Assembly (NCBI GenBank): GCA_016794505.1
Contig: JAEUJZ010000145.1
Coordinates: forward strand, 62,001-126,000
DNA from: Myxococcales bacterium
Lineage (GTDB): Bacteria; Myxococcota_A; Polyangia; Palsa-1104; JAEUJZ01
Length of the DNA stretch: 64,000 bases
Reading direction: 5' to 3'
The position numbers and the translations under genes were made by a program. A model generated the notes under the pieces. The model was not told the DNA's origin, ran no database searches, and worked only from the letters and a program-made list of their open reading frames with translations. Below, in pieces: positions 1 to 64,000 of this stretch (position 1 is its first letter; every line of letters starts with the position of its first letter).

Positions 1-58
1 TCGGCATCAAGCGCTGATCGTCTCTGCCCGTCCGCTGTGGCCTGGCCGTCGCCCGCAC

Positions 59-652
59 TTACAGACGGACGCGGACTTCGTAACGGCGGTTCTTGGCTTG
101 CTTGGCGGGGGTGTTGTCGGGCTTGACCAGCGGCTCTTCTGCGCCCTTGCCAACCGACAGGATCTCGCCCGCGGGCACGCCCTTTGCGACGAGCTGCTTG
201 ACCATCACCGCCGCCCGTCGCGCCGACAGCTCTTTGTTGTGCGCTGCGTTGCCGCGGGTATCGGTGTGACCCGAGACCTCGAACTTAAAGCCCGAGACAC
301 CGGCTGAGGTCAGCGTCTTTTTTGCCTGCAAGATGACGTTGGCCAGCTTCTGCGCCTTGCCGTCACAGCCAGGCTCCAGCTCGTCGCTGTCGCTCTTGAA
401 GCTGCACTGGTTCTTGCGCGCTTCACTGAGCAGCTGATCGTTGACCTTCTTTTCGAGTGGGGCGGTGATCTTTTTGCCGGCGGCGCTCTTGGTCGCTTCG
501 ACGGCCTTGTTGCCGACGTTCTTGGCGGCCGCCTGCACCTCGGGGTTGCTGGCGGCGCTCTTTACCGCGTCCATGAAGCCATCGGCGCGGACGCCAAAAA
601 TGGGTAGAGCAAAGAAACCGACGAGGGTCAGGGTACACAAGCGGATGCGCAT
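59..652 (-). CDS. OmpA family peptidoglycan-binding envelope protein
   Basis: Predicted secreted protein of 197 aa with a C-terminal OmpA-like domain that would bind peptidoglycan and tie the outer membrane or periplasm to the wall. The N-terminus (MRIRLCTLTLVGFFALP) is a signal peptide. The last 75 or so residues hold the family pattern: GHTDTRG, then LSARRA, then NRRYEVRV near the end. The region between (about residues 25-80) is Ala/Lys-rich and looks helical. The start at 652 is chosen because GGAGG lies about 6 nt upstream and the signal peptide begins there; an in-frame upstream ATG at 709 has neither. The gene lies alone near the window edge, transcribed leftward. Confidence 0.88.
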   Translation of the reverse strand: MRIRLCTLTLVGFFALPIFGVRADGFMDAVKSAASNPEVQAAAKNVGNKAVEATKSAAGKKITAPLEKKVNDQLLSEARKNQCSFKSDSDELEPGCDGKAQKLANVILQAKKTLTSAGVSGFKFEVSGHTDTRGNAAHNKELSARRAAVMVKQLVAKGVPAGEILSVGKGAEEPLVKPDNTPAKQAKNRRYEVRVRL

Positions 653-802
653 GAAGTTCCTCCGATAGATGGGGTCTTGGCGCCTGCGACCGAGGTCGCT
701 CGGCAGCATGGATATCGACGTGAACGCAGCGCGAAAAGTCTCCGTTCGACGAAGCCCCCCTGCCTATTCTGGAGGAGACCCCGGCCCCTGGTAGAGGAAA
801 AA

Positions 803-1459
803 TCAGAGCCTCTGCCACGTGCCAAACAGGCGATCCAGCCAAGGAAACGTGCCGGCATAGTTTCCCCGCCGGCCTTGGTGATCGAGCGCGTGGTGGGTGT
901 GATGAAAGTCCGGCGTGACCACGATGTGCTCAAGTACGCCCCAGCGCAGCGACAGGTTGGCGTGCAGGAGCGCGGTATAGACCCGCCGCAGCAGAACCAG
1001 CGACGACAGCGACGACAGCGACGCCCCCAAAAGCAGGCCCGGCAAGGCCACGACAAGCGCATGCAGCAAGAGATCCAGCGGGTGCTGACGCCAGGTCTTT
1101 AGCCAGTCCAGCTGGCGCGGCGCGTGGTGCAGCGCGTGAAAGCGCCACAGCCACGGCACCTCGTGCATCCCGCGATGCAGAACGTACGCCAGAAGCTCGG
1201 CGCCGAGGAAGCTGGCAAGCAAGCGCCACAGCGACGGAGACGCTGACGGTATCCGCGTCGCAAGAACGGAAACGATCGGCGCCGCCACCACGTTGAGCGT
1301 CACCACGCCGGCAACGAGCCAGCCCAGATCGCCCAGCCAAGCTCGTGGGGTAAAGCGCGGGCGCTCGCGCGGCCACAGAAGCTCAAGCGGCCAAAGGATC
1401 AGCGCCATCAGGACGACAAAGGCAGCCGTCCGCACGACAAGGTCCATCGGCGTCGGCAT
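803..1459 (-). CDS. Fatty acid hydroxylase / sterol desaturase family membrane protein
   Basis: Integral membrane di-iron oxygenase-type protein of 218 aa. The three His clusters expected for the family are visible: HRGMH, HALHH and HHTHH, with hydrophobic segments at the N-terminus (MALILWPLELLW) and in the middle (LLLHALVVALPGLLLG). The family hydroxylates or desaturates lipid, sterol or carotenoid substrates; the substrate cannot be told from the sequence. The start codon lies only 3 nt after the stop of a small membrane ORF (1463-1690), suggesting one transcript and coupled translation. The length is typical for short bacterial members. Confidence 0.88.
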   Translation of the reverse strand: MPTPMDLVVRTAAFVVLMALILWPLELLWPRERPRFTPRAWLGDLGWLVAGVVTLNVVAAPIVSVLATRIPSASPSLWRLLASFLGAELLAYVLHRGMHEVPWLWRFHALHHAPRQLDWLKTWRQHPLDLLLHALVVALPGLLLGASLSSLSSLVLLRRVYTALLHANLSLRWGVLEHIVVTPDFHHTHHALDHQGRRGNYAGTFPWLDRLFGTWQRL

Positions 1460-1462
1460 GGC

Positions 1463-1690
1463 CTAGTACCCGTCGTATAGATCCGAGACCAGCGCCAGCC
1501 GAGCGCCTTCGAACAGCAGCAGAAGCAGCAGCGCACAGCCCAAAAGCAGCAGCAGGACCAGCGGCCGACGAAATCGCGACGCAGACCGCGGCGAGGCAGG
1601 TGCCGACGGATCGAGGAAGTGGTCGGTGGGTACATCGCTGGTGGCAGCAAGAACCAAAAAGGAAGCAGGTCCGCGGGTGTCTGTGTGCAT
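1463..1690 (-). CDS. Small single-pass membrane protein, hypothetical
   Basis: 75-aa ORF directly upstream of the fatty-acid hydroxylase gene, with a 3-nt gap. It has a Ser/Pro/Arg-rich N-terminal half (residues 1-45) and one very hydrophobic stretch rich in Leu (about residues 46-62), then a short tail ending LVSDLYDGY. No family is recognised. The case for a real gene is the tight spacing to the next gene and the clean transmembrane segment. The case against is a weak ribosome site and simple composition. It could be a small partner of the hydroxylase or a leader ORF that couples its translation. Confidence 0.45.
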   Translation of the reverse strand: MHTDTRGPASFLVLAATSDVPTDHFLDPSAPASPRSASRFRRPLVLLLLLGCALLLLLLFEGARLALVSDLYDGY

Positions 1691-1909
1691 GTCCCAAAAG
1701 ATGCTCGACGACTCTGCAGGCCGCGTGAACAGGTCATGGAAAGGTCCGGGCAGAGCTGTGCAAATCCCATGCAGAAGGCCGAGCCCGGAAGAAAAACGCG
1801 CAGGCAGACGCCCGCGGGCGCCCATGGGCCAAGCGGCCGGAAACGACGTGTTCTGCGTCGCCGAACCGTTGGCAAAGCACTTGCAATCACCTCGCCCCGG
1901 AGGTGCCGT

Positions 1910-3547
1910 ATGTCGGGTCGTTTTTCGGTTCAGGGTTCGCTGCTCGCCGATCGCTACAAGCTGGATGAGGTGCTCGGCAAAGGCTCGATGGGCGCGGTGT
2001 ATCGCGCGATGGATGAGAAGCTGCGCCAGCCCTGCGCGATCAAGCTGCTGCACCACTTGGTCAACGAACAGGACGAGCAGTATGGCCGCTTCGCCACCGA
2101 GGCGGCGGCCATCACACAGCTGTTCCATCCCAACATCGTGCAGGTGCGCGAGTTCAGCAAGGACGGAAGCGGCGTGCCGTTTTTGGTGATGGAATTCCTG
2201 CGCGGACGCGATCTGTACAGCCTGCTGCAAGATCGCCCTCGTCTGTCGCTGTTGCAGACGCTGGACATCCTGCGCCAAGTCGGCAGCGCGCTGCACTGCG
2301 CCCACAGCCAGGGCATCGTGCATCGCGACATCAAGCCCAAGAATGTCTTTCTTTCGCGGCAGACCAACGCCTATGGCGATGACTTTGAAGTGGTCAAGGT
2401 CGTCGACTTTGGGCTGTCCAAGTTCATCGGCCGCAAAGCCCGCAACGAGACCGGCCTGGGCACGATCCTCGGCACGCTGGAGTACCTGTCGCCAGAAGCG
2501 ACGCTGGGTGTGCCGAGCGCCGTCGACTACCGCGCCGATCAGTGGGCTCTGGGCGTCATGGCGTATCGCATGCTGTCGGGTCGGCTGCCCTTTGACCACG
2601 ACGACCCGGTGCAGCTCTTGGTCTCTGTACGCGAGCGGCCGCCGATCCCGCTGAAGCGCCTAGTCCCCGAGCTGCCCGAGCACATCGATGCCGCGATTCG
2701 ACGCGCTCTGGCCAAGAAGAAGGAAGACCGCTTTGCCACCGTGCAAGACTTCGTGCGTGCGCTCGATGGCTTGCCTTCGGCTCACTGCGCCATGCAGCCG
2801 GCTGCGCCGTCATTGGGTGTGCCGACCCTGATGCTGCCGCACGTGGCCATGCCCGGCACCGTGCTATCCGTGCCGGAGCCCGTGATCTTCGAGGCATCCA
2901 AGCGCTTGCGCAGCGCCGTGGCAGTCCTGCCGGCCTCGGCTGTGCCCCTATCGCCAAGCCGCAGCGACGGAGTTCCCAAGGTCGAAGCGGCATCCGAGCC
3001 GACCCGCCCACGCGCCATTTCGATCCAAAGGACGCGGACTGCGGCGCGGACCATCCGGCCGTGGCGCGTTGCCGCAGCCCTGGCGCTTGGCTTGGGACTG
3101 AGCATCTTCGGATCGCTGTCGGCGCAGCGCCTGCTACGCAGCCCACGATCCGTCCAGACCGCACCGGCCGCGGGTACCGATCGCGGGATCCCGGCATCGG
3201 GAACGCTTCCTATCGCGGTGGCCGCGCCGTCCGCAGCCGCAAAACCAGAAGCGCCAGAAGACGCAGCGATGCAGACGGGACCGAGCAAGCCGAGCAGCCC
3301 GGCCAAAGCGGCCACGCCCAGCTCGAATCACGGCTCGGCCCCGGCCAAGCGAGGCAAAGCCGCTGCACGCCCCTCGCGCAGCGCCAGCGGACCCAGCGAA
3401 GCCCGCTCTTTGGTCAGCGAGCCTGCAAGCGCACTGTCCGCGACGATTGTGCCCGCTCTTCCGCTCACCGCCGCGGCGCTCGACAGCGTCCGTACAGCGA
3501 CGGACACGCAGCCTGCCTATCAGCCACGCATCTCGATGGTCGACTGA
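1910..3547 (+). CDS. Ser/Thr protein kinase with transmembrane anchor
   Basis: Eukaryotic-like Ser/Thr kinase of 545 aa. The kinase domain spans about residues 15-285 and has the catalytic set intact: Gly-rich loop GKGSMGAVY, CAIK Lys45, HRDIKPKN (Asp140) and DFG (166-168), followed by a TLEYLSPE motif. After it comes a Pro/Ala-rich linker, one membrane segment near residue 384 (VAAALALGLGLSIFG) and a low-complexity Ala/Pro/Ser tail of about 135 aa on the far side. No PASTA or other sensor domain is seen. The start at 1910 has GGAGGT six nt upstream; earlier in-frame starts lack this. It is convergent with the acyl-CoA dehydrogenase gene, 17 nt away. Confidence 0.93.
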   Translation: MSGRFSVQGSLLADRYKLDEVLGKGSMGAVYRAMDEKLRQPCAIKLLHHLVNEQDEQYGRFATEAAAITQLFHPNIVQVREFSKDGSGVPFLVMEFLRGRDLYSLLQDRPRLSLLQTLDILRQVGSALHCAHSQGIVHRDIKPKNVFLSRQTNAYGDDFEVVKVVDFGLSKFIGRKARNETGLGTILGTLEYLSPEATLGVPSAVDYRADQWALGVMAYRMLSGRLPFDHDDPVQLLVSVRERPPIPLKRLVPELPEHIDAAIRRALAKKKEDRFATVQDFVRALDGLPSAHCAMQPAAPSLGVPTLMLPHVAMPGTVLSVPEPVIFEASKRLRSAVAVLPASAVPLSPSRSDGVPKVEAASEPTRPRAISIQRTRTAARTIRPWRVAAALALGLGLSIFGSLSAQRLLRSPRSVQTAPAAGTDRGIPASGTLPIAVAAPSAAAKPEAPEDAAMQTGPSKPSSPAKAATPSSNHGSAPAKRGKAAARPSRSASGPSEARSLVSEPASALSATIVPALPLTAAALDSVRTATDTQPAYQPRISMVD

Positions 3548-3564
3548 AAAACGGCCCGATCTCG

Positions 3565-5352
3565 CTACAGCACGCCATCAAATGGATAGGGCTGGCCGAT
3601 GTAGCAGTCGTCGGCGATGGACTTCATAAGCTCGTCGTCGTTCTGCGTAAAGCGGGCCAGCGTCTCGGTAATGCGGGTGCTGGCGCGCGAGCAAAAGCCG
3701 ATGCACAAGCGCAGCTCACGCTCGGCGCGATCGAGCTCGCCGCCGGCTTCCGGCATGGCGTGATCGCCGCGGGCATCTTTTTGGTACAGCGCCGCCGAGG
3801 CGCGCGACACCGACGCGCACATCGCGTACAGATCGATCACGACATTGGCCACCCGACTCTGCACGTACTGCATCTCGGCGATGAAGCGACCGTGTCGGCG
3901 CAGCACGCGATCGACCTCGCGCGTCAGCGATTCGATGGTGTCTTCGATCAGCACGGCTTCGCGCTTCAGCCGCGGATGATGTCGTGCCAAGATCGCGCGT
4001 CCGTACGCTGCCGTGCGCACTTTTTCCACCAAGGTCTCGACGACCAAGCCATAGCCACGCAGCGGAAACTTGATGGCATCGGACAGACGCGCAAGCTGCT
4101 CGCCGGGTCCGGCCAAGCCGTTTAGCGCGATGTAACAGCGCAGCACTTCGTTGGTGCCACCGGGATACAGCGAGTACAGCCGCGCGTCGCGCAAGAGCCG
4201 CTCGTATGGATAGTCATTGGCGTACCCGCAGCCCGCGGCGACCTGGCTGGCATCGGTGGCGGCGCGCCACAGCATCTCGCTGGACAAGACCTTGGCACAC
4301 GCGGTCTCAAGCGATGTGTCGATGGGGCGCCCCTGGCTGCTGGCGTCGAGCAGACCCGCGGTCAAATAGACCACCGACTCGGCGGCATACAGGTCGACGG
4401 CCATGCTGGCGCACTTTTCTTTGATCATGCCGAGCGTGCTCAGCAAGCGGCCGAACTGATGGCGGCTGGTTGCGTGCTGCACCGCCAAGCGCAAGAGCGT
4501 GCGCGTCGTCCCCAAGCAGACCGCGGCAAAGGCCAGGCGCCCAAAGTTGATGGTCTCCATCAGCACCTTGAATCCGCCGCCGAGTCCCCCCAGAAGCTGG
4601 GCTCCGCTGGCCCGCACCTCTTCGATGTAAAGCGCCGTCGTGCTGCTGCCCCGCACACCCAGCTTGCGCCGCTCACTGCCGACGATGACACCCGGACCTG
4701 GGTCGAGCAAAAAGCCCGAGATGCGATCGACTTCCCCCGCGGTGCGCGCGACCTGCGTCTGGGCAAACAGCACGTGAAGCCCGGCCAAGCCACCGTTGGT
4801 CACCCACGACTTGCTGCCGTTTAGCAGAAAGCCTTGCCCGTCGGGCTGCGGCTCGGCGCGCATGCGGATCGACGCGGCATCGCTGCCCGCCACCGGCTCG
4901 GTCACGGCAAAGCTGGCGATGGTCTCGCCGCTGGCTAGCTTGGGCAGATATCGACGACGCTGGTCGTCGCTACCAAACACAGTCAGCGCCTTGGCCGCCA
5001 AGGCTGCGTGCGTGCCCAGCGTCACGGCCAGCGAGCCATCGATGGCGCCCAGCGCATCGAACACCCGGCACGTCGCCCCTGCCCCCAGCCCCAGGCCTCC
5101 GTACGCCGTCGGAATGTTCACGCCAAACAGGCCCAACGGACGCAGCCCCGCAAGCACGGACTCGGGAATCCGCTCATCGCGATCGATGGCGTTCGCATCG
5201 ATCTGCTGCCGCGCAAACTCATGCAGCTGCTCGACAAGCTTGGACGTGCGAGCCTGTTCCTCTCGGTGCAAGCGGGGAAAGGGAAAGATCAGCTCTTCGC
5301 GTAGATCGCCGAAGAACAAGCTCTTGCCAAAGCTCGGCAGGTTGCGACTCAT
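3565..5352 (-). CDS. Acyl-CoA dehydrogenase (VLCAD/ACAD9-like size)
   Basis: Flavoprotein of 595 aa that would oxidise acyl-CoA to trans-2-enoyl-CoA in beta-oxidation. Family signatures are plain: the flavin-binding AVTEPVAGSD, KSWVTNGG, RKLGVRGSSTTALY, and QVAAGCGYANDYPYERLLRD with GGTNEVLR near residue 420. The extra C-terminal region of about 170 aa is typical of the long VLCAD/ACAD9-like type rather than the 380-aa short-chain type. The start at 5352 (MSRNLPSFGKSLFFGD) is preferred over a longer frame because a TATCCT hexamer lies 8 nt before it; there is no Shine-Dalgarno. It is divergent from the deoxyhypusine-synthase homologue. Confidence 0.92.
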   Translation of the reverse strand: MSRNLPSFGKSLFFGDLREELIFPFPRLHREEQARTSKLVEQLHEFARQQIDANAIDRDERIPESVLAGLRPLGLFGVNIPTAYGGLGLGAGATCRVFDALGAIDGSLAVTLGTHAALAAKALTVFGSDDQRRRYLPKLASGETIASFAVTEPVAGSDAASIRMRAEPQPDGQGFLLNGSKSWVTNGGLAGLHVLFAQTQVARTAGEVDRISGFLLDPGPGVIVGSERRKLGVRGSSTTALYIEEVRASGAQLLGGLGGGFKVLMETINFGRLAFAAVCLGTTRTLLRLAVQHATSRHQFGRLLSTLGMIKEKCASMAVDLYAAESVVYLTAGLLDASSQGRPIDTSLETACAKVLSSEMLWRAATDASQVAAGCGYANDYPYERLLRDARLYSLYPGGTNEVLRCYIALNGLAGPGEQLARLSDAIKFPLRGYGLVVETLVEKVRTAAYGRAILARHHPRLKREAVLIEDTIESLTREVDRVLRRHGRFIAEMQYVQSRVANVVIDLYAMCASVSRASAALYQKDARGDHAMPEAGGELDRAERELRLCIGFCSRASTRITETLARFTQNDDELMKSIADDCYIGQPYPFDGVL

Positions 5353-5360
5353 GGCTGGCG

Positions 5361-5366
5361 AGGATA
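5361..5366 (-). promoter_or_regulatory. -10-like TATCCT just before acyl-CoA dehydrogenase start
   Basis: TATCCT on the minus strand ends 8 nt before the ATG at 5352. There is no Shine-Dalgarno. If it is a true -10 element the mRNA would start at or next to the start codon. Confidence 0.4.
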
Positions 5367-5447
5367 CCGCAAACCCCACCGCCGACGCGGCCGATCCCAT
5401 GCACCGCCGACCCAGCCCATTCGCCACACACGTATCCCCAGCCTGCG

Positions 5448-5489
5448 CGATGCGGTTTCATCTCGATGCGATTTCATCTCGATGCGATC
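5448..5489 (+). repeat. 16-bp tandem repeat in deoxyhypusine-synthase-like promoter
   Basis: Two adjacent copies of a 16-bp unit (CGATGCGRTTTCATCT; 5448-5463 and 5464-5479) and a third partial copy (CGATGCGAT...) from 5480. The copies run up to within 5 nt of a TATAGT hexamer, so they would cover the -35 and upstream region. A helically awkward 16-bp spacing argues against simple same-face binding, but repeats in this position are commonly operator sites. Confidence 0.6.
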
Positions 5490-5493
5490 TGGA

Positions 5494-5499
5494 TATAGT
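5494..5499 (+). promoter_or_regulatory. -10-like TATAGT before deoxyhypusine-synthase-like gene
   Basis: TATAGT ends 8 nt before the ATG at 5508. The spacer has no ribosome-binding sequence, so a leaderless or near-leaderless mRNA is inferred. Confidence 0.5.
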
Positions 5500-5507
5500 G
5501 CCGCGCC

Positions 5508-6842
5508 ATGGCGACACGATTTCCTTGTCAAAGTGGAGAGCGCTCGACGACGAGTGCGGCCGATGCAGCGGTGGCGAGCACGCTGCCGGATGGTGTACCT
5601 GCGGCGCCCAGTCGACGGACCGTGCGGGTCAAGAGGGTCGATGCCTGCGAGACGATGGAGGACCTGTTCCTGCACTGCCTGCCGGCGTTCGGCGGCGCTT
5701 ACCTGCGGCGCATCTACACCATCCTCGATCAGGCGATCGGCGCGGGGTGCCCGCTGACCTTGGCCATCGCCGGACCGGTGACGGTGTCCGGGCAGCACCA
5801 CACCTGGCTGATCCCGCTGCTTGAGACAGGCTGGGTGGCGTACCTTTCAACCACCGACGCGGTCTGCTATCACGACGGCCACCGCGCGCTGGACGAGCAC
5901 GGCGGCGAGCCGATTTATGAAGTGCCAATCTTTGGCGATGACGGCGCCCTGCGCGAGTCGGGCACGATCCGCGTCACCGACATGGGCTTCGACGAGCAAG
6001 TCCTGATGGATCAGGATCGCTTCCTGACCGCCTGCCTGCTTCGCCCCGAGTTCCAAAAGAAGATGACCGGCACCGAGCTTCGTCATCTTTTGGGTCGCTG
6101 CTACGGCGCGCAAGAGGCGAAAAACCAGGTCACGCCCGGCCTGCTTTCGACCTGCGAGCGCTTGGCGATCCCGATCTTGGTGGGCGCTCCGGGCGACGGC
6201 AGCGTGTTTCTAAACGCGATGAAGCTGTGGGCGATGCGCAGAGCGGGTCTGCTGCCCAGCGACGGGCCAAGCTTTGATCTGGATGTCGCGGCCGAGGTCT
6301 TTGAGTCCTGCGCCTATCACCACTGGGGCCTGTTCGAGCACCCCAGCCACGCCATCGCGACGCTGATCTTGGGCGGCGGCGTGCCCAAGAATTACAACCT
6401 GCAGCCCGAGCCCGCGCTGTCGCAGATCTTGGGGCTGGCCGATGTGCGCGGCTATGCCTTTGACGTGCAGATCACCAGCGCCCCGATCACCGATGGCTCG
6501 CTGTCGTCATGCCCGCCAGCCGAAGCCGTAACCTGGGGCAAAGTTGATAAGGATTTATACCAACAGACCACCGAGAGCATGCAGGGCGACTACTCGCTGG
6601 TCATGCCGTTTCTGATCAAGGCGCTGCTCGACAACCGCGCCCGCTATGTCCGCTGGGCCGAGCGCATGGGCGAAGAGGCGCTGTTTGAAAAGCACCCCAA
6701 GGCGCGCGGCTATCTGCGACCGCAGGCCGGATACCGGCTGTTCGAGCGGCGGCAGGCGCTCAGCGAGACGCTGCTCGCAGCGGTCAAGGAAAACAGCGAG
6801 TGGCTCAAAGCGACGCTCGGCTATCCACTGGCGATGAAGTAG
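5508..6842 (+). CDS. Deoxyhypusine synthase family protein
   Basis: 444-aa NAD-dependent enzyme of the deoxyhypusine synthase (DHS) fold. Visible hallmarks are LAIAGPVTVSG, the glycine motif LGGGVPKN and the EAVTWGK block, whose Lys345 aligns with the catalytic Lys of eukaryotic DHS (EAVSWGK). True DHS modifies eIF5A, which bacteria lack. Bacterial relatives are thought to transfer a 4-aminobutyl group to small amines, giving spermidine-like or homospermidine products, so a polyamine role is inferred rather than shown. The first 40 or so residues are low complexity; the ATG at 5508 is favoured by the TATAGT just before it. rlmH follows after 10 nt and is probably cotranscribed. Confidence 0.88.
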   Translation: MATRFPCQSGERSTTSAADAAVASTLPDGVPAAPSRRTVRVKRVDACETMEDLFLHCLPAFGGAYLRRIYTILDQAIGAGCPLTLAIAGPVTVSGQHHTWLIPLLETGWVAYLSTTDAVCYHDGHRALDEHGGEPIYEVPIFGDDGALRESGTIRVTDMGFDEQVLMDQDRFLTACLLRPEFQKKMTGTELRHLLGRCYGAQEAKNQVTPGLLSTCERLAIPILVGAPGDGSVFLNAMKLWAMRRAGLLPSDGPSFDLDVAAEVFESCAYHHWGLFEHPSHAIATLILGGGVPKNYNLQPEPALSQILGLADVRGYAFDVQITSAPITDGSLSSCPPAEAVTWGKVDKDLYQQTTESMQGDYSLVMPFLIKALLDNRARYVRWAERMGEEALFEKHPKARGYLRPQAGYRLFERRQALSETLLAAVKENSEWLKATLGYPLAMK

Positions 6843-6852
6843 CGGTGCGATC

Positions 6853-7278
6853 GTGCGCCTGACGCTTTTGGCCGTCGGCAAGCTGCGCGATCCCTGGGTC
6901 GCGGCTGGCTGCGACGAGTACTTGGCCCGCCTGCGCAACCGCTTCACCATCGAGGTGATCGAAGTCAAGCGCGACGCCGATATGCTGCCGCGCCTGCCGC
7001 CTCGTCAGCTTGTCTGGGTGCTCGACGAGCGCGGGCAACAGGCAAGCTCGCGCGAGCTCGCCAGCAAGCTCGATCGCGTGCGCCACAGCGGCGGTGCGGG
7101 CCTGACTTTGTGCATCGGCGGCCCCGACGGTCATAGCGATGCGCTGCGGGCACGGGCCGATTACCTGCTTTCGCTGTCGCGGCTGACCTTGCCGCACCGC
7201 TTGGCGCGCGTGATTCTGCTGGAACAGCTCTACCGCGCGACCTCGATTCTGGCGGGCGAGCCATACCACCGCGACTGA
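6853..7278 (+). CDS. rlmH: 23S rRNA pseudouridine1915 N3-methyltransferase RlmH
   Basis: 141-aa SPOUT-family methyltransferase that methylates pseudouridine 1915 in helix 69 of 23S rRNA using SAM. Family motifs: N-terminal LLAVGKLRD, LDERGQQASSRELA, the SAM-binding knot region LCIGGPDGHSD, and the C-terminal LLEQLYRA...GEPYHRD, which matches the usual NHPYHR ending. Start codon GTG. It follows the DHS-like gene by 10 nt. Length is close to the E. coli enzyme (155 aa). Confidence 0.95.
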   Translation: MRLTLLAVGKLRDPWVAAGCDEYLARLRNRFTIEVIEVKRDADMLPRLPPRQLVWVLDERGQQASSRELASKLDRVRHSGGAGLTLCIGGPDGHSDALRARADYLLSLSRLTLPHRLARVILLEQLYRATSILAGEPYHRD

Positions 7279-7341
7279 GACAGGCCGCAACGTATCGAGG
7301 GTGAGCACTCGTCGAAGTCACGCCCCCCTGGGGTTTCCGCG

Positions 7342-7974
7342 CTAAAGACGCAGGCCCAGGCCCAGCGCAATGTTCATGCTCGACTGCGGCAGACGCGTCG
7401 CAGGCGGCGTCCCCGCCGTACCGTCGATGCCAAAGCGCATCCACAGCCCCAGCGCACGCGGCAGAGCATTGCGCGGCAAGATGTCGATGCCCAGCCGTAG
7501 AAATCCCCCAAGCAGCGTCGCCGACAGATCGGCATCTGCGGAATCCCCGCAGCAGCGCCACAGACGACCGGCGCTGGCCCCCAGGCCGATGCGCACCCAG
7601 TCGGTCAAGCGAAGCTGAGCCATGGCGTGGCCGCTGGCATCGATGTACATGCCGGAAAGGCCCTCGTCCCGTCCCACGTGCGACAAGAACAGGGCTCGCC
7701 CACCGAGAAGAAAGCCCAGGCCGCTCTCGAATTCCAGACCCAGGTTGATCTCGCCGCCGCCGCCGGCCAGATGGAAGCCGGGGTTGCGGTCGTCGGTCCA
7801 GGCCGCTCGCCAGGTGCCCACGCCTGCCACATCGAAGGCCAAGTGATCACCGATGTATCGCGCGGCGCTGGCGGCCGCCCCGGCTGCCTCGACGGGCCGG
7901 GCCTCGCCGAGGGTCAGGGTCAGTCCGAGGACCAGCAGGGCAAGCCGCAAACGCGCTCGTTTCAGGCGAAGCAA
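7342..7974 (-). CDS. Predicted outer-membrane beta-barrel protein
   Basis: 210-aa secreted protein of unknown function. The N-terminus (LRLALLVLGLTLTLG followed by ARPVEA) is a signal peptide. The rest alternates short Gly-rich amphipathic strands (GGGEINLGLEFESGLGF, DWVRIGLGASAG) and ends in LGLGLRL, as outer-membrane barrels often do. A pair of cysteines (RCC) sits near residue 136. The start codon would be TTG, with GGAGAC 4 nt upstream. It lies 18 nt downstream of a lipoprotein gene on the same strand and is probably cotranscribed with it. No named family is recognised. Confidence 0.68.
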   Translation of the reverse strand: MLRLKRARLRLALLVLGLTLTLGEARPVEAAGAAASAARYIGDHLAFDVAGVGTWRAAWTDDRNPGFHLAGGGGEINLGLEFESGLGFLLGGRALFLSHVGRDEGLSGMYIDASGHAMAQLRLTDWVRIGLGASAGRLWRCCGDSADADLSATLLGGFLRLGIDILPRNALPRALGLWMRFGIDGTAGTPPATRLPQSSMNIALGLGLRL

Positions 7975-7992
7975 GGCCGTCTCCAGGCTGTG

Positions 7993-8910
7993 CTACTGCG
8001 GCGGCGCGGCAGAGGCCGGAGCCGGGGATGCAGCCGGCGCTTGCGGCACCGTCTGAACACTCATGCCATCACCGGACTCAGGAACACCGGCCTTGCCGGT
8101 CCGTGCGTCATAGCTGGCCCCGCTGCAGCGCCCCGCGTCGGGCGGAAAGCGTGGCTCGAACTTGTAGATATTCAGCACAAGCTGCAGGTTGAATTCGCCG
8201 ACCGCTTGCTCGGGCTCGCGGTCCGTCCAAAAGCGCAGGCCCTGCACCTTCGTCGAGCCACAGGGATCGAACTTGCCGTCGCGCTGCTTGGAAAGAAGCT
8301 CGAAATAGTCGGCGGCCAGGTTCTTGGTGCAGGCTTGCTCTCCGTCGGCGCAGCGGAAGCCGAACGTGCGGTACCAGCGCTTGTGGCGCGGGCTGTACTC
8401 GCTGATGCGCAAGCGCGGCTCGGCCCCCAGCGTCGGGTTGGCAGCCGTGACGTGATAGCGCACGCGAAACGCCCCGACCGGCAGATCGACATAGATGCAG
8501 GACGCTTCGGGAAGCGGTCCGGTCTTGACGAAGGTGCCGACACCCTCGACGGTGATGCGCATGGTGTCGTTGCCCCGGCCGGTGCGGAACTCGTACCGCT
8601 TGTGGCCCTCGGGCGGCTGGCTGGTCTCCAGGTCTCCCTCGGGCGAGGTGCCGCGCCCATAGATGTCGACATCGCGACACGTGCAGCGACCGCCGCTGCA
8701 GCGTGCCCCCACGCCGGGCAGCGTCGGAATGTCTTCGCGTACGTCGGATGCATCCAACGCCGCCGCCGGCAGCTTGCCACTGCCGCCGTGTCCGCCTCGC
8801 TGCTCGGCGTTCGAACCACTGCAGGCCACCAAGCCCGCCGCCACCGCAAAGACCATCGTCAGATTGCGTCCCCAGGCGACGCAGGCCTGTCGCCAAGATC
8901 CCGTCAGCAT
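7993..8910 (-). CDS. Predicted lipoprotein, hypothetical
   Basis: 305-aa protein with a type II signal peptide: hydrophobic MVFAVAAGLVAC, lipobox LVAC (Cys30). After lipidation it has a Ser/Gly linker, a Cys-rich patch (RCSGGRCTCRD) and a mixed beta region with paired aromatic residues (HKRWYRTFGF, GLRFWTDREP), then a Pro/Ala tail. The repeated cysteines suggest disulfides in the periplasm. No family is recognised. A TAGGCT hexamer ends 6 nt before the ATG; it overlaps the stop codon of the upstream epimerase gene (gap 9 nt), so an operon is also possible. Confidence 0.75.
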   Translation of the reverse strand: MLTGSWRQACVAWGRNLTMVFAVAAGLVACSGSNAEQRGGHGGSGKLPAAALDASDVREDIPTLPGVGARCSGGRCTCRDVDIYGRGTSPEGDLETSQPPEGHKRYEFRTGRGNDTMRITVEGVGTFVKTGPLPEASCIYVDLPVGAFRVRYHVTAANPTLGAEPRLRISEYSPRHKRWYRTFGFRCADGEQACTKNLAADYFELLSKQRDGKFDPCGSTKVQGLRFWTDREPEQAVGEFNLQLVLNIYKFEPRFPPDAGRCSGASYDARTGKAGVPESGDGMSVQTVPQAPAASPAPASAAPPQ

Positions 8911-8919
8911 TCGGCTAGC

Positions 8920-9936
8920 CTAACACAGTCGACTCGGCAGCATCTTGTGGGCTTGGAACCAGGTGATGGCATCGCGAATGGCCGGCTCAAGCGGACCGAT
9001 GTGATAGCCAAGCTCGCGCTCGGCCTTGGCCGACGTAAACCGGTAGCCGTCGAGGTAGCCATAGCGCACGGTGACGCTGTTGATCTCGGACTCGCGTCCG
9101 GTGATCGCCTGGGACAGATCGCCAAGCCAGCCGACGGGCAGGGCCAGCGGACGCGGAATCGCCCACGAAAGCGGCCGCGTCCCCGCGACCTTCGAGATCA
9201 GCGCCCAGAGCTCGCGATACGGCAGATTGTGCCCACCCAGGATGTAGCGCTCGCCGCGACGGCCGCGCTGCCAGGCGGCGATCATGCCCCGCGCCACATC
9301 GCGCACATCGACGAAGCAGTTGCCGCCCGTCGGTGCCCCCGGTGCAGCCCGACGAATCACCTGGATGATCATGCGGCCCGAGCTAGGTCGCGCGTCATAG
9401 GGCCCAAGCAAGTAGCCGGGATTGACGATGACCGCGTCCAGCCCGCGAGCGACTTCGGCGAGCACGACTTCTTCCGCTTGCCGCTTGGTGATCGAGTACG
9501 CCTCGTCGACGCCAAAGTCAGCGAAGTTCCAAGGCTTGCTCTCGTCGACGGGCTGGCCATCGGTCGAGATGGCGCAGGTGACCACGGAAGAGCAGTGAAC
9601 CAAGCGCGGCACCGTTTGGCCTTCGCCCGCGGCGCGAATCGCGGCGATGACGTTGCGCGTACCGTCGACGTTGGTGCGCGTGATATCGGGCGTGGGCCGC
9701 CGACGATAGCTGATGGCCGCGGCGCAGTGAAAGACCGCATCGCAGCCAGAAAAGGCCTGGCGCAGACCCTCGCGATCTTCCAGATCGGCGCTGACCCACT
9801 CGATAGGGAACTCCGCCAGGTGCTGCACGGCGCTGGTGCCTCGACGGGTACAGCGCACGCGTATGCCCTGCTGCAAAAGCAAAATCGCCACGTTGGCGCC
9901 CAAAAGACCCGAGGCTCCGGTGATTGCTACCTGCAT
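8920..9936 (-). CDS. NAD(P)-dependent epimerase/dehydratase (extended SDR)
   Basis: 338-aa extended short-chain dehydrogenase/reductase. The N-terminal Rossmann motif is TGASGLLGANV (TGxxGxxG), followed by SADLEDREGL, FHCAAAISY, the catalytic Ser in HCSSV, and YSITKRQAE supplying the YxxxK pair. The family reduces or epimerises sugars, flavonoid-like compounds or hydroxysteroids; substrate unknown. The start at 9936 is set by the Rossmann motif beginning at residue 3 and GGAAGG about 12 nt upstream; a longer in-frame start exists but adds residues before the nucleotide-binding strand that family members lack. Confidence 0.9.
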   Translation of the reverse strand: MQVAITGASGLLGANVAILLLQQGIRVRCTRRGTSAVQHLAEFPIEWVSADLEDREGLRQAFSGCDAVFHCAAAISYRRRPTPDITRTNVDGTRNVIAAIRAAGEGQTVPRLVHCSSVVTCAISTDGQPVDESKPWNFADFGVDEAYSITKRQAEEVVLAEVARGLDAVIVNPGYLLGPYDARPSSGRMIIQVIRRAAPGAPTGGNCFVDVRDVARGMIAAWQRGRRGERYILGGHNLPYRELWALISKVAGTRPLSWAIPRPLALPVGWLGDLSQAITGRESEINSVTVRYGYLDGYRFTSAKAERELGYHIGPLEPAIRDAITWFQAHKMLPSRLC

Positions 9937-10060
9937 GCGCTCGATCGCCTTCCCCTTCGGTGCGTGCATCGTGCAGCGCCGAAGAGACGTGGTTTTATCA
10001 CAGGGCCGGGAAGGAACGAACGACAGGCAGGCAAGCACGCCGCGGCAGCGCCAACACGTA

Positions 10061-12733
10061 CTAAAACTTAACCTTGACCTTGGTGGGCTTTTTGCCCTTT
10101 TTGACTTTGATCTTCTTTTCGCTGGGCTTGCTGCCCGACGAAGAGTCTGCGGGGTTGATGAAGCTCAGGGTGTGCTTGCCAGGGGCCAAGCTCAGGCCGT
10201 CGCTGGGGCAGCCTAGGCCCGAGTCGTGTCCGTCGACGAAGATACGCAGCTTGCCCTCGCTCTTGCACTTGACCTGCACCTGGGCCGGGCCCTGGACGTC
10301 TTCCGGCAGGTGCGCCGCATCGAGCTTCAGATCCAGCATGCCCGCCGCGGTCACGTCGCGCCGCAAGAGCTTGTGTCCGTCGGCAATCACGACGATCTTG
10401 TGCGAGCCCCCAGGCCACTTCAGCGTCTGCGGAGCGGTTCCCTTGTCGACCCCGTCAAAAAGGATGCGTCCGACAGGGCTGGTCGTGATGACAAGCTCGG
10501 TGCTTGATGCGTCGTTCGATGTGCCACTCTCGGCCGGGCTGCCGCCGTCACGGGCCGCGGCGCCCGCATCGCCGGCTGTCCCGCTTCCTGTGCCTAGCCC
10601 GCTGGCCAGCTTGTACAGAAGCCCCAGTCCGACGAGCAGCAGCCCACCCAGCACCGCAATGAACGCCAGTCGACGCGTTGACTTGACAGGGGCCGCCTCA
10701 ACCAGCCGGTCGGCTGCAGCCTGTGGCGCGTTATCCAGCGTGGCCGCGGCAGTCGGCACGCTGCCTGCCCCAGATGAGCTCGCGCCCAGCGCCCCTGCGT
10801 CGGCGGCCACAACCTCGGCCGGAGCTGTGCTCGACAGGACGCGCGGCTGTGGTTCTGAGATCGGTCCCGCGCGCCGCTTGCCTTCGCCGGGTTCGGCGCT
10901 GGCTGTCGCCATCGGCTGCTCGCTGACTGCGGGCGTATTGCTGAGCGCAGCCGCCGCCTGAGCCATCAGATCGGCCGAGTCCGCGGGCTTGGGTTCTGGC
11001 GCACTCTTCGGCGGAGCGTTGGGCAGCTTGACCGGGGCCAGCGCCGGGCTTGTTTCGTTCAGCGACAGCGTGTCTGGCTTGTGGCCCCAGCTCTCGGCGT
11101 CCTGCGTCTTGAGCGGCAGTGCTGCATCCAACACCTGGCCAACGGGCTGATCAGCCGTCGGTGTCGTGGCGCTGGCTGCTGGGCTTGGGGCGACCCTGGC
11201 CTTGGGATTCACCGAGACTGGATTCGATCGACGCTTGGCCGCTGTGCTCGCTCCAGGTGGGTTGCTGCTGGCGCGTCCCACTTGCGCCGCTCGACCGCTG
11301 TCTTTTTGCGCGGCGGGGGGCGGCGTCGGTGCAGCGCCTCGCGGAGGCAGCGATGGCGGCTTGCCCGCCGGGGTGCTCTTGGCTTCCTGCTCGGCAGCAG
11401 CCGCCTTGTCGACGGGAACCGAGTCACTCTGCGCTGTCAGCCAGTCCATCCCCGAGCGCATTTTGCCCGACTCCCGACCGCGGGGACGCGAGGGCTGGCT
11501 GATCTTTTCACCCGTCGCCGCCTCGTGCCCTGCAGGGCCGGCTGCTTCCGATCGGCCGTTCGCTGCGTCGGCAGATGTCCCAGATCCTGCCGGAATCTTG
11601 GGGTTCGTAAGCAGCAAAGGACGCGACTGCGGCAGCGGCGTGTCTTCCGTTTCACTGCGCGGCGCCGCTTCCGCTTTCTTGGCAGCGGGAGCCGATGAGC
11701 CCGGCTTGCTGATCTCGCGCACAGCTGCCTTGCCCGAGACATCCCCTGGCGACGACAGCCGCATCCGCGCCGAGACCGCCACCTTGTTGTCACCGCTCTT
11801 GCCCGGCGGCGGCGGCAGAGGCTCGGCCGAGCTGCGCTCGCTGATCGTCACCGGCTGCGGCACCGTGTCCCCGGCAAGCTGGAACTGCTCGGCGATGCGC
11901 CCCAGCGCCTTTTTCACCGTGCCCGGCGCGATCTCGGCATCGGGAAGCGCTGCGATGGCCTGTGCCATCTCGGCCATGGTGGCAAAGCGCTCGCTGCGCG
12001 CTGTCGTGCGGGCGCGATCGGCGATCTCACGCAGGGCCGTACCCAACTGCGTCAAGCCACCGGGCGACTGCGTCAGGATTTCCGCCAGGATTGCGCCCAA
12101 AGCAAAGATGTCGCTCTCGGGCCCCGCGGGCGAGGCACCGCTTAGCACCTCGGGCGGAACATAGCCAGCCAGCGCCTTGACCGTCGCATCCTGGGTCCAC
12201 ACCGACGAAGGCAGAAGCCCCAATAAGCCCAGCTCAGACACCCGCAGGCTGCCGTCGGGCAGAAGCCAGATCGAAGCCGGCGACAGCAGGCCATGCCACA
12301 GCCCGCACGTGTGCGCGTCGGCGAGTAGCTGCGAAAGGGCCCGCGAAAGCGAAAGCGCAACCGCCACCCACAGGCCCTGTGCCTGCTCTTTGTCGACGGT
12401 GGACTCAAAGCCGCTGCGCAGCTTGCGCAGGTCGGAAAAGCCTGGAAATTCAAAGACGACAAAGGCCTCCGTGGTGTTGCTCACCGCTTCGAGCAGGCGC
12501 AGAAGCCCCTCGTGCTCCAGCTCACCATAGGTCTTTAGCGTCGAAGCCAGCCGCGCCTGCGCCGCCGCATCCTTGCCCAGCGCCGCGGCCAGCTTTTGGA
12601 TGTAGACCTGGCGCTCGACGCCAACCAGCCCAAAGCGCTTGGCCCGCCAGACCTCGCCGACGGGTCCCGCGCCGAGCCGCTCGACGCAGGTATACCTGCC
12701 CAGCGTAAAGGTGCGCGCCACCACGGAGGCCAT
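10061..12733 (-). CDS. Pseudokinase (Ser/Thr kinase fold) with TM and PEGA-like domain
   Basis: 890-aa protein with an N-terminal kinase fold (about residues 12-265) whose catalytic residues are lost. The VAIK Lys position reads VYIQ (Gln46), the HRDxKxxN loop reads HGLLSPAS (147-154) and DFG reads ELG (167-169). The Gly loop (GAGPVGEVW) and the SDIFALGAILAE helix remain. A disordered Pro/Ala/Ser linker of about 400 aa follows, then one membrane helix near residues 685-708 (FIAVLGGLLLVGLGLL), then a PEGA-like beta domain (about 740-810: TSPVGRILFDG, GSHKIVV) and a Lys-rich C-terminus. It is probably a signalling scaffold with its tail outside the cytoplasm. Confidence 0.88.
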   Translation of the reverse strand: MASVVARTFTLGRYTCVERLGAGPVGEVWRAKRFGLVGVERQVYIQKLAAALGKDAAAQARLASTLKTYGELEHEGLLRLLEAVSNTTEAFVVFEFPGFSDLRKLRSGFESTVDKEQAQGLWVAVALSLSRALSQLLADAHTCGLWHGLLSPASIWLLPDGSLRVSELGLLGLLPSSVWTQDATVKALAGYVPPEVLSGASPAGPESDIFALGAILAEILTQSPGGLTQLGTALREIADRARTTARSERFATMAEMAQAIAALPDAEIAPGTVKKALGRIAEQFQLAGDTVPQPVTISERSSAEPLPPPPGKSGDNKVAVSARMRLSSPGDVSGKAAVREISKPGSSAPAAKKAEAAPRSETEDTPLPQSRPLLLTNPKIPAGSGTSADAANGRSEAAGPAGHEAATGEKISQPSRPRGRESGKMRSGMDWLTAQSDSVPVDKAAAAEQEAKSTPAGKPPSLPPRGAAPTPPPAAQKDSGRAAQVGRASSNPPGASTAAKRRSNPVSVNPKARVAPSPAASATTPTADQPVGQVLDAALPLKTQDAESWGHKPDTLSLNETSPALAPVKLPNAPPKSAPEPKPADSADLMAQAAAALSNTPAVSEQPMATASAEPGEGKRRAGPISEPQPRVLSSTAPAEVVAADAGALGASSSGAGSVPTAAATLDNAPQAAADRLVEAAPVKSTRRLAFIAVLGGLLLVGLGLLYKLASGLGTGSGTAGDAGAAARDGGSPAESGTSNDASSTELVITTSPVGRILFDGVDKGTAPQTLKWPGGSHKIVVIADGHKLLRRDVTAAGMLDLKLDAAHLPEDVQGPAQVQVKCKSEGKLRIFVDGHDSGLGCPSDGLSLAPGKHTLSFINPADSSSGSKPSEKKIKVKKGKKPTKVKVKF

Positions 12734-13034
12734 CTTATCACGGCTAGATTTATTAGTTATTTGGCTTGCTTAATATTTTTTGTCCCTCGGGCTCACCCGT
12801 ACAAAAGGCCACCCTGTCCCGCTCTAGATTGGTTGGTCTTCTGCACCACGCACCGCGTGCAGCTCGCGCCAGATCTCCCTCGCAGAGCATTTCTCTTGCA
12901 GGCAGGGCCGCGACAGTTCTAAAAGGCCAATGATCTCAACGGATTGACCTCGGCTTGCGCCTTACACTCCACCCCGGCTCGCCGAGGCCTGGCTCATCGC
13001 TGCTCAACCGTCGCCCACCAATCGAGGAATCACG
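12734..13034. other. Divergent intergenic region, A+T-rich block
   Basis: About 300 nt between the divergent pseudokinase and VWA genes. The part from about 12740 to 12785 is markedly A+T-rich (TTATTAGTTATTTGG, TTAATATTTTTTG) against a GC-rich background and probably holds the promoter of the leftward gene. No ORF with coding character was seen in the rest. Confidence 0.5.
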
Positions 13035-14258
13035 ATGGCAAAGCTCCCCACCCTGATCCACAAGCTGCCTCTGTGGTTGTTTGCCTCTGCTCTGATCACC
13101 GCGCCGGCTTGCAACGCCGCCCGTCTCGATACCGGTGACAACGAAGACGACGCGGACATGGGTATGTCCGAGTACCGCCGCGATCTCGCCGGCACCGACT
13201 TAAAGAAGCCGCGCGACCGCGATGCCGCCTGCGCCAGCGTCAAGGCCGAGGCCACGCTGGCCAAAAAGCCCGTCGACATCATCTTCGTCATCGACAACTC
13301 GGGCAGCATGTCCGACGAGATCCTGGCGGTTCAGAACAACATCAACAAGAACTTCGCTGACATCATCGGCAAAAGTGGCCTCGACTATCGCGTCGTGATG
13401 GTCACGCGCCATGGCAAGTACAACGGCTCCTCGAACGCCATCTGCGTCGAAAAGCCGCTGTCGACGGTGGCCTCGTGCGCGACGCCGCCGACCCAGCCTG
13501 GTATCAACCCCGGCAAGTTCTATCACTACAGCATCCAGATCGAGAGCACCGACTCGTTCCGTCGCTTGCTCAACTCGTTCGGCGGCTCCGTCAAAGACGA
13601 GTTCAACCTGGCGCCGATGGGCTGGTCGCAGTGGGTGCGCAGCGACGCATTCAAGGTGTTCATCGAGATCACCGACGATCGCTCGGACATGACAGCAGCG
13701 GCGTTTGAAACCGCGCTGTTCGCGCTGCCCGGCAAGCAGTTTGGTGACGCCACCGACCGCAACTACGTCTGGCACAGCATCATCGGCCTGAAAGAAAACA
13801 GCCCCGCAACGAAAGCCTGGCAGCCCGCCGATCCTGTTCAGATGGGGATGTGTAGCGGGAGCGCCGTCTACAGCAACGGCGTCGACTATCAGAACCTGTC
13901 GATCGCCACCAAGGGCTTGCGCTTCCCAATCTGCCAGCATGCCAGCTTCGACGCCGTGTTTAACCAAGTCGCGACGGGCGTGATCTCGGGCACCAAGGTC
14001 GCCTGCGACTTCCCGCTGCCGATGCCGCCGCCCGGTCAAAAGGTGGACCTCGACTCGGTCACCGTCGACTACACACCGATGGGCATGGGCACACCGATGT
14101 CGTTCAAGCAGGTGCCGACGCTGGGGGCCTGCATGCCCAACTCGTTCTATATCAGCGGCGATCGCATCCACATGTGTCCCGAAGCCTGCGCCGTCGTGCA
14201 GAAGGACACCAAGGCCAAGGTCGAGGTCCTCTTCGACTGCCTGTCGATCATCGGCTAG
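13035..14258 (+). CDS. VWA-domain lipoprotein
   Basis: 407-aa secreted protein. The N-terminus (LWLFASALITAPAC) is a type II signal peptide with lipobox APAC, so it should be a lipoprotein. The VWA domain starts near residue 80 (VDIIFVIDNSGSMSDE) with an intact MIDAS DxSxS motif, and continues through FKVFIEITDDRSD. VWA domains bind ligands or partner proteins through a divalent metal. Several cysteines in the C-terminal third probably pair. GAGGA lies 7 nt before the ATG. Proteins of this type are common in myxobacteria and often lack a known function. Confidence 0.88.
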   Translation: MAKLPTLIHKLPLWLFASALITAPACNAARLDTGDNEDDADMGMSEYRRDLAGTDLKKPRDRDAACASVKAEATLAKKPVDIIFVIDNSGSMSDEILAVQNNINKNFADIIGKSGLDYRVVMVTRHGKYNGSSNAICVEKPLSTVASCATPPTQPGINPGKFYHYSIQIESTDSFRRLLNSFGGSVKDEFNLAPMGWSQWVRSDAFKVFIEITDDRSDMTAAAFETALFALPGKQFGDATDRNYVWHSIIGLKENSPATKAWQPADPVQMGMCSGSAVYSNGVDYQNLSIATKGLRFPICQHASFDAVFNQVATGVISGTKVACDFPLPMPPPGQKVDLDSVTVDYTPMGMGTPMSFKQVPTLGACMPNSFYISGDRIHMCPEACAVVQKDTKAKVEVLFDCLSIIG

Positions 14259-14273
14259 ATCCTCGGCTCGCTT

Positions 14274-14295
14274 GCGGGCCAGCACAGGCCCCCGC
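14274..14295 (+). terminator. Possible terminator hairpin after VWA gene
   Basis: GCGGGCC (14274-14280), a 6-nt loop, then GGCCCCCGC (14287-14295), 15 nt past the stop codon. One C is bulged in the right arm. The pyrimidine-rich run after it is not a proper T tract, so Rho-independent function is uncertain. Confidence 0.35.
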
Positions 14296-14376
14296 TCTTC
14301 TCGTTTCCCGCCCCGGCTTCCGTCGCAGACACAAATTACACTTGAACTTTTGTTCAGTGCTTAGCAGGATGCGCCC

Positions 14377-14922
14377 ATGCGACGCATTCCTCTTCGAGTG
14401 GTCTGTCACGCCGTCTTTCGCAGCGAAGTCATCCCGCTGCACGTCCGTCGCCTGCAGCAGCAAGTCGAGAGCACCTGCGCCGAGCAGGGCGCGCAGCTTG
14501 TGGGCTTTTACTGCGACTTCGGACTGCGCAAAGAACACGTGCTCGACTACCCAGCGCTGTTGCACCTGCGCGGCGGTCGTGCCGATGCCTTGCTGATCGT
14601 GCGTACGCCGCTGCTTTGCACCAGCCCCAGCCACGACCTGCTGGAATCGCTGTGCCTGCCGCCAGGGCAGCCGATGAGCTGGCTGCCGGTGCCCGAGCTA
14701 CGCATCCTGGGTCTTTTGCCCAAGGCCATGCGTGTCACCAGCTTCGCGCGACTGCGCGCCGCCGAGCTTGCCTCGCGCGGGTTTCCGCCGCACGCCATTG
14801 CTCGCTGGCTGGACAGCGAGGGCTTCGCTCCACCGCAGGCCCGTCGCTTGCGCTGGACCACACACGACATCGCGCTGCTGTTGCGTCCCGCCCCACCCCT
14901 TGAAAAGCAGCTCGTGCGCTAG
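14377..14922 (+). CDS. Degenerate serine-recombinase-like protein
   Basis: 181-aa protein whose layout matches a serine recombinase: an N-terminal resolvase-like fold (RVVCHAVFRSEV, then helix VRRLQQQVE, strand QLVGFYCDFG, then RADALLIVRTPLL) and a C-terminal piece like the Recombinase/HTH segment (ELASRGFPPHAIARWL, TTHDIALLLR). The catalytic residues are gone: the RVS nucleophile position reads RVV, and the LDRLSRS helix motif reads RTPLLCTS, so both Arg residues and the Asp are replaced. It cannot be an active recombinase by the known mechanism. A DNA-binding role in a domesticated copy is inferred. It stands alone, with no repeats or partner genes around it. Confidence 0.6.
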   Translation: MRRIPLRVVCHAVFRSEVIPLHVRRLQQQVESTCAEQGAQLVGFYCDFGLRKEHVLDYPALLHLRGGRADALLIVRTPLLCTSPSHDLLESLCLPPGQPMSWLPVPELRILGLLPKAMRVTSFARLRAAELASRGFPPHAIARWLDSEGFAPPQARRLRWTTHDIALLLRPAPPLEKQLVR

Positions 14923-14960
14923 CCGCGTGTCCTGACCCGCGCCGAAGGCGTCACGAGCAG

Positions 14961-15644
14961 TCAGTGATGGGTGGCTTCGCGGCCTTCGTCGGTCTGAAAC
15001 GCCATGCGATCGCGAACGTCGGACAGGTAATGGCGCAAGCGGCCAATCACCATGTCGATGGCGACGTAGTTTTCGCCCCCTTCGGGGATGATCAAGTCGG
15101 CCCAGCGCTTCGAGGGCTCGACGAACTGCAGGTGCATAGGCCGCACGCTCTTGTAGTACTGCTCGCGCACCGACTGAAAGCTGCGACCGCGGTGCTCGAT
15201 GTCGCGGCGCACACGGCGCAGCACGCGGATGTCGGCATCGGTGTCGACGAACAGCTTGATGTCCAGAAGCTCACGCAGCTCGCGCTCGACGAACAGCAGG
15301 ATGCCTTCGACGATGATGAACGGCGCCGGCTCGACGTGACGACGAAGCTGCAGCCGCGCGTGCGTCTTAAAGTCGTACACCGGCATGTCGATCGCCTGCC
15401 CCGCTCGCAACGCCCGCAGGTGCTGCACCAACAGCGAAGTCTCAAGCGAGTCGGGATGATCGTAGTTCAGCTGCTCGCGCGCTTGCTGCGACAGATCGGA
15501 TCGATCGCGGTAATAGCTGTCGTGATCGATGACCGCCACCGTGCCTGCCGGCAGGCCTTCGACGATCTTGGAAGCAACAGTTGACTTGCCTGAGCCGGTT
15601 CCGCCAGCCACGCCAATAACCAGGGGACGCACGGGGCGCTTCAT
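14961..15644 (-). CDS. udk: Uridine kinase
   Basis: 227-aa P-loop kinase that phosphorylates uridine and cytidine to UMP and CMP in pyrimidine salvage. Walker A is GGTGSGKST near residue 14; then DHDSYYRD, the substrate-binding NYDHPDS, and EGILLFVERELRELLD with DTDADIRVLRRVRRD. The length is typical (E. coli Udk 213 aa). It is the last gene of a leftward unit, 10 nt after the O-methyltransferase stop. It has a weak ribosome site; a TAGTCT hexamer ends 7 nt before the ATG. Confidence 0.95.
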   Translation of the reverse strand: MKRPVRPLVIGVAGGTGSGKSTVASKIVEGLPAGTVAVIDHDSYYRDRSDLSQQAREQLNYDHPDSLETSLLVQHLRALRAGQAIDMPVYDFKTHARLQLRRHVEPAPFIIVEGILLFVERELRELLDIKLFVDTDADIRVLRRVRRDIEHRGRSFQSVREQYYKSVRPMHLQFVEPSKRWADLIIPEGGENYVAIDMVIGRLRHYLSDVRDRMAFQTDEGREATHH

Positions 15645-15654
15645 ACCACAAAGA

Positions 15655-16314
15655 CTACTTCTTGCGGATGATCGTCAGGCCGTCTGCGATCGGCAGCATT
15701 GCCACGTCGACCCGCGGGTCGTTGGCCAGCGCGTCGTTTAGGGCCCGCACCGCCTGCAGATCGGGGTCCTGATCGCTTGCGTCGAGTACACGTCCTTCAC
15801 GCAGGACGTTGTCGACGCACAAGATGCCCCCAGGACGCAGCCTCTGAATGAGCGCCTCGTAATAGTTGCCCTGGTTCTTTTTGTCAGCGTCGATAAAGCC
15901 AAAGTCAAAGGGCGGCGCATCCTTGGGCAGAGCAGCCAAGGTATCGAGCGCGGGCGCCAGCTTTAGATCGATCTTGTGGGCGACACCCGCCCGCTGAAAA
16001 TAGCGACGAGCGATCTGCGTCCACTCGTCGCTGACATCGCAGCAGAGCAAGTGCCCATCGTCCGGCAAGGCGCGGGCGATGCAGATCGCGCTATAGCCCG
16101 TGAACGTGCCGATCTCGACGGCCCGCTTGGCCCCGATGGCCCGCACAAGCAGGCTCATAAAGCTGCCCTGAAGCTCGGCGATCTGCATGATCTGCGCCCA
16201 GCCCAGCGTCGCGGTCTCGGCCGCAAGATCCGACAGCACGGCATCGCGGCGCGTCGACCGGCTGGTCAAATACTCCTGCAGTGCGGGAGTAATGGGCACG
16301 AACTGACCCGACAT
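15655..16314 (-). CDS. SAM-dependent O-methyltransferase (catechol/caffeoyl-CoA type)
   Basis: 219-aa class I methyltransferase of the caffeoyl-CoA/catechol O-methyltransferase family. SAM-binding motif I is VEIGTFTGYSAICIA, followed by GHLLCCDVSDEW; the metal-binding Asp residues fit FGFIDADKKNQGNYYE and CVDNVLREGRV. It would methylate a hydroxyl on a small aromatic or CoA-linked substrate using Mg2+; substrate unknown. AGGAGG sits 5 nt before the ATG. It is 9 nt after the RdgC-like C-terminal gene and 10 nt before udk, so all four genes probably share a transcript. Confidence 0.92.
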   Translation of the reverse strand: MSGQFVPITPALQEYLTSRSTRRDAVLSDLAAETATLGWAQIMQIAELQGSFMSLLVRAIGAKRAVEIGTFTGYSAICIARALPDDGHLLCCDVSDEWTQIARRYFQRAGVAHKIDLKLAPALDTLAALPKDAPPFDFGFIDADKKNQGNYYEALIQRLRPGGILCVDNVLREGRVLDASDQDPDLQAVRALNDALANDPRVDVAMLPIADGLTIIRKK

Positions 16315-16323
16315 GGGCGCCTC

Positions 16324-17064
16324 CTATTCCTCGCGATGGCGGGACTTCTTGCCGGCGGTCCCCCGCTTTGCCCGCGTCTCGCCCCCCGCATCCAGCTCAC
16401 CAAGGCTGCTCAGCTGCGCCTCTTCCAAGATCGAGCGCGCCAGCCAGGCTCGCATCGCTGGAAGCTCGCTCTTGCGCCAGGTGTCGGCCAAGCGAAGCTG
16501 CAAGAACGCCTGAAACGCCGCCTGCAGCATCGCATCGAGCTGATCGAGAAGCTCAATGCGCTCGTTTAGCTGCTCGCTGTCGTCTTCGCTCAGCAGGGCT
16601 GGCAGCTTGATCCGTCGCAGATCGAAGCCCTCGGCGCTGACCGCGGCCTGCCAGATCTGCTCGTTGCCGCCATCGCGACCCCGACCACCGCGCAGGAACA
16701 GCAGGTCGACCTCGCGCACGGTCAGCCCCCCGGCGACGGCATAGCGCACATCCGGGGTCATGGCCGGCGCCACACCACGCGCTGTGATCTCGCCAGCGCC
16801 TTCGCCCAGGGCCTTTAGCACCACGCGCTCGCCGACGACAACGCGGAACTCATCGCACAGGTCGCTCTCGGCGAAAGAGCCACCGCCGTTGTCGTCATCC
16901 GAGTGATAGATGAGCCAGGTCAGGAACTCGCGCCCCAGGTAGCGACGGTCTTCCAGATCCAGGCTCAGCGCGGTGCGCGTCCCATCGACGGGGGTCTCGC
17001 CACTCTCGGCGATCTGCTCGCGCAGGCTTGGCTCAGCCCCGCGCTTGTGTTTCTCGACATGCAT
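16324..17064 (-). CDS. RdgC C-terminal-like protein, second half of a split pair
   Basis: 246-aa protein read here as matching the C-terminal half of the nucleoid-associated protein RdgC. It begins with a charged segment, then FLTWLIYHSDDD (compare the LTEWVR start of the E. coli RdgC C-terminal lobe), a metal- or DNA-contact region of Asp/Arg-rich strands (RRIKLPALLSEDDSE) and a long helix (LLDQLDAMLQAAFQAFLQLR), then a basic tail. The match is by pattern and by its place directly after an RdgC N-terminal-like gene, 11 nt away. AGGAG lies 9 nt before this ATG, which is preferred to an upstream in-frame start. Confidence 0.6.
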   Translation of the reverse strand: MHVEKHKRGAEPSLREQIAESGETPVDGTRTALSLDLEDRRYLGREFLTWLIYHSDDDNGGGSFAESDLCDEFRVVVGERVVLKALGEGAGEITARGVAPAMTPDVRYAVAGGLTVREVDLLFLRGGRGRDGGNEQIWQAAVSAEGFDLRRIKLPALLSEDDSEQLNERIELLDQLDAMLQAAFQAFLQLRLADTWRKSELPAMRAWLARSILEEAQLSSLGELDAGGETRAKRGTAGKKSRHREE

Positions 17065-17075
17065 GATGGCGGCTC

Positions 17076-17750
17076 CTATTCGTCCTCGTCGCCAAGGCCA
17101 GCGTGCGGACACGGACGCAGCCCGGTAAAGCCGCCCAGAAGCTCGGTCGTCGGTCGCGCCCGGCTGAGGGCATCGGCCAGCTCGACGGCATCGGCATAGG
17201 CCTTGGCCCAGAAGCCGGGACCTTCCAGATCGACGGCGATGTTGAAGGTCTGTGCAAAAAGCTGCAGGAAGGCTTCGTTCATCGCCTTCGAGTGCGAGCT
17301 GAAATAGAGCTTCTGATCGTCGAGGTGCCAGATCACGTCCGCGGTGCGCGTCTTGGGTGGCGTTCGCCGTCGCAGATCCAGCGCGATCATCTCTTTCAGC
17401 TCGCGCAGGGCTCCGGCCGACAGCGGCTCTTTGCGCTGCGCTTCCAGCTCACGCTGACGCAGCTTCAGCAGCCGCTTGACCTCGGCAGCCGGCGGCTTCA
17501 GCACGTCGATGCGCAACGACAGAAGGATGCGCCCGTCGATAAAGAACTTGCTGAAGCTCAAGTCGAGGTCGTTCTCATCGAACAGGCTGCACCAACCGAT
17601 GGACTTCTCTTCGGCACGACTCGACTCAGGATCGAGAGGCAACAGGGCGTGGGCCCGCACCGCCTTTTCAAATGGTTCGCGAAAGTCCTTGGGCGGCGAG
17701 GACAGCACGCGATAGCGCCGCAGCGCCATGCTAGAGGACAGAAATCCCAT
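17076..17750 (-). CDS. RdgC N-terminal-like recombination-associated protein
   Basis: 224-aa protein resembling the N-terminal part of E. coli RdgC, a ring-forming double-strand DNA-binding protein that restrains RecA. Matching features in order: short start with ALRRYRV, KSIGWCS (RdgC MGWVPP), a strand ILLSLRIDVLKPP, the long charged helix VKRLLKLRQRELEAQ, then LRELKEMIALDLRRRTPPKT and DVIWHLDDQKLYFSSHSKAM (RdgC MMWIDTVNGLIMVD). It ends before the RdgC C-terminal lobe, which appears as the next gene. A TATCAT hexamer ends 8 nt before the ATG; no Shine-Dalgarno. Confidence 0.65.
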   Translation of the reverse strand: MGFLSSSMALRRYRVLSSPPKDFREPFEKAVRAHALLPLDPESSRAEEKSIGWCSLFDENDLDLSFSKFFIDGRILLSLRIDVLKPPAAEVKRLLKLRQRELEAQRKEPLSAGALRELKEMIALDLRRRTPPKTRTADVIWHLDDQKLYFSSHSKAMNEAFLQLFAQTFNIAVDLEGPGFWAKAYADAVELADALSRARPTTELLGGFTGLRPCPHAGLGDEDE

Positions 17751-17758
17751 GGCCGCGG

Positions 17759-17764
17759 ATGATA
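17759..17764 (-). promoter_or_regulatory. -10-like TATCAT before rdgC-like operon
   Basis: TATCAT on the minus strand ends 8 nt before the ATG at 17750, with no Shine-Dalgarno between them. Confidence 0.4.
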
Positions 17765-17905
17765 GGGGGGTGGCGCAGCCCTGGCAAAAAAGCGGCTCAC
17801 GGCTCGCGCAACAGCCTCGGCAATCCGTCCCGCCCTATGCCCGAGCTGCGCGGTAAATTGTGAACGACACGCGTCAAAATGCCCTGCACCTGGGGCGCTT
17901 GCGTC

Positions 17906-17911
17906 TAAGAT
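17906..17911 (+). promoter_or_regulatory. -10-like TAAGAT before DUF6279 gene
   Basis: TAAGAT ends 6 nt before the ATG at 17918; the intervening CCCTGC cannot serve as a ribosome site. Confidence 0.4.
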
Positions 17912-17917
17912 CCCTGC

Positions 17918-18850
17918 ATGTCCCGCTCGAACATCCTCAGCTTCTGGCCTGGTCGGATCGAAGCGCCGCGGACCTGGCTGTCGGCCCCGCGCAGCCGGAG
18001 GTTGTTTCGCCTGGGTGCCTGGCTCGGCCTGTTTGCCCTGCTGCTGTCGACGACGGCCTGCAGCCTGCGCAAGGTCGCCTATGGCATGGCCAACCGCCTG
18101 ATCGTCAGCCGACTGTCCGACACGTTTAAGCTCAACGACGGTCAGCGCCAGCAGCTGGTTGCCAAGATCAGCACGCTGCATGCCTGGCATCGCAGCGAAG
18201 AGCTGCCGCGCTATGTCGCCCTCATCGACACCTTCCTGCCCAAGCTGGCAAACGGCCTCGAACGCAGCGAGCTAGAGTGGCTGATGCGCGAGGGCAACGC
18301 TGCTCTGGAACGCCTGGCTCTGCGCAGTGCCCCAGAGCTGGCCACGGTGCTGGCGGGACTGTCCCCGCAGCAGATCAGTCAGTCGGCCGCCGAGATGAAA
18401 AAGGCCGAGCGCGAGCGCTTCGAAAAGTTAGAGATGTCCGAGGAAGACTATGTTCGTCACCGCATGAAGGCCGGACGCAAGAACCTGTCGACCTGGCTCG
18501 GCACGTACACGCCGCAGCAGCTAGCCGAGTACGAAAAGTTCGTGCGCAAAAACCGCCCGGAAGAGCAGCGCCGCCGTCGCCGCACGCAGCAGAATCAGCA
18601 GGCGCTCCTCGATTCGCTGCGCAACCACCGCGAGGCGCAGACCATAAGCCACATCCTGTCGCGCTGGATGACACGCCAAGAAGTCGAAGAGACGCCCGAG
18701 TTCCAGGCCGCCGAGCAGCGCAACAACGCCGAGTACATGGACTTCCTGCTGACCCTCGATCGATCTCTGTCGGCGGCCCAGCGAACCCACCTGATGAACG
18801 AGCTGCGCGCGTGGCGCCGTGACTTTGACGAGCTCGCCCGCAGCCGCTGA
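17918..18850 (+). CDS. DUF6279 family lipoprotein
   Basis: 310-aa protein with an N-terminal basic stretch, a hydrophobic segment and lipobox TTAC (LLLSTTACSL), so probably a lipoprotein. The mature part is helical and charged and fits DUF6279: YGMANRLIVSRLSDTFKL, then QRQQLVAKIS, then HAWHRSEELPRYVALI, with a distal region of heptad-like helices. Members are seen in many Gram-negatives; function unknown. It is divergent from the RdgC-like operon and followed by a MoxR ATPase gene. Confidence 0.85.
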   Translation: MSRSNILSFWPGRIEAPRTWLSAPRSRRLFRLGAWLGLFALLLSTTACSLRKVAYGMANRLIVSRLSDTFKLNDGQRQQLVAKISTLHAWHRSEELPRYVALIDTFLPKLANGLERSELEWLMREGNAALERLALRSAPELATVLAGLSPQQISQSAAEMKKAERERFEKLEMSEEDYVRHRMKAGRKNLSTWLGTYTPQQLAEYEKFVRKNRPEEQRRRRRTQQNQQALLDSLRNHREAQTISHILSRWMTRQEVEETPEFQAAEQRNNAEYMDFLLTLDRSLSAAQRTHLMNELRAWRRDFDELARSR

Positions 18851-18967
18851 CATTGGCCTAGACCCTCGACCCTACCAGGGCGATACGCTGTCTTTCCCCT
18901 CTCGCACCCGTCAAAAATGTCCGCAAAAACCAACAATTCGGCCGCGACGAGCGAACGCGCCGCGGGT

Positions 18968-18973
18968 TATAAT
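18968..18973 (+). promoter_or_regulatory. -10-like TATAAT before MoxR gene
   Basis: A consensus TATAAT. Transcription from it would begin near 18980, which favours a start for the MoxR gene at GTG 18989 or ATG 19022 rather than the in-frame ATG at 18917. Confidence 0.5.
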
Positions 18974-19021
18974 CAGGCTGCTCATGCTGTGAAGTTCGTT
19001 CGTACGCCTTCCATAGACCCT

Positions 19022-20035
19022 ATGAGCTCCGTGTCCAGCCAAGCCGCTTCGGCAGCCCATGCGCGTACCGCCGTCGCGGCGAAGTCGGCGTTTATGATCT
19101 GCTCGCGCCTGATGCAGAGCGTAAACACCGTCGTACACGGCAAAGCCGACGTCGTTCGACTGGCGGTGGTGGCGCTGGCCGCACGCGGGCATGTGCTGTT
19201 TGAAGACATTCCGGGTGTCGGCAAGACGACCATCGCTCGCGCCTTGGCCAAGTCGATCGGCGGCGTCTTCCGGCGCATCCAGTTCACATCCGACCTGCTG
19301 CCATCCGATGTTGTGGGCGTCTCGGTGTGGAACGAAGAGACGCGCAGCTTCGAATTCAAGTCAGGGCCGATCTTTGCCAACGTGGTCCTGGCTGACGAGA
19401 TCAACCGCGCCGCCCCACGCACGCAATCGAGTCTTTTGGAAGCGATGAGCGAGGGCCGCGTCTCGGTCGACCACAGCACCTACACGCTCAAGCAGCCGTT
19501 TCTGGTGATGGCGACGCAGAATCCGCTGGAACACTACGGCACGTATCCGCTGCCCGAGTCGCAGATGGATCGCTTCCTGCTGCGCCTGCGCTTGGGCTAT
19601 CCCTCGCGCTTTGACGAGCGGCGCGTCGTGGTTCGCGGCAGCCAACATGACGCCGTCGAAGAGCTGCAACCGGTGGTGACGCTCGAAGAGATCACGGCGT
19701 TGCAAGATACCGTGCATCTGGTGCGCGTCGAAGAGTCGCTCTTGGACTATGCCGAGCGCATCATCGCCGAGACCCGGCGCTCGCCACACTTGCAGCTAGG
19801 CGTCAGTCCACGCGGCTTTCAGTCGTGGTACCGCGCCGCCCAAGCCCGCGCCTTAACCGAGGGCCGCGATTACTGCGTGCCCGACGATCTGCGCGAGCTG
19901 GTCCTGCCCGCCTTGGCCCATCGCCTGGCCCTGCCCAGCGGTAGCCAAGGAGGCTACAACGACGCCCACGGTGGCAGCCGCGCCGAGGCTGAGCGAATTC
20001 TCAGCAACATCCTCGAACGCATCCCGATCCCTTAG
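19022..20035 (+). CDS. MoxR-family AAA+ ATPase
   Basis: 337-aa AAA+ ATPase of the MoxR class, chaperone-like proteins that often act with VWA proteins to assemble or activate complexes. Walker A is [10 protein letters not shown], Walker [14 protein letters not shown], followed by sensor 1 [22 protein letters not shown] (shown here by its ends MATQNPLE and PESQMDRF) and sensor 2 SPRGFQSW. The C-terminal lid domain is complete. The start is placed after a TATAAT at 18968; the frame is also open from an ATG at 18917 and a GTG at 18989. No VWA/DUF58 partner is adjacent; the nearest VWA gene is at 13035. Confidence 0.9.
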
Positions 20036-20075
20036 ATCGCTCGATGGTCGTTCGTCTTTTTTATCGAAGGCCCTC

Positions 20076-20786
20076 ATGTCCAAGTTCGATGACTTTGATC
20101 CCAGCTCGTATATGTCGACGCCGCGGCTCGATGTGCCGGGTCTGATCGCTCTTGGGCAGCGCTTGCTTTCCGCTGCGCCCGATGCCCTGCCCGCCACTGC
20201 CGAGCGCAGTCGGCAGGTCCTGACCAGCGCGACGCACGCCCTGATGCAAGCCTGGGAAGCTCAGCCGCAGGACGAGCCCAACCACAAGATGCGTCCGATC
20301 GACATGGCCGCCGACACTAGCTGGGCCTGCCTAAAGGGCCGGCTGGAGCCCTATGCCTGGCTCGATAGCAGCCGTTTCCCCGACGCCCAGCTTGCCCGCG
20401 ACTTGCTCACTCGCCTGTTCCCAAGCGGCCTGTCATTTACCCAATTGGAATACGCCGCGCAGTGGACCGAGGCCACCCGTCGCATCAACCTGATCGCCGA
20501 CGACAACCTGCTGCCTGTCCTGCGTCGCCTGTGTGGTGATCTGTTCGTCGACGAGCTCTTGCACTGGCACGCGGAATACACCCGCATGATCGGCGCCATT
20601 GCCGAGCCAGAGCCCGAGGGCAGCCCCAGCCCCTCGCCTGCGCCGCCCTCGCTTTCCCAGCTTCGCCGCCAGCTCTCGCAGGCCATCTTGGCCTGGCAGG
20701 TTCAGCTCGTCGCCATGCACCTGACCGGCCACCCCGGCGCTCGCGCCGCCCTGTACCCCACCGACGCCTGCCGCAGCGGACGCTGA
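20076..20786 (+). CDS. Hypothetical protein downstream of moxR
   Basis: 236-aa soluble protein of no recognised family. It has an acidic N-terminus (MSKFDDFDPSSYM), a mostly helical body rich in Leu, Ala and Trp (DTSWACLKGRLEPYAWLD, then QLEYAAQWTEATRRINL), a short Pro/Ser linker near residue 185 (PEGSPSPSPAPP) and a C-terminal helix. The start has GAAGG 5 nt upstream; a longer in-frame start inside the moxR gene is rejected. It is 40 nt downstream of moxR and likely cotranscribed, so a role with that ATPase is possible. Confidence 0.72.
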   Translation: MSKFDDFDPSSYMSTPRLDVPGLIALGQRLLSAAPDALPATAERSRQVLTSATHALMQAWEAQPQDEPNHKMRPIDMAADTSWACLKGRLEPYAWLDSSRFPDAQLARDLLTRLFPSGLSFTQLEYAAQWTEATRRINLIADDNLLPVLRRLCGDLFVDELLHWHAEYTRMIGAIAEPEPEGSPSPSPAPPSLSQLRRQLSQAILAWQVQLVAMHLTGHPGARAALYPTDACRSGR

Positions 20787-20815
20787 GGGACATGCGTATA
20801 TATCCCGCTGCAGGT

Positions 20816-21760
20816 CTATACATCCCAGGGATCGTGCAGGGTGCAGCGCTCGACGTCGGGGCTGGGGAAAAAGGCGATCTGGTTTTCGGCGTGGGCGCGT
20901 AGCTCGCCGGGAAAATAACCAAGCTCGCGGCGGCAGCGCTCGCGGAACGTCGACAGCGTCGGGTTCGACAGATAAAACGCCTGGCTAAAGACGGGGTTAT
21001 CAAAGCCGGTGACGACCAAGCCACGGCTGCGCCCGACGCGACGCAGGATGCGACCGGCGTTGCGTAGGTTGGTGGTGGTATGGCGGGCATAAGGCTCGAC
21101 GAGGACGGCGCTCTCGTCGCAGCCTTCGGAGACCAGATACTCGCGCATCGACAGCGCTTCGTTGATCGGCGTGCCAGCGGGATAGACACAGCCACCGCTG
21201 ACCAGGATGACCGGCGCGGTTCCATGGCGAAACAGCGCAAGCGCCAAATCCAGCCGCTTCTGCGCCGCCGGCAGATCGCGCACACCCAGCGGTCGCGATG
21301 CACCGATCGGCGTAAACCCCGGCACGATCAGCGCATCGAAGGCATAGTCTTCTTCTGAGCTGTCTTCCAGCGTCGACAGCGCCTCTTCGTTGAGCGTCTC
21401 TTCGTCGAAGCTCGGGCGGGCCTCGGCCAGATCAAACAACAGCTCGTCATGGCCACTGCCAACCCGTGGCAGGTGTTGGCGCAGGACTTCGTACAGCCCG
21501 TCCTCGACGACGTGGCGAAAGACGGCAGGCAGGGTCTCGCTCTGGCGCGCGGCCTGAAGCAGGGCCAGCGTGTGCCGCTCTACCAGCAGGCGCAGAGACT
21601 CGCGCTCGCGAAGCTCTTGCAGAAGCAGCGGTAGCTGATCGGCGCACTCGCACAAAAGCGCCTCGACGTGGCCTGAATGGGGGTTGGGATCGGACCCCAC
21701 CAAGTGCTCAAGCAGCGCATCGGCCGCAACGATTGGATCACTGCCCAACGAAGCCGGCAT
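20816..21760 (-). CDS. DUF218 / YdcF-like protein
   Basis: 314-aa protein with a DUF218 domain in its C-terminal 170 residues: ALIVPGFTPIG, then RLDLALALFRHG, VILVSGGCVYPAG, the SMREYLVSEGCDESAVLVE block and an ARHTTTNLRNA motif typical of the SanA/ElyC/YdcF family, then LVVTGFDNPVFSQAFY. The N-terminal 140 residues are helical and unrecognised. DUF218 proteins are linked to envelope or polysaccharide metabolism, or bind SAM; the role here is open. No signal peptide, unlike many relatives. TACTCT ends 8 nt before the ATG and GAAGG overlaps the same spacer. Confidence 0.85.
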   Translation of the reverse strand: MPASLGSDPIVAADALLEHLVGSDPNPHSGHVEALLCECADQLPLLLQELRERESLRLLVERHTLALLQAARQSETLPAVFRHVVEDGLYEVLRQHLPRVGSGHDELLFDLAEARPSFDEETLNEEALSTLEDSSEEDYAFDALIVPGFTPIGASRPLGVRDLPAAQKRLDLALALFRHGTAPVILVSGGCVYPAGTPINEALSMREYLVSEGCDESAVLVEPYARHTTTNLRNAGRILRRVGRSRGLVVTGFDNPVFSQAFYLSNPTLSTFRERCRRELGYFPGELRAHAENQIAFFPSPDVERCTLHDPWDV

Positions 21761-21812
21761 GTGCCTTCAGAGTATCACCGCGCCCCGTCGGCTGGCGGAC
21801 TGAAACCACGCC

Positions 21813-23468
21813 TCAGCGCGGCGTGTACAGATCGATGGGCGCGACGGCGCGATTGCCCTCGCCGACGCCGCCGATCAGCAAGACGTGGTCGGTTTCGAGC
21901 CGCACCGCAGCATGGCCAGCGCGGGCTCGCGGCAGCGGGATGGGATCGCCCTGTGGGGTCAGATTGTCGTCGGGGGAAAACAGCTCGCAGTCCGCAAGCG
22001 GAGGATAGCTGGGGCCCGGACCAAAGCCGCCGCAGACGAGGATCTCTTTGGGCAGCGCCACCAAGGTCGCGGCATAGCGCGGTGTCTTAAGCAGCGTCGG
22101 GCGGGTCTGATACGTCCCCGCAGTGATATCGATCAGCAGAGCCGAACCAAGGACGGTCTTTTGTCCGGGGGTCTCTTCGCTGTAGCCGCCCGCGATCAGC
22201 ACCTTGCCGCTCGGCAGCGTGGTCGCGACATGGCCGCGCCGCGAGTCCGGCTGGCTCGGCAGCAAGCTCAGCGCCGAAAAGGTGTTCTTGCCCTGGCCTT
22301 CGCGGAACAGCTCGACGGTGGGCTTGCCGGCGCTGCGATCGGTGGCCGACAGCCCCCCGAACAAAAGGGCCCCGACGCCATCCCCCAGCGTGACCTGGGT
22401 GGCGCTGTGCTCGCTGCGTGCGACGACCAGCGGCCCGCTGCCACCGATGGCTGGCAAGCGCGTGATGCCGACCCGAGCTGAGCTGCCGCTGCCGGACTGG
22501 CGCAGACACAGCGTGGCCTGCGCCAAGGTCTGATCGCTGCCTGCCGCTGCGCTGGCGAGGCCTCCGCTGATCAGAAAAAGACTCTCTTTGAGCTCGACCG
22601 CCGTTGCGGCATACGCCCCTGGAGCCCCAGGGTCGGCGACCTCGGGCGCGGGAAGCTGCCACAGGGCTGAGGCATCGCTGACCTGCGGATCATACTTATC
22701 AGCGACCGTGGGCAGCGCTCCGCTGGCATCGGCCCCGCCCCACAAAATGGCCTGCTGCCCGATGTCACTGTCGGCGCTGGGCAACAGCACGCCTCCTTGG
22801 CGCACGACCTTGGGCGTGCCTGCGTCGATCAGCTGATGCAGCACCGGGCTATAGCGCCAAGCTCGCGACATCAGGCCGCCCGTATCTTGGACGCCACCGA
22901 CGATCAGGGCGCCCAGTCCCGGCTCGGGCAGGCCGCGTCGCCCGCGCAGCGAAGCCGCCGCCAGAGCCTTGCGCCCGACGGGGTTGGTGGTGCTGCCGTT
23001 GTCATCGGGAAGCGCGGCCGGCGACATGGTGACACGGCCAGGCCGACCGACATAGACACTGATGCTGGTGTTGTCGCGCGGAAGCTGCAGAAGCGGCGTG
23101 CGCCCGCGCCCGACGGCCTGACCCATGGCATCGCGGGCCTCGACCGTGACATACACCCACTTGTCTCGCGGTGGCTCGGATAGCTCTAGCTTGACGTCGA
23201 ACTTGCCGCCCATCACCGGGGCCAGCGCTTCCTTGGGGGGGAAGTCCATGCCTTGCAGCGTGATCGCCACGGTGCTCGCGCCGGCAAACGGATCGTCCAG
23301 CGCACCCGAGCCGGTCAGGATGGTGAGAGACAGTCCCGCGTTGCGCCCACAGCCCGGCCCCGACGCAGAAAGGCAAGCTAGAGCAGCCAGCGGCAGCCAG
23401 CGGCTGGTCGAGGCGAAGCGGGAACGGGACGGTCGCAGCGAAGTAAACGGCAAAGACAAGGAGCGCAT
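21813..23468 (-). CDS. Kelch-like beta-propeller lipoprotein
   Basis: 551-aa secreted protein with repeated kelch-type motifs: LGALIVGGVQDTGG, LFLISGGLASAA, GALLFGGLSATD, KVLIAGGYSEET, EILVCGGFGPGP and HVLLIGGVGEGN, spaced 50-70 residues apart, each ending in the paired Gly of a kelch blade. That makes six blades, enough for a closed propeller. The N-terminus has a basic region, a hydrophobic stretch and a Cys in SGPGC that could be lipidated. Residues 50-150 form a beta-rich domain before the propeller. Such proteins are usually surface exposed and bind ligands; the partner is unknown. Confidence 0.85.
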   Translation of the reverse strand: MRSLSLPFTSLRPSRSRFASTSRWLPLAALACLSASGPGCGRNAGLSLTILTGSGALDDPFAGASTVAITLQGMDFPPKEALAPVMGGKFDVKLELSEPPRDKWVYVTVEARDAMGQAVGRGRTPLLQLPRDNTSISVYVGRPGRVTMSPAALPDDNGSTTNPVGRKALAAASLRGRRGLPEPGLGALIVGGVQDTGGLMSRAWRYSPVLHQLIDAGTPKVVRQGGVLLPSADSDIGQQAILWGGADASGALPTVADKYDPQVSDASALWQLPAPEVADPGAPGAYAATAVELKESLFLISGGLASAAAGSDQTLAQATLCLRQSGSGSSARVGITRLPAIGGSGPLVVARSEHSATQVTLGDGVGALLFGGLSATDRSAGKPTVELFREGQGKNTFSALSLLPSQPDSRRGHVATTLPSGKVLIAGGYSEETPGQKTVLGSALLIDITAGTYQTRPTLLKTPRYAATLVALPKEILVCGGFGPGPSYPPLADCELFSPDDNLTPQGDPIPLPRARAGHAAVRLETDHVLLIGGVGEGNRAVAPIDLYTPR

Positions 23469-23582
23469 GCGGCCAGAGGCTTACCGTGTTTCTCGCGAGA
23501 GAGCCAGCCCGCAATCGCCCCGCCACCGAGCGCGGCCCACAACAGCCAGCCCGCGGCGAGTCCGCCCGAGTCGTTCGCCGCT

Positions 23583-23888
23583 CTAGCGGCCCTCTGCGAG
23601 GCTCCCAAGGCGTGCGAGCAGGGCCGCGGGATCGCCTGTGACATGCAGGGTCTTTTTGCGCGAGGTCTCGCCGCGCAGCAGGTACACGTGGCTCTTGGCG
23701 ACACCCAGTCCCTTGGCCAGAAGCTCGCGTACGGCCTCATTGGCAGCCCCCTCGACGGGCGGAGCGCTCACAGCCACGCGCAGGCAGTCGCGCGCTGGCT
23801 CAAGCGGCCCCAGAGCGGGGCGTGAAGCCCGCGGCACGACCCATACATCTACTTCGACTCCACCTGCGATGCTGCGAACGAATGCCAT
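23583..23888 (-). CDS. DUF167 / YggU family protein
   Basis: 101-aa protein matching the DUF167 (YggU) family: VEVDVWVVPRASRPAL, then LRVAVSAPPVEGAANEAV, then GVAKSHVYLLRGETSRKKTL. The motif PPVEGAANEA is the family hallmark. Function is not established in any organism. GAGGATC lies just before the ATG. The stop lies 114 nt upstream of the kelch-like gene, on the same strand. Confidence 0.92.
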   Translation of the reverse strand: MAFVRSIAGGVEVDVWVVPRASRPALGPLEPARDCLRVAVSAPPVEGAANEAVRELLAKGLGVAKSHVYLLRGETSRKKTLHVTGDPAALLARLGSLAEGR

Positions 23889-24056
23889 GCGATCCTCAGA
23901 AAGTCCTGTGTTCTGCGCTGGACTCCTTGCGTATCACTCGATCTCGCCGCGACGCAACGAAGGGTCCATGGCAGACGCCACCACCGCTACGACTGAGTTT
24001 GTACTCGGCCTTGACAGAACCGGGGCAGAGCGTTCAAGGTCTCGGCAGACTCAACC

Positions 24057-25121
24057 ATGCGCCGTGCTCTGTCGGGTCTCTTTATCGCTGGCTGTTTTGC
24101 TGTCGTGTCGTCCTGGGCGGCCTGGGGCTGCCTGCCTGATCCGCCGATTCGCCTGCCAGACTTGTCTGTCGCTGGCTCCCCTGCCGATGGCGGCGACGGT
24201 GGCCTGGCGCGCCTGGATGGTCCGCGCAGCGACTTGGGCACCGCCGGCTGGCAGGCCGAAAGCGGACTGGGGACCATGCAGACCCTACGCGCTGCTTGGG
24301 TGGCAGACGCCAGCGCTCGCGAGGTCTTCGTCGTCGGACACGCAGGCGTGATCCTGCATCTAAGCGGCGGCAGTTGGCAGAAAGAAAGCAGTGGTACCGA
24401 CGCCAACCTGTACGCCGTCGCTGCGCGCACGCCGACCGAGGTCTTCGCCGTCGGAGATCGTGGCGTCATCCTGCGACGCGTGAGCGGCACATGGCAGCGC
24501 GAAGGCAGCGAGCTCGCCAGCACGTCGCCCTTGTTTGGCCTGTCCGTACTGCCAAGCGGCGAGGTTATTGCCGTCGGAGACAACGGCTTGATCGCCCGCC
24601 GGCAAACCGCTGGGGTGTGGGTCGCTGAGACAGCTCCAGCACTCGCCGGCTTGGCGCTGCGCTCGGTCGCGGGTCCGCGCCTGGATGCCTTGTTCGCCGT
24701 CGGCATGAACAGCGCAATCGTGCGACGCGGCCAGCTGGGCTGGGAGCTCGATCCGCTGCCGATCGACGGTGCTGGTCGCGGCAACTATTACGCGGTGGCG
24801 ACAAACCCAGCGGATAGTGCCCCCGTCGCCGTGGGTGAGTACGGTCTGATCTTGTCGCGTCGTGCCGATCGCTGGCAGGTCGAAAAGCGCATGCCCCCAA
24901 GCGGCATGACGGCGCCCCTGCACCTGTATGGCCTGTCCGTGGCCGGAGACGAGCTGTTCGTCGTCGGTGCCGGCGGCTATGTGGCCCGTCGCCTGGCCAG
25001 CGGCGGCAGCTGGACCGAAGAAGCAAGCGGCACGCGAGCCGATCTGTTTTCTGTGTCAGGAAGCAGCGTAAGTGGCCTTGTTTCCGTCGGAGAAAACGGC
25101 ACCTTAGTCCGCAGACAATAG
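24057..25121 (+). CDS. Propeller-like repeat lipoprotein
   Basis: 354-aa lipoprotein (hydrophobic ALSGLFIAGCFAVVSSW then WGC as lipidation site) built of at least six repeats. Each repeat runs like REVFVVGHAGVILHLSGGSW, TEVFAVGDRGVILRRVSGTW, GEVIAVGDNGLIARR, DALFAVGMNSAIVRR, APVAVGEYGLILSRR and DELFVVGAGGYVARR: a VFAVGDxGxIxRR strand pair followed by a Trp. This is the pattern of Ycf48-like or related beta-propellers seen in many myxobacterial surface proteins. Function unknown. The start has no clear ribosome site. Confidence 0.82.
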   Translation: MRRALSGLFIAGCFAVVSSWAAWGCLPDPPIRLPDLSVAGSPADGGDGGLARLDGPRSDLGTAGWQAESGLGTMQTLRAAWVADASAREVFVVGHAGVILHLSGGSWQKESSGTDANLYAVAARTPTEVFAVGDRGVILRRVSGTWQREGSELASTSPLFGLSVLPSGEVIAVGDNGLIARRQTAGVWVAETAPALAGLALRSVAGPRLDALFAVGMNSAIVRRGQLGWELDPLPIDGAGRGNYYAVATNPADSAPVAVGEYGLILSRRADRWQVEKRMPPSGMTAPLHLYGLSVAGDELFVVGAGGYVARRLASGGSWTEEASGTRADLFSVSGSSVSGLVSVGENGTLVRRQ

Positions 25122-25242
25122 CTGCAAGCGTCCACATTCTGAAAAAGCCCGTGCGCAGCCTAGGCACGATGGATTGCAGCCTCGATCCCCAGCCGACCCA
25201 CGCCGCCGCGTCGTGGCGCAAAATCAAGTGAAGCCAAGCCCC

Positions 25243-26103
25243 ATGCAGCAGTCAGCCCCCATCCAGCCGCCGTTTCCAATTGTCGCCATCGATGGTCCCG
25301 CAGGGGCCGGCAAGTCGACGGTGGCACGCGCGCTCGCCCGTCGGCTCGGCTTTTTTCTTCTGGATACCGGAGCCATCTATCGCAGCTTGGCCCTGCATGC
25401 GCAGCGCTGCGGCATCGACGTCAGCGACGGTCCCCGATTGGGTGAGCTAGCGGCGAGCCTGCCGATCCGCTTTGGCCGCGGCCCCGGCCCAGAAGAGGGC
25501 AAGGTGTTCCTGGGGTCTGCCGACGTGACCCTGTCCATTCGCTCGCCCGAGATCTCGCAAGCAGCATCGTTTGTCTCGGCCCATCCCGAGGTGCGAGCCG
25601 CGCTCTTGGGTCTGCAGCGTCAGCTCGCCCTGACCGGCCCCTGCGTGGCCGAGGGACGCGACGTGGGAACCGTCGTCCTGCCGCATGCACCGATCAAGCT
25701 GTTTATGACGGCCTCGCCCGAGGTGCGGGCGCAGCGTCGCTTCGTCGAGCAAAAGGACCGGAACGCAGCGGGTAGCGCCCCGGACTATGCCGCGACCTTG
25801 GCCGCGATCAGTGAGCGCGATCACCGCGACTCGACCCGCGCCACAGCCCCGACCCGTCAAGCCGACGACGCGGTGCTGTTCGACACCAGCCACCTATCGC
25901 TGGACGAAGTCATCGATCAAGTGGAAGCGCTGTGTCGCAGCACGCTGCAGCTGCCGCCAGTGAGCACGGCCGAACAGGACGCTCCCGGCGCCAGCCGATC
26001 ACGCGTCAGAGCCGCCAGCGTAGCGACGCCGATTCCGTCGCTATCTGAGACGGTGTCCGCATGCACTGGGAATGCCGAATCGCCCACAGAATCGGATACT
26101 TAG
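25243..26103 (+). CDS. cmk: Cytidylate kinase
   Basis: 286-aa CMP/dCMP kinase that makes CDP and dCDP. Walker A is GPAGAGKST near residue 19, then LDTGAIYRSLAL, SIRSPEISQAAS, VAEGRDVGTVVLPHA and RRFVEQKDRN, all family blocks. The C-terminal 60 or so residues (after EALCRSTLQL) are a low-complexity Ser/Pro/Ala extension not found in the E. coli enzyme. The start is taken at the ATG before PFPIVAIDGP; the frame stays open further up. It precedes rpsA, the conserved bacterial order. Confidence 0.93.
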   Translation: MQQSAPIQPPFPIVAIDGPAGAGKSTVARALARRLGFFLLDTGAIYRSLALHAQRCGIDVSDGPRLGELAASLPIRFGRGPGPEEGKVFLGSADVTLSIRSPEISQAASFVSAHPEVRAALLGLQRQLALTGPCVAEGRDVGTVVLPHAPIKLFMTASPEVRAQRRFVEQKDRNAAGSAPDYAATLAAISERDHRDSTRATAPTRQADDAVLFDTSHLSLDEVIDQVEALCRSTLQLPPVSTAEQDAPGASRSRVRAASVATPIPSLSETVSACTGNAESPTESDT

Positions 26104-26390
26104 AAAAACGCTTGACGCTCCATATTGAAGCAGCATAAGGTTCGCTCCTACTTCCGTGTTGCTCTCTCGGTCCGCCTCAACCTCGCCGGAAAATCCCCGA
26201 AAAGTTAGCGCTTGTGCCGCCGCTGATTCTCAGTGCGTGGTCTCGTTTCGTGTGCCTTTCGGTCGGTCTTTCGCTCTGTCTCGCGCTCACGCGGGGTGGG
26301 CGGCGCGGTCGAAAGCGGACGATAGAGGCCGATACGAGTAGGTCTCGCCTCGACGGATAGTCGACGGCGGAAGGGAGAATCAGAGAAAGC
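26104..26390 (+). promoter_or_regulatory. rpsA leader region
   Basis: 287 nt between cmk and rpsA with no coding content. It carries pyrimidine-rich runs (for example TTGCTCTCTCGGTCCGCCTC near 26159 and GGTCGGTCTTTCGCTCTGTC near 26261). The weak GGGAG lies about 14 nt before the ATG at 26391. In other bacteria S1 represses its own mRNA through a structured leader with a poor Shine-Dalgarno; the same is possible here but is inference. Confidence 0.45.
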
Positions 26391-28172
<1,782 letters not shown>

Positions 28173-28185
28173 TCGTCTCGCCAAG

Positions 28186-28210
28186 GCGGGCAGACCTCGC
28201 TTTTGCCCGC
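28186..28210 (+). terminator. Possible terminator after rpsA
   Basis: GCGGGCA (28186-28192) and TGCCCGC (28204-28210) form a 7-bp stem around an 11-nt loop, 13 nt after the rpsA stop. No T run follows, so this may be a Rho-dependent or weak site. Confidence 0.35.
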
Positions 28211-28287
28211 TTGCTCGTTCGCTTCTCTCGCTTCGCTCTTTCTGCCGCTCGCCCCGTTTCCCCCGCTGCGTTTCCGCTTCTTCTCAA

Positions 28288-28827
28288 TCAGCCACGACTG
28301 TCACGCGCAAGCTGGGCGTCTTCTTGGGCATAGATCCGCCCAAGCTCGACGTAGTGCGCGGCCGATGCGGCGAGCCATTCGATCTCGGCTTCCGATAGCG
28401 GACGCTTGACGCGCGCTGGAGCTCCGACCACCAAGTGCCCCGGCGGAACCTTGGTTCCCGGCGTCAAGAGCGAGCCTGCCCCGACGATGCAGTGCTCGCC
28501 CACCTCGACCTGATCGAGGATCGTTGCGCCCATGCCGATGATGCACAGGTCGCCAATCGTGCAGCCATGCAACGTCACCGAGTGGCCCACGGTCACGCGA
28601 CTGCCGACCTGGGTCGCAAAGCGATCGTGCGTAACGTGTACGACCGTGTTGTCTTGAATCGACGTCTCGCTGCCGATGCGAATGTGGAACACGTCCCCGC
28701 GGATGACGGCACCGAACCACACGCTCGATCGCGGGCCGATGTGAACATCGCCGATGATCGACGCGTTGGCAGCTACATAGACGCTGGGATCAAGCTGCGG
28801 CCGAGTGCCGCGGAAAGGGCGAATCAT
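28288..28827 (-). CDS. Gamma-carbonic anhydrase-like hexapeptide protein (YrdA type)
   Basis: 179-aa left-handed beta-helix protein of the gamma-class carbonic anhydrase family. Hexapeptide repeats run from VYVAANASIIGDVHIG through SLLTPGTKVPPGHLVVGAPA. The metal-ligand His residues are visible: HVTHDRF, and GHSVTLHGC. The catalytic Arg/Gln pair region reads RGDVFHIRIG and SIQDNTVVH. The C-terminal helix is present. Activity (CO2 hydration or acyl/ferripyochelin-type binding) cannot be decided. The start at 28827 has GAGGG 6 nt upstream. Confidence 0.92.
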   Translation of the reverse strand: MIRPFRGTRPQLDPSVYVAANASIIGDVHIGPRSSVWFGAVIRGDVFHIRIGSETSIQDNTVVHVTHDRFATQVGSRVTVGHSVTLHGCTIGDLCIIGMGATILDQVEVGEHCIVGAGSLLTPGTKVPPGHLVVGAPARVKRPLSEAEIEWLAASAAHYVELGRIYAQEDAQLARDSRG

Positions 28828-28885
28828 GTCTGCCCTCATATCACGAAACGCGCAGACGTCAGACCGGGCGCCTTGCTGTTCGTGG

Positions 28886-30691
28886 CTAGGTCGCAGAGCC
28901 CGGAGGGCGCTTGCCGCGCGGTCCACGAAAGCGATCGACGTAGCGGCCCAAGTGCATCTTGATCGTGCTGCCGTCCGCTACGTTGAGTCGCCGCGCTAGA
29001 GCAGAGTAGTTGAGCGTCTTGCTGAGCTCATCGATCTGCGACAGATCGCAAGACTGCGCGACAAAGACAGGCTTCAGGTACTTCTCGACGTACTCGTGAA
29101 GCTGACCCCAGGACAAGGCGCCATCGCCGTTGTCTTCCAGAAATGCATCGACGGCTGCCACCGTGATGTCCCGCCAGTTTAGCGCGCCGTTGGCTCGCGT
29201 CGTTTCGACCGTGCGCGGCCGGCGCGCCGCCAGTTTCTCGCGAGGGACCATGCTGTCTTGCGACGGACCGCGATCGGTACCACGCCCCTGTCGCAGCGCC
29301 GCCTCGCAGACGGCTCGGCTGATGCTCTGCGGTTCATTGGTCAAAGGCAGACGTTCGATGAAGTGTTCCAGATCGCGGAAGTTGCCCGGCCATGTGTCGG
29401 CCAGCAGAAGCTCCAGAGCGTCATCGGTCAACGCCTCGGACACGCGCAGAGAGCCACCCGGCAAGACTCGGCTCATCAGGAACGCCAAGATGTCTTCGGG
29501 GCGCTCGCGCAGCGGCGGGACATGCACCACCGCAGCGGCCAGGCGATACCACAGGTCTTCGCGAAAACGGTTGGTGCGGAAGCTGGGATCGTCGATGGGA
29601 ACGTTGGTGGCACAGACCACTTGCACATCGGCGCGGCGCGGTCGCGGATCCCCCAGGCGCTGGTATTCGCCACGCGTATCCAAGAACCGCAAAAGAGCAC
29701 GCTGCACGTCCAACGACATCTCGCCTAGCTCGTCGAGAAACAGCGTGCCTTCGTGCGCAGACTCGACCGCTCCGATGATGTCGCTGACCGCCCCGGTAAA
29801 GCTGCCGCGCCGCGCGCCGAAGAGCTGCGCATACAAAAGGTCTTTGTCGAGAAGCGCACAGTTGAGCGCTGCGAATGGACCCTTTTCGCGCTGCGAATAG
29901 CGGTGATAGCAGCGAGCCAACAGATCTTTGCCCACGCCCGTCGGCCCAAGCAGGATCAGGCGCTGTCCTCGCGCGGCTGCATCTCCGACGCGCCGCAGCA
30001 CCTCTCGCAGACCGCGCGATGCCACGATCATTCCATCGCCGCGCCGTTGGTACTGCTCAAAGCGGCGGTTCTGTTCGTGAACGTACGCGCGGATGCGATC
30101 CAAGATGGACGCCCACGAAAAGTCCTGCGTGATCGTCTCCATGCCGCGCACTTGCAGCGTGGTGTCGTCCGCCAAAAGAAAGCTGCTCTCGGACTCTTCG
30201 GCACGCGTCTGCGTCACGTGGACCAAGCGTGCGCTCACACCCAAGCGGTGCAGCCAGTCCGCCAGCGCATGCACGACCGCTTGACTGAACTGCTTTTCGT
30301 TCGTCCAGTCGGCATCTTCGGGCAAAGACAGTCGTGCTTCGGCTTGGATCGGACCGGCCAGATCGGCCGTGACCTCTAGCGCGCCAGACAGTGAGATGCG
30401 CTGGCCATCTTGCAGGCGCAGCCAAGATCCATTGCGGCTGCTCAGATCGATCAGCGAGGTCGAATCGGCATCGCCCCAGATGAGCAGATGGTTGCCCGAA
30501 ACCCGAGGCGACTCGACGCGCAGGGTCTGGACCTGATAGTGACCCAAGTTGGGCAGCGGTGTGCCAGCGGTGACGCGCGCCTGCAGACGTCCAACGTCCG
30601 GGGTTCGTCCCACGAGCAGAGCGATGCCCTGGCCTACTTCGCTGGTGATCGGCTCAGCGAGGCCACGCGCGCGAATGCTGATACGAGTCAC
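28886..30691 (-). CDS. FHA-domain sigma-54-dependent transcriptional activator
   Basis: 601-aa regulator. An N-terminal FHA domain (about residues 20-110) has the phosphothreonine-pocket motifs RVSGNHLLIW and DLSSRNGSWL. The AAA+ domain (about 215-460) has Walker A GPTGVGKD, the loop GSFTGA (consensus GAFTGA), Walker B FLDELGEMS and an Arg-finger region RFREDLWYRL. The C-terminus has a helix pair (YSALARRLNVADGSTIK) likely to bind DNA. It would read a phosphorylated partner through FHA, perhaps from a Ser/Thr kinase, and open sigma-54 promoters. Start codon GTG with AAGG 7 nt upstream. It lies 141 nt downstream of cheB. Confidence 0.92.
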   Translation of the reverse strand: MTRISIRARGLAEPITSEVGQGIALLVGRTPDVGRLQARVTAGTPLPNLGHYQVQTLRVESPRVSGNHLLIWGDADSTSLIDLSSRNGSWLRLQDGQRISLSGALEVTADLAGPIQAEARLSLPEDADWTNEKQFSQAVVHALADWLHRLGVSARLVHVTQTRAEESESSFLLADDTTLQVRGMETITQDFSWASILDRIRAYVHEQNRRFEQYQRRGDGMIVASRGLREVLRRVGDAAARGQRLILLGPTGVGKDLLARCYHRYSQREKGPFAALNCALLDKDLLYAQLFGARRGSFTGAVSDIIGAVESAHEGTLFLDELGEMSLDVQRALLRFLDTRGEYQRLGDPRPRRADVQVVCATNVPIDDPSFRTNRFREDLWYRLAAAVVHVPPLRERPEDILAFLMSRVLPGGSLRVSEALTDDALELLLADTWPGNFRDLEHFIERLPLTNEPQSISRAVCEAALRQGRGTDRGPSQDSMVPREKLAARRPRTVETTRANGALNWRDITVAAVDAFLEDNGDGALSWGQLHEYVEKYLKPVFVAQSCDLSQIDELSKTLNYSALARRLNVADGSTIKMHLGRYVDRFRGPRGKRPPGSAT

Positions 30692-30832
30692 ACGTTACCT
30701 TGTACCAAAACCGTCGCCAATCGTGGGGGGAAAACGTGACCGCGCCTTGCTTTCTGCGTGCGCTGCGTGTCTTCGCGGTGTCGGTTGCCTGACTCTGCGC
30801 ACCCGCCTGCGTGAACCTGTTGCAGAAGATGC

Positions 30833-32125
30833 CTAGCGCTTGTTCAGCACGAGGCGAGTCAGCGTATCGGCCATGCGCCGCAGCGGAACGACTTCATGCA
30901 CAGCGCCGGAGCGGATGGCTTCCTGTGGCATACCCGTCATGATCGCCGACTCCGGCGACTCAACGATGACACGGCCACCGGCTGCACGAACGGCTTGGAT
31001 GCCAGAAACGCCCTCGCCCGACATGCCCGACAGCAGCACCGCAATCACGCGTTCACCCATGGCCGATGCCGCCGACATGAGCATGCGATCGATGGAGGGA
31101 GAAGGCGCGCTGCCAAGCCCCATCGGGATATTCAGACTGCCAGAGCCACCCCGCAGCGCATCTGGCGTTTGCGTCGATGACGGCGGCTCGACGATCAAGA
31201 ACGGTCCCTCGCGGACGATGCACAGCGATGCACCGCCGCTGGCAATCAGGACCTCGCCTTGGGCAATCGCATCGCCGGGAGTCGCAGTGCGCACAGGCCA
31301 GTGCGTCGCGCGTCGCAGCCGCTCGGCGAAGGCCTGCGTGTACATGTCAGGCATGTGCTGCGTGATCAAAAAGGTCGCAGGCAGGCGCGTGTCCAAGCCC
31401 TGAAGCAGCGTCAGAATCGAAGGCGGCCCACCCGTCGAGGCACCGATGCAGATCAGGCGGGTTGGCAGAAAGCTGTTTTCGGTAGTCAGGCGCGCGGCAT
31501 ACAAGTCATCGCTGGACATGCTACGCGCTGGCAAGCCATCCGATGCGCCACTTGGTGGGGTGCCTGTTGCTCCCGTGCCCTGCGGAATGCCCGGCGACGA
31601 AGAAGGATTCAGTCGATGAGCCCGCGTGCGCGCCGCGAGCGTTTCCAGCTTGAGGCTGCGTACCATGCGCAGCTTCTGCAACAAGTCATCGCGAATCGGC
31701 TGCAGATCCCCGGCGCCACTTATGCGGGTTGGCTTGGCAACAAACTCCATCGCGCCAAGCTCTAGCGCGCGAAACACGCTCTCGCGCGAAGAGTGACTCG
31801 ACACCACCACCACAGGCGTCGGTCGCTTCGCCATCAGCAAGCGCAGGAACGTGAAGCCATCGAGCCGTGGCATCTCTAGGTCCAGCAGGATGGCATCGGG
31901 ATTGACGTTGTGTACCAACATCAACCCTTCGTCGCCGTCCGCTGCTTGGCCCACGATCTCGATGTCACGCGCGCCCTTCAACAAGTCGCTGATCGCCTGC
32001 CGAATCGCCGACTGGTCGTCGATAATGATGACTCGCAGCGGTCCCTGAGCTCCGCCTGCTTGGCCCGAAGATCCCCCAGAAGGACCTTGGCGCGTAGGCT
32101 GCGGAGTTTGGCTGGGTGGACTCAT
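30833..32125 (-). CDS. cheB: CheB-type methylesterase with receiver domain
   Basis: 430-aa response regulator-methylesterase that would remove methyl groups from, or deamidate, chemoreceptors. The receiver (about residues 30-150) has IIIDDQ, the phospho-Asp in LLDLEMPRLDG and the Lys of FVAKPTR. After a Pro/Ser linker comes the esterase: nucleophile Ser in CIGASTGGP (about residue 225) and His in LITQHMPDMY. The third catalytic block, usually GMGxDG, reads GMSGEG here: Glu in place of Asp (about residue 370). The start at 32125 is 7 nt past the cheR stop; an in-frame start at 32170 inside cheR is possible. Confidence 0.93.
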   Translation of the reverse strand: MSPPSQTPQPTRQGPSGGSSGQAGGAQGPLRVIIIDDQSAIRQAISDLLKGARDIEIVGQAADGDEGLMLVHNVNPDAILLDLEMPRLDGFTFLRLLMAKRPTPVVVVSSHSSRESVFRALELGAMEFVAKPTRISGAGDLQPIRDDLLQKLRMVRSLKLETLAARTRAHRLNPSSSPGIPQGTGATGTPPSGASDGLPARSMSSDDLYAARLTTENSFLPTRLICIGASTGGPPSILTLLQGLDTRLPATFLITQHMPDMYTQAFAERLRRATHWPVRTATPGDAIAQGEVLIASGGASLCIVREGPFLIVEPPSSTQTPDALRGGSGSLNIPMGLGSAPSPSIDRMLMSAASAMGERVIAVLLSGMSGEGVSGIQAVRAAGGRVIVESPESAIMTGMPQEAIRSGAVHEVVPLRRMADTLTRLVLNKR

Positions 32126-32132
32126 GGACCGC

Positions 32133-33110
32133 TCACCCACCTTGCCGGGCGTTGCTTGCGTTGCTTGCATGAACGACAGACGGACTCATCGGGCTCTCTT
32201 GCGGCAGACGATAGACCAGCTCGCCAGCGAGTCGATGAAGAACAAATGGTGTCTTTAACTCGTGCAGTGACTCCGAGTGGCCAAGGAACAAGACACCGTC
32301 GGGAGCCAGCCGCTGCGCCAAGCTTGCAAGCAGCTGCAGTCGCCGTCCCCGCGCGAAATAGATAAGCAGGTTGCGGCAAAAGATGACGTCGAAGGGCCCG
32401 CACAGCTCGCTCGCGTCTTCGGCCGAGCGCGTCCACTCTGGCTCGCGTGCGCTTAGGTTGGCGCGCACAAAGTGCAAGCGGCACTGCCGGCGCAGCTCAT
32501 CGCGAATCTTGTGGCGGCCATCGGCCTGCTGGCAGAAGTGTTGCTGCAAAATCTCGTCTGAGACTTGGCGAAACGAAGAACGCCCATAGACGCCCTGACG
32601 CGCTACATCCAGGGCGCGCTGAGACAGATCGCAGCCGATGACCTGCAGGTCCCAGTCGAAAAACAGTCCGCTCTGACAGAGCGTAATCGCCAAGCTGTAC
32701 GCTTCTTCGCCGCTGGCGCAGCCCGCTGACAAAAGACGCAGCCGCTTGCTGTGACGACGAGCGTGCGCCAGCTGAGGCAGAAGCTCTTTGCGCAGCGCAT
32801 CCAACTGATAGCTCTCGCGGAAGAAATACGTCTCACGCGTGGACAGCAGTTCGAATAGCTCGCTCAGCTCGTGATCGCGCTCGCTCTCTGGAATGGCGCT
32901 GTTGGTCAGGTAATCGTGATAGTCAAGAAAGCTGCGCAGGCCCAGCGCTTCCACGCGGGGAAGCAAGCGGCGCTCCAGCAGATAGGCGAGCTCGTCGGCG
33001 TATTGCAGACCAAAGCGCTCCGCCACCAGATCGCGCAAAAGCGCGAACTCGTGCGGATGCAGGCTGATCGGGCGCGACGGGCCCGCTGCGCCAGAGCCGA
33101 TGGCAATCAC
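32133..33110 (-). CDS. cheR: CheR-type chemoreceptor methyltransferase
   Basis: 325-aa SAM-dependent glutamate methyltransferase acting on receptors. The N-terminal helical domain (PHEFALLRDLVAERFGL) precedes a substrate helix with TRETYFFRE, the SAM motif LLSAGCASGEEAYSLA, VIGCDLSQRALDVA and the active-site FDVIFCRNLLIYF. The GTG start overlaps the stop of the HEAT-repeat gene by 3 nt (GTGA), so translation is coupled. The short C-terminal tail lacks the pentapeptide-binding TPR seen in some fused CheR. Confidence 0.95.
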   Translation of the reverse strand: MIAIGSGAAGPSRPISLHPHEFALLRDLVAERFGLQYADELAYLLERRLLPRVEALGLRSFLDYHDYLTNSAIPESERDHELSELFELLSTRETYFFRESYQLDALRKELLPQLAHARRHSKRLRLLSAGCASGEEAYSLAITLCQSGLFFDWDLQVIGCDLSQRALDVARQGVYGRSSFRQVSDEILQQHFCQQADGRHKIRDELRRQCRLHFVRANLSAREPEWTRSAEDASELCGPFDVIFCRNLLIYFARGRRLQLLASLAQRLAPDGVLFLGHSESLHELKTPFVLHRLAGELVYRLPQESPMSPSVVHASNASNARQGG

Positions 33111-34471
33111 GATGCTTGACCGCTACCTACCGGGGCATCGGCTTCGCGAGCATCAAGCTTGCGAAGGACATCATTGGCCAGCGTGCCAGCTTGTCCACCG
33201 CCGCTGGCTAGCTGCTGCAGGCGAGCACGATGTCCCGTGTCGCCCAGCACGCCCAGCGCTTGCGCCGCGGCGCTCGCTGACTGCGCGTTCTTATCGGTGA
33301 GCGTCGACACCAGCACCGTTCCCAAGCGATCATGCAACGCAGCCGAGGCCCGCGCCTGCACCAGCGCAGCATGGCGCACAAAGAAACGACAGACGTTGCC
33401 ACGACTGCGCGGATCGACGCTGGGCAGAATATCGGCCAGGATGCGCAAGGCGGCGTCGCCGGCATCAAGATCGATCAGCGCCTGCGATGCCGTATCGGCC
33501 ACGCTGCTGTCGCCATCCCCCAACACCAGGACCAGAGGTCGCACGAGCTCTAGCTTGCCGAGCCAGCCCAGCAGCGCAGCGGTGGCTTCGCGCACGGGCG
33601 GTGTCGCTTCCATCAGCGCACGCGTCATCGAGCGCACGGTGTTTTCGTCGAGCTTGCGAATCGCATCGACGATCTGCTGACGACCGATGGCCGGCAGCGA
33701 CTGGTACAAGCGATAGAGCCCCACCAGCGCGGCCTCGCGCGCACCGCGTGCTTTTTCGATCAAGCCTTCGATCAGCGCAGGAATGGCGGCGGCATCTTGC
33801 GTATGTCCAAGCGCCGTCATCAGTGCGGGGCGCAGCGTCACTTCTGAAAGCAAAGGCTGCAGCTCAGCCACCGAAAGCTGATCACGCTGCCGGTTGAGCC
33901 CATCGAGCGCCGCCAAGACGACGAGTGTATCGGTGCTCTTCAGCGCGTCGCGCAGTACGGGCAGCACTTCTTCGCCGGTAAACGACGCCAGCTGCTCCAT
34001 CGATGCGATGCGGACGTTGGGATCCTCGTCTTTGAGCGTCTCGCCAAGCGCTGGAATCACGCGCGGATCACCGAACGTACCCAGCACATCGACCAGCACT
34101 TTGCGGTGCTCTGGCTTCATGTGCAGATGGCGCAAGAGCGGATCGATGCAGACAGTCCCCAAGCGCATGACGGCTTCGATGACTGCGTTGCGTCGGCCGA
34201 CGTTATCGGGTTCGCCCATGGCTTCGACGAGCGCTTCCGAAAGAAGCGGCAGGTCGGTCCAGCACAGCACCGAGGCTACGGCTTCCTTGCGGACCTGCCA
34301 GTCGTCGTCGCCCATGACGTCGATCAGCACGGCCAGCGCGGCTTTGCGCTCCGCCGGATCAGCGGGCTCTTTGCTGAGCTGTCGCACCGCATCCAGGCGG
34401 GCTTCTTCGTCTCCGTCCCGCAGGATCGAGACAATCTCAGCGAGGTGTGCAGCAGGAACGTGATCCGTCAT
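33107..34471 (-). CDS. HEAT-repeat protein in chemotaxis operon
   Basis: 454-aa all-helical protein of tandem HEAT/PBS-type repeats, for example LRDGDEEARLDAVRQLS, MGDDDWQVRKEAVASVL, LGTFGDPRVIPALGETL and LKDEDPNVRIASMEQLA, continuing to the C-terminus. No enzyme motif. HEAT repeats bind proteins, and a HEAT-repeat partner (Cpc7) is known in the Che7 system of Myxococcus xanthus; the role here is inferred to be a scaffold in this pathway. Start and stop overlap both neighbours (ATGA with the upstream cheW, GTGA with cheR), which fixes it as an operon member. Confidence 0.92.
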   Translation of the reverse strand: MTDHVPAAHLAEIVSILRDGDEEARLDAVRQLSKEPADPAERKAALAVLIDVMGDDDWQVRKEAVASVLCWTDLPLLSEALVEAMGEPDNVGRRNAVIEAVMRLGTVCIDPLLRHLHMKPEHRKVLVDVLGTFGDPRVIPALGETLKDEDPNVRIASMEQLASFTGEEVLPVLRDALKSTDTLVVLAALDGLNRQRDQLSVAELQPLLSEVTLRPALMTALGHTQDAAAIPALIEGLIEKARGAREAALVGLYRLYQSLPAIGRQQIVDAIRKLDENTVRSMTRALMEATPPVREATAALLGWLGKLELVRPLVLVLGDGDSSVADTASQALIDLDAGDAALRILADILPSVDPRSRGNVCRFFVRHAALVQARASAALHDRLGTVLVSTLTDKNAQSASAAAQALGVLGDTGHRARLQQLASGGGQAGTLANDVLRKLDAREADAPVGSGQAS

Positions 34472-35043
34472 GTCGATGCTCCCTTGGCGCCCTGATTTAG
34501 ATCGGCCAAGTTGCTCTTCTCGGTGGACGATAAAAGGGCATCCAGCGCCAGCACCATGAGGATGCGTCCTCGGTGGTGGCAGACGCCGGCAAAGAATCGG
34601 GCGTACTCGTTCTGGGTAAGTGGCGGCGGTGGCCCAACGGTGTCGCGCGTCACGCGCAGCACATCGGACACGCGATCGACGATCAGTCCGACGTGATTGC
34701 GATCGTCGATGGGAACAATCAGGTACTTGCGAGCCCGCATGATGGCGTGATCCGCAAGCTCTTCTTGTGAAAGCGGCGGCACTTCGAAGCGCTTGCGCAT
34801 GTCGATGACCGGCAGCACTTGTCCGCGCAGCTCAACCACGCCTTCGACGATCTTCGGCGCCTTGGGCACGCGTCGAATGGGCAGCGGGTTGATGATTTCC
34901 TTGATGCGCTCGATGCCCAGTGCATATTCCTCGTCGCCAACCTTGAAGCCGCAGAGCTGGACGAGATCGTTCTTGTCCTTGTCGCCCGCGCGATCCTTCG
35001 TGGGCGCCAAAATCGGCCGTAGAGGTCTTCGGTCTTGCGACAT
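34468..35043 (-). CDS. cheW: CheW-type coupling protein (second copy)
   Basis: 191-aa CheW-domain protein linking receptors to CheA. The SH3-like fold is marked by VQLCGFKVGDEEYALGI, IKEIINPLPIRRVP, VEGVVELRGQVLPVIDMRKR and VGLIVDRVSDVLRV. It has an N-terminal extension of about 25 residues and a short tail. Start overlaps the stop of the first cheW by one base (TAATG), and its stop overlaps the HEAT gene start (ATGA). Confidence 0.94.
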   Translation of the reverse strand: MSQDRRPLRPILAPTKDRAGDKDKNDLVQLCGFKVGDEEYALGIERIKEIINPLPIRRVPKAPKIVEGVVELRGQVLPVIDMRKRFEVPPLSQEELADHAIMRARKYLIVPIDDRNHVGLIVDRVSDVLRVTRDTVGPPPPLTQNEYARFFAGVCHHRGRILMVLALDALLSSTEKSNLADLNQGAKGAST

Positions 35044-35654
35044 TAAAACCTCATCGATCCGCCGTGCTCGAACGTCAGCACGCGCAGCAGGTCAAGAAGG
35101 ATGACGATGCGATATTGCTCGGCCGCCACCAGTCCGGGGCCGTACCGCATCGCAGGCTTAGGCACTTCCTCGCCAGCCAGCTTGATGCGCGAGATGCCGG
35201 CGACAAACTCGGACTCGTGACCTGCGAGCACCGTCGGTGGCTCCACGTCAGAATCGTTGATACGAACCACGTGATTGACGCGATCGATGATCAAGCCAAA
35301 TGGCTCGCGCTCATCTTCGTTGCTGGCTTCGCTCTCTAGCGCGGGACGGCTGACGACCAAGATGCGCGATCGCGTTCCAGCCCCGGGCCCTGGCAAGTGC
35401 AGACGCAGCCGCAGATCCAGCACCGGCACCACTTGCCCGCGCACCAAGATGATTCCCGAGACAAAACCGGGCACGCGCGGAACTTCGGTGATCGGCTTGA
35501 ACTTCGTGATCTCGCGGATGTACTCGATGCTCAGCCCGTACTCTTCGCTGCCGATGTGAAACGTCAGCACATCGGTGTAGCTGCGAACGTCGCTGCCGCT
35601 GCGCGTCGGGTTCGCCGCGCGATTGCCGATGGGAGTGCTCGCGAGCTGCGACAT
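35043..35654 (-). CDS. cheW: CheW-type coupling protein (first copy)
   Basis: 203-aa CheW-domain protein. Motifs: VLTFHIGSEEYGLSI, IREITKFKPITEVPRVP, VSGIILVRGQVVPVLDLRLR and FGLIIDRVNHVVRI. It differs clearly from the second copy (longer insertion with PGPGAG near residue 90), so the two are not a recent duplication; they may serve different receptors or build different array contacts. The start codon overlaps the cheA stop by one base (TGATG). Confidence 0.94.
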   Translation of the reverse strand: MSQLASTPIGNRAANPTRSGSDVRSYTDVLTFHIGSEEYGLSIEYIREITKFKPITEVPRVPGFVSGIILVRGQVVPVLDLRLRLHLPGPGAGTRSRILVVSRPALESEASNEDEREPFGLIIDRVNHVVRINDSDVEPPTVLAGHESEFVAGISRIKLAGEEVPKPAMRYGPGLVAAEQYRIVILLDLLRVLTFEHGGSMRF

Positions 35655-37951
35655 CAGGCCGCCTCCCCAGCGCGCGGCATGGCTTCACGCGCCACGGCAC
35701 GCACATCCAAAACGAGTGCGGTCTGCTGTCCGCCCAACTCGGTGGCTCCCGCGATGCCTGGAATGCCTTTGAGCGCGCGACCCAGCGACTTGATGACGAT
35801 GTCTTGCTGACCCACCAGATCGTCGACCAAAAGGCCAAGCTGCTGCGCCGCAAGCTTGACCACGACGATGTATCCCTGCGTCGGCTCGGGCTGATCGGCG
35901 GGGCGCGACAGCGAAAACATCTCGTCCAGACGAACCAGCGGCAGCGTGCGGTTGCGCAGGATGTACACCTCGCGCCGCTCGACGGTCTTGATCTGGTCGT
36001 AGCCGATCATCAGGCTCTCGGTGACCGAGTTCAGCGGGATGGCATAGGTGCGCCCCGCCGTGCGAATCACCAGCGCCTTGATGATCGCCAACGTCGTCGG
36101 CAGCGTGATCGTAAAGCGCGTGCCCTGGCCCAGCTCGGTGTACGAGTTGATGGTGCCGTCCATGCGCGTGATCTTGGTCTTGACGACATCCATGCCGACG
36201 CCACGGCCGCTGTTCTGATCCGCCACAGCCCGCGTCGAAAGACCGGGCAAAAAGATCAGGTTGATCTGCTCGTCGCGCGACATCGAGCGCGAGGCCTCTT
36301 CCGAGATCACGCCTTTTGAAACAGCGCGCTGTACCAAGGTCTTGGTGTCGATGCCGTTGCCGTCGTCGAAGACCTCGATGACAACTTTGTTGCCGCGCTG
36401 CTCGGCCGAGATCGCGATGGTGCCGTGATCGGGCTTGCCGCGCGAGCGACGCGTGTCACGATCTTCGATGCCGTGATCGATCGCGTTTCGGATGATGTGC
36501 ATCATCGGCTCGGACAGCTCTTCGATCATCAGCTTGTCGAGCTTGGTGTCGCCGCCGGTCACGACGAACTGGATCTCTTTGCGTTCCGATTCGCGCGACA
36601 TCTGGCGCACGACGCGGTGCAGCTTGTCGAAGACCTGCGACAACGGCACCATGCGCACCTCTTGAATGCCGCGCTGCAGATCTTCCAGCTTGCGGTTCAA
36701 GCGGCGCAGCTCGTCTTGCAGCTTGCGCGCAAGCTCGGCGTGTACGCGGTCACGACGCAGATCATCGAACACGCCTTGAATGCCGCTGCGGACCAGGGCT
36801 AGCTCACCGACGATGTTCATCAAGTGATCCAGCTTGCGGATATCGACGCGAACCGTCTGCGTGAAGTTTTTCTGCGACTGGCTTGTCAGGCTGCGACCAC
36901 CGCCCTCGTCGCCACCTTCGCCGCCCTCACCGCCGCCCCCGATGCTGCCCCCGATGCTGCCGCGGCTTCCCCCACTTCCGCCGCTGCCGCCCCCGAGCAG
37001 CGTCGAGTGCAAGGGATCTGCCGCGGGCACCGGAATCATCGGCAGCGACTTTTCTTGCGAGGAGGCAGGGACGCCAGGGTTGCGACCCACTTCGAAGCGG
37101 CCCGTGGCCTCGGGGGCCATGGCGGCTGCTTGCGATCGTCGCGGCACTTGCACGACGTGAAGCGGGCTCGCCCCCAAGGCCGCCGCCACGCCGTTTAGGC
37201 TCTGTCCCGAACCAAAGATCAGCTCAACATCCATCAGCTCGGGATTGGTGCTGGAAAGCCCGGCTGGGACGACCGCTATCACTTCCCCGACGGGCTTCAG
37301 CGACTCGCGGATGTTGACAAATTCGTCTTCCAGCGACGCAAACGGAACCGATCCGATGATGCGGAACAGGTTGCGCGACTGGCGAATGTTCTCTTTTAGG
37401 CGGTGCTCTTCGTACTCGGTCAGGCCGGCGATCAGCGCCGCATCGATCTCGAAGTCGCCATAGGGCGAATCGCTGACCGACGGCGCAGCGGTCATGGCCG
37501 CTTTGCGCGCCGCTTCGGGATCGGCCGCGATATTGACGCGGCGAATGAAGTCATCCACCGCCCGACTGCTGACGGCTCCGGAGGCCAAGCCATGAGCGGC
37601 GACATCCGCGCAGATCGCTTGGTAGTGATCAATCGACTCGAACAGCAGATCCAGCACCGACGGTGTTAGCTGGACCTTGCCCATGCGCAGCGCGTCGAGC
37701 AGGTTTTCCAGGTCGTGCGACAGGTGCATCATGCGGTCGACGCCCGACAGGCCAGACAGGCCCTTTAGCGAGTGAACCGCGCGAAACGCACTGTTGATCA
37801 GATCCGGCTCGACGGGCAGACCACCCCCCATCGGATCGTGGCGCTGGCTGGCGTTGTTCATCGCCAGAAGATCGCGATTGAACTGCTCGACGATCTCTTG
37901 CGCCTCGGACAAGAACTCCTCGCGGAGCTTATCGCTACCCTGCTCTGCCAT
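35654..37951 (-). CDS. cheA: CheA-type histidine kinase
   Basis: 765-aa chemotaxis kinase. P1 (Hpt) carries the phospho-His60 in FRAVHSLKGLSG. A second acidic region follows, then a Gly-rich linker of about 40 residues (about 325-360), the dimerisation helices, and the ATPase with N box IIRNAIDHGIE, G1 DDGNGID and G2 GRGVGMDVV. The C-terminal CheW-like P5 domain (YAIPLNSVTESLMI to the end) would dock to CheW. No receiver domain is fused. It phosphorylates the upstream receiver and probably CheB. The 27-nt gap to the receiver gene and overlap with cheW show one transcript. Confidence 0.96.
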   Translation of the reverse strand: MAEQGSDKLREEFLSEAQEIVEQFNRDLLAMNNASQRHDPMGGGLPVEPDLINSAFRAVHSLKGLSGLSGVDRMMHLSHDLENLLDALRMGKVQLTPSVLDLLFESIDHYQAICADVAAHGLASGAVSSRAVDDFIRRVNIAADPEAARKAAMTAAPSVSDSPYGDFEIDAALIAGLTEYEEHRLKENIRQSRNLFRIIGSVPFASLEDEFVNIRESLKPVGEVIAVVPAGLSSTNPELMDVELIFGSGQSLNGVAAALGASPLHVVQVPRRSQAAAMAPEATGRFEVGRNPGVPASSQEKSLPMIPVPAADPLHSTLLGGGSGGSGGSRGSIGGSIGGGGEGGEGGDEGGGRSLTSQSQKNFTQTVRVDIRKLDHLMNIVGELALVRSGIQGVFDDLRRDRVHAELARKLQDELRRLNRKLEDLQRGIQEVRMVPLSQVFDKLHRVVRQMSRESERKEIQFVVTGGDTKLDKLMIEELSEPMMHIIRNAIDHGIEDRDTRRSRGKPDHGTIAISAEQRGNKVVIEVFDDGNGIDTKTLVQRAVSKGVISEEASRSMSRDEQINLIFLPGLSTRAVADQNSGRGVGMDVVKTKITRMDGTINSYTELGQGTRFTITLPTTLAIIKALVIRTAGRTYAIPLNSVTESLMIGYDQIKTVERREVYILRNRTLPLVRLDEMFSLSRPADQPEPTQGYIVVVKLAAQQLGLLVDDLVGQQDIVIKSLGRALKGIPGIAGATELGGQQTALVLDVRAVAREAMPRAGEAA

Positions 37952-37978
37952 CTCGCGTAAGCGAACCTCGCTGGCGCG

Positions 37979-38404
37979 TTAGCCCCGCTTGGGAGCAGGC
38001 TGAACCATCTGCGGAGCGACGTTGACGCCCTTTTCCAAGACCCTGCGCACCAGCGCGACGAGATCCTCGGCCTTGAAGGGCTTAACCAGGTACGCCGTCG
38101 CCCCAAGCTGCATGCCACGATCGCGATCGCGCTCGCGGCCGTCCGTGCTGATAATGACGAGCGGCGTGCCGCGGTGCGCCTCTTCCTTGCGCACGTATTT
38201 CACAAGCTCAAGCCCGTTGATATCGGGCATGTTGACGTCGGTGACAATCAGGTTGAAGCGCTCCTTGGGTAGGATCTTCAGCGCCTCGAAGCCACTCTTG
38301 GCCTCCGTGACCTCGAAGCCCTGGTGTTCTAGGGCGTTCTTCACGAAGGTTCGGATGGTCGCCGAGTCATCGACGACTAACGCGCGAACTGAGGAGACCG
38401 TCAT
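37979..38404 (-). CDS. CheY-like single-domain response regulator
   Basis: 141-aa receiver protein, first gene of the chemotaxis-like operon. Acid pocket VVDDSAT, phospho-Asp in LIVTDVNMPDING (about residue 54), Ser/Thr in VIISTDG and Lys in YLVKPFKAEDL are all present. A 15-residue tail follows the last helix. No output domain, so it should act by protein contact as CheY does. A TATAGT hexamer lies 8 nt before the ATG and there is no Shine-Dalgarno, which marks the likely operon promoter. Confidence 0.94.
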   Translation of the reverse strand: MTVSSVRALVVDDSATIRTFVKNALEHQGFEVTEAKSGFEALKILPKERFNLIVTDVNMPDINGLELVKYVRKEEAHRGTPLVIISTDGRERDRDRGMQLGATAYLVKPFKAEDLVALVRRVLEKGVNVAPQMVQPAPKRG

Positions 38405-38412
38405 AACGCGTA

Positions 38413-38418
38413 ACTATA
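38413..38418 (-). promoter_or_regulatory. -10-like TATAGT at head of chemotaxis operon
   Basis: TATAGT on the minus strand, 8 nt before the ATG at 38404, inside an A+T-rich stretch (about 38410-38462) that stands out from the GC-rich background. No -35 match at 16-18 nt was seen. Confidence 0.5.
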
Positions 38419-38577
38419 TCACTTTCCGGTCATATTTTGTGTGATTCAAATGACCAAATTACCCATGCCTGGTCCGGGTAGCAGCCGCCGCCAGCGGTCT
38501 GGGCGCTGCGCTGTGACCTAGGTCGTTGTCGGCACAAGACCCAGCACCCGCGGGGCGAGGAGTGTTAGGCTTTCGCC

Positions 38578-39471
38578 ATGAAGCTCCTGCGCCATGCCTT
38601 GCCGCTATTGACCCTGTCGCTGCTGGCCTGCCCGCCGGGGGGTGATCAGCCGCAGACCACCGGCCCCAAGCCGGACACCGAGTGCCCCAAAGAGCTGGGC
38701 ACCAAGTGCAAAGTCCTCAAGGACGAGACCGAGAAGCTCACCGTCGAGTACCACGTCCTCGTCGCGCCCGAGACCAAGCACGAAGAAGCCGAAAAGCACC
38801 TGCAGGCGATCTATCGCCACCTGATGACGCGCCGCGACACGACGCCGACGCAGCTTTCGGGCTTCTTGTACACGAACGAAGCGCAGTTCAACACGCCGCC
38901 GCTTTCCCCGGTGGGCAGCGTGATTCAGAAGCCGGGCGACAAGGCCCCGACCTTTGAAAACAAGATCGCCAAAGAGCTGTGGCAACAGGTCGAAGAGGCG
39001 CTCAAGATCGCCGAGCGCGCCGACCGCAAGATGAAGCTCAAGCGCAAGCTGGAATACGTCGCCGAGGCGGACAAGGGCAAGGTCACCGTCACCCTGCCGT
39101 TTACCGAGGGCAACAACGACGAGTGGGCCAAGGATCTGTCGTTCAATCAGGTCATGGGCTTCTTCAGCCAGTTCGCCATGGACCTGTTCAACAACATCCC
39201 CGATCTGAAGGTCTTCGTGTTTGCCGCGCAGTGGAAAGATCAGTCGGTGGCCAACATCGAGTGCAACCGCGCTGACTTCGGCGCCCTGCACCTGCGCGAC
39301 ATCGAGGAACGCATCGGCCAGATCGGCGGGCGCGCCTATCTGGAGCTGACCGAGGGCAAGACCTCGGACGCCGCCGCCGAGAAGCGCCTGGCCGCGCGCA
39401 AAGCCGCCGAGTACCGCAAGATCACCACCTTCCTCAAAGGCAAGGCGATCATCTCGGCTCAGCTCAAGTAA
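38578..39471 (+). CDS. Predicted lipoprotein, hypothetical
   Basis: 297-aa protein with a classical lipobox (LLTLSLLAC, Cys19) then a Pro/Gly linker. The mature part is highly charged, with a paired-Cys region (ECPKELGTKCK), a strand YHVLVAPETK, long Lys/Glu helices (EEALKIAERADRKMKLKRKL) and an aromatic region (FNQVMGFFSQFAMDLFNN). No family is recognised. It is divergent from the chemotaxis operon. TAGGCT ends 6 nt before the ATG; GAGGAG is too far away (about 15 nt) to be a good ribosome site. Confidence 0.75.
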   Translation: MKLLRHALPLLTLSLLACPPGGDQPQTTGPKPDTECPKELGTKCKVLKDETEKLTVEYHVLVAPETKHEEAEKHLQAIYRHLMTRRDTTPTQLSGFLYTNEAQFNTPPLSPVGSVIQKPGDKAPTFENKIAKELWQQVEEALKIAERADRKMKLKRKLEYVAEADKGKVTVTLPFTEGNNDEWAKDLSFNQVMGFFSQFAMDLFNNIPDLKVFVFAAQWKDQSVANIECNRADFGALHLRDIEERIGQIGGRAYLELTEGKTSDAAAEKRLAARKAAEYRKITTFLKGKAIISAQLK

Positions 39472-39483
39472 TCCCGCCGTCCG

Positions 39484-39502
39484 TCGCGGCGCCCCCCCGC
39501 GA
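39484..39502. terminator. Possible bidirectional hairpin between convergent genes
   Basis: TCGCGG (39484-39489) and CCGCGA (39497-39502) around a 7-nt C-rich loop, in the 39-nt gap between a lipoprotein gene and a VOC gene that converge. Confidence 0.35.
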
Positions 39503-39510
39503 AAAGCGCG

Positions 39511-39936
39511 CTATGCCTTCTGGATGTGGCTCGGATCCATCCACATCACTTCCCAGTGATGCCCGTCGATATCGTAGAAGCTCCAGCCGTACATAAAGCC
39601 CATGTCCATCGGCGGCATCGCCGGACTGCCGCCAGCCGATAGCGCCGTGTTGACTAGCTCGTCGACAGCGGCACGGCTCTCAGCCGAGATGCAAAGCAGG
39701 GTCTCGCTGGCGGTGCTGCTGTCACAGATCTGTTTCTTCGTGAAGGTCTGGAAGAACGGCCGCACAAGCCACATCACATACGCCTCTTCGCTGAGGATCA
39801 TGCAGGTGGCGTTTTCGTCGGTGAACTGCGGGTTAAACGTGAAGCCCAAGCGCTTCCAAAACGCAGTCGTGCGCGGCAGATCGGCAATCGCCAGGTTGAC
39901 GAACAGCTTGCGTGAGGTCGAAGCCACAGAGGTCAT
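39511..39936 (-). CDS. VOC-family (glyoxalase-like) protein
   Basis: 141-aa protein of the vicinal oxygen chelate superfamily. Two beta-alpha-beta-beta-beta units are visible: KLFVNLAIADLPRTTAFWKRLGF and, in the second half, DELVNTALSAGGSPAMP with MYGWSFYDIDGHHWEVMW, whose DIDGHHWE is the usual C-terminal metal-site pattern. The reaction is unknown. AAAGGAG sits 6 nt before the ATG at 39936. It lies 75 nt downstream of an ECF-type sigma factor gene on the same strand, a common pairing for this kind of protein. Confidence 0.9.
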   Translation of the reverse strand: MTSVASTSRKLFVNLAIADLPRTTAFWKRLGFTFNPQFTDENATCMILSEEAYVMWLVRPFFQTFTKKQICDSSTASETLLCISAESRAAVDELVNTALSAGGSPAMPPMDMGFMYGWSFYDIDGHHWEVMWMDPSHIQKA

Positions 39937-40011
39937 AGGGGTCTCCTTTGTTTGGGGTCTGCGACATAGACCCCAGCGCCGCGCAAAACTCATCGGCCGA
40001 TGAAAAAAAAG

Positions 40012-41061
40012 TTAGCGGCTCGGCGGAACCCCGTCGGGGGGCAGGGAAAGAGGCAAGCCAAAGCGCGGAAACAGCACCGCCGTGTCCAGAAAGTGATTCA
40101 TCGCCGTGATCACAGCGTCTTGCGGGTCTTGTTCGAGCACGATCAGCGACCAGGCGGTAAAGCCAGGTCCCGTCTCGGACCTTCGGTACTGGGCAAAAGC
40201 CGGCGAGCCACACGCCGCCACCTTCAGCAAGCGCGAGCCCAGGCAGCCAATGCCCCGCCCGAGCATCCAGGCACGCACGGCCGCTTTGCCGCGCAGCCAC
40301 AGCGTATAGGGCGGCATCGACAGCGTCACGTCTTCATGCAGAAGCTGCGCAAGCGCATCCATGTCATAGCGCTCAAAGGCGGCCAAATAGTGCTCGACGC
40401 GCTGCGCCTGTTCAGTGGACAACGGCTGCGCTGGCGGCGGCTTCACTCCGCAGCGTTCCAGCGTGGCGCGGGCTCGCTGCAGCGCGCTGTTCACCGCCGC
40501 GATAGAAAGCTGCAGAGCATCCGCGATCTCAGCGGCCGACAGATCCAGAACATCGCTCAGCAGCAAGGCCGCGCGCTGCCGTGGCGGCAAGTGCTGCAGT
40601 GCTGCGACGAAGGCCAAGCGCAGGCTCTGGCGCAGAGCGATGCGCTCGCTGGCATCGCTGTCGCTGGGAATGGCCAGGGAATCAGGAATCGGCTCGACCC
40701 AATGCGACGCAGGCAGCGCCGTTAGCTCGTCTGTGATGTCAAACGCCGAATGCACGAGCATGGGACGGCTGCGACGCTTCCGATCCTGCAGCGCATCCAA
40801 GCAGACGTGGGTCGCGATGCGCTGAAGCCAGGTGCGCAGCGACGCTCGGCCATCGAAGCCTGCCAGGCCGCGCCACGCGCGCAGCATCGTCTCTTGCACC
40901 GCGTCCTCGGCTTCGCTCAGCGAGCCCAGCATGCGATAGCAGTGTCCGGTTAGCGCCGTGCGGTGGGCATGCAGATCGGCCATCGACCCGCGCGCCGCGG
41001 GTGGCACTGCAGCGTCCAGCGAACCCAGCGGTATCTGCGGCGAAGACGTCGAGGTACTCAT
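40012..41061 (-). CDS. ECF-type sigma factor with SnoaL-like C-terminal domain
   Basis: 349-aa RNA polymerase sigma factor. Region 2 (HCYRMLGSLSEAEDAVQETMLRAW, seen as MLGSLSEAEDAVQET) and region 4 (LPPRQRAALLLSDVLDLSA, AEIADALQLSIAAVNSALQRA) are intact. The C-terminal 130 residues form a SnoaL/NTF2-like domain (YLAAFERYDMDALAQLLHED) known from ECF41-like and related families, where it tunes sigma activity in place of an anti-sigma factor. The frame is open to a GTG at 41103. The VOC gene downstream is a plausible target or cotranscribed partner. Confidence 0.92.
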   Translation of the reverse strand: MSTSTSSPQIPLGSLDAAVPPAARGSMADLHAHRTALTGHCYRMLGSLSEAEDAVQETMLRAWRGLAGFDGRASLRTWLQRIATHVCLDALQDRKRRSRPMLVHSAFDITDELTALPASHWVEPIPDSLAIPSDSDASERIALRQSLRLAFVAALQHLPPRQRAALLLSDVLDLSAAEIADALQLSIAAVNSALQRARATLERCGVKPPPAQPLSTEQAQRVEHYLAAFERYDMDALAQLLHEDVTLSMPPYTLWLRGKAAVRAWMLGRGIGCLGSRLLKVAACGSPAFAQYRRSETGPGFTAWSLIVLEQDPQDAVITAMNHFLDTAVLFPRFGLPLSLPPDGVPPSR

Positions 41062-41124
41062 GACGCAGCGATGTAGCACGGCTGGGTCGCGCAGCGCTGC
41101 CACTCGATGCGGCTGAGTCCGCCA

Positions 41125-41799
41125 TCAGGTGCGCGGAACAAAGATCTCGGGAAACGCCTCGCGCACGCCCCCGATCATAAACTGCACGGCAATGGCGACG
41201 AGCAGAAGGCCCATGACGCGCTCTAAGATGGCGCGGCCGCTGTTGCCTAAGAAGCGATTCACCAGCGATGCGGCCCGCAGCATCAGATACGAAGCGGCCG
41301 CCGTGACGACGATCGAAAGCGCCAGAAGCGCCAGCTGCCAGGTCTTTTGCGCTTGCGCCGTCAGCACCATCACCGTCGCGATCGAGCCCGGACCGGCCAA
41401 AAGGGGCATGGCCAAGGGCACGATGGCGACATCGGGTTTGGCCGTGGCCTCCATCACTTCTTTGCCGCTGGTGCGCGTGCGAACCGTGACGCTGCGCAGC
41501 ATGTCGAGCGCGGTCAAAAGCAGCAGGATGCCTCCAGCAATCTTGAACGCTGCCAGCGTCAGCGAAAACAGGCGAAAGATCAGGCCTCCGCCCGCTAAGA
41601 ACGAAAGCAGAATGGCCGCGGTGATGAGGCAGGCGCGACGCGCCATCTGGCGTCGCTTTTCCTCGCTGTCGCCTTCGGTGATGGTGATGAAGACGGGCAC
41701 CACGGCGATGGGGTCGACGACGAAAAAGATCGCCGAAAACGCCACCACGGTATAGCTCATCAAGTCGGACAAATGAGCGAAGTGCCCAGACACAGCCAT
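41125..41799 (-). CDS. MarC family integral membrane protein
   Basis: 224-aa inner-membrane protein with six predicted membrane helices. Family pattern: VVAFSAIFFVVDPIAVVPVF at the N-terminus, FKIAGGILLLLTALDML, IVPLAMPLLAGPGSIATVMV in the middle, and a C-terminal helix (LERVMGLLLVAIAVQFMIGG). MarC/YhgN proteins have no proven transport substrate; the old link to antibiotic resistance was withdrawn. TAAAGT ends 6 nt before the ATG; no Shine-Dalgarno. Confidence 0.93.
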   Translation of the reverse strand: MAVSGHFAHLSDLMSYTVVAFSAIFFVVDPIAVVPVFITITEGDSEEKRRQMARRACLITAAILLSFLAGGGLIFRLFSLTLAAFKIAGGILLLLTALDMLRSVTVRTRTSGKEVMEATAKPDVAIVPLAMPLLAGPGSIATVMVLTAQAQKTWQLALLALSIVVTAAASYLMLRAASLVNRFLGNSGRAILERVMGLLLVAIAVQFMIGGVREAFPEIFVPRT

Positions 41800-41805
41800 G
41801 CGGGC

Positions 41806-41811
41806 ACTTTA
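41806..41811 (-). promoter_or_regulatory. -10-like TAAAGT before marC-family gene
   Basis: TAAAGT on the minus strand ends 6 nt before the ATG at 41799. Confidence 0.4.
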
Positions 41812-41842
41812 CCTGGTGCGCGCGGATGGCTTGGGGCCTTTT

Positions 41843-43936
41843 TCAGCGCGGATTCGGGCTGCGCAGCCGGCGCAGATCGCCGACCCGCAGGGTCAGCTTT
41901 TCGGCGTCGAAATACTCAGCCAATGGGATGGCGAACTTGCGGCTCTGGCCCACCAGATCCTTGAAAGCCTGCGGGCCGATCTCGCGGTTCTGCTGCAGGT
42001 ATTCGACCAAGCGCCCGCGCAGCGCATCCAGCGCTGTTCGCAGAAAGATCAGATCCTTGATCCGCACCAGCGCGCCCGTCCGGCACAGCTCATCGACGGT
42101 CTTTTTGACCTCGATGACCGTCGGTATCGGCTGCAGCTTGGCCGCGGTCAGAAGGGGCAGAAGCTCCTCAGCCCGCGGCGGAGCCAAGCCAGCTTGCTCG
42201 TACAGCGCGAGGATCTGCTGCCCAAGAGGACTCTGCTTTGCGTCCTGAGTCGGCGCTTGGGTGGCGAGACGCACCAGGTTCCCCGCCAGCACCACCGTTC
42301 CCTGCTGCGACAACTTCGTGAGCACGCGCTGCAAGACCGCTGTTCGCGCCGTCCGCGCCCGCGCTTGCAGCTGACTGCGCAGGGTCTCGATGGAAAGGCC
42401 GGGGGCCCCTGGATCGCGCTGATGAAACGCGCGTAGGCTGGCCAAGGCCACTTCGCCAAGCTGCTGCAGGACCGCGGCATCGACGAAAATCGCCTCGGCT
42501 GCAGCATCCGATCGGCCTTCGCCTTCCGCTGCCGCATGGCACGAAACGACACGAGCGCTTGTGACCAAGTCGGCAAGCGCCTGCTGCAGAAACGGCAGCC
42601 CGCCGGGCACGCGCCCATGCAGCTCAGACAGCGTGGTGCCATGCGCTGCGGCATCGACGATGGAAAGCGCTGCTAGCTCGCGCATCGCGGGCAGGCGCGC
42701 TGCCGGCTTGCTGCCCGCGTGAAGAATCCGCAGGGCCTCGGCGCGGGCCCGCAAGCGCAGGATCGATGGATCGGCCGCAGACGCGCGGATCGAATCCACA
42801 GCGAACGGACGCGTCGCCTTTTGCCCGCGACCCAGCACGCGCAGGACCTGTCCGCCACCCAGCGTCGTCCCATGGTTTCCTTGCGGCGAAAAGCCGCGCA
42901 GCACAAAGCGATCCCCTGGCAGTAACACAAGCGGCTGATCGCGTGGTACGCGCAGCTGAGCCAGCGCCCGTCCGCCGGGCACAAGCTCGGCGGTATCGAG
43001 CAAGCTCAGCGAGCACAGCCTCTGCGTCGTCGCTGTATGCACAAGCAGCTCGCTGCGTCGCTTGAGCGGGCTGCGCGCCACCGGCAGCAGGTGCAGCTCG
43101 ACTTCACACAGGCAGCTCGGCGCGATGGACTGCGAGCGGACCAACGTCTGTCCGCGCTCGACGGCATCGCGGGCCACGGCCAGGTTGATAGCGACGCGCT
43201 GTCCGGCCTGCGCCTGCTCGACGACCTGACCATGGACATGCAGGCCGCGCACTTTCATGTGCTCGCTGCTGGGTCCACTTCGCGGCAGCGCCGACAGCTC
43301 ATCTGCGACAGAGATTCGCCCAGACCACAGCGTGCCAGTGACCACGGTGCCAAAGCCGCGCAGCGCGAACACGCGATCGATGGGCAGCCGCAGCAGACCC
43401 TCGGCATCGCGCTCTGGCAGGTTGGAAAAAAGCTGCGCCAACGCCGCGTGCAGTGCAGCCATTCCCGCGCCTGTGCGCGCCGAGCACGGCACAATCGGTG
43501 CGGCTTCCAGAAACGATCCGCGCAGGGCCTCGCGCAGCTCTAGCTCGGCCACCGCGAGCAGCTCGGCATCGTCGCCCAGCACATCGATCTTGGTCAGCGC
43601 CACCACCCCGGCAGAAAGGCCCAGCAGACCGCAGATGTCCAGGTGCTCGCGCGTCTGCGGCATCACGCCTTCGTCGGCAGCCACCACCAGCAGCACGGCG
43701 TCCATACCCGCTGCGCCCGCGACCATGGTGCGCACGAAGCGCTCGTGGCCTGGCACATCGATCAGGGCCACGCTGTCTCCGCTGGGCAGGCGCAGCTGAG
43801 CAAAGCCCAGCTCAATGGTGATGCCGCGCTCTTTTTCTTCTTTCAGGCGGTCGGTATCGACGCCGGTCAGCGCTTTGACCAGGCTGGTCTTGCCGTGATC
43901 GATGTGACCGGCGGTCCCCAGGACCAAGCGATGCAT
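41843..43936 (-). CDS. selB: Selenocysteine-specific elongation factor SelB
   Basis: 697-aa translation GTPase that brings Sec-tRNA to in-frame UGA codons. G motifs: [14 protein letters not shown], the switch region [19 protein letters not shown], and TKID. Domains 2-3 follow ([16 protein letters not shown]). The C-terminal half contains the winged-helix repeats that bind the SECIS hairpin, ending in [25 protein letters not shown] (seen as [12 protein letters not shown]), [13 protein letters not shown]. The organism should therefore make selenoproteins; selA, selC and selD are not in this window. TACAGT ends 6 nt before the ATG. Confidence 0.96.
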
Positions 43937-43942
43937 CGGCGC

Positions 43943-43948
43943 ACTGTA
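43943..43948 (-). promoter_or_regulatory. -10-like TACAGT before selB
   Basis: TACAGT on the minus strand ends 6 nt before the selB ATG at 43936, with no Shine-Dalgarno in the GCGCCG spacer. Confidence 0.4.
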
Positions 43949-44038
43949 GCTGGGGGAATCTGGCTTGCGGCGGGAATGTTGCGGCGGGAATGCAGCGCTA
44001 GGAATGCAGCGCAGAACAGGCCGCGCTGCGTGCGTAGG

Positions 44039-44539
44039 CTAGAGCTGGCCGCAGTCGACAATCTCGACGCGGGCTGCCGTGCGACCGCTGTCGCTGCCGA
44101 CTTTTTCGACTGCCGTGACGACGTCCAGGCCTTCGACGACCTTGCCGAACACCACGTGCTTGCCATCCAGCCACTGCGTCTTCACGGTGGTGATGAAGAA
44201 CTGCGAGCCGTTGGTGCCAGGGCCCGCGTTGGCCATGCTGAGCAGACCTGGGCCGGTGTGCTTGAGCTCGAAGTTCTCGTCGGCAAACTTGGCGCCATAG
44301 ATGCTCTTGCCGCCCGTGCCGTTGTGGTTGGTGAAGTCGCCACCCTGCAGCATGAACTGCGGGATGACGCGGTGGAAGATGCTGCCCTTGTAGCCAAAGC
44401 CCTTCTCGCCGGTACACAGCGCGCGGAAGTTCTCAGCGGTCTTCGGAACGATGTCCGAGCGCAGCTCCATCACGATGCGGCCGGCTTTTTTGCCGCCGAT
44501 GCTGATGTCGAAAAAAACACGGGGGAGGGCAGTGCTCAT
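44039..44539 (-). CDS. Cyclophilin-type peptidyl-prolyl cis-trans isomerase, eukaryote-like
   Basis: 166-aa cyclophilin that speeds proline isomerisation in protein folding. It looks like the eukaryotic CypA type rather than bacterial PpiA/Ppi[36 protein letters not shown] (catalytic Arg and Phe), [45 protein letters not shown] and final DCGQL. The CypA-specific loop KGFGYKGS is present. No signal peptide, so cytoplasmic. AAGGAG lies 7 nt before the ATG at 44539; a longer in-frame ORF upstream is rejected. Confidence 0.95.
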
Positions 44540-44872
44540 GGGCAGCTCCTTGCAAAAGTTCGTGTGGTGTTCGTGGACTAACGAGAATCGGTTCTGCGAA
44601 CAGCGTGTGAGCGAGGTGTGTGGCAGCTCATCGTCGGCGACACAGCCCCTGGGCCAGTCATTTTCCACGGGCTCATAGGACAAAGCAATGGAATCTACGT
44701 TGAGCTCAGCCAAGGCAGCCGACAGATCGCCGCTCTGCGACGAGATATCTATCCGTGGTACGCGGCAAGACGCCTGGGCGCGGCAGACAGCGGGGACACC
44801 ATCCGTGGCCCTTTGCAGAGAGCAGGCAGACCGGCGCTCCGTCGCAGAACTGGCCGTGCCGGCGCGACGTAG
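44540..44872. other. Intergenic region, no gene seen
   Basis: 333 nt between the cyclophilin gene and the next leftward gene. Only the ribosome site of the cyclophilin gene at its left end is recognised. The short open frames inside have no coding character or ribosome sites. Confidence 0.4.
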
Positions 44873-45526
44873 CTACGAACTTGCGGCGTACGACGGCATC
44901 CAGCGCTCGCTGTAATACAGCTCATACGAAAGCCCCTTTTTCAGCGGCTCGTACCCCTGGACATCGGCGAGCAGCGGCAGGATCTTCCGCGTCGGCATCA
45001 CGGACAAGAGCTCGTTGGTCCGGGCCACGCGATTCATCCCAGGGCTCAGCCGCATCCAGACCGCGGGCAGGCGCGTCTCGATAAAGCGATCGAAGTCGGC
45101 TGGCTGCGGAATCAAGCGCTCCAGCATGCGACGCATCGCCGCGCGAGTGGGCTGGCCGTCGGGGTCGCAGGGATCCGGCGTCGGCAAGTGCCGCAAGATA
45201 TCCGCTGCCAGCTCGGCCAAGCGCTCGGCCGGAAGTGGATTCGGCTCACTGCTCACAGCCGCTGCCAGCCCAGCGCTCGCGGCGGATGCATCCTCGCGAG
45301 CAGCGTGCCGTCGCGATAAATCCACCAGATGAATGCCGGCGTCTTCCGTCGGCTCAGCAAAGAATAGCCGGTCGGGCTGGCAGTCGCTGATGGCTTGTTC
45401 CAGTTGAGCCGATGTCGCGTTCCGCACATGGATCAAGAACACGTCGTCCCGTCGGTACTGCGCGTTCACCACACCGCCGAGCCCCTCGCTGGCTAGGCCG
45501 CGCGGCGCCAAAATCAGTATGCGCAT
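44873..45526 (-). CDS. Effector-associated-domain (EAD-like) protein
   Basis: 217-aa protein in two parts. Residues 1-75 form a small alpha/beta domain (MRILILAPRGLASEGLGGVV, then FLIHVRNATSAQLEQAI, then RLFFAEPTEDAGIHLVDLSR) that recalls the strands of CHAT-type sensor domains but lacks a catalytic His. After an Ala/Ser linker, residues about 120-190 match the effector-associated domain pattern frequent in myxobacterial conflict proteins: MRRMLERLIPQPADFDRFI, RLPAVWMRLSPGMNRVARTN, then LLSVMPTRKILPLL. EADs are death-fold-like adaptors that recruit partner effectors. No effector with the same domain lies nearby. Start supported by GGGGGA 8 nt upstream. Confidence 0.68.
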   Translation of the reverse strand: MRILILAPRGLASEGLGGVVNAQYRRDDVFLIHVRNATSAQLEQAISDCQPDRLFFAEPTEDAGIHLVDLSRRHAAREDASAASAGLAAAVSSEPNPLPAERLAELAADILRHLPTPDPCDPDGQPTRAAMRRMLERLIPQPADFDRFIETRLPAVWMRLSPGMNRVARTNELLSVMPTRKILPLLADVQGYEPLKKGLSYELYYSERWMPSYAASS

Positions 45527-45684
45527 TCTGCGTATCCCCCACGCGCGTTGCAGGTCCAGACTATCAAAGCGCTCGACCCCTGCGGTGACTTCGCGTCGCA
45601 CCGTGATGATCCAGCCAGCCCCTGCCATCGCCCGCAGGCCTTGGCTCGCTGCCCTCGTGCCTCTCGACAGAGGCGGCGTGACGG

Positions 45685-45701
45685 GCCTAGCGTAGCTAGG
45701 C
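45685..45701. repeat. Perfect inverted repeat abutting a start codon
   Basis: GCCTAGC-GTA-GCTAGGC, a 7-bp perfect inverted repeat with a 3-nt centre, ending at the base before the ATG at 45702. It lies in the 175-nt divergent region between the EAD-like and radical SAM genes and includes a TAGCGT hexamer 8 nt before the ATG. It could be an operator; the 3-nt centre makes a stable RNA hairpin less likely. Confidence 0.5.
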
Positions 45702-47369
45702 ATGAGCGATTCACTGGATCTGCGCGCCCGGCTGCGCGAACGGATGAACCGGCCGCAGCGACACCGCTTGCTGCAGGGCTTCCCTGCGGTACCCGCCATG
45801 GGACCCGCCGTGCCATCTTTCGATCCGCCCCAGCCAACTGCCCGCTTTGGGGTCGAAGACAGCCTCGGTCTGGTGCGCCGCCTCGACGGTGCGCTCTGTG
45901 ACCACGAATACATCCATGCAACCGCGTCGCTTTCGCGAGGACGACCGCCGCCGCTTCCCGTTGATCCAGACACAAAAGAGCGGCGCGCACTGGTGGCCCG
46001 GATCGAGCAAAACTACACGCAGGCCGAGACCGTCTGGAAGCGCATCGTGGCCCGCGGCGATCTCTCGACGCCGCCCCACTTTTCGATCGATCCGACCCGC
46101 GATCTCATCGTCGGCATCATCCCGCACACGCAGTGCGTGCCACGCAAAGAAGGCTGCGGCTTTTGCACCTTCCCGCACGACACCGCCGACCCGCGCGCTC
46201 GCCGCGACATGCTCGATGCCGTCTGTGAAGAGATCCGTCATCACGCGCAAAGCGAAGCCCTGGCCGGCCGTCGACTGCACGCGATCTACCTGGGTGGAGG
46301 CACCGCCAACCTCAGCCATCCCGAGGAAATCAGCCGCCTCCTGCACACCCTGGCCAGCGGCTTTGACATCGCCGACGCCGAGCTAAGTCTTGAGGGAACA
46401 CCGCAGCTTTTCGAGCGCCTGCTGTCGTCACACCTGAAAAATCTGGCCCAGCAGAAGACCGCCACGAAGCGCATCAGCATCGGTGTGCAGACCTTTGACG
46501 CCGGGTTCCTGCGCAGGATGGGACGCGAAGCGTTTGGCGACGCCGGCACAGTGAAGAAGCTTGTGAAAAAAGCGCGGGCCCTGTCGATCGCGACCTCGGC
46601 CGATCTGTTGTTCAACCTGCCGGGTCAGACGCGGGCCCAGATGGATCACGATCTGGACGTCGCCGTGTCTTGCGGCCTCGATCAGATCTGCCTGTACAAC
46701 CTGGTCCTTTATGAGGGTCTGGGGACGCCCTGGTCCAACGAACCGTCGCTGGTTCAGGCGATGCGGTCCAACGACGAGGCCTGCGACGCCTGGCTGCACC
46801 TGCGAGAGCGCCTGCTCGCTGCGGGTTATGTTCAGACGACCTTGACCAACTTTGAGCGAGCGGATGTGCGCGAAAGCCCGCAGCGCTTTCGCTATGAGCT
46901 CGCCAGCTTTTCGCCCGAGTCCACCGATGGGCTGGGCATCGGCCCTCTGGGCCTGTCGACCTTTGTCAACCTGCGCGAAAAAAAGGGCCTGAAGCTGCTG
47001 CGCAGAAAGGACATCGCGGGCCCGCCGTGGTCGCGACGCGACCTGATGTTCGCCTATGACGATCGCACGCTGCCGCTCTTGTTTCTGACGCGCAGCGTGG
47101 CCAAGACCCGGATTGACGGCGGCGTGTGGCGGGCGAGCCAGGGCACAGCGCTGACCGAGGTCTTTGCCGCCCCCATGGCGGCCTGCCGCGACGCCGGTCT
47201 GATTCATGACGAAGACGACGGGTTCGCTCTTACGCCCGTCGGTATGTTCTATGCCGATGCCGTGGTCGCGACCTTTGCCGAGGGCTTCCGCGCCGACGGC
47301 TCAGGCATTCACACCGCCGAGCTTTTGCGCGAGCGCCCGCGCGCCAGCGACTACATCAGCATGGGCTGA
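45702..47369 (+). CDS. Radical SAM protein, HemN/HemW-like, with CX6CX2C cluster motif
   Basis: 555-aa radical SAM enzyme related to coproporphyrinogen oxidase-like proteins. The iron-sulfur ligands are Cys145, Cys152 and Cys155 (QCVPRKEGCGFCTF), a CX6CX2C spacing instead of the HemN/HemW CX3CX2C. Other family features are intact: YLGGGTAN (SAM binding), LSLEGTPQLF, ISIGVQTFD, FNLPGQTRAQ and YNLVLYEGLGTPW, with a HemN-type C-terminal region. The 130-residue N-terminus before the cluster is unusual. Activity is not predictable: HemN relatives include heme-carrier proteins, methyltransferases and heme-degrading enzymes. Confidence 0.85.
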   Translation: MSDSLDLRARLRERMNRPQRHRLLQGFPAVPAMGPAVPSFDPPQPTARFGVEDSLGLVRRLDGALCDHEYIHATASLSRGRPPPLPVDPDTKERRALVARIEQNYTQAETVWKRIVARGDLSTPPHFSIDPTRDLIVGIIPHTQCVPRKEGCGFCTFPHDTADPRARRDMLDAVCEEIRHHAQSEALAGRRLHAIYLGGGTANLSHPEEISRLLHTLASGFDIADAELSLEGTPQLFERLLSSHLKNLAQQKTATKRISIGVQTFDAGFLRRMGREAFGDAGTVKKLVKKARALSIATSADLLFNLPGQTRAQMDHDLDVAVSCGLDQICLYNLVLYEGLGTPWSNEPSLVQAMRSNDEACDAWLHLRERLLAAGYVQTTLTNFERADVRESPQRFRYELASFSPESTDGLGIGPLGLSTFVNLREKKGLKLLRRKDIAGPPWSRRDLMFAYDDRTLPLLFLTRSVAKTRIDGGVWRASQGTALTEVFAAPMAACRDAGLIHDEDDGFALTPVGMFYADAVVATFAEGFRADGSGIHTAELLRERPRASDYISMG

Positions 47370-47402
47370 GCACGCGGACTGCGCGGCCGCGTCGGACCGC
47401 GG

Positions 47403-47408
47403 TACACT
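47403..47408 (+). promoter_or_regulatory. -10-like TACACT before lipoprotein gene
   Basis: TACACT ends 6 nt before the ATG at 47415. Confidence 0.35.
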
Positions 47409-47414
47409 GCGGCC

Positions 47415-47933
47415 ATGCTGACTCGCTTCTTGCGCCTGCCTCGTCCTGCGGTTCGTTCGTCTCGCTCGCGCTTTTGGTTCTGCGCCTTGCTCGTGCTGCC
47501 TGCCTGTCACGAAGCAAAGCGCCCCCACGCGCTGCCCCCGCCCGAGGCTCGCCGCCTGCTGCTCGATCGCAACTGGCTCGATCGCCTGCCGCAGACCCCG
47601 CAAGAGCGGTTGCACGTCTTTCGCTTTGTCCCGTCGATGGGCGGCGGCGTCTTCCAAGATCGCACGCTGTACGCCGGCCACTTCGAGCTGTTCCACTTCG
47701 ACCAAGACGGCCGCACGCTGCACTTCAAGCTGCCGCATACCGGCGAAGACCTGCGCACGCCGTTCTTCATCGAGCCGCTGCACCTGCCCGATGAAGACAC
47801 GCCGTTTGAGCTGCACCTGCACATCGAAGGCAGCCCGCGCGGCCCCAGCGATTACTACAGCCTGCGCGGCGAGCGCAGCACCGACCTCGACGGCAGCCTG
47901 GACCGCGCCCTGTCGCAGCAGCGCTCGCGCTAA
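47415..47933 (+). CDS. Small predicted lipoprotein, hypothetical
   Basis: 172-aa protein with a basic N-terminus, hydrophobic FWFCALLVLPAC and lipobox LPAC (Cys31). The mature part has LLDRNWLDRLPQTPQERLHVFRF (seen as NWLDRLPQ), an aromatic strand pair FELFHFDQDG and HFKLPHTGED, and FELHLHIEGSPRGPSDYY, which suggests a compact beta barrel of lipocalin-like size, though no family is certain. It follows the radical SAM gene by 45 nt and has its own hexamer before the start. Confidence 0.75.
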   Translation: MLTRFLRLPRPAVRSSRSRFWFCALLVLPACHEAKRPHALPPPEARRLLLDRNWLDRLPQTPQERLHVFRFVPSMGGGVFQDRTLYAGHFELFHFDQDGRTLHFKLPHTGEDLRTPFFIEPLHLPDEDTPFELHLHIEGSPRGPSDYYSLRGERSTDLDGSLDRALSQQRSR

Positions 47934-47946
47934 GTCGTATTCTTTT

Positions 47947-47978
47947 TAATAAAATTATTATTGTTAATAATTTTATTA
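47947..47978. terminator. A+T-only 14-bp palindromic hairpin between convergent genes
   Basis: TAATAAAATTATTA (47947-47960), loop TTGT, then TAATAATTTTATTA (47965-47978): a perfect 14-bp stem without a single G or C in the arms, in a 49-nt gap between two convergent stop codons. T-rich runs lie on both sides, so it may end transcription from both directions, but A/U-only stems are unusual terminators in a GC-rich genome. Confidence 0.6.
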
Positions 47979-47982
47979 TTTA

Positions 47983-48909
47983 TTACATCGTCCCGCGCGA
48001 AACCAAAATCAGCGTCTTTTCGTCGGGCTGAACGGCTGCTTGACAGCCGGGATACTTGGCGCGGTTCTCGACGGAAAACACGCTCATTTTGTCGCGTGCA
48101 TCGCCCTTGGCCGAAAGGCCAACACCGCCGCGATCGGGCTCTGGCGTGGCGCGCTCGCGACTCTCGCGCTCATAGTGACGGACCACGCTGGCCTGCGGCT
48201 CGACGGAGGCATACAGGCGCCACTCGATCTCTTGCGGCTTGGGCCCTGCGCCGCGCACGTGCTCCTGACACAAAAGACGCGCACCGGGAAACGCCGAAAA
48301 CGAGAACCACGATCCGCTCGCTGCGGGGCTTGGCGAAGCGCTGGCTTTGTTCACGGGACCCTCCTCGGGCTTCTGCGCAGGCGGCGGGCCTGTCTCGGCG
48401 GACCGCAGCACAAAGGGATAGGTCACGCCCACCGGGCCCCCTTTGGGCGGGGGAAACTGCCAGCGCAGCACGCGGGCAGCGATGCAGGCTTCGACTTCCG
48501 GGTTCTTGAGCGTCGAGTCCCGCACCACGCTCGACTCGACGGCGCCCGAGGTTCCGATGCGAAACGCGACCGCGATGCGGCCTTCCAGCGCCGGGTTCTT
48601 CGCCAGGCCCTTTTCGTAACAGAAGCGGACCTCGTTCATATGCATGCGAATGACGCGACGGATGACTTCTTTGTCGATGCTGCCCGACGTGATCTCAGGA
48701 GCCAGCGAGCGGCCAGCAGGTGCAGCCGGCGACGACGTTCCCGACGATCCGCCCGCCAGTGGATCGTGATCCGGCCGACTCGAAGGCAGGTTTGCCCGCG
48801 CCGCGGTCGAGGCCCCCCCAAGCCCCGTGAGCAGCACTGCCACCTGCAGCGTCGCCTGCAGCCATCGCCTGCGGCGAGGTATTCCAGGGCTTCCCATTGT
48901 CTGCGTCAT
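47983..48909 (-). CDS. AgmX/PglI-type TonB-like C-terminal domain protein
   Basis: 308-aa secreted protein (basic start, hydrophobic LQVAVLLTGLGGAS, then ASTAARA). Residues about 70-170 match the AgmX/PglI C-terminal domain: SIDKEVIRRVIRMHMNEVRF, CYEKGLAKNPALEGRIAVAF, then CIAARVLRWQFPPPKGGPV, YPFVL. The conserved Cys pair is in place. This TonB-like domain is found in myxobacterial gliding and envelope proteins. The C-terminal 110 residues are a Pro/Ser linker and an unrecognised region with two Cys. GAAGGGA lies about 7 nt before the ATG. Confidence 0.88.
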   Translation of the reverse strand: MTQTMGSPGIPRRRRWLQATLQVAVLLTGLGGASTAARANLPSSRPDHDPLAGGSSGTSSPAAPAGRSLAPEITSGSIDKEVIRRVIRMHMNEVRFCYEKGLAKNPALEGRIAVAFRIGTSGAVESSVVRDSTLKNPEVEACIAARVLRWQFPPPKGGPVGVTYPFVLRSAETGPPPAQKPEEGPVNKASASPSPAASGSWFSFSAFPGARLLCQEHVRGAGPKPQEIEWRLYASVEPQASVVRHYERESRERATPEPDRGGVGLSAKGDARDKMSVFSVENRAKYPGCQAAVQPDEKTLILVSRGTM

Positions 48910-49035
48910 CGGCCGGTCCCTTCTGCGGCACAGGGCCGCGCTGTCCTTAGCCTATCGCAGCCGTTTGTCCGACCGTCCATGTTCTGTGCGCAGCGAGCCT
49001 GCGCGACGACGCGTGGAAAACCTGGGGACGCTGCG

Positions 49036-50169
49036 ATGCGCCTGCATATAATGCGTCCCATGAAGAAGACCGTCGCCGGAAGCCCGGCTAGCTCGCCCAG
49101 CACTCAAAGCCCTGTACCCGCCACCGATGCGGCCGACTCGTCGCCGACCAGCGACGCGCCCCGCTTTCCGCCGCTCGCTTCCGACGAAGTGCCGCTGCTC
49201 AAAGAGATGTATCGCCAGATGCTGGTCATCCGGCGCATTGAGGAAGCCTGCGCCAAGGCCTATGCGCAGGGCAAGATGGGCGGCTTCCTGCACCTCGGCA
49301 TCGGGCAAGAGTCGGTCTGCGTCGGCGCCATCGCCGCGCTGCGCCCAGAGGACTACGTCATCGCGACCTATCGCGAGCACGGCCACTGCATCGCCAAGGC
49401 CAACGCCTCGCTCGACGTGTGCAAGGCGGTCATGGCCGAGCTTTTGGGCAAGTCGACGGGCATCAGCAAGGGCTTTGGCGGCTCGATGCACTTGTTTGAC
49501 GCCAAGACCCGCTTCCTGGGCGGCTATGGCATCGTCGGTGGGCACGTGCCGCTGGCCGCGGGCGTCGCCTATGCCAGCAAGTACCGCAACCTGCCGGAAG
49601 TCACGCTGTGCTTCTTCGGTGACGGCAGCGCCAACCAGGGCGCCTTCTTCGAGGGCCTAAGCCTCGCTGGCCTGTGGAAGCTTCCCGTCGTGTTCATTTG
49701 CGAAAACAACCAGTACTCGATGGGCACGCCGCTTTACCGCACGCTGGCCGTCGAAGACGTCACCGAGCGCGCCGCCGGCTTTGCCATCTTGCGCGACCGT
49801 TTCAGCGGCGACGACGTGCTGGAAGTCCGCCGCCGCATCAGCGCCGCCGTCGAGCGCGCCCGCACCGAGTTCGTCCCCACGCTGATCGAGGTCGAGACCT
49901 ATCGCTTCCGCGGTCACTCGATCAGCGACCCCGGCAACTACCGCAGCAAGGACGAGATCGAGCAGTGGAAGAAGCGCGACGCCGTCGTCATCGCCCGCGA
50001 TCGCCTGGTCTCTGCCATCGGAGAAGACGAGATCGTCTCGCTGGAAGCGCACATCAAAGCGCAGGTGCAGGAAGCCGTGCGCTTCGCCGAGCAGTCGCCC
50101 GCCGCCAACCCCGCCGACATCTGGACCAGCGTCTACGCCCAGCCCGGCACCGACCCGCGCAAGATGTAG
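49036..50169 (+). CDS. pdhA: Pyruvate dehydrogenase E1 component, alpha subunit
   Basis: 377-aa thiamine-diphosphate enzyme subunit that decarboxylates pyruvate (or another 2-oxo acid). Motifs: LVIRRIEEACAKAY, GFLHLGIGQESV, IATYREHGH, FGGSMHLFD, the ThDP-binding block FFGDGSANQGAFFEG with NNQYSMGTP and the regulatory loop RFRGHSISDPGNYRSK. The E1 beta gene is not adjacent; the next gene is on the other strand. Start could be 49036 or 49060; TATAAT at 49047-49052 would make an mRNA starting at 49060. The first 45 residues are low complexity. Confidence 0.93.
   Translation: MRLHIMRPMKKTVAGSPASSPSTQSPVPATDAADSSPTSDAPRFPPLASDEVPLLKEMYRQMLVIRRIEEACAKAYAQGKMGGFLHLGIGQESVCVGAIAALRPEDYVIATYREHGHCIAKANASLDVCKAVMAELLGKSTGISKGFGGSMHLFDAKTRFLGGYGIVGGHVPLAAGVAYASKYRNLPEVTLCFFGDGSANQGAFFEGLSLAGLWKLPVVFICENNQYSMGTPLYRTLAVEDVTERAAGFAILRDRFSGDDVLEVRRRISAAVERARTEFVPTLIEVETYRFRGHSISDPGNYRSKDEIEQWKKRDAVVIARDRLVSAIGEDEIVSLEAHIKAQVQEAVRFAEQSPAANPADIWTSVYAQPGTDPRKM
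49047..49052 (+). promoter_or_regulatory. -10 consensus TATAAT before pdhA ATG 49060
   Basis: Consensus TATAAT ends 7 nt before the ATG at 49060. If used, the pdhA mRNA is leaderless and the ATG at 49036 is not the start. Confidence 0.5.
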
Positions 50170-50256
50170 CCCCAGGCCCCTTCCCCCCCTTGGCCCCGCT
50201 GGTCGCGCTGCCGCGGTCGGCCTATGCGCAATCGCCGAAGAGATCTATTGCTGAAT

Positions 50257-51000
50257 CTATGACGGATTCGAATCCGTCCATTTGTTGATAAACGTTTGTA
50301 TTTTATTCACGATTTCAGAGACCTCTCTCCCTTGAACTTCTATGAATCGTTCGTCTTGTTTGGTCAGCGCTCGCCACAGCCCTTCTTTCAGATCGAGCAT
50401 GGCGTGGACGGCGAACGTCCCCCCGCTCGCGCCGACATCCAGGCGCAGACGATCCACGCGGGCGTGCAGCGATGCGGGCGGCGAAAACAGCGCCCGCACC
50501 TGACCGGCAGGCGCATGCGTGGGGTCAAAGTCGGAAAGCGGCCAGCCAAGCTCGTCGGTCAGGGCCTGCAGCAGCGCCCCCATGGGCCGCGCCGGAAACA
50601 CCCGAACTGTCGACGCTCCCCCGGCATCAATCGCCGACGGAATATCGACGCTGGCGGACACGGCGTGCCAGTGATCCTTGGGGGCGACGGCCAGCGCTGC
50701 GGGCAGCGTCAGCGAAAACGCGATCTCGTGCAGGCTGTCGGCGGCAACCAGCCCAGAAAGAGCCAGCCGCCGCTCGATGAGCGTGCTGTGGCGCGTCTGC
50801 TTCCGCCCTTCGTCGTCCTCGGTCTCCCAGCAAAGCTGCAGCGCCACGGACAGGCCGCTGGCCTGCTGATCGACCTTGCCCCCCGAGATCTGAATCACGC
50901 CCTCGATGGTCTCGCCGGCACAAATGCGGGACGGAGCCGTGATCCGCACCGACATAGCGCCAATGCCCAGCGACGCGCCTAGATTGCCGAGGATCCCCAT
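50257..51000 (-). CDS. Spo0M/arrestin-like family protein
   Basis: 247-aa protein of the SpoOM family, arrestin-like beta sandwiches found in many bacteria. Opening MGILGNLGASLGIGAMSVRI, then CAGETIEGVIQISGGKVDQQ, SGLSVALQLCW and LHEIAFSLTLP match the family. Role in the cell is unclear (in Bacillus, sporulation control). The 3-prime end of the gene (about 50257-50370) and its upstream flank (51001-51060) are A+T-rich relative to the rest. AAAGGGA lies 7 nt before the ATG. Confidence 0.9.
   Translation of the reverse strand: MGILGNLGASLGIGAMSVRITAPSRICAGETIEGVIQISGGKVDQQASGLSVALQLCWETEDDEGRKQTRHSTLIERRLALSGLVAADSLHEIAFSLTLPAALAVAPKDHWHAVSASVDIPSAIDAGGASTVRVFPARPMGALLQALTDELGWPLSDFDPTHAPAGQVRALFSPPASLHARVDRLRLDVGASGGTFAVHAMLDLKEGLWRALTKQDERFIEVQGREVSEIVNKIQTFINKWTDSNPS
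50261..50278. repeat. 18-bp perfect palindrome at end of Spo0M-like gene
   Basis: GACGGATTC-GAATCCGTC, a perfect 18-bp palindrome inside the last codons of the Spo0M-like gene. It has no T run on either side. Could be a protein-binding site or a relic. Confidence 0.4.
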
Positions 51001-51072
51001 CGTTCTGTTCCCTTTGTTGATTTTACGATGATATCACTATCGCACAATCATGGGTGCTCGCGCGGGCATTTT

Positions 51073-51852
51073 TTACCAGTCAATCACCTCGCTCGCGCGG
51101 TGCAGGTCTTGGACGGTGTCGATCTCGCGATAGCTGCGTGGGGTGGCGATGCGCAGGGCGTGCAGCGCGACGCCCTGGTCGATGAGGTCGTTGAGCAAAT
51201 CGGTCAGGTACGCGACCTGAAAGCGCGGCGCCCGGCCATACGGCGCAGCCAGGCCAAGCTCGCTCAGGCGGCGGTGATAGAGCGCGCGAAGCTCGCGGGC
51301 AGCTTGGGCGCTGGCCTTCCACAGGCCGGTGAATTCGCCCAGCGCTTGCTCGGGCGGGACGGCGCGCTTGCCGACGCGGGTCACGCGATCGTCGGGGCCC
51401 GTGACGGCGCAGAGCTCGGCTTCGGGCACCGGATGATCGCTGCGCCCGTCGTAGGCTTCCGCCCAAAAAGGATCGACGACCAGCGAGAAGTCCCGTCGGT
51501 GCGCAGCCAGGGCCTGGGCGACATCGGGCCGGAACAAGATATCGGCGTAGCTGCATAAAAAGCCCTCGCCCATCGACGCTTCGGCGTGCATCAGCGACAC
51601 AAGGACGTTGTTCGTGCGGAAGTCGGCGTTTTGCACGAACGTGACGCCGGGCTCGTCGGCAAGCGCCTTCTGCAAGACCTCGCCGCGATAGCCGTGGATG
51701 ACGGTGAAGCGATCGCAGCCAGCGCTGCGCAGCGCGTCCAAGGCGCGACGCACCATGGGGCGGCCCGCGACCTCGACCATGCACTTGGGACGATCGTCGG
51801 TGTATGGGCTCAAGCGCGAGCCCATGCCGGCGGCAACAAGAATGGCCTGCAT
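51073..51852 (-). CDS. LicC-like nucleotidyltransferase (phosphocholine cytidylyltransferase type)
   Basis: 259-aa sugar-nucleotide/phosphocholine nucleotidyltransferase. The NTP site is MQAILVAAGMGSRLSPYTDD with RPKCMVEVAG; next are FTVIHGYRG, FVQNADFRTNNVLVSLMHAE (acceptor-site pattern) and the LicC-type DPFWAEAYDGRSDHPVPEAE, with GEFTGLWK. It would activate phosphocholine or a similar phosphate with CTP for attachment to a surface glycan. No kinase or transferase partner is next to it. Start by homology at MQAIL; GATAGT ends 7 nt before it. Confidence 0.88.
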   Translation of the reverse strand: MQAILVAAGMGSRLSPYTDDRPKCMVEVAGRPMVRRALDALRSAGCDRFTVIHGYRGEVLQKALADEPGVTFVQNADFRTNNVLVSLMHAEASMGEGFLCSYADILFRPDVAQALAAHRRDFSLVVDPFWAEAYDGRSDHPVPEAELCAVTGPDDRVTRVGKRAVPPEQALGEFTGLWKASAQAARELRALYHRRLSELGLAAPYGRAPRFQVAYLTDLLNDLIDQGVALHALRIATPRSYREIDTVQDLHRASEVIDW

Positions 51853-52003
51853 GCCCCGCACTATCCCAAAGCAGCGGCAGGCTGGCCAGTATTCGGCGCC
51901 TCGCATCTTGGGGTCTCCTTGGGGGCTTCCTTGAGGGCCTGCTTGGGGGGCCTTCCTTGGGCGTGGGCTGTCCGAAAAGCGCGATATCCTGAAGCTCACA
52001 TCC

Positions 52004-52594
52004 ATGCACACTTTGAATCTTGAGACGCTGCGTCAGGCCGTACGCCAGGGAGCCCAGCCGCGCTATCGCCTGTTTTATGGTCATACGCCGCGGCCGGATG
52101 GGGCGCTGTCCGACGCGGTATTCAGCCAGTTCTGGCCGTGTTCGTTTTCGCTGTACGGCGTGAACTATGCCTGGGCCGAGCAGTGGATGATGGCCAGCAA
52201 GGCCCGCCTGTTCGGCGACGGCGAAGCGCTGGCGCGCATCCTGATCGCCACGGCGCCACTCGACTGCAAGCGCATCGGTCGACAGGTGCGCGGCTTTGAC
52301 GAAGCGCTCTGGCGACAGCACCGCTTCGACATCGTGACCCAAGGAAGCGTCGCCAAGTTTGATCAGGATCCGGCCCTGCGCGCGTACCTTCTGGCCACGT
52401 CCGCAGACGTGCTGGTCGAGGCCAGCCCCAGCGACTGCGTCTGGGGCATTCGCCTGGGACGCGAGCACGCCGACGCGCAGAACCCCCTGCGCTGGCGGGG
52501 GCAGAACCTCTTGGGCTTCGCCTTGATGCGGGCTCGCGGGATCCTGCGCGGCGAGCTTCCCAAGCCCGAGCTGCCGGCGCTGCTGACCAGCTAG
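52004..52594 (+). CDS. NADAR family protein (YbiA-like)
   Basis: 196-aa NADAR-domain protein, an N-glycosidase-like fold that acts on ADP-ribose or guanine-linked ribose compounds and on riboflavin precursors in YbiA. Family blocks: VFSQFWPCSF, YAWAEQWMMASKARLF (catalytic Glu and Lys region), IGRQVRGFDEALW, AKFDQDPALRAYLLAT, and LVEASPSDCVWGIR. The first 40 residues extend beyond the usual start. It is divergent from the nucleotidyltransferase gene. Some NADAR proteins reverse guanine ADP-ribosylation, but no DarT partner is present. Confidence 0.92.
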   Translation: MHTLNLETLRQAVRQGAQPRYRLFYGHTPRPDGALSDAVFSQFWPCSFSLYGVNYAWAEQWMMASKARLFGDGEALARILIATAPLDCKRIGRQVRGFDEALWRQHRFDIVTQGSVAKFDQDPALRAYLLATSADVLVEASPSDCVWGIRLGREHADAQNPLRWRGQNLLGFALMRARGILRGELPKPELPALLTS

Positions 52595-52687
52595 CCGAAG
52601 CGCAGCGCGGCCACCACCCTGCCCTGTGCGCTCGGCCACGACGAGCAGAGGCTGTTCTTGCGCCCTCGACGCGGCTACCATGCCGGC

Positions 52688-53050
52688 ATGCACGACGAAC
52701 CTCGGGATGCGTCCTTCCAAGACTTTGAAGCGTTCTGGCCCCACTTTCTGCGCAGCCATCAGAGCCCGATCGTGCGCTGGTGCCACGTCGCGGCCTTGGG
52801 CTGTGGCATCGCGGCGGTCTCATCGGTGCGGCGCGGTCGCGTGGGACGGGCGCTTTTGCTGGGGGGCGCGACGGCGGCGCTGGCCGTGGTCTCGCATGTC
52901 GCCGTCGAGGGCAAGGGACCGGAAAACCTGGGCCGTCCGCTGTGGGCGGGCCGCGCGTTTCTGCGGCTGTGCATGCGAACGATCAGCGGACGCATCCACG
53001 CCGATCTGGAAGCGCTAGAAGCCGGCTCGACCGCCTCGGAACATCGCTGA
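52688..53050 (+). CDS. Mpo1-like / DUF962 family membrane protein
   Basis: 120-aa small protein of the Mpo1-like (DUF962) family, in which a His-rich membrane enzyme handles 2-hydroxy fatty acids. Pattern: DFEAFWPHFLRSHQSPIVRW, CHVAALGCGIAAVSSV, then GGATAALAVVSHVAVEG and NLGRPLWAGRAFLRLC. The paired His residues (RSHQSP, WCHVA, SHVAVEG) are kept. Two hydrophobic stretches. TACCAT ends 6 nt before the ATG. Confidence 0.82.
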   Translation: MHDEPRDASFQDFEAFWPHFLRSHQSPIVRWCHVAALGCGIAAVSSVRRGRVGRALLLGGATAALAVVSHVAVEGKGPENLGRPLWAGRAFLRLCMRTISGRIHADLEALEAGSTASEHR

Positions 53051-53090
53051 GCGCAGGGGGCAAAAGCCAAGCAGCCGCGAGCCGTTTCAG

Positions 53091-53921
53091 CTAGGGTTTC
53101 CCGTCGGAAAATCGGCGGAACTCGCTGGGATCGTGGGCGCAGAATAGCTGCACCTGATTCCCGTGCTGCAGCGCCAGTTGGCGCAGGCGTTCTTGGTTGT
53201 GACGGCGCTCTTCACCGTCCACCTGCGCGATGTTCTGAAAGGCGCTGAGCAGCGCGGTACAGCGACGGCCCGTGGCCTCTAGCTCGCCGTGATAGAAGTA
53301 CGCGTCGCCGCAGTGAAGCAGCCAGCCGGTATCGCCTTTTACGGCGATGGCGCAGTGGCCGCGGCTGTGACCTTGCACCGGCACGATCAAAAGCTCATCG
53401 GCAAGTCCGGGGACGTCGGGCAGCGCACGCACGCGGGCAAAGCCGAACCAGGGCTCGCCCCCTTGCAGGCGATGACGCTGCCAGCGCGGCCCGTGTTCCC
53501 ACAGCGGCTCGCAGTAGCGCGCTTTTTCCATCAGCCCCGACGGACGCATCGCCGCTTGATACTCGTCTTCAAACACGTGGACGGCGGCCTCGGGAAAATC
53601 CGACAGACCACCGGCATGGTCAAAGTCGAGGTGGGTCACAAGGACATGGCGCACATCGCGCGGCGAAAAGCCCAGGCGTTCGATCTGCTGCGCGGCGGTC
53701 TCGGCCAGATTGAGCGCCGGCCCGAGCATCCACGCCATGCCCGGCGGCATGCACAGCGCCGGATGTTCTATCGCCTTCTTACCCAGGCCCGTGTCGACGA
53801 GGATCAGACCGGTGGGCGACTCGATCAGCAGGCAGTGACAGACCAGCATGCCGTGGTCGTTTAGCCGCGTACCGACCAGAGGCGGACAGAACGTGGCGCA
53901 GTTCAAGTGGTGGATCTTCAT
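53091..53921 (-). CDS. MBL-fold hydrolase, AHL-lactonase-like
   Basis: 276-aa metallo-beta-lactamase fold protein similar to N-acyl homoserine lactonase-type hydrolases. Motifs: LILVDTGLG, VTHLDFDHAGGL for the metal site, VQGHSRGHCAIAV with a second metal His, LLHCGDAYFYHGEL, and FCAHDPSEF. The usual HxHxDH reads HLDFDH, with Asp at the second position. Cytoplasmic, with the start at MKIHHLNCATF; TAGGAT ends 8 nt before it. A longer in-frame open frame extends antisense into the next gene and is not coding. Confidence 0.88.
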   Translation of the reverse strand: MKIHHLNCATFCPPLVGTRLNDHGMLVCHCLLIESPTGLILVDTGLGKKAIEHPALCMPPGMAWMLGPALNLAETAAQQIERLGFSPRDVRHVLVTHLDFDHAGGLSDFPEAAVHVFEDEYQAAMRPSGLMEKARYCEPLWEHGPRWQRHRLQGGEPWFGFARVRALPDVPGLADELLIVPVQGHSRGHCAIAVKGDTGWLLHCGDAYFYHGELEATGRRCTALLSAFQNIAQVDGEERRHNQERLRQLALQHGNQVQLFCAHDPSEFRRFSDGKP

Positions 53922-54066
53922 GGGCTGCCATCCTACGACATCGTCCCCTCTCGACGAAAAAAGCAGCGTATGATGGGCCAGCGGTGCGGTCTTCACACCG
54001 CGCAAACTCAGCCCGCAGTGGAGCGTTCGCATGTTGCAAAGGAGTTGCATTTGGTTTCGCCATCCC

Positions 54067-58830
<4,764 letters not shown>

Positions 58831-58886
58831 CCCCATCCCTCCCCTTGCCCTCGCTCCGCACCCAAGATTTTTCTTGCCCCCCAACC

Positions 58887-58906
58887 GCACTTCTTGATAG
58901 AAGTGC
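58887..58906. repeat. Hairpin upstream of tRNA-Ala
   Basis: GCACTTCT, loop TGAT, AGAAGTGC: a perfect 8-bp stem 50 nt before the tRNA gene and 56 nt after the stop of the large membrane protein gene. No T run follows; a terminator for the upstream gene or a regulatory site for the tRNA are both possible. Confidence 0.4.
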
Positions 58907-58955
58907 CGTCCGTTGCACTGCTCGCCCTCAGCGAGCCTTCCAACCAAAGAGTCTC

Positions 58956-59029
<74 letters not shown>

Positions 59030-59032
59030 AAG

Positions 59033-59067
59033 AAACCCCGTCGGTGACAGACCACCTGACGGGGTTT
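59033..59067 (+). terminator. Rho-independent terminator of tRNA-Ala
   Basis: AAACCCCGTC (59033-59042) pairs with GACGGGGTTT (59058-59067) and is followed by more T residues. It begins 4 nt after the tRNA. Confidence 0.85.
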
Positions 59068-59123
59068 TTCATTTTCTGCGTTCGGGGGCGAACAATGATT
59101 GACCAACGAATCGTTGCCCATGC

Positions 59124-60233
59124 CTAGCCCTCGAAGGATACGCGCGCCGGCCCCAGGACGAGCTCGGCGTGGCGATGGGTGAGCGCAGCCGCGGTACCCG
59201 GAGCGGCATAGCTTTGCAGGGTGGTCGTGCCTGACTCATGGCCGAGTGCCGCCGCCACTTGCGCAAGCGGTACGCCCGAGAGCAAGCCGAGCGTGGCGGC
59301 GAAGCCCCGCAGGCTGTGCGCGCAGACGACCGGCACCCCTGAGAGGCGGCAGAGCCGCCGGGTCTGTCGGCGCACCCAGTCCCGCCAATGCGCCCCGCCT
59401 TCTTCAGCGGTGAACAGCAGCGCATCGGGCTGGCGGCCACGCACGCGAGCCATCAAATACCCGCGCACTTCCTCCCAGACCGAAACCGGACGCCTCCCCG
59501 CTGCCGTTTTCGGGCTGAAAGCGATGGCCTGATTGTCATCCACCCAGAGAATCCGCCCGGCGTCATCCACATCGCGGACGGTACGGCTGACGATTTCGCC
59601 GGCTCGGAGGCCCATGAGCAGCGCAAGAAGTACCGCTACCGCGCCATCATCGCCGCGTGCCGCGTGCCGATGACACGTTTCCCGCAGTCGCCGCGCTTCA
59701 TCAATGCGCAGCTGCGGCTTGCCATGCCGCCGCTTGCCCAGCCCGGCCACATCGAGGAGCGGATTGCTTTTCAGCCAGCGCTGCGGCTTGACACACCAGT
59801 TCAGGAAGGTGCGCGCCTCGGCCAGCGTATTGCGGTGGCTGTCTGCCGCCAGCGGCCTGCCGGTTCGCGGCGATACCCGCTCCGTCGCCTGCCGATAGTA
59901 GCGGCGGCACTGGCGCGAGGTCAGCGTTCCGAGTTCGACCTCCGGCTCCTCGAAGAATGAGCGCAGCCGCGTCAGGGTTGTCCTGACTGACCCCGACCGG
60001 TTGTTCTTCTCGTTGAGCAAGTGGTCCTCGTAGGCTTTGAGCGCGTCCGCAACGGTGCGCCCCATTCGCTTCTTCAAGTCCGCTTCGAGCGCGGCGATGA
60101 CTTCCAGCGCAGCTGCTTCTGTTTCATAGACTGCCTGAGTCTTTGCGCCTCCTTCGTCGCAAAGGAAGATGCGGTACTTACCGCGCCAGCTGTAGGGTCC
60201 AAGAACTCTGCTTCCGTGTCTTCGTCGTGGCAT
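59124..60233 (-). CDS. Tyrosine recombinase / phage-type integrase
   Basis: 369-aa site-specific recombinase that would insert and excise the neighbouring element at the tRNA-Ala gene. It has an N-terminal arm-type domain (GPYSWRGKYRIFLCD), a core-binding SAM-like domain (residues about 60-155) and a C-terminal catalytic domain with GLRAGEIV (first Arg), HSLRGFAA (His-x-x-Arg), GHESGTTT and the Tyr nucleophile in TLQSYA. All active-site residues are present, so it is probably functional. GAGGGA lies 6 nt before the ATG. It points at the tRNA gene, the standard arrangement at an attachment site. Confidence 0.95.
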   Translation of the reverse strand: MPRRRHGSRVLGPYSWRGKYRIFLCDEGGAKTQAVYETEAAALEVIAALEADLKKRMGRTVADALKAYEDHLLNEKNNRSGSVRTTLTRLRSFFEEPEVELGTLTSRQCRRYYRQATERVSPRTGRPLAADSHRNTLAEARTFLNWCVKPQRWLKSNPLLDVAGLGKRRHGKPQLRIDEARRLRETCHRHAARGDDGAVAVLLALLMGLRAGEIVSRTVRDVDDAGRILWVDDNQAIAFSPKTAAGRRPVSVWEEVRGYLMARVRGRQPDALLFTAEEGGAHWRDWVRRQTRRLCRLSGVPVVCAHSLRGFAATLGLLSGVPLAQVAAALGHESGTTTLQSYAAPGTAAALTHRHAELVLGPARVSFEG

Positions 60234-60382
60234 GAGGTTCCCTCGTGCCGCTGCGAAGCGATAGCGGCAGCGACTATATCCCCTCCGATCTGACGCGCAA
60301 GCGCTTCAGCCAGCCGGGGGGCCAAAGCATCGACGAGATGCTCAAGCAATTCCTCAACCTCGAATGCTTTCAGCATGGGCAT
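60074..60382 (-). CDS. Possible small ORF overlapping the integrase start
   Basis: 102-aa frame beginning 149 nt before the integrase ATG and overlapping it by 160 nt in another frame. The N-terminal 35 residues look like real protein (FEVEELLEHLVDALAPRLAE, an amphipathic helix); the remainder is inside the integrase gene and of doubtful quality. It could be a short regulator or excisionase-type gene upstream of int, perhaps with its true end earlier, or chance. Confidence 0.3.
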   Translation of the reverse strand: MPMLKAFEVEELLEHLVDALAPRLAEALARQIGGDIVAAAIASQRHEGTSCHDEDTEAEFLDPTAGAVSTASSFATKEAQRLRQSMKQKQLRWKSSPRSKRT

Positions 60383-60691
60383 GGCCTATTTCGAGTAGGG
60401 CGGCCCAGCTCGCTGGCCACCGACGGACGTATCGGGGAAGTGTCCAAACTCTACGCAGTCCTGCGATAGAGTTTTCTGGCTAACTGACCGTTGCTTCTGA
60501 CATCGAGCACACGCCTCCTTGTGGTCAGTTCGCCCCACCTATCGAGGGGCCGATCGCCCCGCCTATCGCGGGCGGGGTCATTCACGGGGATTGACTCGCC
60601 TCACCGACGGGAGAACTCCCCGGGGGACGCCACCGCCAGTCAAGCGTATTCGGGGTGCTCCGGGCGCCGCGCCTCTCCAGCCTCCCGAACA
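60383..60691. other. Intergenic region of the mobile element with repeats
   Basis: 309 nt between the integrase side and the replication-relaxation gene. No coding ORF. It holds an 8-bp inverted repeat (AACTGACC at 60482-60489, GGTCAGTT at 60523-60530) and two repeated GC-rich hairpins at 60531-60577, listed separately. Confidence 0.5.
60531..60577. repeat. Pair of repeated hairpins in mobile-element intergenic region
   Basis: Two near-identical units 24 bp apart: CGCCCCACCTATCGAGGGG at 60531 and CGCCCCGCCTATCGCGGGC at 60555. Each can fold (GCCCC with GGGGC; CCCCGCC with GGCGGGG) and shows CCTATCG in or near the loop. Iteron-like or transfer-origin-like sites would look like this; a plain terminator is also possible for the second. 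Confidence 0.5.
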
Positions 60692-61456
60692 CTAGGTGCC
60701 AGGTGGCGTCACCGGCCGCACCACGACGTGCTGATGCGCCATGACGATCGCCCATCCAGCGAGACCGGTGCGCTCGACCAAACTCCGCAAGTGCCGGCAG
60801 CGCTCGCTTCCTCCGATCACCACGATCCAGAGCTCGTCGATCAGGTGGGCCGCTCGCGCCTCACCATACTTCATGAGCTTGCTCTCAAGGACGCGCAGCG
60901 ATTCGGTGGAGCAGTCCACCTCGGCTGCCACGTACCGCACCCGGCTTGCTGATCGGAACTCGGCCAGTCCATCAGGACACAGGTGCAGGGCAGTGAGTCC
61001 ACGTTCGTGGCCGAGGTCTCCTCCGGCCAGTGACCAGCGAGTCAAGGGAGCCCCGCGCAGCTCGCCGAGCCGCGCGGCGTAAAGCCGCACATCCGTGATC
61101 GCCAAGCGATGAGGCACGCTCGCGAGCCGGAGTGGTCCCCCGAGCGCGAGGCGCTCACCAAGTTCACGAGGTACCAGGCTCTGAATCGTTGCGAGTCCCA
61201 AGCGCGACAGGCTTATAAGATTCGGTTCGCTACCGCTCGTGAGCGTCAGCTGCACGTACCCTGCATTGAAAAGTGCCCGCACTCGGCGACGAGCGCGATC
61301 GGCGTTGGGAAACAGTTCACGCGCCGCCTGGGGCAGAGCGAGGTAGCGGCAGAGCCCGACCAGGGTCATGAGATCGCGGTCACGCTGAGTGAGCGCGACG
61401 ACCCGCTGCCTATCCACGCGGCTCGTGCGTGGTGCCTTAGCGCACCTCACGAACAT
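60692..61456 (-). CDS. Replication-relaxation family protein
   Basis: 254-aa protein of the replication-relaxation family found in plasmids and integrative elements, thought to act in replication or transfer initiation. N-terminal winged-helix region: LTQRDRDLMTLVGLCRYLAL, PQAARELFPNADRARRRVRA, LFNAGYVQLTL. After it a nuclease-like core with VRYVAAEVDCSTESLRVLES, GEARAAHLIDELWIVVIGGS. GAAGGAGG lies directly before the ATG. It overlaps the zinc-ribbon gene by 20 nt, so the genes are cotranscribed. Confidence 0.75.
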   Translation of the reverse strand: MFVRCAKAPRTSRVDRQRVVALTQRDRDLMTLVGLCRYLALPQAARELFPNADRARRRVRALFNAGYVQLTLTSGSEPNLISLSRLGLATIQSLVPRELGERLALGGPLRLASVPHRLAITDVRLYAARLGELRGAPLTRWSLAGGDLGHERGLTALHLCPDGLAEFRSASRVRYVAAEVDCSTESLRVLESKLMKYGEARAAHLIDELWIVVIGGSERCRHLRSLVERTGLAGWAIVMAHQHVVVRPVTPPGT

Positions 61457-61787
61457 TTCCTCCTTCGTAGATGTAGGGGTTGCGCACGCTCGCTCGGCAC
61501 ACCGGGCAGGCCAGAAACGGCGTGGTGGCCTCACAGGCTGGGTTCGGGCATACCCAGCCGCTCCCAGTCCAGCGGAACTGGCAGAGCGTGCATTCGAACG
61601 TGCCGAACGCTGAGACCGCATGCCCGCGTGGGCAATGGAGTCCACCTTGGAGGCGCTGCCGCGCCCCGCGGACTTCGCCTGCCAAGCGCACGACTTGGAG
61701 TAGTCCGGTCAGGCCCCAGCACAGTCCCTCAAACAGCAGGACTGCGAGGGAGAAGCTCACTTTAAGTAGCCACAGCATGAGGTGCAT
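61437..61787 (-). CDS. Zinc-ribbon membrane protein of the mobile element
   Basis: 116-aa protein: one hydrophobic segment (LMLWLLKVSFSLAVLLFEGL), a short charged region, then two Cys clusters that would bind zinc (CPRGH with CTLC; CPNPAC with CPVC). It lies between the VirD4/HerA-like ATPase and the replication-relaxation gene with overlaps at its end. No function is known; a membrane anchor for the transfer complex is inferred. A GTG at 61802 is an alternative start. Confidence 0.7.
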   Translation of the reverse strand: MHLMLWLLKVSFSLAVLLFEGLCWGLTGLLQVVRLAGEVRGARQRLQGGLHCPRGHAVSAFGTFECTLCQFRWTGSGWVCPNPACEATTPFLACPVCRASVRNPYIYEGGNVREVR

Positions 61788-61792
61788 GGTGT

Positions 61793-63334
61793 TCAGCCCC
61801 ACCGCGATGTGGCTGGTGCCGAGAGATCGCCGGTCGGGGCGCTCGACACGGTCGGTGACACTGAGGGCCTTCGCGCACGCGATCGTTCGATGAATGCGGG
61901 CGTCAGCTCAGCCAACGTGGCGCGCGGGGTACCATCGAGTCGCACCACGGCATGCTCCGCTGCTGCCTGAAGCTGACGCCCCGCGCGTTGGTGAGCTGCC
62001 TCCCAGTCGGCCCTGTCAATCGGACGGCTGGTGAAGCGCTGGCGTTGTCCTGGCTCCAAGAGGAACCACTGGCGATCAGGGAGGTTGCACACTGCCGCTT
62101 GGAAGCGCTCCCGCAGAAACTTCGGCCGCTCGCTCGATCCAGGGAGCGGTGCAATCTGCTTGGCCATGAGATCGGCATCCTCAGCCGAGAGACGCCCGAC
62201 AATACGCAACGCTGCGTTGGCCAGAAGCCCCGCCAGCACGCCTTCGGCGGCACGATTGATGGCTACCGCACTTTGGCCGGCGACAGTCAGCGACAAGTTT
62301 CGTGCCCGGCCGGTCGCGAGCAGCGATTCGCTGCGTGCCGCAAGCACGGCCGCGACGGTCTGCACTTCATCAACTACGATGCGCAGGTGATGACCGGTGG
62401 TAAACGGCGCGGGGCGTGTCAGCGCATGGTCGATGGCGAGCGCAACAAAGAGCCCCGCCCAGAACGATTGCAACGCCGGCATGCCACCAAACGGCTCGCC
62501 CAGATCCACCAAGCAGATGCGCCCAGGAGCGGTCAGCTCCTCGAACTGCACTGCATCCTCCGCCGCCAGCATGCGCTCCAGCGTGGAGGACGCGGCAAAC
62601 GCGAGCCGCAGACGGGCGGCCACACCAGCGGCGAGTTCATCGCCGAGCTTCGTACTCATCAGAAAACCGCGAGCGCGCTCTGACGTCGAGATACTCGCCA
62701 GCCGCTCGAGACCCTGCGGTGTCACCACGGCGTCGTAGGCCAGCAGTACGCTCGCGCGTGGATCGGGAACCGAGAGTGCGCCAAGCAGGAGATGCGTCAG
62801 CACATCGATCTGCCGAGCGCCCGCGCTCGCTCCTCCCGAGCGGAGCAGTCCGACCGAGGTAGATACTTCCGCAACGAGGGTGCCGAGTTGCCAGGCGCGG
62901 ATCTCAAGCGGCGTACCTCCGAGCCAGAGCCGGTTGAGGTTGAACGCGAACGGGCGCGGCGCAAACGGATTCAAGACCACCAGTTGGGCCAATGCGTCAG
63001 GCACCAAGGCAGCGAGAGCTTGCTCGATCGCTTGGCGAAAATCGCTCTTGGGGATCAGCACGAAATAGCTGGGGCGCTGCCCCAGAGGAAGACGCAACCC
63101 GGAGCGCACCTCCTCGGCCAGCAGCACTGCAAGCAGCGTGCTCTTGCCCGTGCCCGAGCCGGCAAGACAGACCGCATGGCTCGCGCGCTCGATCGAGGGG
63201 CTTGGCCAACGTACCGCATCCCCTTCGTCCGTCGTGCCGATCGCCACCCCCTGAGCGTCACCGCCGTCTACCTCGCGAGCCGGCTCACCATCGAGCCCGA
63301 AGGCATGCACTAGGCGAGAGAGATCGATCCTCAT
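61793..63334 (-). CDS. VirD4/HerA-like DNA-pumping ATPase
   Basis: 513-aa P-loop ATPase of the TraD/VirD4-HerA group that drives DNA transfer or segregation. Walker A AGSGTGKSTLLAVLLAEE, then VLIPKSDFRQAIEQA, VLNPFAPRPFAFNLNRL (substrate-loop pattern), Walker B IVVDEVQTVAAV, and TVAGQSAVAINRA before sensor motifs. No N-terminal membrane helices, so membrane targeting may come from partners such as the small proteins beside it. The stop of the upstream membrane gene overlaps the start by 4 nt. Confidence 0.85.
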   Translation of the reverse strand: MRIDLSRLVHAFGLDGEPAREVDGGDAQGVAIGTTDEGDAVRWPSPSIERASHAVCLAGSGTGKSTLLAVLLAEEVRSGLRLPLGQRPSYFVLIPKSDFRQAIEQALAALVPDALAQLVVLNPFAPRPFAFNLNRLWLGGTPLEIRAWQLGTLVAEVSTSVGLLRSGGASAGARQIDVLTHLLLGALSVPDPRASVLLAYDAVVTPQGLERLASISTSERARGFLMSTKLGDELAAGVAARLRLAFAASSTLERMLAAEDAVQFEELTAPGRICLVDLGEPFGGMPALQSFWAGLFVALAIDHALTRPAPFTTGHHLRIVVDEVQTVAAVLAARSESLLATGRARNLSLTVAGQSAVAINRAAEGVLAGLLANAALRIVGRLSAEDADLMAKQIAPLPGSSERPKFLRERFQAAVCNLPDRQWFLLEPGQRQRFTSRPIDRADWEAAHQRAGRQLQAAAEHAVVRLDGTPRATLAELTPAFIERSRARRPSVSPTVSSAPTGDLSAPATSRWG

Positions 63335-63645
63335 AGGTCGCGCTCAACGCGCTGTTTGAGGGACTGCGGATGCGCCCCCCACACATGGTTCAATTCCCGT
63401 CGGTGGCTCAGGTACCGACAAAAACCAGTGATCCCGACGGCCCCCGCCGCGACTGCCGCCGCGACCACCCCACCGATGACGAGAGCGTTCGGGGTAAGGA
63501 GCGGAGCGAAAACACCGCAGAGCGCGGGAAGACACACGGCACAGAGCACGACGCCGACAACGATTTGCTTGGCCCACGTGGTTGCGCCAAACATGACCAG
63601 CAGTCCAGCGAGGACGAGGGCAATCGCGAGGAGGCCACCAAGCAC
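63331..63645 (-). CDS. Small membrane protein upstream of VirD4/HerA-like ATPase
   Basis: 104-aa protein with three hydrophobic stretches (LLAIALVLAGLLVMFG, VVGVVLCAVCLPALCG and VIGGVVAAAVAAGAVG) and a charged cytoplasmic tail with SHRRELNHVWG. Start GTG with AAAGGAC 9 nt upstream; stop overlaps the ATPase start (ATGA). It resembles membrane partners of transfer ATPases but belongs to no named family I recognise. Confidence 0.68.
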   Translation of the reverse strand: MLGGLLAIALVLAGLLVMFGATTWAKQIVVGVVLCAVCLPALCGVFAPLLTPNALVIGGVVAAAVAAGAVGITGFCRYLSHRRELNHVWGAHPQSLKQRVERDL

Positions 63646-63788
63646 GGTTCATGTCCTTTCTCAGCACTGAGGGCGGCGGCGCAGCAAATCCAGCCAACCA
63701 GGGAAAGCTGTGCCGCCGCCCGTGCCACACGCGAGGGCGCTGCCAGGAGCACCGACTCCTGCACAGCGGAAACCAACCGATCCGCGTA

Positions 63789-63995
63789 TTACTTCGCCCG
63801 CCACGGAGCTGACGGAGCAACACGCGGGAAGAACGAGTCCCCTGACCGCCAGGCTGTCAGCAGCAGGGCTCCGTTCAGCACCAGGAGAACAAGCAGTCCC
63901 AGCCGGATCAGATCCGCACGCCGCCAGAGCAGTCCCAGGCTGAGGAGCAAGGCTCCCAGAGCAAAACCAACGAGGGAACTAGCCAAGAGCACCAT
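63789..63995 (-). CDS. Small two-helix membrane protein
   Basis: 68-aa protein with two hydrophobic helices (VGFALGALLLSLGLLW and LGLLVLLVLNGALLLTAW) separated by RRADLIR. It is the rightmost gene in view and on the same strand as the transfer genes, 144 nt upstream of them. The ribosome site falls at the window edge and cannot be judged. Confidence 0.5.
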   Translation of the reverse strand: MVLLASSLVGFALGALLLSLGLLWRRADLIRLGLLVLLVLNGALLLTAWRSGDSFFPRVAPSAPWRAK

Positions 63996-64000
63996 CGTCT

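Follow-up and report, generated by a model that had tools for sequence, protein, structure and literature searches.

Large serine recombinases (LSRs), which carry the PF00239 and PF07508 domains, combine an N-terminal resolvase core with C-terminal HTH repeats, and the same colinear order is found in the protein described here. The recombination directionality factors of serine integrases offer a second point of comparison; to our knowledge, none of those known is derived from a recombinase. A third is provided by TldR proteins, in which cutting has been lost and DNA binding kept. TldR proteins are described as RNA-guided transcription factors (PMC13418256) and are pseudoenzyme regulators that arose from mobile-element proteins. 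Passages of PMC8987985 treat active invertases and resolvases. Dead LSR paralogues acting as regulators do not figure in the titles and abstract openings of the mostly non-subscription literature searched, which is weak evidence.

The gene lies in the window, by which we mean the whole 64,000-nucleotide stretch that was analysed (G000:C145:62001-126000), from a Myxococcales assembly of 9.2 Mb in 191 contigs that is 91.7% complete. The initial annotation described it as an open frame encoding a domesticated, catalytically dead relative of serine recombinases. The frame is indeed uninterrupted, running from the ATG at 14377 to the TAG that ends at 14922, and its codon-position GC (0.73/0.48/0.78) resembles that of the neighbouring genes. 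These neighbours include a protein kinase, a 407-aa protein with no Pfam match, a uridine kinase, and an O-methyltransferase, so that this copy of the gene sits in ordinary chromosome. A search for repeats flanking it gave nothing convincing. The udk gene is present in 13 of the 14 genomes searched, its own genome counted, and within the 1.5-kb flanks examined in relatives neither the O-methyltransferase nor the gene at 13035-14258 is adjacent to it. Because the neighbours of udk differ in these flanks, empty-site synteny cannot date the insertion. Elsewhere in the window, positions 58956-60233 hold a likely integrated element, made up of a tRNA-Ala (cgc) gene and, after it on the opposite strand, an integrase gene of the tyrosine-recombinase type (PF00589, E 1.1e-12).

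Table 1. Features of the window and of related loci in the same genome; positions without a locus prefix refer to the window.
Feature	Position	Strand	Basis or remark
Dead serine-recombinase derivative, 181 aa	14377..14922	+	Open frame; typical codon-position GC; paralogues and homologue
N-terminal part of resolvase catalytic domain, residues 5-106	14389..14694	+	Profile match; catalytic residues replaced
HTH-containing repeat, residues 119-172	14731..14892	+	hhalign of C-terminal half; resembles C-terminal repeats of local LSRs
AGGA, RBS-like	14366..14369	+	Sequence only; 7 nt ahead of ATG
Perfect inverted repeat, TGAAC-TTTT-GTTCA	14343..14356	.	Sequence; 21-34 bases before start codon
140-aa dead resolvase domain	L047:5764-6183 (C115)	+	
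140-aa dead resolvase domain	L046:6614-7033 (C85)	+	
140-aa dead resolvase domain	L048:6215-6634 (C12)	-	
Ser-to-Ala dead resolvase, YVRVA for YVRVS	L106:6487-7113 (C65)	+	
Ser-to-Ala dead resolvase, YVRVA for YVRVS	L128:212-835 (C179)	-	

Searches with the window protein itself returned little. In Pfam its only match was to HTH_23 (E 0.13), with none to PF00239 up to E 10, and PF07508 was matched neither by this protein nor, above the cut-off of 21.1 bits, by three of its relatives (13.4, 12.2, and 16.7 bits). Weak matches to PF07508 and to phage integrases were seen in relatives of the protein. NCBIfam and PHROGs contained no match for the window protein, a search of the PDB with it as a single query produced chance matches only, and a search of PDB sequences with the family profile did not reveal recombinase ancestry. 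An AlphaFold2 model built from the single sequence had a mean pLDDT of 45.2, not good enough to be compared with known folds.

The relationship appears when alignments are compared. A four-row family alignment (A2), consisting of the window protein, its paralogues on contigs C15 and C70, and a homologue from genome G005, was compared by hhalign with an alignment of 22 LSRs from the same genome as the window (A3), giving a probability of 96.9 and an E value of 1.6e-10. The N-terminal residues 1-95 alone scored 51.5 against the LSRs, compared with 30.7 for the best of 60 column shuffles, and the C-terminal residues 116-181 alone scored 63.1, compared with 20.3 for the best of 60; reversed profiles, used as a control, scored ~10. 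With each half above all 60 of its shuffles, the two are homologous to LSRs independently of each other. The A2 profile matches LSRs colinearly, with the N-terminal core first and the HTH repeats after it. Positions 27-106 of the family HMM align to residues 38-121 of an LSR in locus L040, and the HMM matches several repeats within each LSR. These sequence comparisons show an ancestry shared with serine recombinases, as had been proposed, and show that the C-terminal half, previously noted as a compact HTH-like end, is homologous to the C-terminal repeats of LSRs.

The alignments to LSRs also show what has been lost. For the residues that we take to be catalytic in serine recombinases, PLRVVCHAVFR of the window protein aligns to PLRVIGYVRVS of the LSRs, with V13 in place of the catalytic Arg and R15 in place of the Ser; RTPLLCTS aligns to KLDRLTRS, with D, R, and R replaced by P, L, and T; and the Arg of ERPGL is replaced by Tyr in DYPAL. 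The catalytic Ser and the Arg/Asp set are therefore absent from the protein, in agreement with the earlier reading that the nucleophile and the helix Arg residues had been replaced. That reading had also described the whole protein as following the serine-recombinase layout. The order of the core and the HTH part is retained, but the alignment skips ~100 LSR residues past the fourth strand and before the HTH part, a stretch of the catalytic domain that includes the part from which known recombinases form their oligomerisation helix. Of the three HTH repeats present in most LSRs of the genome, the window protein has kept one, and its length is 181 aa compared with ~330-470 aa for most complete LSRs there.

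Seven places in the genome hold members of the family. Besides the window gene, two of them, on C15 (53%) and C70 (47%), are full-length paralogues, and the other four are partial, one on C150, two on C21, and one on C175 that is ended by the contig edge. Genome G005, from another genus of the same family, has one full-length homologue (29%). Both paralogues and this homologue are catalytically dead, so that the expected relatives with the same catalytic loss do exist. The A2 profile matches 11 of the 317 genomes of the class. Full-length copies occur in only two of the 317, making the dead family nearly private to this genome and G005; elsewhere, what the profile hits at the inspected positions is for the most part an LSR and in a few cases an unrelated sequence matched by chance. 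In a phylum sample of 377 genomes, eight match A2 and a full-length copy is found only in the genome of the window, G005 being outside the genomes listed. No relative was found in plasmids (72,556 records) or phages (50,697 records), nor in the viral_contigs and genome_contigs sets, all of them scans in which the window's own genome is possibly absent. An 89-bp stretch close to one of the gene fragments on C21 (L045:10557-10645) is 98.9% identical to a stretch on C70 (L041:17798-17886).

Pairwise dN/dS among the three full-length copies in the genome is 0.41 (bootstrap interval 0.25-0.60), 0.54 (0.35-0.79), and 0.34 (0.21-0.49), with dS of 1.0-1.4, so that saturation matters for these ratios; against G005, at larger distance, values are 0.65-0.73. 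By branch, the C15 and C70 copies are both constrained (0.25 and 0.44). Purifying selection acts across the dead family, but for the window gene itself the constraint is not significant, its branch having a dN/dS of 0.69 with an interval of 0.32-31 and values of at least 1 in 22% of bootstraps. Within the genome, residues 1-20, the former active-site strand, are 60-75% identical and residues 96-118 are 57-61% identical, compared with 48-59% for the HTH. Conservation of these two segments at or above the level of the HTH fits a new role better than mere retention of the HTH. The window gene could instead be a decaying passenger, a copy of an LSR-island gene left in the chromosome without function and with a frame still open because the event was recent. 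The wide interval on its branch is compatible with this explanation, as is the scarcity of the family beyond its own genome, and three of the seven family places are broken fragments, as expected of dispensable DNA. We consider it rather unlikely, given a frame that is intact at ~50% identity to the paralogues, the pairwise dN/dS values below 1, and the normal codon-position GC and AGGA motif ahead of the start.

Other members of the family lie close to LSRs. The genome has 60 PF00239 matches at E values up to 1, none of which is on C145, the 154-kb contig of the window, and both C21 places are likewise on a contig without an LSR. The distance to an LSR or LSR fragment is ~0.6 kb for C15, ~1.7 kb for C70, ~2.0 kb for C175, and ~4.9 kb for C150, where the family member is itself a fragment beside an LSR fragment; the C175 copy is the one ended by the contig edge. 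Four of the seven places are thus within 5 kb, and each of these family members is convergent to its LSR or LSR fragment. Regions no more than 5.5 kb from an LSR match make up approximately 4.6% of the genome. Taking a rate of 5.5%, the binomial probability of at least four of seven places being near an LSR is ~3e-4, a post hoc figure for which two contig sizes were guessed. Therefore, the family belongs at least in part to the mobile fraction of the genome. On C15 the dead gene is followed on the same strand by a 74-aa frame and then a ParE toxin gene; the position and overlap of the 74-aa frame suggest that it is ParD-like. These genes have the LSR on one side and a 70-bp block on the other; in C12 this block comes within ~200 bp after the LSR. 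The G005 homologue directly precedes a 1326-aa nSTAND1-WD40 protein (L049:1512-5489), and the neighbours of the dead genes otherwise differ from place to place. Near-identical LSR genes start islands in L047 (C115), L048 (C12), and L040 (C15) that differ in their cargo, which variously comprises a 1154-aa phosphoesterase/ATPase-like protein, unknown proteins, and parDE with the dead gene. C12 and C115 also share a far block of 590 bp at 95% identity.

We tabulated 57 LSR-like frames around PF00239 matches and counted their motifs by hand, and in 43 of them the Ser and Asp/Arg motifs both occur at some point along the frame. Another two kinds of dead resolvase domain adjoin active LSRs at five places, in each case directly upstream and on the same strand (Table 1). 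The first is a 140-aa domain lacking the catalytic Ser and the Asp-Arg, which in all three copies precedes an active LSR of 330 to 363 aa. Its dN/dS values are 0.36, 0.65, and 0.35, the interval of the 0.65 value including 1, and those of the adjacent LSRs are 0.05-0.09. The second, in which the Ser is replaced by Ala, has a dN/dS of 0.18 (0.04-0.44) and is directly upstream of the start of an LSR, which is truncated where the contig stops. On C65, the beginning of its frame overlaps a different LSR, encoded on the opposite strand. One member of each kind was tested against Pfam, and both exceed the PF00239 cut-off. A broken relative of the Ser-to-Ala kind is present in genome G001, and the other matches to the two queries that were inspected, in a set of 309 genomes from the class, are LSRs. 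We regard these dead partners beside live LSRs as a more interesting lead than the window gene. It is conceivable, if doubtful, that at least three dead kinds (the family of the window gene, the 140-aa domain, and the Ser-to-Ala domain) form a regulatory layer over the large set of LSRs in this lineage, under selection and acting next to them or in trans to set the movement of islands. Convergent LSRs near four of seven family places, together with dead domains directly upstream of active LSRs, would also suit an accessory subunit, a directionality or inhibitory partner that uses what is left of its resolvase core to contact the catalytic domain of LSRs. Such a role is unlikely for the window protein, which lacks the oligomerisation helix region and is encoded on a contig without an LSR, and the variable neighbours of the dead genes also speak against it.

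The inverted repeat upstream of the window gene is a possible operator, but may be a chance occurrence. Its core, GAACN4GTTC, is found twice in the window compared with 0.57 expected, and 14 of 100 shuffles reach two. Neither the paralogues nor the homologue have the repeat in their upstream DNA, where no operator is conserved, and the exact GAACN4GTTC box is also missing at the lexA gene of the genome. An SOS box at 14343-14356 was considered and dropped for these reasons. A host transcription factor with a target unrelated to recombination, possibly autoregulated through the repeat, would fit the closeness of the repeat to the start and the ordinary chromosomal surroundings with protein kinase, uridine kinase, and O-methyltransferase genes. 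With the repeat within chance and missing at relatives, and no such exact box at lexA, we find this explanation quite improbable.

Our preferred reading, held with about even confidence, is that the window protein is a pseudo-recombinase that binds DNA and probably modulates promoters or sites of the LSR type. It starts from what the comparisons establish, namely the ancestry, the catalytic loss and its occurrence in relatives, the missing helix region, the purifying selection on the family as a whole, and the proximity of several relatives to LSRs, and the presence of dead copies near working recombinases hints at a regulatory role. Points that weigh against it are the low confidence of the structural model, the lack of resolvase or recombinase matches above the Pfam cut-offs, a contig without an LSR, the three broken family members, the non-significant constraint on the window branch, and the lack of a conserved upstream operator. 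An ancestral LSR with tandem HTH repeats would have lost its active site, its oligomerisation helix, and two of the repeats, so that what remained was most of the resolvase core attached to a single HTH unit. That unit would most likely bind LSR-type half-sites or operators, where the bound protein, unable to cut or to pair normally, would block or tune. The outcome would be repression or tuning of a nearby promoter or of LSRs that recognise similar sites. If dead copies control live recombinases, then serine integrases, a common tool of genome engineering, would have a brake or switch of natural origin. The genome is also an unusual opportunity to observe how loss of the active site and oligomerisation helix makes a recombinase into what is predicted to be a plain DNA-binding protein.

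Compared with LSRs, the window protein lacks the catalytic Ser, Arg, and Asp residues and ~100 aa with the helix, and has a single HTH repeat. Recombination directionality factors of serine integrases are also small and encoded near a recombinase, a location that in the dead family applies to some copies only. With TldR proteins it would share its source, a mobile-element protein giving rise to a regulator, but it belongs to another family and its regulatory role is putative.
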